From: Desulfopila aestuarii DSM 18488
GTDB taxonomy: Bacteria; Desulfobacterota; Desulfobulbia; Desulfobulbales; Desulfocapsaceae
Assembly: GCA_945863875.1 (NCBI GenBank)
Contig: CAMBBS010000042.1
Coordinates: 1-35,839, forward strand
Length of the DNA: 35,839 nt
Direction: 5' to 3'
Below the pieces are notes generated by a model, which made no database searches, had not been told where the DNA came from, and was given only the letters and a program-made list of their open reading frames with translations. A program made the position numbers and the translations under genes. Each line of letters starts with the position of its first letter. The first letter of the stretch is position 1. This document shows, one piece after another, positions 1 through 35,839 of this stretch.

Positions 1-117
1 GATCGGTCAATGCTTTTCTTTACTCTTTCTTCCCTTTGGCAAACCCGATCCCCGGACAGTCACTCTTGGTGGCCGCCCCTGTTTCGTGTTCCTCAAAGTC
101 CGCGGCAAACTACTTGA

Positions 118-144
118 TTGACGGTGCGCCGTCAAGAGGTTTTT
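118..144 (+). terminator. Intrinsic terminator of a gene left of the window
   Basis: A perfect 7-bp stem TTGACGG/CCGTCAA (118-124 and 129-135) has a TGCG loop and is followed by GAGG and five T. It reads on the + strand and would end transcription entering from the left edge, isolating ugd from it. No coding frame in 1-117 looks convincing. Confidence 0.65.
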
Positions 145-341
145 AACCATGGGAACATATTTTGTTTCACCAAAGGAGAGCCGCCTTTACTATACTCTCT
201 ATGGCTGCAGTATACATAGAGAACAAGCCAATGACAAAAGGATTTGCACTAAGGAGTGACTGGGCAAACTGCCAAGAGCAATCGGACACCATGCAGGCGG
301 AAAGCTTGGGTTTATATATTATTTCTTCACGGTGGTTAGGG

Positions 342-369
342 TTGATTAGTTTTCATTTCATGATATTAT
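342..369 (+). promoter_or_regulatory. Candidate promoter of the ugd-gmd-fcl operon
   Basis: TTGATT (342-347), 16 nt, then TATTAT (364-369) gives a sigma-70-like arrangement about 65 nt upstream of the ugd start. A second dyad, TCTCTATG/CATAGAGA (196-203 and 215-222), lies further upstream with unknown role. The short reading frame across 162-389 has no homology I recognise and is not counted as a gene. Confidence 0.4.
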
Positions 370-435
370 GCTCACCGGTCTTGTCTTGAGAAAGTTTCCG
401 ATCAACTTTTTATTTTTTATTTGGCAGAGGTAGGT

Positions 436-1779
436 ATGAATGTAACGGTTTTTGGGGTTGGTTATGTCGGGTTGGTGCAGGCGGTGGTGCTTGCTGATGT
501 GGGACATAATGTATGTTGTGTCGATGTGGATGAAAAAAAGATCGAAAGCTTGAAAGATGGCGACATTCCCATTTTCGAACCGGGATTGTCGGACCTGGTG
601 CAGGTCAATTATGAAAAAAAACGTATTGATTTCACCACCGATGCGGCAAGGGGCATCAACCATGCCGAACTTCAGTTTATTGCTGTCGGCACCCCCCCCG
701 ATGAAGATGGCAGCGCCGATCTACAATATGTACTTGCGGTGGCCGGCATGATCGCCACGCATATGCAGGAAAGCAAAATCGTCATCAATAAGTCCACCGT
801 TCCTGTAGGTACCGCCGATAAAGTGAGAACGCATATGGCTGTTGTTCTCAAAAAAAGAAATGTCGATTTAGCCTTTCATGTGGCATCGAATCCCGAGTTT
901 TTGAAAGAAGGTTCCGCTCTTGATGACTGTATGAGACCGGAGAGAATTATTGTCGGTACCAACAGTGATCTTGTTGAAGAGAGGATTCGTGAGCTGTATG
1001 AGCCATTTAGCAGAAATCGCGATAAAATTATGCTCATGGACGTGCGCAGTGCCGAATTTACCAAATATGCGGCTAACTGCCTGCTCGCGACAAAAATATC
1101 CTTCATGAACGAGATGTCCAACCTGGCGGAACGAATGGGCGTGGACATTGAACAGGTCAGACGGGGAATCGGCTCGGACTCGCGTATTGGCTACCAGTTT
1201 ATTTATCCCGGCTGTGGCTATGGTGGTTCCTGCTTTCCCAAAGATGTGCAGGCCCTTGAGCGGGCGGCCAACGATATCGGCTATGAAGCCAAAATCCTCC
1301 GGGCGGTTGAGAGTGTTAATTACAAACAGAAAGAAAAGCTTTTTGAGCATGTGAGTTCTTTTTATGATAACCATATCTCCGGTAAGACTATCGCCTTGTG
1401 GGGTCTTGCCTTTAAACCGAACACCGACGACATGCGCGAAGCCTCGAGCCGGGTGTTGATAGAAGCTTTATGGCAAGCAGGCGCCAAGATACAGGCTTAT
1501 GATCCTGAGGCAATGGAAGAGGCCCAGCGGATTTATGGAACCAGAGATGATTTTACCTTGATGGGCACCAAGGAAGCCGCGCTGCATGGGGCCGATGCCC
1601 TTGTTATCGTTACCGAATGGAAGAGTTTTCGGGTGCCTGATTTCAAGAAAATGTCCGAAGAGCTGTCTGACAAGGTGATCTTTGATGGCCGAAATCTGTA
1701 TGATCCCGGAAGGGTCGAAGCGATGGGGCTTGCCTATTATGGGATTGGTCGAGGTCGATCGGTTAAAAAATTCATATGA
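436..1779 (+). CDS. ugd: UDP-glucose 6-dehydrogenase
   Basis: Oxidises UDP-glucose to UDP-glucuronate with two NAD+, in the cytoplasm, supplying uronic acid for capsule, exopolysaccharide or LPS. The 447-aa protein starts with an NAD-binding Rossmann motif (VFGVGYVG). It carries the family's catalytic cysteine motif GCGYGGSCFPKD, with the cysteine near residue 266, and a C-terminal UDP-binding domain containing GLAFKPNTDDMREA. Length is normal for the UDP-glucose/GDP-mannose dehydrogenase family. I chose the ATG at 436 because AGAGG lies 6 nt upstream; a TTG at 421 is in frame but poorly placed. It is followed 32 nt later by gmd and then fcl, so it probably heads a nucleotide-sugar operon. 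GDP-mannose dehydrogenase is a less likely alternative. Confidence 0.93.
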   Translation: MNVTVFGVGYVGLVQAVVLADVGHNVCCVDVDEKKIESLKDGDIPIFEPGLSDLVQVNYEKKRIDFTTDAARGINHAELQFIAVGTPPDEDGSADLQYVLAVAGMIATHMQESKIVINKSTVPVGTADKVRTHMAVVLKKRNVDLAFHVASNPEFLKEGSALDDCMRPERIIVGTNSDLVEERIRELYEPFSRNRDKIMLMDVRSAEFTKYAANCLLATKISFMNEMSNLAERMGVDIEQVRRGIGSDSRIGYQFIYPGCGYGGSCFPKDVQALERAANDIGYEAKILRAVESVNYKQKEKLFEHVSSFYDNHISGKTIALWGLAFKPNTDDMREASSRVLIEALWQAGAKIQAYDPEAMEEAQRIYGTRDDFTLMGTKEAALHGADALVIVTEWKSFRVPDFKKMSEELSDKVIFDGRNLYDPGRVEAMGLAYYGIGRGRSVKKFI

Positions 1780-1811
1780 GTTTGAAATAAAAGTGAAGAG
1801 AGTGCAGAAAG

Positions 1812-2933
1812 ATGACAAAAAAAGCCCTCATTACCGGCATAACCGGGCAGGACGGAGCGTATCTGGCAGAGTTCCTTCTCGAAAAAGGCTACGAAGTACA
1901 CGGCATAAAGAGGCGGGCGTCTCTTTTTAACACGGATCGCATTGACCATCTTTACCAGGATCCACATGTAGGTGACCGAAAATTTATTCTCCATCATGGT
2001 GATCTGACCGATTCTTCGAGTCTTATTCATATCATCGGCAAGGTACTGCCGGACGAGATCTACAATCTTGCCGCCCAGTCCCATGTTGCGGTCTCCTTTG
2101 AAGAACCGGAATACACCGCCAACTCGGATGCCTTGGGAACCCTCCGGGTTCTTGAGGCGATTCGCATCCTCGGCCTGACGGAAAAAACAAAATTCTACCA
2201 GGCCTCCACCTCGGAACTCTTTGGCAAGGTCCAGGAAACGCCGCAAACCGAGACGACGCCTTTTTATCCGCGTTCGCCCTATGCGGTGGCCAAGATGTAT
2301 GCCTACTGGATTGTAGTCAACTATCGGGAAGCGTACAACATGTATGCCTGTAATGGCATCCTCTTTAACCACGAATCGCCCCTGAGAGGAGAAACTTTCG
2401 TCACCCGAAAGATTACCCGGGCCTTGGCGAGAATTTATCTGGGCTTGCAGGATTGTCTCTATCTTGGAAACCTCGATGCCAAGCGCGACTGGGGACATGC
2501 CCGCGACTATGTGCAGATGCAGTGGTTGATGCTGCAGCAGAACACACCTGAGGATTACGTTATTGCTACCGGAGAACAGCACTCTGTGCGGGATTTTGTC
2601 AACGCCGCCGCGGCAGAAATAGGCATATACCTACGCTGGACTGGAACCGGTGTCGATGAAATCGGCATTGTCGATCACACCACAGCCGGCAAAGCTGTGC
2701 AGCAAATGCAGGTCGGTGATGTCATTGTCCGGGTCGATCCGAGGTATTTCCGGCCAACCGAGGTTGAGACCCTGCTCGGTGATCCTCGGAAGGCCAGGGA
2801 AAAACTCGGCTGGGTACCGAAGACGACCTTTGCCGAGCTGGTAGTCGAGATGATGCGTTCCGATCTGGTGCAGGCCAAAAGAGACGAACTCTGCAAGAGC
2901 GAAGGCTTTACCATTCTCAACCACCACGAATAG
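1812..2933 (+). CDS. gmd: GDP-mannose 4,6-dehydratase
   Basis: Converts GDP-D-mannose to GDP-4-keto-6-deoxy-D-mannose, the first step to GDP-L-fucose and related deoxy sugars. The 373-aa protein is an extended short-chain dehydrogenase. Visible are the N-terminal ITGITGQDG nucleotide-binding loop, the catalytic segment STSELFG (about 132-138), and the YxxxK pair at Tyr157/Lys161 in [16 protein letters not shown] and a C-terminal substrate-binding region follow. Length matches the family. The next gene, fcl, starts 7 nt after the stop and uses its product, which makes the GDP-fucose route the simplest reading. Confidence 0.95.
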
Positions 2934-2940
2934 ATGGATC

Positions 2941-4032
2941 ATGCACATGTTTCCCGATGAAAAAATTTTTGTTGCCGGCCACAGCGGCATGGTCGGTTCG
3001 GCTATCGTTCGGCAGCTGAAGGGGCTTGGTTGCAACAATATCATCACCCGGTCCCATGCCGAACTCGATCTGACGGATCAGGCGGCGGTGGGCCGATTTT
3101 TCCAGACTGAGAGGGTGGAGAGAGTGGTGCTGGCCGCAGCCAAAGTCGGCGGCATTCATGCCAACAGCGCCTATCCGGCGGATTTTATTTCTATCAACCT
3201 GATGATCGAGACCAATGTCATTCATCAGGCGTTTAAGGCCGGAGTGCAAAACCTCCTGTTCCTCGGGAGCTCATGCATCTATCCCAAACTGGCGCCGCAA
3301 CCGATAAAAGAGGATTACCTTCTCACCGGCACTCTTGAGCCGACCAACGAGCCCTATGCCATCGCCAAGATTGCCGGGATCAAAATGTGTGAGGCCTATA
3401 ATCGTCAGTACGGTACCTGCTATCGCTCAGTCATGCCGACGAATCTCTTTGGCCCGGCGGATAATTATCATCTGGAAAACAGTCATGTTATTCCAGCTAT
3501 GCTGCGTAAGTATCATCTCGCCAAGCTGGCCATGGACGGCAATGTTGCGGCAATCATGGCAGACGAGGCACGTTACGGCTTGATACCGGAGGATATCCGG
3601 CGGGCTCTGGGGTATAGAGCCGATACGAAAAGTCTCAGTAAGGATCATATACCGAGGGTTATTCTCTGGGGAACCGGTGCACCGCGCCGGGAATTTCTCC
3701 ATGTCGACGATATGGCCGCCGCCTGTATCCATGTCATGCAACTCGATCAATCGCACTTTGGCGATGACAATCCATCCTTTTTAAATGTTGGGACGGGAAA
3801 AGACATTACCATCCGGGAGACCGCCGCATGCATTGCCGGGCTGGTCGGCTATGCCGGAGAGACGGTTTACGACTCGGAGCAGCCCGACGGGACGCCGCGA
3901 AAGTTACTCGATACTTCGAGGATCAATAGCCTGGGCTGGCAACCCCGCTTCAGTTTCAGGGAAGCACTCGAGGATACCTACCACTCTTATCTCAAGGCGA
4001 TAGCCCCTTTTAAAGAGTTTTTAGTGCAGTAG
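2941..4032 (+). CDS. fcl: GDP-L-fucose synthase
   Basis: Epimerises at C3 and C5 and reduces at C4 GDP-4-keto-6-deoxymannose to GDP-L-fucose using NADPH. The 363-aa protein shows [11 protein letters not shown] (Rossmann), GSSCIYPK (catalytic Ser/Cys about 110-112), the YxxxK pair Tyr139/Lys143 and the substrate motif [10 protein letters not shown]. It is longer than the usual 310-325 aa because residues about 195-238 form an extra segment between [12 protein letters not shown] and VILWGTG, where common homologues have a short loop. The start is ATG 2941 or 2947; both have weak ribosome-binding sites, so translation may be coupled to gmd. Its stop is 14 nt from the convergent gene at 4047. Confidence 0.93.
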
Positions 4033-4046
4033 GTCAGGGGTGGATA

Positions 4047-5357
4047 TTATTCTTCAATGTTGTTTCGGAATCGGCGAATCATGTCGTTGCGGATTTTCTC
4101 GAGATCCAGACGAAAGATATCTTGGGGAAACAGCAGTTCCATAACCCCCGAATCAAAAATCCGTTTCACCTCATACTCATCGTGGGAGACCTCTTTTTTG
4201 TACATGTAATTCAGCCATGAGCGGTTGGTGTGGATAATAAATTCCACCCGCATGCCGCCCAGTCGGGCAAAAAACTTCATCATTTCTGTTTTTGAGCTGG
4301 AGCCGGTCGCCGTTGTTCTGTATGCAGCAGAACCGGTCAAGGTGTCGGAAATGTCTTCCAGGACCATGAAGCTGTTGGCTTTTGATGCGGACCGCGTCAA
4401 GTGAGTCTGAAAAGTTTTTATGTCGGCGACGGAATCCAGCACGGCCATCAGACCAAGCTCATCATCGACGGCTACCGCCGGATTTTTTTCGTTTTTTCGC
4501 AGCAGCTTGAGGACCTTCGCCTCGGGCGGTTTCTTGCGGATCGAGACATAGATGGGTATCTCTCGATTTCCGGCGGAGAAACGACGGCGTTTGAGCAGGG
4601 TGAGCTTCGACCCTTTGCTGAGTTGAACCTCTTTTGCTTGTTTTTCGGTGAGAACCTTGACGCTGTTACAGCAGAATGTCTCCTCGGAATGCTGTGAATA
4701 AAGATAAGCAATATCATGTTCACCAATTTTCAGGTTTTTGCTCCACACATAATCATTGAGAAAATGGAGAAAATTGGAGAACTTTTCTTCGATCCCCGTT
4801 TCCCTTTCCCGTTGATCAATGCTCCCGGCCAGATTCATAAGGACCAGCTTGCGCCGGGCCTCAAAACGGGCCTTTTTATGGTACCTGTCATTAAACATGA
4901 TGAGAAGGAGAGTGACCGGGTCGTTGGCCACCTCAATTTCATTGGTGGTGTCGACAAAGGAGGCGTAGGGCTTTAAAATTTTCCCTTTTAGGGAGTTGAC
5001 TACCGCGTCGGCGGTTCGGGCATATTCGTACACCCTGGCCTCGATTTCCCGGGATGATCCATTAAGGCCGAACATATTGCCGAGCAGTAAACAGGCCCGA
5101 TGGCTCCGATTGGTTTGCTTTTCCGGGTGCTGTAGCAGTTCGTTGAGCTGAACAAAGCTGGAAATTTCCAGAAATTCAAATATCTGGCTGCGCAGGGCGC
5201 GATATTTGGTTATATTGATTCGTTGCTGGCAGAGATTTTCCACCCACTTCCTGGTATGGAAAGAGAACGGTCTGGTCAAATAGACGCTGTCTTCGACCGC
5301 CAGTGGGCCATGCTGCTGCAGAGAGGTAAATACGCTGTCTTCGCTGATAACCGACAT
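4047..5357 (-). CDS. Unrecognised 436-aa protein, possible RelA/SpoT-like C-terminal fold
   Basis: I do not recognise this gene from its full sequence. It is soluble, charged, without signal peptide or membrane segment. The N-terminal 200 residues look helical. In the C-terminal third the order of motifs recalls RelA/SpoT-type nucleotidyltransferases: a basic strand YVSIRKK and lysines (270-281), DDELGLMAVLDSV (298-310), then VEFIIHT (371-377) followed by SHDEYEVKRI (391-400). In the known family the equivalents are R-x-K-S, a D-x-x-G/A-R-V strand and E-x-Q-I-R-T. The match is loose, several catalytic residues do not align clearly, and no HD domain is seen. The gene is transcribed alone, convergent with fcl and divergent from kdnB. 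Coding on this strand is supported by the unbroken length and normal composition. Confidence 0.7.
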   Translation of the reverse strand: MSVISEDSVFTSLQQHGPLAVEDSVYLTRPFSFHTRKWVENLCQQRINITKYRALRSQIFEFLEISSFVQLNELLQHPEKQTNRSHRACLLLGNMFGLNGSSREIEARVYEYARTADAVVNSLKGKILKPYASFVDTTNEIEVANDPVTLLLIMFNDRYHKKARFEARRKLVLMNLAGSIDQRERETGIEEKFSNFLHFLNDYVWSKNLKIGEHDIAYLYSQHSEETFCCNSVKVLTEKQAKEVQLSKGSKLTLLKRRRFSAGNREIPIYVSIRKKPPEAKVLKLLRKNEKNPAVAVDDELGLMAVLDSVADIKTFQTHLTRSASKANSFMVLEDISDTLTGSAAYRTTATGSSSKTEMMKFFARLGGMRVEFIIHTNRSWLNYMYKKEVSHDEYEVKRIFDSGVMELLFPQDIFRLDLEKIRNDMIRRFRNNIEE

Positions 5358-7489
<2,132 letters not shown>

Positions 7490-7505
<16 letters not shown>

Positions 7506-7822
7506 TTCTTTGGACAATCGTCGGCATGGCGGTTGTCACCTACCTGCCCCGGCTACTGCCGACCCTTTTCTTGAGCGGCAAGACTTTGCGGCCGATTTTC
7601 ACTTCCTGGCTGCGGCTGATCCCTCCCGCCGTTTTGGCGGCCATGCTTGTCCCTTCCCTTCTTGTACGCGAAAACTCCATAAATTTAGCTTTTGATAACC
7701 TCTTTTTCTGGGCGGCCCTTATTGCTTTTCCCGTGGCCTGGAGATGGAACAGCCTTTGTGCCACGGTGCTGGTCGGCATGGGCCTGGTCGCTGTTGGCCG
7801 CTCTCTGGGTTGGGGGATGTAA
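7490..7822 (+). CDS. azlD: AzlD-family branched-chain amino acid exporter, small subunit
   Basis: Small partner of AzlC. The 110-aa protein has about four hydrophobic segments and the family pattern: an N-terminal helix ending in TYLPRLLPTLFL, then WLRLIPPAVLAAMLVPSLL. It begins at GTG 7490 inside the azlC coding region and ends 5 nt before the mutY ATG. The close packing kdnB-azlC-azlD-mutY suggests one transcript although the functions differ. Confidence 0.85.
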
Positions 7823-7827
7823 TATCG

Positions 7828-8967
7828 ATGAAAAGTATTCCCTCTGCCGCTGAGCGTACCAGCTTTGTCCAGTCGCTGCTGCAATGGTTTCGTATTACCA
7901 ACCGCGATCTCCCCTGGCGCCGCACCTACAATCCGTATCATGTCTGGATTTCTGAGATCATGCTGCAGCAGACCCAGATGGATCGAGGGGTGACCTATTT
8001 TCTGCGCTGGATCAAGCGATTTTCCGACGTTCAGGCCGTGGCAGTGGCGGAGGAACAGGAAATTCTTAAATACTGGGAAGGGCTCGGCTACTACGCCCGG
8101 GCAAGAAATCTGCACAAGGCGGCAAAAGTCATTGTCGGTGAATTTGGCGGTGTGGTCCCCTGCGACTATCACCGTCTCTTGACTTTGCCGGGCATCGGCG
8201 TCTACACGGCGGCCGCGATTGCCAGTGTGGCGGGTAATTTTGATGTAGCGGTGTTAGACGCCAATGTCGCCCGGGTCTATACGCGGCTTTATAACCTCGA
8301 CACCCCTGTCAAAGAGCAAAAAACACAAAAGCGGTTGCGCGAAATAGCCGAAAATCTCCTGCCGAAAGGGCAGGCCAGGGCGTATAACCAGGCCTTGATG
8401 GATTTTGGTGGCCTGGTCTGCACACCGAAAAATCCTCACTGCGTAAGATGCCCTGTCGCCGCATCGTGCCGGGCGCTGCATGCCGGAACCGTAGCCGGGC
8501 GCCCCGTCCTTGGTCCGAAGAAAAATATGATTACCGTGCACAAAGTGGCCGGCTTTATCAGGTGGAAGGAAAAGGTTTTCATTCAGCAGCGCAAGGCCGG
8601 TGACGTCTGGGGCGGACTCTGGGAGTTTCCCGGCGGAGAGATAGCCGCGGGTGAGGGTGGGGCGGAAGGGGAGCCGGTCGTCCAGGTTGTCTCGGAAATT
8701 TTACAAGACACCGGACTGTCCGTGGCACTTGTCAAGCCTCTTACCAGGGTTATGCATCAGTACACCCATCATAAAATAATTCTCCACTGTTTTCTCTGCA
8801 CCCTGGAGGGAGAAAAAACTGAACCCATGCTGCGATCAGCCTGCAGTTTCCGATGGGTTTTATTGGACGAGCTCACGCAATTTGCCTTTCCGGCGGGGCC
8901 AAGAAAACTCATCGAATATGTCCGAGCCAGCCAGCCGGAATTTCTTACCGGTGATGTCCATAGTTAA
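7828..8967 (+). CDS. mutY: Adenine DNA glycosylase MutY
   Basis: Removes adenine mispaired with 8-oxoguanine or guanine, starting base excision repair of oxidative damage. The 379-aa protein shows the catalytic Glu43 in SEIMLQQTQ, the helix-hairpin-helix LPGIGVYTAAAI, catalytic Asp144 in VLDANVARV, the [4Fe-4S] ligands Cys198, 205, 208 and 214 (spacing C-x6-C-x2-C-x5-C), and a C-terminal NUDIX-like 8-oxoG recognition domain with WEFPGGEI. I chose ATG 7828, 5 nt after azlD; the open frame extends upstream to 7744 but that part overlaps azlD in another frame and lacks homology. The TAA stop shares the TTAA at 8964-8967 with the convergent nth-xth fusion. Confidence 0.95.
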   Translation: MKSIPSAAERTSFVQSLLQWFRITNRDLPWRRTYNPYHVWISEIMLQQTQMDRGVTYFLRWIKRFSDVQAVAVAEEQEILKYWEGLGYYARARNLHKAAKVIVGEFGGVVPCDYHRLLTLPGIGVYTAAAIASVAGNFDVAVLDANVARVYTRLYNLDTPVKEQKTQKRLREIAENLLPKGQARAYNQALMDFGGLVCTPKNPHCVRCPVAASCRALHAGTVAGRPVLGPKKNMITVHKVAGFIRWKEKVFIQQRKAGDVWGGLWEFPGGEIAAGEGGAEGEPVVQVVSEILQDTGLSVALVKPLTRVMHQYTHHKIILHCFLCTLEGEKTEPMLRSACSFRWVLLDELTQFAFPAGPRKLIEYVRASQPEFLTGDVHS

Positions 8968-10409
8968 TCAATGCGATAGAGCAGCTCGACCGGACAATGA
9001 TCTGACCCTAACACATCCTGTAAAATTGCCGCACTCTTCACCTTCGTCTTCGCCCCTTCACTGACGCAAAAATAGTCAATACGCCAGCCGATGTTTTTGG
9101 CCCGGGCGCTGAAGCGGTAGCTCCACCAGGTATATTGTTCTGGTTCCTGGTTGAATATGCGAAAAGTGTCCACATAACCGGCGGCGACGAAGCCGTCCAT
9201 CCAGGCACGTTCCTCCGGGGTGAAACCGGCATTTTTTACGTTGTTTTTCGGGTTCTTCAGGTCGATTTCCTTGTGGGCAACATTGAAGTCGCCGCACAAT
9301 ATCACAGCCTTTTTCGTTTCCAGCTCCTTGGCAAAAGCGGTCAGCCTTGCATTGAAGCGCAGCTTGTAGTCAAGCCGTGTTAAATTCTCACCGCTGTTCG
9401 GGAAATAGATGTTTATCAGGTAAAAAGTATCGAATTCAAGGGTCAGCACCCTCCCTTCGCAATCAAATTCGGCGTCACCCAGGCCATAATGCACCGCCGA
9501 CGGCTCGATACGCGAGTAGAAGGCCACTCCGGAATAGCCTTTTCGTTCGGCGCTATGCCAGTAGGACGTGTAGCCGGCGATATTTTTTAATTCTTCGGAG
9601 AGCTGGTCCGGTTGCGCTTTGGTCTCCTGCAGGCAGATGACATCCGCATCGAAATCCGGCAGTGTCGTGACGAAGCCCTTTTTTTCAATGGCACGGATAC
9701 CGTTGACATTCCAGGAAACAAATTTCAACGTACTGTTCTTGTCCATTTTAACTCCGGGTATTTTGCGGGGACGTATCCCTTTCTGGGGGCACTTTTTCTC
9801 TAAGGGGCAGATGTCACAATGGGGACTAACCGGCCTGCAGATCGATTGACCAAAGGCGACGAGGAGGGAGTTCACGCCAATCCAGTGCTTTGCCGGCAGG
9901 CTTTGTCGCAGAGCCATTTCTGTTTTCAGGGGACTATCCGTCTCGACATATTGCCATATATTCAAAATCCTGTGCACATGCGTGTCAACACAGATCGCCG
10001 GTTTCTGGAAGGCGACGCCGACCACCAGATTGGCCGTTTTTCGGCCCACACCCGGCAAGGTGATGAGCTCTTGAATGGTATCCGGTACTTTGTTGGCAAA
10101 TATCTTAAGACTTTCCGGCAACTTGACCAAGTGTTTGGCTTTGGTGTTGTAGAAGCCGACGGGATAAATCAGGTGGGCAATTTTTTCTTCCGACAAGGCA
10201 GCCAGGGAAGCCACGTCCGGGGCTACTTTAAAAAGTCGTGCCGAGGCCTTGGCCGTGGTTTCGTCCTTGGTTCTGGCGGAGAGGATCGTCGCGACCAGAA
10301 CCTTGAAGGGATCTCTGGTCTGCACCGCAATGAGATCGACCACCGGCACCTGCTTATCACGAACGGCAGTGGCAACGGCGGCCAGAAACAAGTCTATATC
10401 GATGGTCAT
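8964..10409 (-). CDS. Fused endonuclease III - exonuclease III
   Basis: One 481-aa frame joins two base-excision repair enzymes. Residues 1 to about 215 are endonuclease III: helix-hairpin-helix LPGVGRKTAN with Lys124, catalytic Asp142 in VDTHVHRI, and cluster ligands Cys191, 198, 201 and 207 (C-x6-C-x2-C-x5-C). Residues 222-481 are exonuclease III (AP endonuclease): WNVNGIRA, LQETK with Glu262, GDFN with Asp374/Asn376, and GSDHCPV at the end. Each half is of normal length and has its catalytic residues. The junction RKIPGVKMDKNS has almost no linker. Met222 (ATG at 9746) has GGAG a few bases upstream, so a free exonuclease III could also be made. A sequencing frameshift is unlikely since a lost stop would need an exact in-frame event. 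The main start has only a weak ribosome-binding site. Confidence 0.93.
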   Translation of the reverse strand: MTIDIDLFLAAVATAVRDKQVPVVDLIAVQTRDPFKVLVATILSARTKDETTAKASARLFKVAPDVASLAALSEEKIAHLIYPVGFYNTKAKHLVKLPESLKIFANKVPDTIQELITLPGVGRKTANLVVGVAFQKPAICVDTHVHRILNIWQYVETDSPLKTEMALRQSLPAKHWIGVNSLLVAFGQSICRPVSPHCDICPLEKKCPQKGIRPRKIPGVKMDKNSTLKFVSWNVNGIRAIEKKGFVTTLPDFDADVICLQETKAQPDQLSEELKNIAGYTSYWHSAERKGYSGVAFYSRIEPSAVHYGLGDAEFDCEGRVLTLEFDTFYLINIYFPNSGENLTRLDYKLRFNARLTAFAKELETKKAVILCGDFNVAHKEIDLKNPKNNVKNAGFTPEERAWMDGFVAAGYVDTFRIFNQEPEQYTWWSYRFSARAKNIGWRIDYFCVSEGAKTKVKSAAILQDVLGSDHCPVELLYRID

Positions 10410-10474
10410 CTGGCAATCCGACTTTTCACGGGTTTATCAAAATTTTGGCTGCGCCACGGTCATAACCGACGGTT

Positions 10475-11734
10475 TTACGGTTTTAACAGATCCGGTTCGA
10501 AATCAAGGGTGGCGAAATAATCCTCCACCTGTTCCGCCCGGCGGATCAACTCGACTTTGCCCTCACCGGTTAAAAGCAGCTCTTTCGGACGCAGGCTACC
10601 GTTATAGTTGAATCCCATGGCACTCCCGTGGGCACCGGTGTCCTGAATGACGAGGATGTCGCCGTCTTCAATTTTCGGCAGCCGGCGCTGCACAGCAAAT
10701 TTGTCGTTATTTTCACAGAGTGAGCCGACGACATCGACGATTTCCGTTTCAGCAGCACCATCCTGGCCAAGCACGTCGATATGATGATAAGCGCCATACA
10801 TGCCGGGACGCATCAGGCAACTCATCGAGGCATCAACCCCGACATAGGTGCGGTAAATATCCTTTCGATTGATGGCAGTGGTGACGAGGACGCCATGCGG
10901 ACCAGTCATGAAACGGCCGCTTTCCATATAGAGGGCCGGTTCATAGCCATGCTGTCCGCGGAAACTCTTGAAAAGTTCGGTGATCTGACGGCCCATGGCC
11001 TCAATATCCAATTCTGCAATGCCCGGTTCATAGGGGATACCAAGACCCCCGCCGATGTTGATGAATTCAAAGGTGATATCAAGTTCGGCGGAGACATCGG
11101 CGATGAGTTCCAGCAGCATCCGGCTGGTCTGCACCATATACTCATGGTTCAGTTCATTAGAGGCCAGCATGGTATGAATGCCGAAACGCTGAACGCCTAA
11201 GAATTTCGCCTGGCGGTAGGCGTCAATGATCTGGTCGTCACTAATGCCGTATTTGGCCTCGGTCGGGTTGCCGATAATCTCGTTGCCGCTTCTTTTTGCG
11301 CCGGGATTATAGCGAAAGCTCATCAGCTCCGGCATGACCGGTACTTTGGCCAGCAGGTTGAGATCATCAAGGTTGAGAATTGACCCGCCATCTTTGGCCG
11401 CCTCAATGAAATCGAGCTCACTGGTGTTGTTGGAAGTGAACATTATTTCCTCGCCTCGGCCGCCGACCCGACGACTGAGACGGAGTTCGGCAATAGAACT
11501 GCAATCAAAGCCGAAGCCCATGTCCTTCATGAGCGAGAGGATTTTCGGATTAGGCAGGGCCTTTACTGCGTAGTATTCGCGAAAACAGTCAATACCGGCA
11601 AATGCTTTTTTCAGGTTCTCTCCCGTCTGCCGGATACCCATCTCGTCGTAGATGTGAAAAGGTGTGCCGTAATGGCTGGTAATTTTATCCAATACAGGAA
11701 AAAGTCGGGTTTTATAAGACTGTGACATTGGCAT
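10475..11734 (-). CDS. lysA: Diaminopimelate decarboxylase
   Basis: PLP enzyme of the alanine racemase-like fold III group that converts meso-diaminopimelate to L-lysine, the last step of lysine synthesis. The 419-aa protein shows the PLP lysine Lys58 in YYAVKALPN, HTMLAS with the ring-stacking His, the phosphate loop GGGLGIPY, ESGRFM, and the partner-subunit motif GSLCENNDKF followed by DTGAHGSAMGFNYNG. These last motifs favour diaminopimelate over ornithine, arginine or carboxynorspermidine substrates. It belongs to a divergent LysA branch, so the substrate is likely rather than certain. ATG 11734 has AAGGAAG 8 nt upstream. It lies 12 nt downstream of the Lrp-type regulator and shares its promoter. 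Confidence 0.85.
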   Translation of the reverse strand: MPMSQSYKTRLFPVLDKITSHYGTPFHIYDEMGIRQTGENLKKAFAGIDCFREYYAVKALPNPKILSLMKDMGFGFDCSSIAELRLSRRVGGRGEEIMFTSNNTSELDFIEAAKDGGSILNLDDLNLLAKVPVMPELMSFRYNPGAKRSGNEIIGNPTEAKYGISDDQIIDAYRQAKFLGVQRFGIHTMLASNELNHEYMVQTSRMLLELIADVSAELDITFEFINIGGGLGIPYEPGIAELDIEAMGRQITELFKSFRGQHGYEPALYMESGRFMTGPHGVLVTTAINRKDIYRTYVGVDASMSCLMRPGMYGAYHHIDVLGQDGAAETEIVDVVGSLCENNDKFAVQRRLPKIEDGDILVIQDTGAHGSAMGFNYNGSLRPKELLLTGEGKVELIRRAEQVEDYFATLDFEPDLLKP

Positions 11735-11746
11735 GAGACTGCTTCC

Positions 11747-12217
11747 TTATGTGGTTTGACTGATAGTGAGTGGCAGTGGTATCTGGCTGGTTTCCTTGAC
11801 CGTTGCTAAGACCGTTTCGGTGCTGGTGGAAAGTACGCCGTCAATAGTTGTTATTTTTTCCTGCAGCAGCAGGCCAAGTGCCGTGGTATCGGCACTTCTG
11901 ATTTTTACCAGATAGCAGTCGCTTCCAGAGACGAAGTGAACCTCCTGGATCTCGGGAATCAGCGCGAGTTCGCTGCCGACTTTATCCGACATGGCCGGGT
12001 TGGTCTTGATATGCACAAAGGCAACCTGGGCCCGGTTGAATTGCTCTGGGTTCAGTCTGACTTCGTAGCCGTCGATAATCCCCTGTTTTTCCATTTTGCG
12101 AATCCGTTCGAGGACTGCCGAGGGTGCCAGGCCAACCTGCCGGGAAACCTCGATATTTGGAATACGGGCCTTTTTTTGCAGTATATTTAAAATTTCGAGA
12201 CCAATTGCATCGAGCAT
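11747..12217 (-). CDS. Lrp/AsnC-family transcriptional regulator
   Basis: A 156-aa DNA-binding regulator of the feast/famine family. The N-terminal winged helix-turn-helix (LDAIGLEILNILQKKARIPNIEVSRQVG then LAPSAVLERIRKMEKQG) is followed by the AsnC ligand-binding domain (AQVAFVHIKTNPA ... VHFVSGSDCYLVKI). ATG 12217 has an ideal AAGGAGG 6 nt upstream; an open extension to 12250 crosses the ribosome-binding site and is rejected. It is the first gene of an operon with lysA and is probably autoregulated through two operators at 12237-12250 and 12298-12311. By analogy with lysine-responsive Lrp proteins, control of lysA by an amino acid is likely, but the effector is unknown. Confidence 0.93.
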   Translation of the reverse strand: MLDAIGLEILNILQKKARIPNIEVSRQVGLAPSAVLERIRKMEKQGIIDGYEVRLNPEQFNRAQVAFVHIKTNPAMSDKVGSELALIPEIQEVHFVSGSDCYLVKIRSADTTALGLLLQEKITTIDGVLSTSTETVLATVKETSQIPLPLTISQTT

Positions 12218-12236
12218 ATTTCCTCCTTGATTGAGA

Positions 12237-12268
12237 GTGAATGTATTCACTTAAAACAATGAAGTCAA
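12237..12268 (-). promoter_or_regulatory. lrp-lysA promoter overlapped by operator 1
   Basis: On the minus strand TTGACT (12263-12268), a 17-nt spacer and TACATT (12240-12245) make a good sigma-70 promoter. The -10 lies inside the dyad GTGAAT-GT-ATTCAC (12237-12250), so a bound regulator would block RNA polymerase. Confidence 0.7.
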
Positions 12269-12297
12269 GAATAATATTCTGTCATTTGTTGCAAAAG

Positions 12298-12311
12298 GTG
12301 AATTTATTCGC
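12298..12311. promoter_or_regulatory. Operator 2, copy of the lrp operator
   Basis: GTGAAT-TT-ATTCGC repeats the operator 1 dyad with one arm mismatch. The two centres are 61 bp apart, close to six helical turns, as expected for a multimeric Lrp-type protein bound on one face of the DNA. It lies upstream of the -35 box. Confidence 0.6.
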
Positions 12312-12569
12312 TCTGATTGTTGAAGTGCCGCACAAAAAGGCATCGAGGATTGTCGTTTATTGACCAAACAAGGAGATGAAAGTTCGGGGTGGCAAAGGAA
12401 TGGAGGAGGGATGGGGCTTTAATCGGGAAAAAATGAGGCATTATCACATTGATATGGTACACTATGCTGGTTTTTAATCGCCTTGCTGGAACGTGAATTT
12501 CCGCTATCATGGTTTCTTTTGCATAGCAGCCGGTGTGCATGTCCCATTTAATGAGATGAGGAGTTCGTT
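12312..12569. other. Intergenic region upstream of the glycosyltransferase
   Basis: No gene is supported here. A minus-strand frame over 12304-12585 has no recognisable homology and overlaps the operator and the next gene's start. The promoter of the + strand gene at 12570 should lie here, but I cannot point to clear boxes. Confidence 0.4.
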
Positions 12570-13289
12570 TTGCGAACAATAACAATTATTGTACCTACTC
12601 TCAATGAGGCAGAGAATATTGATTTGTTGCTGACGAGACTTTTCAACGTCAGACGATCAAGTCAACTTGACTTTGATGTCCTCTTTGTTGATTCGGCATC
12701 GACGGACGGTACCTGCGAGCGTGTGCTTGACTGGCAGAAAAGAGAGCCGGTCCGCCTCCTGCAGCATGATGTCAATGTCGGCCTTGCCGGTGCCGTCATA
12801 GCCGGGGCCAGGTATACCGATTCAACCTACGTCCTGGTAATGGATGCCGACCTCAGCCACCCACCCGAAATCATTCCGCAACTCCTGCAGCCGCTTCTCG
12901 ATGGGACGCACGATATGGTTATCGGCAGCAGATACGTGGCGGGCGGATCTCTACCCGATTGGCCGTTTTTACGAAGACTCTGTTCAAGGATAGCCACCTT
13001 GCCGGCACTGTTGTTCTGTGAAGTAAAAGACCCGCTGGCTGGTTTTTTTGCGGTGGAGCGGCGCAGACTGGCCGAGTTGTCTGATTTCATTCCAGGTTTT
13101 AAGATAGGCCTGGCTCTTTTGGCTGAGTACGGTAAAGAGCTGCGGGTGACCGAAATACCTATTGAATTCAGAGATCGTGATTACGGCAAATCAAAGATGA
13201 ATTACTGGGTGGCCTTTGAGTATCTGAAACAACTCTATAATCTGGCATGCAAACGAATGGCTTGCTTTTATCGGAAAATCTCGGCTTGA
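12570..13289 (+). CDS. Family 2 glycosyltransferase, polyprenyl-phosphate mannosyltransferase type
   Basis: A 239-aa cytoplasmic-face enzyme of the DPM1-like GT2 group, which usually transfers a hexose from a nucleotide sugar to a polyprenyl phosphate. Visible are the N-terminal IIVPTLNEAENI, FVDSASTDGT, GLAGAVIAGA, the metal-binding VMDADLSHPP and VIGSRYVAGG, with FRDRDYGKSKMN near the end. No C-terminal membrane pair of the GtrB type is present, so it resembles the soluble DPM1 form. The start is TTG 12570 with GAGG 8 nt upstream; no ATG fits the conserved N-terminus. It stands alone, convergent with the fumarase-like gene. The sugar donor cannot be read from sequence. Confidence 0.85.
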   Translation: MRTITIIVPTLNEAENIDLLLTRLFNVRRSSQLDFDVLFVDSASTDGTCERVLDWQKREPVRLLQHDVNVGLAGAVIAGARYTDSTYVLVMDADLSHPPEIIPQLLQPLLDGTHDMVIGSRYVAGGSLPDWPFLRRLCSRIATLPALLFCEVKDPLAGFFAVERRRLAELSDFIPGFKIGLALLAEYGKELRVTEIPIEFRDRDYGKSKMNYWVAFEYLKQLYNLACKRMACFYRKISA

Positions 13290-13420
13290 GTTCCGAGAAC
13301 TGTTGTCGTTGGCATCAAAAAAACAATGGCGGCAGGCCTGCCGGGCCAGTCCCGCGCCAGAAAAGCTATGTGAAAAGAATGTGCGCATGCTCCCGTGACT
13401 TCGATTCTCTGATGGTCGTG

Positions 13421-14806
13421 TCACTTATCGCCCCCACCGTCTGCTAGATTTTTCGGATCCAGCAGCCGTAGCAGTTCTTCCTTGGGAATATCCGTCTGTT
13501 CTAGGGCTACGTCAAAAACCGGTCTGTTTTCATTTTGGGCAATCTTGCCGATTGCCGCGGCTTTCAGATAGCCGACGATGGGATTGAGCGCCGTCACCAG
13601 GATAGGGTTGAGAGAAAGCGCTCGCGCAAAAATCTGGCGGTTGACTGACATGTTTTTAATGGCTTTTGCACCAAGTACGCTTGCACTTCCCGCGAGAAGC
13701 TCAATTGATTGGAGAATATTGGCCGCCGCGAGCGGCAGCATGGTGTTGAGCTGAAAATTTCCCCCCATGCCGGCCAGATTGATTGTCATGTCGTTGCCGA
13801 TCACCTGCGCCGCCGCCATGCAGACCGCTTCCGGAATAACCGGATTAACTTTAGCCGGCATGATGCTTGAGCCGGGTTGCAGGGCAGGGAGTTTTATTTC
13901 GGCAAGTCCGGTCAAGGGCCCTGAATTCATCCATCTGAGGTCGTTTGCAATCTTGTTCAGCGAAATCGCACAGGTTTTCAGCTGACCGGAGAATTCAACG
14001 ACGGTATCAAGACTACTAAGCCCCTTATAGAAGGAGGGCGTCTGCGTAAGAACAAGTGCAGTCGTGCTGTTGATATGGGCTATTGCCTTAGCGGAAAAAT
14101 TTGGATGACAGTTCACACCGCTGCCGACGGCGGTACCACCGAGCGGAAGACGGCTTAATCTCGGCAGAGTAGATTCGATACGCTCGAGACATTCATCGAT
14201 CTGTACAGCCCAGCCTTCCAGTTCGGCTTGCAGTCGAATCGGCAGGGCATCCATAAGATGGGTGCGCGCTGTTTTGATCACGTCACTGTTTTCCGCTCCG
14301 AAGGCACGTATAATTGTCGCGAGCGACCTGAGGGCGGGGACGAGTGCTCTTCTTGTTGCCCATACCGCCGACACCTGAAGAGCGCTGGGGACGACATCGT
14401 TGCTGCTCTGGCAGAGATTTACATGGTCGTTTGGTGAGAGTTCGATCCCTTTTTTGCGGACAAGGCCGACAATGACCTCGTTGACGTTCATGTTTATGCT
14501 GGTCCCTGAGCCGGTCTGAAAAATTGATACCGGAAATTGCTCCAACGGCTGTGTCGAGAGCAGAAGGTCGACCGCATCGCAAATGAGTTCTGCCTTTTCC
14601 GGAGAAAGAATCCCGATTTCCCTATTGCTACGTGCCGCTGCCGCTTTAATGACCAGGACCGCTTCTATAAAACTCCAGGGCAGTGTCTGGGGGGAAATGG
14701 TAAAATTATCAACAGCCCGCTGGGTTTGAGCACCATAAAGCGCTTCAAGGGGCACCTGAACCTCGCCCATACTGTCTTTTTCAATGCGATATGTAGTTGT
14801 GTTCAT
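13421..14806 (-). CDS. Class II fumarase/aspartase-family lyase, probably fumarate hydratase
   Basis: A 461-aa cytosolic member of the fumarase/aspartase superfamily, interconverting fumarate and malate if a fumarase. Signature parts are GSGTSINMNVNEV, SSNDVVPSA, ARTHLMDALPI, GGTAVGSGVNCH and GSSIMPAKVNPVIPE. The THLMDA and GNFQLN...LQSI segments are fumarase-like, whereas PAKVNP (rather than PGKVNP) with VIPEAV is the aspartase pattern. Overall I favour fumarase but aspartate ammonia-lyase cannot be excluded. ATG 14806 has a GGAGAGG ribosome-binding site. It is monocistronic, between a convergent glycosyltransferase and a MarR fragment on the same strand. Confidence 0.8.
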   Translation of the reverse strand: MNTTTYRIEKDSMGEVQVPLEALYGAQTQRAVDNFTISPQTLPWSFIEAVLVIKAAAARSNREIGILSPEKAELICDAVDLLLSTQPLEQFPVSIFQTGSGTSINMNVNEVIVGLVRKKGIELSPNDHVNLCQSSNDVVPSALQVSAVWATRRALVPALRSLATIIRAFGAENSDVIKTARTHLMDALPIRLQAELEGWAVQIDECLERIESTLPRLSRLPLGGTAVGSGVNCHPNFSAKAIAHINSTTALVLTQTPSFYKGLSSLDTVVEFSGQLKTCAISLNKIANDLRWMNSGPLTGLAEIKLPALQPGSSIMPAKVNPVIPEAVCMAAAQVIGNDMTINLAGMGGNFQLNTMLPLAAANILQSIELLAGSASVLGAKAIKNMSVNRQIFARALSLNPILVTALNPIVGYLKAAAIGKIAQNENRPVFDVALEQTDIPKEELLRLLDPKNLADGGGDK

Positions 14807-14880
14807 CTGCCTCTCCTCTTGAATTTCAGGCAGTTATCCTCGAAAGTATGAGGGTCTTTCATGGGAAACCGTTCAGTTGA

Positions 14881-15132
14881 TCAGGCCTTCCCCATCGAGA
14901 GTTTTTTCAATAACCTGCCAAGGGCATGTTGTTCGGTTTCCGTCAGAACCGCTCTCCTGTTCAGGACAATATCCGCATGGGCAGGAAAAATTCGTCCAAT
15001 AGTTGTTCTTCCCTTCGGGGTCAGGTGAATTGTGTAGTAGCGTTTGCCGTCACACTTCACCTCTCGCCTCACCAGACCACCTTTTTCAAGATTATTTACA
15101 ATTGTGGTGATATTGCCTGGGGATTTCACCAT
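14881..15132 (-). CDS. MarR-family regulator lacking its N-terminal half
   Basis: Only 83 aa against about 140 for the family. It begins at the recognition helix (SPGNITTIVNNLEKGGLVRRE), then has the wing (KCDGKRYYTIHLTPKG) and part of the C-terminal helices. Helices 1-3 of the normal dimer and DNA-binding fold are absent. In frame, a TAA stop lies 14 codons upstream, and the intervening HVKLHAGEEKV is the only possible coding extension. A consensus promoter (15168-15194) sits directly upstream and GGAGAAGAGAAGG precedes the ATG, so the short gene is probably expressed. It may be a decaying copy or a reduced regulator. Confidence 0.65.
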   Translation of the reverse strand: MVKSPGNITTIVNNLEKGGLVRREVKCDGKRYYTIHLTPKGRTTIGRIFPAHADIVLNRRAVLTETEQHALGRLLKKLSMGKA

Positions 15133-15153
15133 GACCTTCTCTTCTCCGGCGTG

Positions 15154-15194
15154 TAATTTAACATGAAATTATACCCGAAAACAAGGCCTGTCAA
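15154..15194 (-). promoter_or_regulatory. Consensus promoter with overlapping dyad for the short marR
   Basis: On the minus strand TTGACA (15189-15194) and TATAAT (15168-15173) are both perfect consensus boxes with a short 15-nt spacer. A dyad TAATTT-N6-AAATTA (15154-15171) overlaps the -10 and likely start point, a typical position for a MarR autoregulatory operator. Confidence 0.65.
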
Positions 15195-15220
15195 GAGAGG
15201 AACTTCTTGGGAAAACAGGG

Positions 15221-15302
15221 AAAAACACTGCAGGAGTGTAACGAATGTTACACGGATAGTATCTCCTGCAGATGGTGTATTCAGACCATCTGCAGGAGAT
15301 AC
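15221..15302 (-). terminator. Compound hairpin region downstream of dfx
   Basis: Directly after the desulfoferrodoxin stop is a perfect 18-bp inverted repeat (15259-15276 and 15285-15302, 8-nt loop). It is followed by GTGTAAC/GTTACAC (236-242 and 247-253 of the 15000s, 4-nt loop) and a small ACACT/AGTGT hairpin with a five-T tail on the minus strand (15221-15239). The last two share bases, so they exclude each other. The simplest role is transcription termination or 3'-end protection of dfx mRNA. Confidence 0.6.
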
Positions 15303-15307
15303 ACTAA

Positions 15308-15682
15308 CTATTTTTTCCAGAGACCGTGCAGGTTGCAATAGGCACGGGCGGTGACAACATCGGCTTTAATCGGGAAAAAAGCTGCCGGCTTGGCTGATGG
15401 GTGTAAAAATTGCCGATAAACGGCATCTCCCGCTGTGAGCTCAATCCATTCGATGAAATGGGCATCGGTCATGGGATGATCTACAGAACCAATATTTACC
15501 TGCCAACCGTCATCACGTTTTTCCAATGCAGGCACGTGCTTTTCAACGGCGGCATCGGTTGTGTTTTCGTTTTGCATGGTCATCTGCTGACCACAGCACA
15601 TCAATTCCGCACCACCTGCAGTAAGAACTTCAACGATATTACCGCAGACATCGCATTTGTAAATTCCCATTTTTTTAGCCAT
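15308..15682 (-). CDS. dfx: Desulfoferrodoxin (2Fe superoxide reductase)
   Basis: Reduces superoxide to hydrogen peroxide in the cytoplasm, taking electrons from rubredoxin. The 124-aa protein has the N-terminal desulforedoxin domain binding the centre I iron (YKCDVCG and MCCG cysteines), then the centre II domain with KHVP, DHPMTDAHFIEWIEL and the C-terminal Cys-x2-His in YCNLHGLWKK. All expected iron ligands are present, so it is the two-iron class. ATG 15682 has GGAGG 6 nt upstream. A rubredoxin is encoded about 8 kb away and a peroxiredoxin near it could handle the peroxide produced. Confidence 0.96.
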   Translation of the reverse strand: MAKKMGIYKCDVCGNIVEVLTAGGAELMCCGQQMTMQNENTTDAAVEKHVPALEKRDDGWQVNIGSVDHPMTDAHFIEWIELTAGDAVYRQFLHPSAKPAAFFPIKADVVTARAYCNLHGLWKK

Positions 15683-16139
15683 TTATATCCTCCAGTGTTA
15701 ATGATTAGGGTTTAGTTGTCATCTAGAAGCCTCATTGAGAATGCCCTTTCGGAGTCTCGGACAGACGCCTAGTGCCAACACTATATACTACAGTGTAGCT
15801 GTAATATTGGTAGCAAATTCAGCATGATTTACCATGAAACAGCTGTTTTGAGTAAACTTCAGTTATCAACGTTAAGCATAGAATGTTTAGTCTGCAAATA
15901 TTTTAAGAAATATTTGCGAAAAAGAATCATTTCCATTTGTTGCCGCATATCCATAGACCGCTGACCCTTTTTTTAAAAGAAAGAGTATGCTATTAATTGC
16001 AAACTGAGCAAAGAGTAATTAATCAACTAACAAAGTACAATAATGAGCTAAAGGCAGTTTGCTGTGATATCAGATATCTGATTCGATGGGTTGAAAAAAC
16101 CTTCCGACTCCAAAAACATGTACGACTCGAGGAGAAATT
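15683..16139. other. Divergent regulatory region between dfx and the oxidase operon
   Basis: No gene is seen in these 457 nt. Three dyads stand out: CTACA-G-TGTAG (15788-15798) in the presumed dfx promoter, GCAAATATTT/AAATATTTGC (15894-15903 and 15908-15917), and a perfect 14-bp palindrome ATCAGATATCTGAT (16069-16082) 57 nt before the DOMON gene. The DNA between is AT-rich. Promoters for both sides should lie here, but only a weak dfx candidate (TTGCTA-N18-TGTAGT) is visible. Confidence 0.5.
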
Positions 16140-16691
16140 ATGAAAATGAACAATGTGCAAAAAATGGTTGCAGGGCTGAGCGTCCTGCTCTGTGCCGCCG
16201 CGACGAATATTCAGGCCACCGAATATGACCATGAAGTACAAGACAAAAAAATTCTCTTTGCCTGGAAGGTAGCTGGGGAGACACTGGCTGTCAAACTGAC
16301 TGCCGAGACGGAAGGGTGGGTTGGTATAGGATTTAATCCTGCATCAGAGATGAAAGGGGCCAATTTCATCCTCGGTTATGTGAAAGATGGCGAAGTGAAG
16401 TTGGATGATGATTACGGCTCTGATGCATACGCCCATAAATCGGACACGAAAATCGGCGGCACCAGTGATGTTACATTGGTAGGCGGAACCGAAACTGGCG
16501 GCACGACAACCATAGAGTTTACCATTCCTCTGGACTCAGGCGATAAAAACGATGCAAAAATTGATGTGAACGGTGATACTACGGTTCTTTTAGCCTATGG
16601 AACCAGCCGTGACAGCTTCCTGGCCAAGCATAAATACAGAACTGCTCTGAAAGTGAACCTGAGCTCGGGTGCATCGGAGAAAATGGAATAA
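16140..16691 (+). CDS. Exported DOMON-domain protein
   Basis: A 183-aa protein with a clear signal peptide (basic MKMNNVQK, hydrophobic core, AxA-type end near residue 26 at NIQA), so periplasmic. The rest matches the DOMON fold, which binds heme or sugar: LFAWKVAGETLAVKLTAETEGWVGIGFNP, MKGANFILGYVKDG, then FTIPLDSGD and VLLAYGTS. The methionine in SEMKGAN may be a heme ligand as in cytochrome-b-type DOMON proteins; this is inference. A GGAGAAATT ribosome-binding site precedes ATG 16140. It lies 6 nt ahead of sco, making it the first gene of the oxidase operon and a possible redox partner of the oxidase. Confidence 0.85.
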   Translation: MKMNNVQKMVAGLSVLLCAAATNIQATEYDHEVQDKKILFAWKVAGETLAVKLTAETEGWVGIGFNPASEMKGANFILGYVKDGEVKLDDDYGSDAYAHKSDTKIGGTSDVTLVGGTETGGTTTIEFTIPLDSGDKNDAKIDVNGDTTVLLAYGTSRDSFLAKHKYRTALKVNLSSGASEKME

Positions 16692-16697
16692 CCGGAT

Positions 16698-17528
16698 GTG
16701 TGCATGATACCTTGGATAAAAACCATCGTCTTCTTCGTTGTGCTCTTTTTGGCGATGGGAACTGGTAGTTATTCCAGAGCGGAAAACAATGCACCGGGAC
16801 TTCTCGAGCAGAGCAAGAAGGTTTTGGCCGGCAGCAAGGCCGATTCAGTTCAGTGGATAGAGGAGAAGACCGGGCAGTATCTTCCGTTGGAATTGGAGTT
16901 TGTCGATGAACAGGGCAAAAGAGTGCGGCTCGGGGATATTATTGATCGGCCGACAATCTTTCTCCCTATTTATTTTTATTGCCCGAATATCTGCAGCAAA
17001 AACCTTGCTAATCTGGCCATTGCCCTTGGCAATCTTAGTTTTAAGCCGGAAAAAGAGTATCGGGTTATTGCTCTTAGTTTTAATGCAGCGGAAAACGCGG
17101 CGGATGCTGCTCGGGCAAAAAAAAATTATCTGAAAATAGTCGGGGATGATTTTCCCTCCGATGCCTGGCGTTTCCTCACCGGCAGCCCACAGGCGATTAT
17201 CGCGGCAATGGACGCTGTCGGGTTTCGGTTCAAAAAAATTGATGATCAAACCTTTATTCATCCTGCCGCGCTGATGACCATAGCAAAAGACGGGAAAATC
17301 ATCCGCTACGTCTATGGATCCTTTTTGGCCGGGGATATAGACATGGGGCTTGCCGATGCGGCAAGCGGCAGGCCGTCACTTTCGGTGAAAAGGCTCCTGG
17401 CATTCTGCTTTAATTATGATCCGGATAGCAACAAATATGTGTTTCAGCGCGTAAAAACAGGTGTGATGCTGTTTTTTGGGATAGTGTTAATCTTTGTTTT
17501 TATCTATTTTAAACGAAAACGGCCGTAG
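16698..17528 (+). CDS. Sco1/SenC-type copper chaperone for cytochrome oxidase
   Basis: Membrane-anchored thioredoxin-fold protein that delivers copper to the CuA site of oxidase subunit II. The 276-aa protein has an N-terminal signal/anchor, the copper-binding CPNIC (Cys95, Cys99) and the third ligand His188 in TFIHPA. Unusually it also has a second hydrophobic helix near the C-terminus (about 253-272) before KRKRP, so it may be anchored at both ends. The ATG at 16698 has a weak ribosome-binding site, consistent with coupling to the DOMON gene. It precedes the oxidase subunit genes. Confidence 0.9.
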   Translation: MCMIPWIKTIVFFVVLFLAMGTGSYSRAENNAPGLLEQSKKVLAGSKADSVQWIEEKTGQYLPLELEFVDEQGKRVRLGDIIDRPTIFLPIYFYCPNICSKNLANLAIALGNLSFKPEKEYRVIALSFNAAENAADAARAKKNYLKIVGDDFPSDAWRFLTGSPQAIIAAMDAVGFRFKKIDDQTFIHPAALMTIAKDGKIIRYVYGSFLAGDIDMGLADAASGRPSLSVKRLLAFCFNYDPDSNKYVFQRVKTGVMLFFGIVLIFVFIYFKRKRP

Positions 17529-17580
17529 GGTGTCGATGGCCGAGTCGTTACGATGGCAGCATTAACAGACAGGAATACAT

Positions 17581-19212
17581 ATGACTGCAACGCAATCTTT
17601 CTACCATAATTCGTCACCGCCTGGGCGTACAGGAATAATGTCCTGGCTGTTGACCCATGACCATAAACGGCTGGGCATCATGTATTTTGGCGCTGTGTGC
17701 TTCTGGTTCGTACTCGCCATGTTTCTTGGTCTCCTGCTGAGAACTGAGCTGATGACCCAGGGTCGGACTATTATGGGGGCCGAGGCCTATAATGCGACCT
17801 TTACCCTGCACGGGGTAATAATGATCTTTCTTTTTGTTATTCCCGGTATTCCGGCGATCTTCGGCAATTTTTTCCTGCCGATACAGCTTGGAACCGATGA
17901 TGTTTTTTTCCCGCGCCTCAATCTTTTCAGCTGGTACCTTTTCATGTTTGGCGGATTGTTTGCTATCATTTCTTTGTTTGTCGGTGACGGATTTCCGGAT
18001 ACCGGCTGGACCTTCTATGTGCCCTTTAGTGTGCAAAACAGTGCCAACGTCGGCCTGACCGTCACGGCGGCGTTCATTCTCGGCATGTCTTCGATGCTGA
18101 CCGGTTTGAACTTTGTCACCACCTTTCACCGCATGCGCGACAAAAGTATGGGCTTGATGCAGATACCGCTCTTTACCTGGTCACTGTATGCCACCGCCTG
18201 GGTGCAGATCCTGGCAACCCCGGTGATTTCGATTACCTTCATACTGATTTTGCTGGAACGGTTTTTCAGTATTGGGCTCTTTGACCCGGACAAAGGCGGT
18301 GACCCCTTGCTGTATCAACATCTTTTCTGGATGTATTCCCATCCCGCCGTTTATGTGATGATTTTACCGGGCATGGGGGTGATTTCAGAGATTATCCCAG
18401 TTTTTTCACGAAAATCCATCTTCGGTTATAAGGCAATCGTCTGGTCATCAATGGCCATTGCTATCGCCGGTTCGCTTGTCTGGGCACACCATATGTTCAC
18501 CAGCGGCATGAGTGATGTGTCTGTTTTTGTCTTCTCCCTGCTTACCTATCTCGTCGCTATTCCCTCGGCAGTCAAGGTCTTCTCCTGGGTCTCGACTCTC
18601 TATAAAGGGTCGATAGAGATGACGCCACCGCTCCTTCTGTCGCTCATTTTTATCTATCTCTTCAGCATTGGCGGCCTGACCGGTCTGGTTTTAGGGGCGG
18701 CCGGAACAAATATTCATGTACATGATACGCAATTTGTCGTGGCCCATTTTCACTTTGTCATGTTCGGCGGGACAGGATTTGCTTTTTTCGCGGCGATGCA
18801 TTTCTGGTGGCCGAAGATGTTTGGTGTCATGTATCGGTTTAAACCGGCGTATATCGGCGCGGTCCTGACCGGGGTGGGTTTTGTTTTTCATTATGTGCCG
18901 ATGCTCATCCTCGGTATGCAGGGCATGCCCCGGAGATATTATGACTATCTTCCCCAGTACGAAACCGGCAACTTCCTTGCCGGTTTCGGCGGATATCTGC
19001 TCATTATCGGTATGGTGACGATGTTTGTGAATCTGCTGCTGAGCTTCAAGCAACGGATTCCCGCACCTGTTGATCCCTGGGGGGGAACCACTCTGGAGTG
19101 GACGGTCCCATCGCCGCCGCCGGTGCACAATTTCATGAACAAGCCGCACGTAGAGGATTATCCATATGATTTCACCAAGGTAACTGAACGATTCCAGAAA
19201 ACTGGCAAGTAA
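17581..19212 (+). CDS. coxA: Cytochrome c oxidase subunit I, A2 type
   Basis: Catalytic heme-copper subunit that reduces O2 to water and pumps protons. The 543-aa protein has about 12 membrane helices. Heme a ligands are His77 (TLHGVIM) and His391. CuB ligands are His254, His303 and His304 (WAHHMF), with the cross-linked Tyr258 in HPAVY, and His389 is the likely heme a3 ligand (HFHFVMFGG). Helix VI reads MYSHPAVY instead of GHPEVY: the proton-channel glutamate is replaced and the YS pair is present, the mark of A2-type oxidases. An AGGA site precedes ATG 17581. Subunits III, IV and II follow closely. Confidence 0.96.
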   Translation: MTATQSFYHNSSPPGRTGIMSWLLTHDHKRLGIMYFGAVCFWFVLAMFLGLLLRTELMTQGRTIMGAEAYNATFTLHGVIMIFLFVIPGIPAIFGNFFLPIQLGTDDVFFPRLNLFSWYLFMFGGLFAIISLFVGDGFPDTGWTFYVPFSVQNSANVGLTVTAAFILGMSSMLTGLNFVTTFHRMRDKSMGLMQIPLFTWSLYATAWVQILATPVISITFILILLERFFSIGLFDPDKGGDPLLYQHLFWMYSHPAVYVMILPGMGVISEIIPVFSRKSIFGYKAIVWSSMAIAIAGSLVWAHHMFTSGMSDVSVFVFSLLTYLVAIPSAVKVFSWVSTLYKGSIEMTPPLLLSLIFIYLFSIGGLTGLVLGAAGTNIHVHDTQFVVAHFHFVMFGGTGFAFFAAMHFWWPKMFGVMYRFKPAYIGAVLTGVGFVFHYVPMLILGMQGMPRRYYDYLPQYETGNFLAGFGGYLLIIGMVTMFVNLLLSFKQRIPAPVDPWGGTTLEWTVPSPPPVHNFMNKPHVEDYPYDFTKVTERFQKTGK

Positions 19213-19223
19213 GGATTATTGAA

Positions 19224-19820
19224 ATGAGCTCACAGGTAGACAGAGCTGGTATTAAACTCGGGATGTGGTTGTTTCTCTATTCGGAAATCATCCTTTTCGG
19301 CGGACTTTTTGTCCTGTATGCGGCGTATCTGCACCGATATCCCGAGTTCTTTGCCGAGGGTGGCAAAGAATTGAACCGGGTAATCGGGGCGGTCAATACC
19401 ATCGTCCTGCTTATCTCCAGTTTCACCGTGGCCGCCTCCATTACCGCTATACAGCGAAACGCCAAAAAACAGGCCGTTGGCTTGCTGCTCTTCTCTCTTT
19501 TTTGCGGTGTTGTCTTTCTGGTGAATAAATATTTTGAATGGGGGGCGAAGATTCATCATGACATTTACCCAAACTCCGAAACCCTTGTTGCCGGAGAACC
19601 TGGGGTGAATATCTTTTTTGGTCTCTATTATGTTATCACCGGCCTGCACGGCCTCCATGTCATCATCGGTATGGCGCTGCTCTCCGTCAGTCTCATTTTT
19701 GTCCTAAACGGTAAAGTGACTGCCTCCAGATTTTCCATGCTCGATAACTCCGGTCTCTACTGGCATCTGGTAGACCTTATCTGGATTTTTGTGTTCCCTT
19801 TGTTTTACCTGGTATTGTAA
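19224..19820 (+). CDS. coxC: Cytochrome c oxidase subunit III
   Basis: Integral subunit that supports oxidase stability and proton uptake. The 198-aa protein has about five membrane helices, the short bacterial form. It shows KLGMWLFLYSEIILFGGLF at the N-terminus, ITGLHGLHVIIGM, and the final YWHLVDLIWIFVFPLFYLV, all typical of this family. AAGGA lies upstream of ATG 19224, 11 nt after coxA. The hydrophobic parts and position in the operon leave little doubt. Confidence 0.94.
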   Translation: MSSQVDRAGIKLGMWLFLYSEIILFGGLFVLYAAYLHRYPEFFAEGGKELNRVIGAVNTIVLLISSFTVAASITAIQRNAKKQAVGLLLFSLFCGVVFLVNKYFEWGAKIHHDIYPNSETLVAGEPGVNIFFGLYYVITGLHGLHVIIGMALLSVSLIFVLNGKVTASRFSMLDNSGLYWHLVDLIWIFVFPLFYLVL

Positions 19821-19845
19821 TACAGATCAGTTTTGGAGATTGAAC

Positions 19846-20133
19846 GTGGAGAATCAGGATAAACAGCATGTGCTCAGCTTTACTCAACTCGGGATGGTTC
19901 TGGCGATTCTCCTGGTGCTGACCGGAGTTACCGTCGGGGTATCCTACATTGACATGGGATTCTTCAATATTCCCATTGCCCTGGCCATTGCCTGCACCAA
20001 GGTGACCTTTGTGCTGCTCTTTTTTATGCATCTCAAATATGAAGGTCGTGTTATCAATATATCGTTCATCAGTACGGTACTGGTGCTCGTTATTTTGATC
20101 GGGTTTACCTTCTGGGATGTGGCATACCGATAA
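19846..20133 (+). CDS. coxD: Cytochrome c oxidase subunit IV
   Basis: Small accessory subunit. The 95-aa protein has three membrane helices. It has the family pattern of a short polar N-terminus, LAIACTKVTFVLLFFMHLKYE in the middle, and a last helix ending FWDVAYR. I chose GTG 19846, preceded by TTGGAGAT; the frame opens at 19789 but the extra codons overlap coxC and lack homology. Its place between subunits III and II is usual for caa3/aa3 operons of this type. Confidence 0.88.
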   Translation: MENQDKQHVLSFTQLGMVLAILLVLTGVTVGVSYIDMGFFNIPIALAIACTKVTFVLLFFMHLKYEGRVINISFISTVLVLVILIGFTFWDVAYR

Positions 20134-20148
20134 CAGCTGGAGAATTCT

Positions 20149-20736
20149 ATGACCCCGGTACAAGGCGTTGATCAGGCATTTTGGTATATACTCGGAATTT
20201 CCGTCGTACTGCTGTTTGGCATCACCGCCGTGATGGTCTTTTTCGTCGTTAGGTACAGGCGAAGCAAACATCCTGTCGCCGCTGATATTCGAGATAATTA
20301 TCCTCTGGAAATTGTCTGGACGATTATCCCGACGCTGATAGCACTATCCATGTTTTACGTTGGCTGGTCCTCCTATCTCGGACTGCGCACCGTTCCCGAT
20401 GACGCCATGGAGGTAGAGGTCCTGGCTCAGCAGTATTCGTGGATTTTCGTCTATGACAATGACAAGGAAACCGAGAATGAACTGGTGGTTCCCCTGGGCA
20501 GGGCAGTCAAGCTGAATATCACCTCCCTTGATGTACTGCACAGCTTCTTTGTGCCGGCCTTTCGCATTAAAGTTGATGCGGTCAAAGGCATGTCGACCTA
20601 TACCTGGTTCTATGCCGACGAGCTTGGGGAATACGATATTGAGTGTACCGAGTATTGTGGGGTAGATCATTCGGCCATGGTTGCCAAACTGAGAATCGTC
20701 CCTGAAACAGAATTCCAGAGCTGGCTGCTAAAGTAA
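20149..20736 (+). CDS. coxB: Cytochrome c oxidase subunit II, CuA without cytochrome c domain
   Basis: Electron-entry subunit. The 195-aa protein has two N-terminal membrane helices, then a periplasmic cupredoxin domain. The aromatic WIFVYDNDKE follows QQYS, the first CuA histidine is in DVLHSFFVPAF, and the rest of the CuA site is CTEYCGVDHSAM (C-x3-C-x3-H-x2-M). It ends soon after the CuA domain, so unlike caa3 enzymes it has no fused cytochrome c; an external donor is needed and none is in the window. The N-terminus lacks a classical cleaved signal. GGAG precedes ATG 20149. Confidence 0.95.
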   Translation: MTPVQGVDQAFWYILGISVVLLFGITAVMVFFVVRYRRSKHPVAADIRDNYPLEIVWTIIPTLIALSMFYVGWSSYLGLRTVPDDAMEVEVLAQQYSWIFVYDNDKETENELVVPLGRAVKLNITSLDVLHSFFVPAFRIKVDAVKGMSTYTWFYADELGEYDIECTEYCGVDHSAMVAKLRIVPETEFQSWLLK

Positions 20737-20796
20737 AGTGACTCCGCTTATGGACATCTTATATTTTCCCTCTTTGTGGTAAGTTTTTTACCAGCG

Positions 20797-21648
20797 ATGA
20801 AAAGAAGATACGGCCTTGCCAAGGTACCGCTCTGTCTTCTTATTGGCTGCTCCACGGTTTTTGGTTATATGTTGGCAGACCCCCTTGTATCGGCGAAGAC
20901 GTTTTTCGCCGGCTGTGGCATTTTTGTCACTGCCGCAGGCGCGGCAACGCTGAACAGCCTGCAGGAATATCGACTGGATGGGGAACTGGGGAGAACAAGA
21001 AACAGACCCATGCCCCAGGGTTTGCTTACCCCCGCCGAGGCAGGCCTACAGGCACTGGTGCTGTTGTCTGTCGGCCTGGGGACGCTGTTTGCCGCAGGCC
21101 CGACTCTTTTACCGACGTTGGTCGCAGTCTGTGCCGTCTTTTTGTATAATGGTGTCTATACCCCGCTAAAAAAGAAGACGGTCCTGGCTATTATCCCGGG
21201 GGCGATCTGTGGGGCCTTACCGCCTTATATAGGCTGGCTTGGCGGTGGCGGGACGGCTGTCGGATTTACCGCGGCCTTACTGATTGTTCTTTTTGTCCTG
21301 TGGCAGGTGCCGCATTTCTGGCTCGTCCTGCTTACCTTTAAAGACGATTATGCCGGGAGTGAATTGCCAAATTTTCTCAAACAGTTTCGAGAAGACAGTT
21401 TAAAACGTTTTTTTGCCACCTGGATCGGCTCTCTGGTGACGGTTATGCTTATGTTCCTCACCCTGCCTTTTCCTCTGGGCTGGTCCTTTCGTGCCATAAT
21501 CATCGGCAATGCGTGTCTGTTAGTTGGGACGTTCCTTTATGGTCTGGCGCTACGAAAAATTAGCGATTATCGATTGCTGTTTATTGTTTTGAACCTGGCT
21601 CTGTTTTTCCACATGGCGGCGCTTGCCGCCGGCAGGGCTTTGACGTAG
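20797..21648 (+). CDS. ctaB: Protoheme IX farnesyltransferase (heme O synthase)
   Basis: UbiA-family membrane enzyme that adds a farnesyl group to heme b to give heme O, needed for the a-type hemes of the oxidase. The protein of about 283 aa has around nine hydrophobic segments. It shows NSLQEYRLDGELGRTRNRPMP (the Asp-rich prenyl-diphosphate site), YTPLKKKT, and GAICGALPPYIGW. The start is uncertain: ATG 20797 fits the family, and a GTG at 20776 is in frame; neither has a Shine-Dalgarno. A 6-bp hairpin TGGTAA/TTACCA lies immediately before the ATG. No heme A synthase (ctaA) is nearby. Confidence 0.92.
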   Translation: MKRRYGLAKVPLCLLIGCSTVFGYMLADPLVSAKTFFAGCGIFVTAAGAATLNSLQEYRLDGELGRTRNRPMPQGLLTPAEAGLQALVLLSVGLGTLFAAGPTLLPTLVAVCAVFLYNGVYTPLKKKTVLAIIPGAICGALPPYIGWLGGGGTAVGFTAALLIVLFVLWQVPHFWLVLLTFKDDYAGSELPNFLKQFREDSLKRFFATWIGSLVTVMLMFLTLPFPLGWSFRAIIIGNACLLVGTFLYGLALRKISDYRLLFIVLNLALFFHMAALAAGRALT

Positions 21649-21666
21649 ATGCAGTCGGTTGGGTGG

Positions 21667-21939
21667 GGGTCCTGAAGGTAAAACATTAACAGTTCGGGGG
21701 CGACAGTTTTGCAGTTTTCCGTGAACAGCTACCCAAAACGCGCCGTGAAGCCCGGTCCTGCAGGTCCGGGCTGCCGGGCGTAAGCTGTTCCTCCGGTGTC
21801 AGTTGCTGTTCGACATGGCGCCGGCAGCAGGAATCCACCAAAGCACCTGTTCAGAAGCGTATGCTCATGCGTAGGTGCTGGTGGAATCCTCGATCTTCAG
21901 GCCGGGGAGAATGTCGAAACAGTTGCAATGAAAGGACCC
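21667..21939 (+). ncRNA. Candidate structured RNA element upstream of the selenoprotein gene
   Basis: The 321 nt between ctaB and the selenoprotein contain no gene but many long pairings. GGGTCCT/AGGACCC (667-673 with 933-939 of the 21000s) closes the whole. Domain 1 has GAACAGCT/AGCTGTTC (723-730, 783-790), CGCC/GGCG (741-744, 777-780) and AGCCCGG/CCGGGCT (749-755, 766-772). Domain 2 has TTCGACAT/ATGTCGAA (809-816, 911-918) and an inner stem with CCACC/GGTGG (835-839, 880-884) and AGCACCT/AGGTGCT (842-848, 873-879). I do not recognise a known family. It could be a leader riboregulator, a separate RNA or a remnant palindromic mobile element. Confidence 0.5.
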
Positions 21940-21969
21940 TGCTATGAATAATTATAATGGGAGGTACGA

Positions 21970-22332
21970 ATGAACATCGATTGGGCTTACATGCGTAGAG
22001 GATGAGCTTCCTGTAAAAAAGCCTGGATGGTTTTTGCGGAAAAAAACATCTCGATTGCGACCGAGGTGAATGCGAGAAATCAAACCTACAAAGGAGAAGA
22101 GGCGTGGAAGGTGATTGCCGATGCAGACATCGTACATGTCGCTAGTGGCCAGCAGTGTATAGCGTTTTCTCCTTCAACCGCTGATAAGGATGTCCTGCTG
22201 AAAAAGCTTACCGGACCAACGGGTAATCTTCGGGCGCCCACCGTGAAAATCGGCAATGTTTTTTATGTCGGCTACAATGCCGCGCTGTATGATCGGCTTG
22301 GCCAGGGAGGCGGTTCGGTCGATTTTCTCTAA
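21970..22332 (+). CDS. ArsC-family selenoprotein with in-frame UGA (Sec12)
   Basis: A 120-aa thioredoxin-fold protein of the ArsC/Spx-like group. Codon 12 is TGA (22003-22005), giving the redox motif G-Sec-A-S-C-K-K-A at residues 11-18, where relatives have Cys in the first position. The reading frame is open on both sides, with a cis-proline-like RAPTVKIGN later. GGGAGGT lies 5 nt before ATG 21970, so translation starts before the UGA. A SECIS-like hairpin (22008-22041) begins 3 nt after it. An ordinary gene caller would start at 22027 and lose the active site. Substrate is unknown; an arsenate reductase role is not shown. It implies selA, selB, selC and selD elsewhere in the genome. Confidence 0.88.
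22008..22041 (+). promoter_or_regulatory. Bacterial SECIS hairpin
   Basis: TTCC (22008-22011) pairs with GGAA (22038-22041), then GT with GC via a G-U pair, an A-rich/T-rich helix, and GCC with GGT, closing a UGGAU loop (22024-22028). The loop holds the GG expected for SelB recognition and lies about 19-23 nt after the UGA, within the range for bacterial SECIS elements. Confidence 0.75.
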
Positions 22333-22373
22333 CCAAGGGGTGGGGAAAGATGTGCAGCTTCTCCACCCTTGGT
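22332..22373. terminator. Hairpin between convergent selenoprotein and peroxiredoxin genes
   Basis: ACCAAGGGGTGGGGAA (22332-22347) pairs with TTCTCCACCCTTGGT (22359-22373), with one bulge and one wobble, overlapping the selenoprotein stop codon. No T-tract follows on the + strand, so it may act as an mRNA end structure rather than a classical intrinsic terminator. Confidence 0.5.
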
Positions 22374-22397
22374 GTCCTACTGTCGAATGGAAGGATA

Positions 22398-22988
22398 TCA
22401 GTGGTGATTGCTGAGATATTTGGCAACACCTTCCGCCGTCGGTTGCATCGCTTCCTCTCCTTTATGCCAGTTTGCCGGGCAGACCTCGCCATGTTTTTCG
22501 GTAAACTGCAGGGCGTGCAGGATGCGTAAGGCCTCGTTGACATTTCTGCCGAGGGGCAGGTCATTGACTACCTGGTGGCGAACAATGCCTTCCCGATCAA
22601 TAAGGAAAAGTCCCCGCAGAGCGATACCTTGATCGAGAAGCACGTCGTAGGATTTTGAAATGGATTTGTCGAGATCTGCGACGAGGGGGTATTGAATATT
22701 ACCGATGCCGCCGTCATTGACCTTGGTGTTTTTCCAGGCCAGATGGGAAAAGGCCGAATCGATAGAAATACCGATAAGTTGGCAATTATGGTCCTCAAAC
22801 TCCTTGACCGCCTTATTGAAGGCGAGGATTTCAGAAGGACAGACAAAGGTAAAATTAAGAGGATAGAAAAATAACAGCACATACTTGCCACGGAAATCGG
22901 CGAGACTGAAATCGTCTTTAAACGAGTTGTCGGGTAAAACCGCGGTTGCTGTAAAGTCAGGTGCGGGACGGGTGACTAAAAGGCTCAT
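22398..22988 (-). CDS. Typical 2-Cys peroxiredoxin (AhpC/Tsa type)
   Basis: Cytosolic thiol peroxidase reducing hydrogen peroxide and organic or sulfur hydroperoxides. The 196-aa protein has peroxidatic Cys50 in FTFVCPSE and resolving Cys170 in GEVCPANW, with the helper residues of PLNFT and GLFLIDREGIVRH. Length and motifs are those of the typical 2-Cys Prx1/AhpC class. No AhpF or thioredoxin reductase is adjacent, so its reductant is unknown; rubredoxin and the FAD oxidoreductase upstream are in the same direction but separated by a terminator. ATG 22988 has AGGAG 8 nt upstream. Confidence 0.95.
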   Translation of the reverse strand: MSLLVTRPAPDFTATAVLPDNSFKDDFSLADFRGKYVLLFFYPLNFTFVCPSEILAFNKAVKEFEDHNCQLIGISIDSAFSHLAWKNTKVNDGGIGNIQYPLVADLDKSISKSYDVLLDQGIALRGLFLIDREGIVRHQVVNDLPLGRNVNEALRILHALQFTEKHGEVCPANWHKGEEAMQPTAEGVAKYLSNHH

Positions 22989-23067
22989 GATAATGCTCCT
23001 GTCTGTGTATGTTTTATGGTGAAATTTAGGAAATACAAAATAACTTAGGATAGCATAACATTGGAGG

Positions 23068-23124
23068 AAAAAAAGAGCTGCGGCATATTTATTCAGTAAA
23101 TTTAAACATGCCGCAGCTCTTTTT
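23068..23124 (-). terminator. Strong terminator after rubredoxin
   Basis: A perfect 17-bp inverted repeat (23070-23086 and 23108-23124, 21-nt loop) has a GC-rich core GAGCTGCGGC and poly-A/poly-T ends. On the minus strand it ends in seven T, about 100 nt past the rubredoxin stop. The symmetrical ends would also work on the other strand. Confidence 0.85.
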
Positions 23125-23220
23125 GAAAGCGGGTAGTTGAAAAATAGAGTTTTTAAAAAAAGGATTTCTCAGCTACCTTAGCCCAGTAAAAGGGTCCTGC
23201 AATGAGTCCGAATCGACAAA

Positions 23221-23379
23221 TCAGTCCATTTTAGTAAAAGATTCTTTTTCGGCTCCACACATCGGGCAGACCCAATCTTCCGGAACATCTTCCCATGCTG
23301 TTCCCGGAGCTACACCGTTGTCTTCATCGCCAGTTGCCGGATCATAAATGTACCCACAAGGACATTCCCATTTTTGCAT
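23221..23379 (-). CDS. Rubredoxin
   Basis: Small one-iron electron carrier of 52 aa. The iron is held by [11 protein letters not shown] (Cys-x2-Cys) and [11 protein letters not shown] (Cys-x2-Cys). In anaerobes it commonly donates electrons to superoxide reductase and to rubredoxin:oxygen oxidoreductase. ATG 23379 is preceded by GGAGGTGGAGAAC; an open extension to 23421 runs through this site and is rejected. It has its own promoter (23437-23464) and terminator, so it is transcribed singly. The first motif reads CPCG, in which the second position proline is a common variant. Confidence 0.96.
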
Positions 23380-23424
23380 GTTCTCCACCTCCTCAATGAA
23401 AATATTATATTTAGTAATCATTCC

Positions 23425-23464
23425 TAGACGTAGTCTACTATAGTGAATGCCTGTCGAGAGTCAA
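23425..23464 (-). promoter_or_regulatory. Rubredoxin promoter with overlapping dyad
   Basis: On the minus strand TTGACT (23459-23464), 16 nt and TATAGT (23437-23442) form a good promoter. A dyad TAGAC-N3-GTCTA (23425-23437) covers the start point. The -10 region CACTATAGTA resembles CACTGTAGTA upstream of dfx. Confidence 0.65.
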
Positions 23465-23494
23465 TGAAAAAGAGTTAAAATTTATGTCGGCGAA

Positions 23495-24904
23495 CTAACA
23501 TGTGCTGCCTTTAATTATTTCTTTGCAGGGAATAAGCGCGGTGGCGGTAGCTGAGACAATATTTCCCGCTACCCCGGGACCATCACCGGCAACAAAGAGC
23601 CCCGATACCGACGTCTGGAGATTGTTGTCGGTTGTAACCTGGGTGGCAAAAAATTTAATTTCCGGAGCGTACAGCAGGGTCTCGTCATTGGCGACACCGG
23701 GAATAACCTGATTCAGCTGATCGAGTCCATCGATGAGATTGGTGAGAATTCTCTCCGGCAGGGCCATGGCAATGTCACCGCAGGTGACACTTTTCAGGGT
23801 CGGTTCGATATAGCTGTTTTTCACTCGGTTCCAGGTCGATCTTCGGCCCCGTTTCAGGTCGCCATAGCGTTGGAGGATCGGTTTGCCACCGCCGATGAGG
23901 GTTGCCAGTTTGCCTATGGACTCGCCATAGGCCTGATTATCTTCCACGGGATCAGTGAGAACGACCTTGGACAAGAAGGCAAAATTGGTGTTGTCGGATT
24001 TTTTATCCATAAAGGCGTGACCGTTGACGCAAACAAAATTCTGATAGTTTTCCAGGGCAACATAGCCACCAAAATTGGTACAGAAAGTGCGGGTCTGGTC
24101 GTCGTATTTTGTGGTTCGCACGAAAAAGGTCGGATCGTAAATGATTTCGCAGAGATCCTGCATGATTTCATTGTGTACCTCGACCCGGACACCCACTTCG
24201 ATGCCTCGCTGGGACACCTCGATGCCGTGTTCTTTGGCCACGTTGGCCACCCATTCGGCGCCGACCCGGCCGGGGGCGAGAATGACATTTCTCGTCTTAT
24301 AGGTATCGCGGTTGGTTTTCACCCCGCGCACGGCGCCATTTTTGACGATTACCTCTTTAGCTTCTTCCGAGTGATGGAAGGTGACACCTTTTTCCGCCAC
24401 ATAGTCGGCCATTTTTGTTATGTGGCCGGGCAGGTTGTCGCTGCCCAGGTGTTTTTGTTTGATGATCAAAAGATCGATACCCTGTTTACGGGCCTCTTTC
24501 CTGATATTTAGGGCGCGGTCCATATCGGTTGGAAATACTTTTCCGTCCATATTGAAGCGGTTGAAAATCATTTCCGTTTCATCAATCAGGGCTATTGCTG
24601 CCGAGACATCCATAAACTGGGTGAGATCAGTCTTGCCGAGTTTGTGGATAAAGTTGAGTTTCCCGTCGGAGAAGAGTCCGGCCCCCCCAATGCCGCACAG
24701 TATATTACAGGGCTTGCATTTAATACAGCCACCATCTTTTATGGGGCATTTCCGTTTTAAGGATGCTTTCCCTTGTTCAATAACCAATACCTTGAGGCTG
24801 GAATGTTCTGCAAGGTAATAGGCGGCAAAGAGGCCCGCCGGGCCTCCGCCAACAATAATGACATCGTAGGTATCTGCGGATTTGCTCTGTTTTGGTGGAG
24901 ACAA
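23495..24904 (-). CDS. FAD-dependent oxidoreductase with N-terminal cysteine cluster
   Basis: A 469-aa cytosolic flavoprotein of the uncharacterised FAD-dependent dehydrogenase group. The dinucleotide-binding motif VIIVGGGPAGLFAAYYL (15-31) is followed by a cysteine-rich segment with Cys53, 60, 63, 66 and 70 (RKCP...CIKCKPCNILCGIGG), then GLFSDGKLN. The C-terminal FAD motif is GLFVAGDGPGVAGNI. The cysteines could bind a metal or Fe-S cluster, which is inference. The start is TTG 24904 with GAGGAA 6-7 nt upstream; no ATG fits the N-terminus. Substrate is unknown. The position just upstream of rubredoxin on the same strand would allow a redox link, but rubredoxin has its own promoter. Confidence 0.85.
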   Translation of the reverse strand: MSPPKQSKSADTYDVIIVGGGPAGLFAAYYLAEHSSLKVLVIEQGKASLKRKCPIKDGGCIKCKPCNILCGIGGAGLFSDGKLNFIHKLGKTDLTQFMDVSAAIALIDETEMIFNRFNMDGKVFPTDMDRALNIRKEARKQGIDLLIIKQKHLGSDNLPGHITKMADYVAEKGVTFHHSEEAKEVIVKNGAVRGVKTNRDTYKTRNVILAPGRVGAEWVANVAKEHGIEVSQRGIEVGVRVEVHNEIMQDLCEIIYDPTFFVRTTKYDDQTRTFCTNFGGYVALENYQNFVCVNGHAFMDKKSDNTNFAFLSKVVLTDPVEDNQAYGESIGKLATLIGGGKPILQRYGDLKRGRRSTWNRVKNSYIEPTLKSVTCGDIAMALPERILTNLIDGLDQLNQVIPGVANDETLLYAPEIKFFATQVTTDNNLQTSVSGLFVAGDGPGVAGNIVSATATALIPCKEIIKGSTC

Positions 24905-25078
24905 TGGACGTTCCTCGTAGCTGGTTCTTTTTAAGTGGTAACGACAAGTTCAACGATTACCCGACCTCCTTGGGCAGAGTCAAGGTAATTGTCTTGATTG
25001 GTAATACTTCAGCGGGGAAGGGCTGCGGTGACTTGGTGATGCCATAACGGGTGCCGGCAAAAAAACTCACTGGCGGTG

Positions 25079-25113
25079 GCCCGGGTTCATATGAAATTGC
25101 TCTGAACCCGGGC
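25079..25113 (-). terminator. Hairpin downstream of recA
   Basis: A perfect 11-bp repeat GCCCGGGTTCA/TGAACCCGGGC (25079-25089, 25103-25113) with a 13-nt loop starts 16 nt past the recA stop. On the minus strand the nearest T-run (seven T) is 14 nt beyond the stem, so it is a probable but not classical terminator. Confidence 0.55.
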
Positions 25114-25128
25114 GTGTAAAGGGGAAAC

Positions 25129-26196
25129 TTATTCGGCCGAGGGGGCTGTTTCAGCAGGTGGTGGTCCTGGGGCATCGACAGGGAGGGTTGCCGGTGCCAT
25201 GCCGTAGGCTAATCTGACCTTATTCTCGATATCGAAACACATTTCCGGCTGGTCGGTAAGAAAACGTTTGGCATTTTCGCGACCCTGACCAATTCTTTCT
25301 TCGTTGTAAGAGTACCAGGAGCCACTTTTTTCGACAATGTCCAGATTGGCGGCCAGGTCAAGCATGTCACCAATCTTCGAGATCCCTTCGCCGTAGACAA
25401 TGTCAAATTCGGCTTCTTTAAAAGGCGGCGCGCATTTGTTTTTGACAACCTTCACTCTGGTGCGGTTGCCGATCAGGTCCTGGCCATCTTTCAGTTGCCC
25501 GAGTCGTCGAATATCCAGACGCAGGGAGGAATAGAATTTCAGGGCGTTACCGCCGGTGGTGGTCTCCGGGCTGCCGAACATCACGCCGATCTTCATCCTG
25601 ATCTGGTTGATGAAAATGAGAATGGTGTTGCTGCGGCTGAGTACACCGGTGAATTTTCTCATGGCCTGGGACATCAGCCGGGCCTGGAGACCTACGTGGT
25701 GATCCCCGACATTGCCGTCGATTTCCGCTTTGGGTACAAGGGCGGCAACCGAGTCGATGACAATGACATCTATCCCGCCCGATCGGATAAGGATTTCGGC
25801 AATTTCCAGCGCCTGTTCGCCAAAATCCGGCTGAGAGACGAGCAGGTTATCAATGTCCACCCCCAGACGTTCGGCATATTTTGTGTCGAGAGCATGTTCC
25901 GCATCGATGAAAGCGGCGGAGCCACCTGCTCTCTGGGCTTCAGCCACGACATGGAGGGCTAGTGTCGTCTTCCCAGAGGATTCAGGGCCGTATATTTCGG
26001 TGATCCTCCCCTTGGGTATGCCACCAACACCCAGCGCGATATCGAGGCTTAAAGCGCCGGTCGGGATGACAGGAATATTTTCTCGTTCCTGGGATCCGAG
26101 ACGCATGATGGAACCTTTGCCGAATTGTCTTTGGATTTGGCTTATTGCGTTTTCAACACTGCTGACTTTATCTTTGTTTATAGCACGTACGGCCAT
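25129..26196 (-). CDS. recA: Recombinase A
   Basis: ATP-dependent strand-exchange protein for homologous recombination and SOS induction. The 355-aa protein has the Walker A loop GPESSGKTT (70-78), [11 protein letters not shown]-type Walker B ([12 protein letters not shown]), the L1/L2 regions including [10 protein letters not shown] and [27 protein letters not shown], and a C-terminal domain. The tail is short and rich in Pro and Ala rather than strongly acidic. GGAG lies upstream of ATG 26196. It is separated from cinA by an intrinsic terminator, so it has its own promoter. No recX follows. Confidence 0.98.
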
Positions 26197-26235
26197 GCGA
26201 TTCTCCAGAATGTTAAGTAAAATGTATAGGACGAA

Positions 26236-26251
26236 GTAGAATGATATCTAC
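26236..26251. promoter_or_regulatory. Dyad upstream of recA, possible SOS operator
   Basis: GTAGA-N6-TCTAC lies 40 nt upstream of the recA start. It does not match the E. coli, Bacillus or alphaproteobacterial LexA boxes, but LexA sites vary widely in this phylum. A role in SOS control is only inferred from position. Confidence 0.35.
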
Positions 26252-26295
26252 CATACAATGAGAAATAAATAAAAATCTTACTGTGTAAAGGTTTT

Positions 26296-26323
26296 AAAAA
26301 AATCCGGCCGTTCAAGCCGGCCG
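26296..26323 (-). terminator. Intrinsic terminator of the mnmA-mtaB-cinA operon
   Basis: CGGCCG (26305-26310 and 26318-26323) forms a 6-bp GC stem with a 7-nt loop, followed on the minus strand by GAT and a seven-T run. It begins at the base next to the cinA stop codon and separates that operon from recA. Confidence 0.8.
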
Positions 26324-27568
26324 CTATTGAAATTTCTGCAGTAAATATTTTCTGATCAGGTCCAGGCCACTTTGCGCCGAAATCTCCCTGATCTCGTTGC
26401 GATTGCCGTTGAAATGGAATCTGGTCACCCAATTTTCTTCCGAGGTCGCGATAGCGATATAGACTGTTCCGACGGGTTTTTCTTCGCTGCCTCCGTCCGG
26501 TCCGGCTATCCCGGTTACCGCCAGGCCGATATCGGCGCCGCTTTTCGATCGCACGCCGACCGCCATTTCTTCGGCGACTTCCCGGCTTACTGCACCATGC
26601 GATTGTAAAAGATCAGGCGAAACATCAAGATATATGGTTTTTAGAGCATTCGCATATGACACAACCCCCCCTAGGAAATAGGCTGAACTTCCGGGGGTGT
26701 TGGTGATTTTCCGGCAGATCAAGCCACCGGTACAGGATTCCGCCACGGCCAGTTTGAGGTTGTTTTCCGTGAGGAGCCTCCCGACGACTCTTTCCATGCT
26801 GTCGCGGTCGCAGCCATAAATTGAATCTCCGAGGACCGTATTGATGGCGTTGCAGGACGAGTTGAAGAGACGCTTGGCATTATTGGTTTTTTTGTCACGC
26901 ACCGTCAGGCTCAGGTGAACTTCGGGAAAAACCGGGTAATAGCCGATGCGCACATCGGCGCTGAGATCTAGCGTTGCGATACGGCGATTAACCTCTGTCT
27001 CCGGCAGGTTGAAAATGCGAAATGTCCTCTGGTAGGTGGTCAGGCGGTAGTCTTTGTCCCAGGTAGATAGTTTGGGAAGGACCTGTTCAACCAGCAGCTG
27101 CTGCATCTGGCTGGGGATGCCAGGCAGGAAAAAGATCGGTTTATCATCGTGGATAAGCTGATAGCCGGCCATGCGCGATTGCGGGCTCAGCGCCTCGGCA
27201 CCCGATGGCAGCCAGGCGAGTTTTTCCAGCCGGCCCACGGGGGACGCGGTAATTTCATCGAGGTGCGTACGGATATTGGCAAGAATCTCCAGGTTGGGCA
27301 TGGTGGGGCGGTTGAGGGCCTTGGACACGGCCTCATTGGTTAAATCATCGTCGGTGGTGCCGAGACCACCGGTAACCAGAACGGCATCGACTCTGCCAAG
27401 GGCCTGCTTCAAGGCCTCGCCAATAAGAGCCGGTGTGTCGCCAATGGTGTTCATGGCGTAGATTTCATAGCCGGCTTCGTAGAGATTTCTCGCCGCAAAA
27501 CTGCTCGTCGTGTTAAGGATTCTGCCTGATGTGAGCTCGTCGCCTATGGCAATTATTTCAATTTTCAT
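26324..27568 (-). CDS. cinA: CinA family protein with nicotinamide-nucleotide amidase domain
   Basis: A 414-aa two-domain protein. The N-terminal MoaB-like domain (EIIAIGDELTSGRI, VLVTGGLGTTDDDLT, FFLPGIPSQM) is linked to ADP-ribose pyrophosphatase activity in homologues. The C-terminal domain (VAESCTGGLICRKITNTPGSSAYFLGGVVSYAN, AVTGIAGPDGGS, GTVYIAIA) is the PncC-type NMN deamidase for NAD recycling. I chose ATG 27568, with GGAG 6 nt upstream. It overlaps the 3' end of mtaB by 11 nt. In many bacteria cinA sits next to recA, as here, although a terminator divides them. Confidence 0.95.
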   Translation of the reverse strand: MKIEIIAIGDELTSGRILNTTSSFAARNLYEAGYEIYAMNTIGDTPALIGEALKQALGRVDAVLVTGGLGTTDDDLTNEAVSKALNRPTMPNLEILANIRTHLDEITASPVGRLEKLAWLPSGAEALSPQSRMAGYQLIHDDKPIFFLPGIPSQMQQLLVEQVLPKLSTWDKDYRLTTYQRTFRIFNLPETEVNRRIATLDLSADVRIGYYPVFPEVHLSLTVRDKKTNNAKRLFNSSCNAINTVLGDSIYGCDRDSMERVVGRLLTENNLKLAVAESCTGGLICRKITNTPGSSAYFLGGVVSYANALKTIYLDVSPDLLQSHGAVSREVAEEMAVGVRSKSGADIGLAVTGIAGPDGGSEEKPVGTVYIAIATSEENWVTRFHFNGNRNEIREISAQSGLDLIRKYLLQKFQ

Positions 27569-28901
27569 GGTGCTCCACTCTTTCTCCAATCACACTGTTG
27601 TCTTTCATTATCAGGAGCCTGATGGAAGTGACACCGTTTAACAGGCTGTCTGGGCCGGCAAAACGGACGGCAATATAATTGTCGGTAAAACCCTTCAGCA
27701 AACCGTCGCTGTCGCGTCGCCCCTCGACAAGAACGGGGCGGATCTGCTGCAGTTGACTTTGATAGAAACCATTTTTCTTTGCATCGCTTATCGAACGGAG
27801 CTGAGTGACCCGTGCATCTTTGATTATTTTGGGAACGTGCTCCTTGAAGCGTGCCGCCACAGTCCCTGGGCGAATTGAATAGGGGAATACATGCAGATAG
27901 CTGCAGTACAGTGACTGCAGGAAGCTTGTCGCGGCAGTGAAATGGGCATCTGTTTCACCCGGGAAGCCGGCGAGAATATCAATGCCGATAGCCGCGTCCG
28001 GCAGTCGTTCATGACAGAGCTCGATGACTTCTCGAAACTGGTCAGTGGTGTACCTGCGGTTCATTCTGGCCAGAATTTCATTGCTGCCGCTTTGTAAAGG
28101 GATATGCAGGTGCGGCTGAATGTTTTTGCGCTCCCGCATGAGAGACAACAGTGATTCGTTGATCTCCATGGGTTCCAGCGAGCTGATGCGATAGGATGTC
28201 TGCGGCGTGGCCAGGGTGAGCTTCTCGAGAAGGGAGACAAGGGTGCCGTTTCCTGTCAGGTCCTTGCCGTAGCAGCCAAGATGAATGCCGGTCAGGACAA
28301 TCTCCTTATGTCCTTCTTCGGTAAAAATTCTTGCCTGTTCAACAGCTTCATTCACCGGCAGGCTTCTGCTCGGTCCCCTGGTATAGGGAACAATACAATA
28401 GGTACAAAAACTTTCGCAGCCATCCTGCACCCGGAGGTAGGCGCGACTGCGCTCGCCAAAACGTCTGACCGGCAGGCGGCATATTTCCCGGGCGTTGCTG
28501 ATGCTGCCCATATTCATCATCGGTACACCGAATTCCTGAGTGAATGAGCTTGATCTGTTGAGCGCCCCGGCAACAAGTCCTTCTTTTTTACTGTTGCCGA
28601 CCAGCGAATAGACCCGGCCCTGCAGCTCTTTTGCCTCGGCAAGCTCTTCTGCGGCGAGTTCCGCATAGCATCCGGTGATAATGATTTCTGCGGCCGGATT
28701 GTGGCGCAGGGCCTGGCGAATGGTCTGCCGTGATTGAGCCCCGGCTGCGGCCGTGACGGCACAGGTGTTTATGACGATCAGATCCGCCTCTTCATTCTGG
28801 GAGACAATGGTTATACCTTCCTGCTCGAAGCCGGTTTTAAACGCCGCCGATTCGAACTGGTTGACCTTGCAGCCTAGCGTTGTAATAAATACTTTGTTCA
28901 T
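27558..28901 (-). CDS. mtaB: tRNA t6A37 methylthiotransferase
   Basis: Radical-SAM enzyme that converts t6A37 to ms2t6A37 in ANN-decoding tRNAs. The 447-aa protein has the N-terminal methylthiotransferase cluster cysteines Cys11, Cys47 and Cys78, the radical-SAM motif DGCESFCTYC (Cys162, 166, 169), and a C-terminal TRAM-type domain containing VLVEGRR. MtaB rather than MiaB or RimO is indicated by TLGCKVNQFES and the overall spacing. ATG 28901 lacks a Shine-Dalgarno and follows the mnmA stop by 14 nt, so coupling is likely. Its last bases contain the cinA start. Confidence 0.93.
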   Translation of the reverse strand: MNKVFITTLGCKVNQFESAAFKTGFEQEGITIVSQNEEADLIVINTCAVTAAAGAQSRQTIRQALRHNPAAEIIITGCYAELAAEELAEAKELQGRVYSLVGNSKKEGLVAGALNRSSSFTQEFGVPMMNMGSISNAREICRLPVRRFGERSRAYLRVQDGCESFCTYCIVPYTRGPSRSLPVNEAVEQARIFTEEGHKEIVLTGIHLGCYGKDLTGNGTLVSLLEKLTLATPQTSYRISSLEPMEINESLLSLMRERKNIQPHLHIPLQSGSNEILARMNRRYTTDQFREVIELCHERLPDAAIGIDILAGFPGETDAHFTAATSFLQSLYCSYLHVFPYSIRPGTVAARFKEHVPKIIKDARVTQLRSISDAKKNGFYQSQLQQIRPVLVEGRRDSDGLLKGFTDNYIAVRFAGPDSLLNGVTSIRLLIMKDNSVIGERVEHHEN

Positions 28902-28915
28902 TTTTGCGATATTTT

Positions 28916-29950
28916 TTATATGATGATGCCGGAGCCAAGAAGTTCACTGTCCAGGTAGATAACGGCAAATTGTCCCGGGGTCACCGCTCGCTGGGGTTGT
29001 TGAAATATGATTTCGCCGTAACCATGGTCATCTGTTGTCAGTCTTGCGGTTGCGCCCCGGTGACTGTAGCGGATGCGAACCTGATACTTAAGTGTTAAAT
29101 CGGGACGTTTGCCGGCCAGCCAGTGGAGTTTCTCCACCCTGATCTGTTTCTTCAATAACTCGTCGTCCCTGCCGACGATAACTCGGTTGGCCGCTGCATC
29201 CAAAGCGACAACATAGAGCGGGGTCTCGCTGGAAATCCCCAGACCTTTACGCTGGCCGATGGTGTAGCGGAATAATCCCTTATGCCGGCCGAGAACTTTG
29301 CCTGAGGTGGAGACGATTGGACCTGCCGCATCGTGTCCTGTAGAGCAGTTTTCTAGAAAATTGCCGATCTGTCTGTTTTCTAGAAAACAGACATCCTGGC
29401 TTTCCAAACCGTGAAAATCATCGAAACCGTGTTTTTCGACCAGCTGGTAGGTCTCTTCTTTGGTCTGTTTTCCGAGGGGAAAAATAATCCTCGCAAGTTG
29501 CTCTTGCGTGAGGCGAGAGAGAAAATATGACTGATCTTTGTTCGGATCGGCTCCGCTGTACAGATGATAGAAATCGTCTTTGTTCTCTATTTGGGCATAA
29601 TGACCGGTAGCCATTTTATCCATTCCGCACCCTAGAACAGCCTCCATGAATAAGCCGAATTTTATTTCTCTGTTGCAGATAACGCAGGGATTGGGGGTAA
29701 GTCCTTGGTGATAGCTGTCGGAAAAATAATCCAGCACTCTTTGGGCAAACTCCTGCTGCAGGTTGATGACCTGCAAAGAGATGCCGAGTTTTCTGGCAAT
29801 GCTTTCAACCTGGGCCTTCTGGGCAGCAAAATTTGGTTGTGCGAGCTGCATGAAAAAACCCTTCACCTGATAATGCTCGCGGAGGAGAAGGGCGCAGGCG
29901 GTGGAGTCAACGCCGCCACTTAAAGCTATGCCGATTTGTCTTTCTTTCAC
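28916..29950 (-). CDS. mnmA: tRNA-specific 2-thiouridylase
   Basis: Adds sulfur to U34 of tRNA-Glu, -Gln and -Lys, giving s2U34. The 344-aa protein has the PP-loop SGGVDS (11-16), the catalytic Cys89 in TPNPCVICN, and the second catalytic Cys188 in QDVCFL, followed by GLFRYTIGQRKGLGI. The start is GTG 29950 with a weak ribosome-binding site. It is the first gene of the operon with mtaB and cinA and is divergent from trhP. No cysteine desulfurase gene is near. Confidence 0.95.
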   Translation of the reverse strand: MKERQIGIALSGGVDSTACALLLREHYQVKGFFMQLAQPNFAAQKAQVESIARKLGISLQVINLQQEFAQRVLDYFSDSYHQGLTPNPCVICNREIKFGLFMEAVLGCGMDKMATGHYAQIENKDDFYHLYSGADPNKDQSYFLSRLTQEQLARIIFPLGKQTKEETYQLVEKHGFDDFHGLESQDVCFLENRQIGNFLENCSTGHDAAGPIVSTSGKVLGRHKGLFRYTIGQRKGLGISSETPLYVVALDAAANRVIVGRDDELLKKQIRVEKLHWLAGKRPDLTLKYQVRIRYSHRGATARLTTDDHGYGEIIFQQPQRAVTPGQFAVIYLDSELLGSGIII

Positions 29951-30133
29951 AGAATATCTTGTAGTACGGTGCGGGTTATTCTAATAATTGGTGTAAAAAG
30001 GCAGTTGCAAGCAGCTCCCTTGATACATACCCAGGTGTTTCAAACGAAGAAAAACAGCTATATTGTTGCCAATACATATCTGCTCGTCGCTTTAGAGCAA
30101 ACAGTTAAAATTAAGAAATTAGAATACTCCACC

Positions 30134-31405
30134 ATGATGAAAAATGAAAGCCGCAAAGGATTCACCGTAGCATTGCCGGAACTACTGGCACCTGCCGGTA
30201 GTTATGAAAAACTGGTGACAGCCGTGCACTATGGCGCAAACGCGGTCTATCTGGGCGCTAAAAACTTCAGCCTCAGAGCAAAAGCCGGTAATTTTGATGA
30301 CGAAATGATGCGTCAAGGGGTCCGTTTTGCCCATGAACACGGGGTGAAGGTCTACGTGACGGTGAATATTATTGCTCATAATATCGATCTGTTGGGTCTG
30401 GACAGCTACTTGGCGACCCTCGAAAATATCGATGTGGATGGTATTATTGTCTCTGATCCCGGTATCCTCAGCCGTGCCCGGAAAATTGTCCCGACCATGC
30501 CTGTCCATCTGTCCACCCAGGCCAATGTCACCAATCACCGGTCAGCCTCATTCTGGCTTGACCAGGGAGTAGGTCGACTCAACCTGGCTCGGGAACTCTC
30601 TTTGTTGGAAATCCGCGAGATTCGTCGACAAGTGCGTGGAGAGCTGGAGATTTTTGTGCACGGTGCACTGTGTATCTCCTACTCCGGCCGCTGTATGCTC
30701 TCCAATTATATGACCGGTCGAGATGCCAATCAGGGCAGCTGTGCCCATCCCTGCCGCTTCAGCTACGCCCTGCTCGAAGAAAAACGACCGGGTGAGTACT
30801 ACCCCGTCGAGGAGGACGAGCGCGGCACGTATATCTTCAATTCCAAGGATCTCTGCCTTATGGACATGTTGCCCCAGCTGGTAGCAGCCGGCATCGATAG
30901 CCTTAAAATTGAAGGTCGCATGAAATCAATTTTTTATGTCGGGGGGGTGGTGCGGATCTATCGCGCAGCCCTTGATTATCTTGCCCAGCTGCCGCAGGAG
31001 GCCTGGGCAGATCCATCAAAAATTCAGATGCCGGAAATTTTCATGCAGGAAATTCAGAAAACCGGTACGCGAGGAACTACAGAGAATTTCATCAATGAGC
31101 GGCCGGGCAGTGCGGAAATGATCTATACCTCGTCGCGGGCGGAACAGAGCTACGAACCGGTAGCGGTTATTCGAGAACCCGGTGCGGCACCCTTGGTTGA
31201 AATACGCAATCAGGTCATGCGCGGCGAACATATTGAATACATGCAGCAGGGCATTGAGCTCATTCCCTTGAAAATTATCTCCATGGAAGACGAAGAGGGA
31301 AGTTCGATTACCAAGGCGAATCCTGGAAATCTGGTGATCATGCAGACTGCTCCGCCCCTGTCCGATGGGCGAGAGCACGGTATCTTGCGGCGTCAAAAAA
31401 GATGA
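30134..31405 (+). CDS. trhP: U32-family tRNA U34 hydroxylase
   Basis: A 423-aa protein of the peptidase U32 family. Members of the TrhP type use prephenate to form 5-hydroxyuridine at tRNA position 34, the first step to cmo5U/mo5U. Motifs are ELLAPAGSYEKLVTAVHYGANAVYLG, HLSTQANVTN, and the cysteine set FVHGALCISYSGRCMLSNY and GSCAHPCRF that bind an Fe-S cluster in this family, then SLKIEGRMKS. The frame is open back to 29936, but homology begins near ELLAP; I chose ATG 30134 though its ribosome-binding site is weak. Other U32 members (hydroxylases of rRNA, UbiU) are possible. It is divergent from mnmA. Confidence 0.85.
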   Translation: MMKNESRKGFTVALPELLAPAGSYEKLVTAVHYGANAVYLGAKNFSLRAKAGNFDDEMMRQGVRFAHEHGVKVYVTVNIIAHNIDLLGLDSYLATLENIDVDGIIVSDPGILSRARKIVPTMPVHLSTQANVTNHRSASFWLDQGVGRLNLARELSLLEIREIRRQVRGELEIFVHGALCISYSGRCMLSNYMTGRDANQGSCAHPCRFSYALLEEKRPGEYYPVEEDERGTYIFNSKDLCLMDMLPQLVAAGIDSLKIEGRMKSIFYVGGVVRIYRAALDYLAQLPQEAWADPSKIQMPEIFMQEIQKTGTRGTTENFINERPGSAEMIYTSSRAEQSYEPVAVIREPGAAPLVEIRNQVMRGEHIEYMQQGIELIPLKIISMEDEEGSSITKANPGNLVIMQTAPPLSDGREHGILRRQKR

Positions 31406-31483
31406 TCCGTCTGCTATTTGATGCAGTGCTGCAGGCGATGGGGTAAATCAACGGATGAAGAGAAAAATAATATCGGATGGAGA

Positions 31484-31777
31484 TTAATTTTGCAGCAATG
31501 TCGCAAGATACATTGCTCCACTCAAGACAAGTCCTGCCAGAATAGCGAGGAGATAGATTCGAAGAGTAAGGAAACAGCAGACCAGGGCCTGGCCAAAAGC
31601 ATTCAACCGATGTTCGAAGGTGGCGTTTCCCTGTTTGATCCGCAACTGACTGTGGGAGAGGAGGCCTACAGGTTTGTTTTTGTAGTAGAGCCTGGTACAA
31701 CTGGCGAGTATGGCATTTACCAAAGCCACAAAGAGAAAGGAATATACGAGAATCAAAGACCATTTTTCGTATAACAT
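31484..31777 (-). CDS. Small membrane protein of unknown function
   Basis: I do not recognise this 97-aa protein. It has an N-terminal hydrophobic helix (about residues 5-27), a polar middle with KNKPVG and KQGNATFEHR, and a long second hydrophobic stretch near the C-terminus that may be one or two helices. ATG 31777 has an ideal AAGGAGG 8 nt upstream, which supports real translation. It lies 57 nt downstream of another small gene on the same strand and converges on trhP. Confidence 0.65.
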   Translation of the reverse strand: MLYEKWSLILVYSFLFVALVNAILASCTRLYYKNKPVGLLSHSQLRIKQGNATFEHRLNAFGQALVCCFLTLRIYLLAILAGLVLSGAMYLATLLQN

Positions 31778-31834
31778 ACTGTAGACCTCCTTGCAGACAT
31801 TGACTTTTGCTACTGACACCAAAAATTTGAATTT

Positions 31835-32038
31835 TCAGGAAATGCCGACTTTTTTCCAGTACCCGTCAATTTCGAGTTTTTTTCTTAAGAACTGCAGGAA
31901 ATCCTCTTGAGAATAATCTTCTTTGTATTTTTTGTGAAACTCCGCGAGAATGGGTTCCTGCTGACTGGCATTGTAGATATTCCATTCTATCAAAAGAGCT
32001 TCTTTTTGTGCCTTGGTTAAAAGTCGTGAGTTTTTCAT
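31835..32038 (-). CDS. Small soluble hypothetical protein
   Basis: A 67-aa charged protein, predicted helical (SRLLTKAQKEALLIEWN, ILAEFHKKYKEDYSQEDFLQFLRKKLE). I do not recognise a family. There is no clear ribosome-binding site before ATG 32038. The composition is protein-like, and it precedes the small membrane protein gene on the same strand, so the two may be cotranscribed. Confidence 0.5.
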   Translation of the reverse strand: MKNSRLLTKAQKEALLIEWNIYNASQQEPILAEFHKKYKEDYSQEDFLQFLRKKLEIDGYWKKVGIS

Positions 32039-32343
32039 GAGCGGTGTTTGAACATTTTAAGATTAATATGAAAAATATACGGTGAGTGGCAGTACTCGAC
32101 AGTTATAAATCATCACCGGCTCTCATTATACATGGAATGTCTTACAAAAACCTCATGATAACCTTGCATCGCGCTTCAATAAAAACGAGACCTCTCCAGG
32201 GTAACAAGACCGGTAAAAAGAAAAATTGTTGTTTTTTGGCCTGGCTGCGGGGATAGTGGTATGCAATGCGCGTGACATATTTTATAAAAAAATATCCGCA
32301 GTACTTTTTTTGAGTACCTTTTACATAGAACAAGGGGAGGACC
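32039..32343. other. Intergenic region upstream of coaBC
   Basis: No gene is apparent in these 305 nt. There is a weak dyad CGGTGA/TCACCG (near 32081 and 32114). It should carry divergent promoters for coaBC and the small genes at 31484-32038, but no convincing boxes are seen. Confidence 0.35.
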
Positions 32344-33570
32344 ATGCAAAATGTTTTTGCCGGCAAGAAGATTGTCATAGGCGTAACCGGCTCCATAGCC
32401 GCTTTCAAAGTTGCTGGCTGGGTAAGTGATCTGGCCAAGGAAGAGGCCTTGGTCTCTGTGGTGATGACCCCCTCGGCAACAAAATTCATCGCCCCCCTCA
32501 CTTTTGCCGCCTTGTCGGGAAATGATGTCTCTACCGAGATGTTTTCAGCGGCAAAAGAAGACACCATGGCCCATATCAGTCTTGGCCGGGAGGCCGATAT
32601 TGTACTGATTGCTCCGGCTACGGCAAACACCATAGCCAAACTGGCCAACGGGTTTGCCGATGATCTCTTGACAACGACAGTCCTGGCGACGCGGGCGGGA
32701 GTGCTGGTCTGTCCCGCCATGAACAGTCGGATGTACTCTCATCCGGCGACAAGACAAAACATTGTCAAACTGAAGGAACTGGGCTATACGGTTATTGATC
32801 CAGCCTGCGGCATGATGGCCTGCAAGGAGGAAGGGGATGGCCGTCTGCCGGAGTGGGAGGAGGTGAAGGAATACCTGGCCAAAAGCCTCAGTCCGCAGGA
32901 CCTGCAGGGGCAGCGCATCCTGGTAACCGCCGGACCGACGAGAGAACCTCTTGATCCTGCACGTTTCTTGAGCAATCGTTCCTCTGGAAAAATGGGCTAC
33001 GCTCTTGCCCGCAGTGCTTTTCGACGGGGTGGGGCGGTCACTCTTGTCAGCGGGCCGAGCACCTTGTCATGTCCTGCTGGGGTCAATCTGGTGAAGGTAC
33101 AGACGGCCGTGGAAATGTATGATGCGGTGCTCGACCACGCCAGGCATTGTTCCGTCGTCATCAAGGCTGCGGCTGTTGCCGACTATCGACCGGAAAAAAT
33201 GTATGAACACAAGGTGAAAAAGGAACACATCGACACCCGCTTGATTCTTGAACGTAATCCGGATATCCTTTTGGAGTTAGGCAAAAGAAAGAAGGCCGGA
33301 CAGCTGCTGGTAGGGTTTGCCGCCGAGAGTAAGAACCTCCGGCAGGAAGGAACAAAAAAGCTGCACAACAAAAACCTTGATCTCATTGCGGTCAATGACA
33401 TCAGCGTTGACCGCACCGGGTTTGAGGCTGAAACTAATCAGGTCTTGCTGATAAGCGCCTCCGGGGCCGAATCTCTGCCATACACCAGCAAATTGCATAC
33501 GGCCGATCTTATCTGGGACAGGGTTGTCTCGCTCTTGCCGGCAAGTGCAGAAAAAGCAGAACAGGGCTGA
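32344..33570 (+). CDS. coaBC: Bifunctional phosphopantothenoylcysteine synthetase/decarboxylase
   Basis: Performs two steps of coenzyme A synthesis: joining cysteine to 4'-phosphopantothenate and decarboxylating the product. The 408-aa protein has the N-terminal flavin-binding CoaC domain (IVIGVTGSIAAFK, active His in MAHISLGREAD, PAMNSRMY, ACGMMACKEEGDGR) and the C-terminal CoaB domain (VTAGPTREPLDPARFLSNRSSGKMGYALA, KAAAVADYRP, VGFAAES, NDIS). Both domains are complete. AGGGGAGG lies just upstream of ATG 32344. It stands alone and converges on a YchJ-family gene. Confidence 0.97.
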   Translation: MQNVFAGKKIVIGVTGSIAAFKVAGWVSDLAKEEALVSVVMTPSATKFIAPLTFAALSGNDVSTEMFSAAKEDTMAHISLGREADIVLIAPATANTIAKLANGFADDLLTTTVLATRAGVLVCPAMNSRMYSHPATRQNIVKLKELGYTVIDPACGMMACKEEGDGRLPEWEEVKEYLAKSLSPQDLQGQRILVTAGPTREPLDPARFLSNRSSGKMGYALARSAFRRGGAVTLVSGPSTLSCPAGVNLVKVQTAVEMYDAVLDHARHCSVVIKAAAVADYRPEKMYEHKVKKEHIDTRLILERNPDILLELGKRKKAGQLLVGFAAESKNLRQEGTKKLHNKNLDLIAVNDISVDRTGFEAETNQVLLISASGAESLPYTSKLHTADLIWDRVVSLLPASAEKAEQG

Positions 33571-33610
33571 CGGCGTCAAGGGGAAATTGTAAAAAAGTTG
33601 CATGATATCA

Positions 33611-34081
33611 TTACTTTGTCAGACAGCAACGCTTGGATTTTTGTCCGGAGCCGCAGGGGCAGAGGCTGTTCCTGGCAATTTTTTCCTTTATCACCCGGCA
33701 TTCGCCGCGCAGGTAATACCAAAGACCGTCTTCTTTGAGAAACTGACTGACCTCTTTGAGTTTGCAGAGTTGACCGTTTTCCAGATAAGAGCAGGTAAAA
33801 TCGACGGTACCGCTACTGTCCGCAACTGATCCCTGCTGACAACCGTGAATTTCAAGACCGAGCCAGGTCACTGGATGATCATCGAAATTAAGCGTCTTCG
33901 GTCGGGTCTTGCTGTGCCAGCTCGCCTGGATATACTCGGCATTCTGCCGCACAAAAGCCGTATAGCGTGATCGCATAAGCATCTCCGTTGTTGCGGCCAG
34001 GTGGTGGTCATGTAACACCGGCTGACAGCAGGTGGCAAATGCTGCGCCACTCTGGCAGGGGCACTCTGTATCTTTGTTCAT
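33611..34081 (-). CDS. YchJ-family SEC-C motif protein
   Basis: A 156-aa cytosolic protein of the YchJ/UPF0225 family with zinc-binding SEC-C motifs at both ends: CPCQSGAAFATCC at the N-terminus and SLCPCGSGQKSKRCC at the C-terminus, with the NTF2-like middle MRSRYTAFVRQNAEYIQASWH. Function is unknown in the family; SEC-C motifs often bind ribosome or SecB-type partners. I chose ATG 34081 with AGAGGAG upstream; a TTG two codons earlier is less likely. Confidence 0.88.
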   Translation of the reverse strand: MNKDTECPCQSGAAFATCCQPVLHDHHLAATTEMLMRSRYTAFVRQNAEYIQASWHSKTRPKTLNFDDHPVTWLGLEIHGCQQGSVADSSGTVDFTCSYLENGQLCKLKEVSQFLKEDGLWYYLRGECRVIKEKIARNSLCPCGSGQKSKRCCLTK

Positions 34082-34206
34082 GGTCAACTCCTCTGGGTGA
34101 ATCTAAAAAAACAGTTTACGGGTGTATCATTGGTTAATCGTAATCGTTCATCGGCAAGTTTTAAAGGCAGCTTATCCGCTGAATTTTCAATGTGTAATCA
34201 GATGCT

Positions 34207-34719
34207 GTGATAGAAATACAACGAATCATGCCGGGGTTCAATGGAAAAGCCGTGAAAAGCAGCCGTGAAAAGTGTCAGCGATTTTTGCAGGGCCTTCGTT
34301 TTTTTTCCCTGGCCGGTATCAGCAAATTCCTTTTTTTGAAGGTACGAGGCAAATCAATCCTCCGTACAGGCAGCTGCCGGGGCTGTGGCGCCTGCTGCAG
34401 AAGCATCTGTCTGGAAGGCGCCAGCGGCTGGCTGCGCTCTCAAGAGGCATTTCTGAAAATTGTCGTGAAATATCCGGAATATAAACGGTTTGAGATTATC
34501 GGCAAAGATCAACAGGGCTTACTATTCTTCAGCTGTAACTGGTGTACGCCCCAGGGCACCTGCCTCGATTATGACCATCGCTTGCCGCTTTGCCGTAATT
34601 TTCCAGAAAGCTCTCTGGTCTTTTCCGGGGGAAGCCTGCCGGATAATTGCGGCTATAGCTTTGTCGAAGTTGTGCCGTTTGCCAAGATTCTGCGGCGGGA
34701 GATACAACAGAAAAGATGA
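34207..34719 (+). CDS. YkgJ-like cysteine-cluster protein
   Basis: A protein of about 170 aa with the zinc/iron-chelating cysteine cluster of the YkgJ-like family: CRGCGACCRSICL near residues 57-69, then FFSCNWCTPQGTCLDYDHRLPLCRNFP. The family is presumed metal-binding, without a defined reaction. The start is uncertain: GTG 34207 opens the frame and ATG 34228 is an alternative; neither has a good ribosome-binding site. Its stop overlaps the next ATG (ATGA), so it is translationally coupled to the QTMAN-like gene, suggesting a linked role. Confidence 0.75.
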   Translation: MIEIQRIMPGFNGKAVKSSREKCQRFLQGLRFFSLAGISKFLFLKVRGKSILRTGSCRGCGACCRSICLEGASGWLRSQEAFLKIVVKYPEYKRFEIIGKDQQGLLFFSCNWCTPQGTCLDYDHRLPLCRNFPESSLVFSGGSLPDNCGYSFVEVVPFAKILRREIQQKR

Positions 34720-35795
34720 AGCGCATTCTCATTCTTGAACCCTACTACGGCGGGTCTCATAAAAATTTTCTGGATGGTGTACAAAAGCACGTCACGGCAA
34801 ATTACCACCTTCTCACCCTGCCGGCAAGGAACTGGAAGATGCGGATGCAGCTCTCGGCGCTGTGGTTTGTTGAACAAATAAAGGTTTTGCCGGTTGGCGA
34901 GCGGCAATTTGACAGTGTCCTGTGTTCCTCCTTTACTGATGTGGCTGTACTGCGAGCCCTGCTTGCAGGTGTGCATGGCTGGAATTATCAGGCCAAGATT
35001 CTTACCTATTTTCACGAAAATCAGTTTGTCTACCCGCAGCGATTCGATGCGCCGGGCCAATTTCAATTTGCCGCGATCAATTTCCATTCGGCCCTGGCGT
35101 CAGATGGCATTGCTTTCAACTCAGCCTATAACCGGGAAAGTTTTTTTGCCGGATGCCGGAGTGGTCTGAAGGCGGCAATGGACATGAAATTTTCTGGAAT
35201 TATCCAAAAGCTTGCGGGCAAGACCATAATCCTTTCTCCAGGGATTGATTTTTCAGCAATCGACAGAAACGAATGGAAAATGGCACCGGAGGTCCCGGTG
35301 ATTATCTGGAACCATCGGTGGGAACATGATAAAAATCCCGAGAGTTTTTTTCATGCTTTGCATCAAATGGAACAGCGAGGCATCGATTTTCGCTTGATCG
35401 TCCTTGGACAATCATTTCCTGCCAGTCCGGCCTGTTTTGCCCATGGAGAAAAAAAGTTTCAAGAGAAGATTCTCCATTACGGCTTCGTCCCCTGCCATGA
35501 ACAATATCTCAGTCTGCTCAGCCAGGGAGATATAGTCGTCTCGACATCACTGCATGAGTTTTATGGCATTTCTATACTCGAAGCGGTGCGGGCCGGCTGT
35601 CTACCGGTCCTGCCCAACCGATTATCCTATCCGGAACTCTTTGAAAATGCCTTTCTCTACAGTGACGGTTCGCTGGCCGAAAGGCTGGAGAAGGTCATAA
35701 CCGATCGTCGTCGGCTTTCCCGGAAGACAGCCACAGCAATGACGGATCGTTTTGGTTGGCCGAGCCTGCGACAGGCCTACTCGGAATGGCTGTAG
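34716..35795 (+). CDS. tRNA-queuosine mannosyltransferase-like glycosyltransferase
   Basis: A 359-aa GT4-type protein. The N-terminal domain shows EPYYGGSHKNFLDG, LPARNWKMRMQLSALWF, YFHENQFVYP and FNSAYNRESFF, the same order seen in the DUF3524 domain of animal GTDC1/QTMAN, which mannosylates queuosine at tRNA-Asp position 34. The C-terminal half has the nucleotide-sugar part IIWNHRWEHDKNPE, GFVPCHEQYLSLL and STSLHEFYGISILEAVRAGCLPVLPN. The bacterial substrate is not proven; a cell-surface glycan is a less likely alternative. ATG 34716 overlaps the preceding stop. Confidence 0.82.
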   Translation: MKRILILEPYYGGSHKNFLDGVQKHVTANYHLLTLPARNWKMRMQLSALWFVEQIKVLPVGERQFDSVLCSSFTDVAVLRALLAGVHGWNYQAKILTYFHENQFVYPQRFDAPGQFQFAAINFHSALASDGIAFNSAYNRESFFAGCRSGLKAAMDMKFSGIIQKLAGKTIILSPGIDFSAIDRNEWKMAPEVPVIIWNHRWEHDKNPESFFHALHQMEQRGIDFRLIVLGQSFPASPACFAHGEKKFQEKILHYGFVPCHEQYLSLLSQGDIVVSTSLHEFYGISILEAVRAGCLPVLPNRLSYPELFENAFLYSDGSLAERLEKVITDRRRLSRKTATAMTDRFGWPSLRQAYSEWL

Positions 35796-35839
35796 ATACT
35801 CCGGCGAGATAGTTGACCTTTTATTTTTTTATTTTTTAT

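Follow-up and report, generated by a model that had tools for sequence, protein, structure and literature searches.

A predicted ArsC-like selenoprotein gene with a conserved in-frame UGA in a draft genome of Desulfopila aestuarii

Introduction

Does a TGA triplet that interrupts a short open frame encode selenocysteine (Sec), or does it mark a mere stop in front of a shorter gene? This question is raised by a locus in a stretch of 35,839 nucleotides from Desulfopila aestuarii DSM 18488 (GCA_945863875.1, contig CAMBBS010000042.1), which is referred to as the window throughout this study. In the frame concerned, the list of open reading frames compiled with translation table 11 contains only a segment at 22027-22332 encoding 101 amino acids, whereas an earlier sequence-only reading had proposed a longer gene, in which the TGA encodes the Sec of an ArsC-like redox protein and is followed, at a suitable distance, by a hairpin with a GG-containing loop. 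In our analysis, we have computed the family of the predicted protein, the conservation of its UGA, the covariation of the hairpin within the genus and the presence of selA, selB and selD in the genome. We consider it very probable that the locus holds a gene whose in-frame UGA is decoded as Sec, and that its product is a small oxidoreductase belonging to NF041106, a family of ArsC/Spx-like (seleno)proteins. A selenoprotein gene that is shortened by a stop-based list of open reading frames would thus be backed by homology and covariation. A literature search combining Desulforhopalus with selenoprotein found no paper in the library covered.

Results

Organization of the gene and conservation of the UGA

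The features of the locus are compiled in Table 1. The frame begins with an ATG at 21970, ends with a TAA at 22330-22332 and stays open for 108 codons 3' of the UGA at codon 12, and the extent of the gene and the codon of the TGA given in the sequence-only reading proved to be exact. The redox motif of the predicted protein reads G11-U12-A-S-C15-K-K.

Table 1. Coordinates of features at the locus and of a tRNA gene located elsewhere in the genome
Feature	Position	Strand	Remark
Predicted ArsC-like selenoprotein gene	21970..22332	+	120 residues, UGA as predicted Sec at residue 12
Ribosome-binding site GGAGG	21960..21964	+	5 bases 5' of the ATG
In-frame UGA, codon 12, predicted Sec	22003..22005	+	TGA in 40/40 aligned loci
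Cys15, second residue of UxxC	22012..22014	+	Cys in 39/40 sequences, Ser in one (G052)
SECIS-like hairpin	22017..22035	+	Upper stem 22017-22023 with 22029-22035; loop 22024-22028 (UGGAU)
Desulfoferrodoxin, DOMON and SCO1/SenC beside cytochrome c oxidase subunits I, III, II	15308-20736		Pfam
tRNA-Sec-like gene, anticodon GCA	L010:1501-1590 = G000:C30:43537-43626	-	Covariance match; ARAGORN calls tRNA-Cys

Homologues of the gene were found in 28 of 395 genomes searched within the phylum, covering 15 genera, and in 13 of 15 genomes searched within the genus (this genome being included in both counts), and the in-frame TGA is present in all 28 and all 13 matches, respectively. The family alignment comprises 40 distinct loci, 13 from the same genus and 27 from outside, since the locus L023 of Desulforhopalus sp. 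IMCC35007 and the genus locus L085 encode the same protein and only the former was kept. Judged from this identity, the window probably originates from Desulforhopalus or a genus close to it. The TGA at codon 12, which is shared by all of these loci, is for this reason not a product of chance. A second in-frame TGA found in three genomes (G357, G376 and G405) sits at the C-terminal end of the protein, and we take it to be the stop codon. Conservation extends to both sides of the UGA. Tyr 7 and Arg 9 are present in all 40 sequences, whereas Trp 5, Ala 6, Lys 10 and Gly 11 are found in 36 to 39 of them, with the window protein carrying an Arg at position 10, where most others contain a Lys. The invariant positions include, besides Tyr 7, Arg 9 and residue 12, also Ala 35, Gly 85, Arg 88, Pro 90 and others. 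The region 5' of the UGA, whose failure to align had been named as an observation that would speak against the gene, thus aligns well, and the proposed location of Sec, with Cys 15 as its partner, is borne out by the same alignment. The pattern by which bacterial selenoproteins are recognized, an in-frame UGA conserved together with its flanking sequence on either side, was found across the 40 loci, and the UGA almost certainly encodes Sec as judged from these comparisons.

The conservation bears on two further readings of the locus. In the first, the protein would start at the downstream ATG at 22027, as in the standard list of open reading frames, and the UGA would be nothing but an upstream stop. 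However, a Met at residue 20 is found in only two of the 40 sequences, whereas residues 5-15 belong to the most conserved part of the protein, the GGAGG motif precedes 21970, and a protein of 101 amino acids would not contain residues 12 and 15, which makes this start extremely improbable. In the second, the TGA would have replaced a Cys codon by a recent mutation or by a sequencing error and the gene would be a pseudogene. We saw nothing in favour of such an origin and regard it as close to impossible in light of a TGA that is shared by 40 distinct loci and, in the phylum search, by 15 genera.

Relationship to ArsC and Spx proteins

In searches with profile programs, the UGA was read as Sec and written as C. 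The predicted protein matches the NCBIfam model NF041106, named 'ArsC family (seleno)protein', with 110.7 bits at a cut-off of 85, which confirms the proposed ArsC-like family, with nearly the whole length covered by the match (residues 3-107 on positions 1-107 of the model). Each of the 40 aligned family members matches the same model, and the UxxC motif near the N-terminus is present as U12-A-S-C15. The table of a review from 2026 contains NF041106 as 'Arsenate reductase-like protein' among the UxxC selenoprotein families (PMC13188914), and our protein resembles this entry in the length covered and in its motif, with no difference seen to an ordinary member. ArsC-like selenoproteins were already tabulated in 2006 under this name, among others in Desulfotalea psychrophila, a deltaproteobacterium (PMC1794560), and they likely belong to the same family. 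As reflected in these two tables, the family is already catalogued, and by its sequence the gene is an ordinary and well-supported member.

Relationships to more distant proteins emerge from the family as a whole. At an E-value of 0.01, 24 of the 40 members match TIGR01617 (Spx/MgsR) and ten reach PF03960 (Pfam ArsC), the latter not being matched at this threshold by the window protein itself. When searched alone, this protein finds in Pfam only a glutaredoxin below its cut-off (E 0.11), and a search of the PDB with the single protein gave no match at E-values up to 1. In contrast, a profile of the 40 members detects the solved structures of Spx and YffB as well as that of a putative arsenate reductase with E-values between 1.1e-4 and 1e-3. 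In the match to Spx (1z3e, E 1.1e-4), residue 12 is located on the first Cys of the Spx motif CTSC and the LRAP segment of the family on LRRP. The profile likeness to Spx, YffB and ArsC proteins (PF03960, TIGR01617) is distant, and it extends over about 100 residues with the redox motif and the LR-P segment in register. Spx thus contains a Cys where the window protein contains Sec. This Cys provides the equivalent that had been sought at residue 12 of homologues, although within the phylum and genus searches (395 and 15 genomes) no homologue with Cys at this position was found. The name 'arsenate reductase' reflects family resemblance. An AlphaFold model generated from two sequences, with a mean pLDDT of 56.1 and values under 50 for residues 1-32, was too poor to be used in judging the proposed thioredoxin fold.

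A SECIS-like hairpin with compensatory changes

The hairpin with a GG-containing loop, which was recognized in the sequence-only reading, could be investigated at the level of the genus, where the available sequence sets provide an alignment of the putative SECIS element in which 13 sequences are aligned free of gaps. The loop begins 18 nucleotides past the UGA and contains the GG at the same place in all 13 sequences, and the spacing of the hairpin from the UGA suits bacterial SECIS elements. In the upper stem, which consists of seven pairs, 96.7% of the 91 cells of the alignment are paired and 13 cells are changed on both sides, and the covariation score is 0.484. In 500 shuffles, none of these three values was attained, and controls in which the stem was slid along the alignment pair in 27.5-53.8% of cases. 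Changes on both sides are found in three pairs, a number equalled by 202 of the 500 shuffles, and further pair types amount to eight, equalled by 20 of 500; three of the seven pairs are invariant, and these shuffle statistics ignore the relatedness of the sequences. The lower stem is poorly kept, with 65.4% of its cells paired.

The folding energy of the window sequence alone provides a different picture than the upper-stem changes. For a segment of 58 nucleotides, the z-score is -0.20, a stability equalled or surpassed by 87 of 200 shuffles, whereas it is about -1.9 for the 42 nucleotides following the UGA, and the lowest-energy fold of the window's own sequence contains only the top three pairs of the upper stem followed by a bulge. 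Averaged over 41 rows, a duplicate included, the z-score is -1.33, with 24 of the 41 rows below -1. Outside the genus, the hairpin forms in a shifted register, and 22 of the 27 sequences contain the GG one nucleotide further in the 3' direction. A search of the whole window with Rfam at gathering scores gave no match. The SECIS-like hairpin of this genus is thus supported by compensatory changes in its upper stem, which substantiate the earlier assignment at the level of sequence, and it is weak on single-sequence energy.

Selenocysteine machinery of the genome

The presence of a machinery for the synthesis and insertion of Sec had been proposed as a check of the assignment. Profile searches of this genome identified selA (618 bits, cut-off 267.9), selB (353 bits, cut-off 242.25) and two genes of selD (367 and 357 bits, cut-off 125), all above their cut-offs, with each selD containing one in-frame TGA. 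The two selD genes of this single genome are located at L019:1483-2529 and in L020 from about position 1477, and the TGA is found near the start of each.

The search for the corresponding tRNA gene had a different outcome. A genome devoid of selB and selC had been named as evidence against the selenoprotein, and while selB is present, a covariance model, with which 150 of 475 first-look candidates were scored (105 of the 475 in a second scan), detected no canonical tRNA-Sec(UCA) among the 93 contigs of the draft. Likewise, a search by DNA similarity with a 3.1-kb query containing a same-genus selC matched this genome only at glyQ, a 20-base pattern of the anticodon arm allowing up to three mismatches gave no match, and neither did blastn and tblastx comparisons of same-genus selC loci with a set of loci from this genome. 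The relatives do contain the gene. It is found in 13 of 14 other genomes of the genus, in 12 of them as full canonical tRNA-Sec with scores of 69.9-73.1 bits and a UCA anticodon assigned by ARAGORN. In the remaining case (G406), a piece with canonical letters is cut by the end of a contig and scores 49.2 bits, with no call made by ARAGORN. The one genome with no tRNA-Sec over the cut-off (G396) is 56% complete.

In the relatives, selC is flanked by plsC and a small acidic open reading frame in all 14 same-genus or same-family loci compared, and within the flanks examined by glyQ in nine of the 14, with names in both cases assigned by eye. The glyQ gene of this genome lies on contig C64 with the same 5' neighbour as in the relative's locus L061, whereas its 3' neighbour, on the side of selC, differs and no tRNA gene is located beside it. 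Neither plsC nor the small acidic frame was found in this genome, an empty result that weighs little unless a known positive is at hand, to which the comparison of the 14 loci comes nearest. We consider an assembly gap, in which a whole segment is missing, as the likeliest and simplest reason for the missing canonical selC, which is plausible in a draft of 93 contigs that is rated 98.5% complete.

The sole match over the tRNA-Sec cut-off among the 150 scored candidates is a gene on contig C30 with anticodon GCA (54.8 bits, cut-off 47). It adjoins one of the selD genes and a gene that we take to be YedF-like, its discriminator is U and the DNA following the discriminator reads TCA rather than CCA. 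The GCA anticodon and the U discriminator are shared with the selC* tRNA-Cys of Mukai et al. (2017), for which we follow the description given by a review (PMC7609411), and the likeness is judged on these two features. Read as a selC* tRNA-Cys in the sense of this description, the gene would not decode UGA, and it constitutes a feature separate from the ArsC-like gene. At least one relative (G399) contains both a canonical tRNA-Sec and the GCA form.

These observations define two readings in which the tRNA is truly lost. In one, the gene would be a selenoprotein gene by descent, in a strain that has lost tRNA-Sec(UCA) and where the UGA is no longer decoded or decoded otherwise, consistent with the missing selC, the equally missing two genes flanking it in relatives and the GCA anticodon of the only match. 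The retention of selA, selB and two selD genes with their in-frame TGA, the intact ArsC-like frame, the presence of selC in nearly all other genomes of the genus and the incomplete scoring of candidates in a fragmented draft argue against such a loss, to which we assign a small chance. In the other, where the same genes are kept, the UGA-Sec codons of this strain would be decoded by another tRNA, perhaps with participation of the GCA tRNA-Sec-like species, a reading for which we see a very small chance.

Proposed mechanism and genomic context

Sec insertion as well as the fold, chemistry and role of the protein are what we infer for the preferred assignment as an ArsC/Spx-like selenoprotein. 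During translation, the hairpin located just 3' of the UGA would direct SelB to codon 12, where SelB would deliver the Sec-tRNA. In the protein, the redox pair U12-x-x-C15 would take the position that is occupied by CxxC in Spx and in glutaredoxin-like relatives. An oxidized substrate would most likely be attacked by the selenolate, and Cys 15 would resolve the intermediate as a selenenyl-sulfide.

Upstream of the gene, the window encodes the Pfam-assigned proteins listed in Table 1 and a UbiA-family gene, which is presumably cyoE-like. An AhpC-type peroxiredoxin, also assigned by Pfam, is located downstream on the other strand. Of the 13 distinct loci of the genus, counting that of the window, 11 contain the cyoE-like gene, nine contain coxII and five the peroxiredoxin, mostly within flanks of about 1.5 kb, and all three are absent from L023, where flanks of 4 kb were available. 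The 27 loci from other genera showed none of these genes within their flanks, and, by eye, no constant partner gene is located beside 14 of them, with neighbours being shared pairwise between L024 and L025 and between L030 and L040. A tblastn search against plasmids gave no match at an E-value of 1e-3. Within the genus, the gene usually lies directly behind genes of cytochrome c oxidase, and some genomes contain a peroxiredoxin on its other side. This position suggests a role in the defence against oxygen or peroxide, which is our best guess and limited to the genus.

Two additional features of the window were observed. A frame of 83 amino acids on the minus strand (14881-15132), which has no Pfam match at 1e-5, looks on visual inspection like the C-terminal half of a MarR-type regulator. 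Between the cyoE-like and the ArsC-like genes, a long imperfect hairpin extends over 21795-21930; no second copy was detected in the window or in the loci of this genome compared, and its DNA fold shows a z-score of -4.39 with none of 200 shuffles folding as well.
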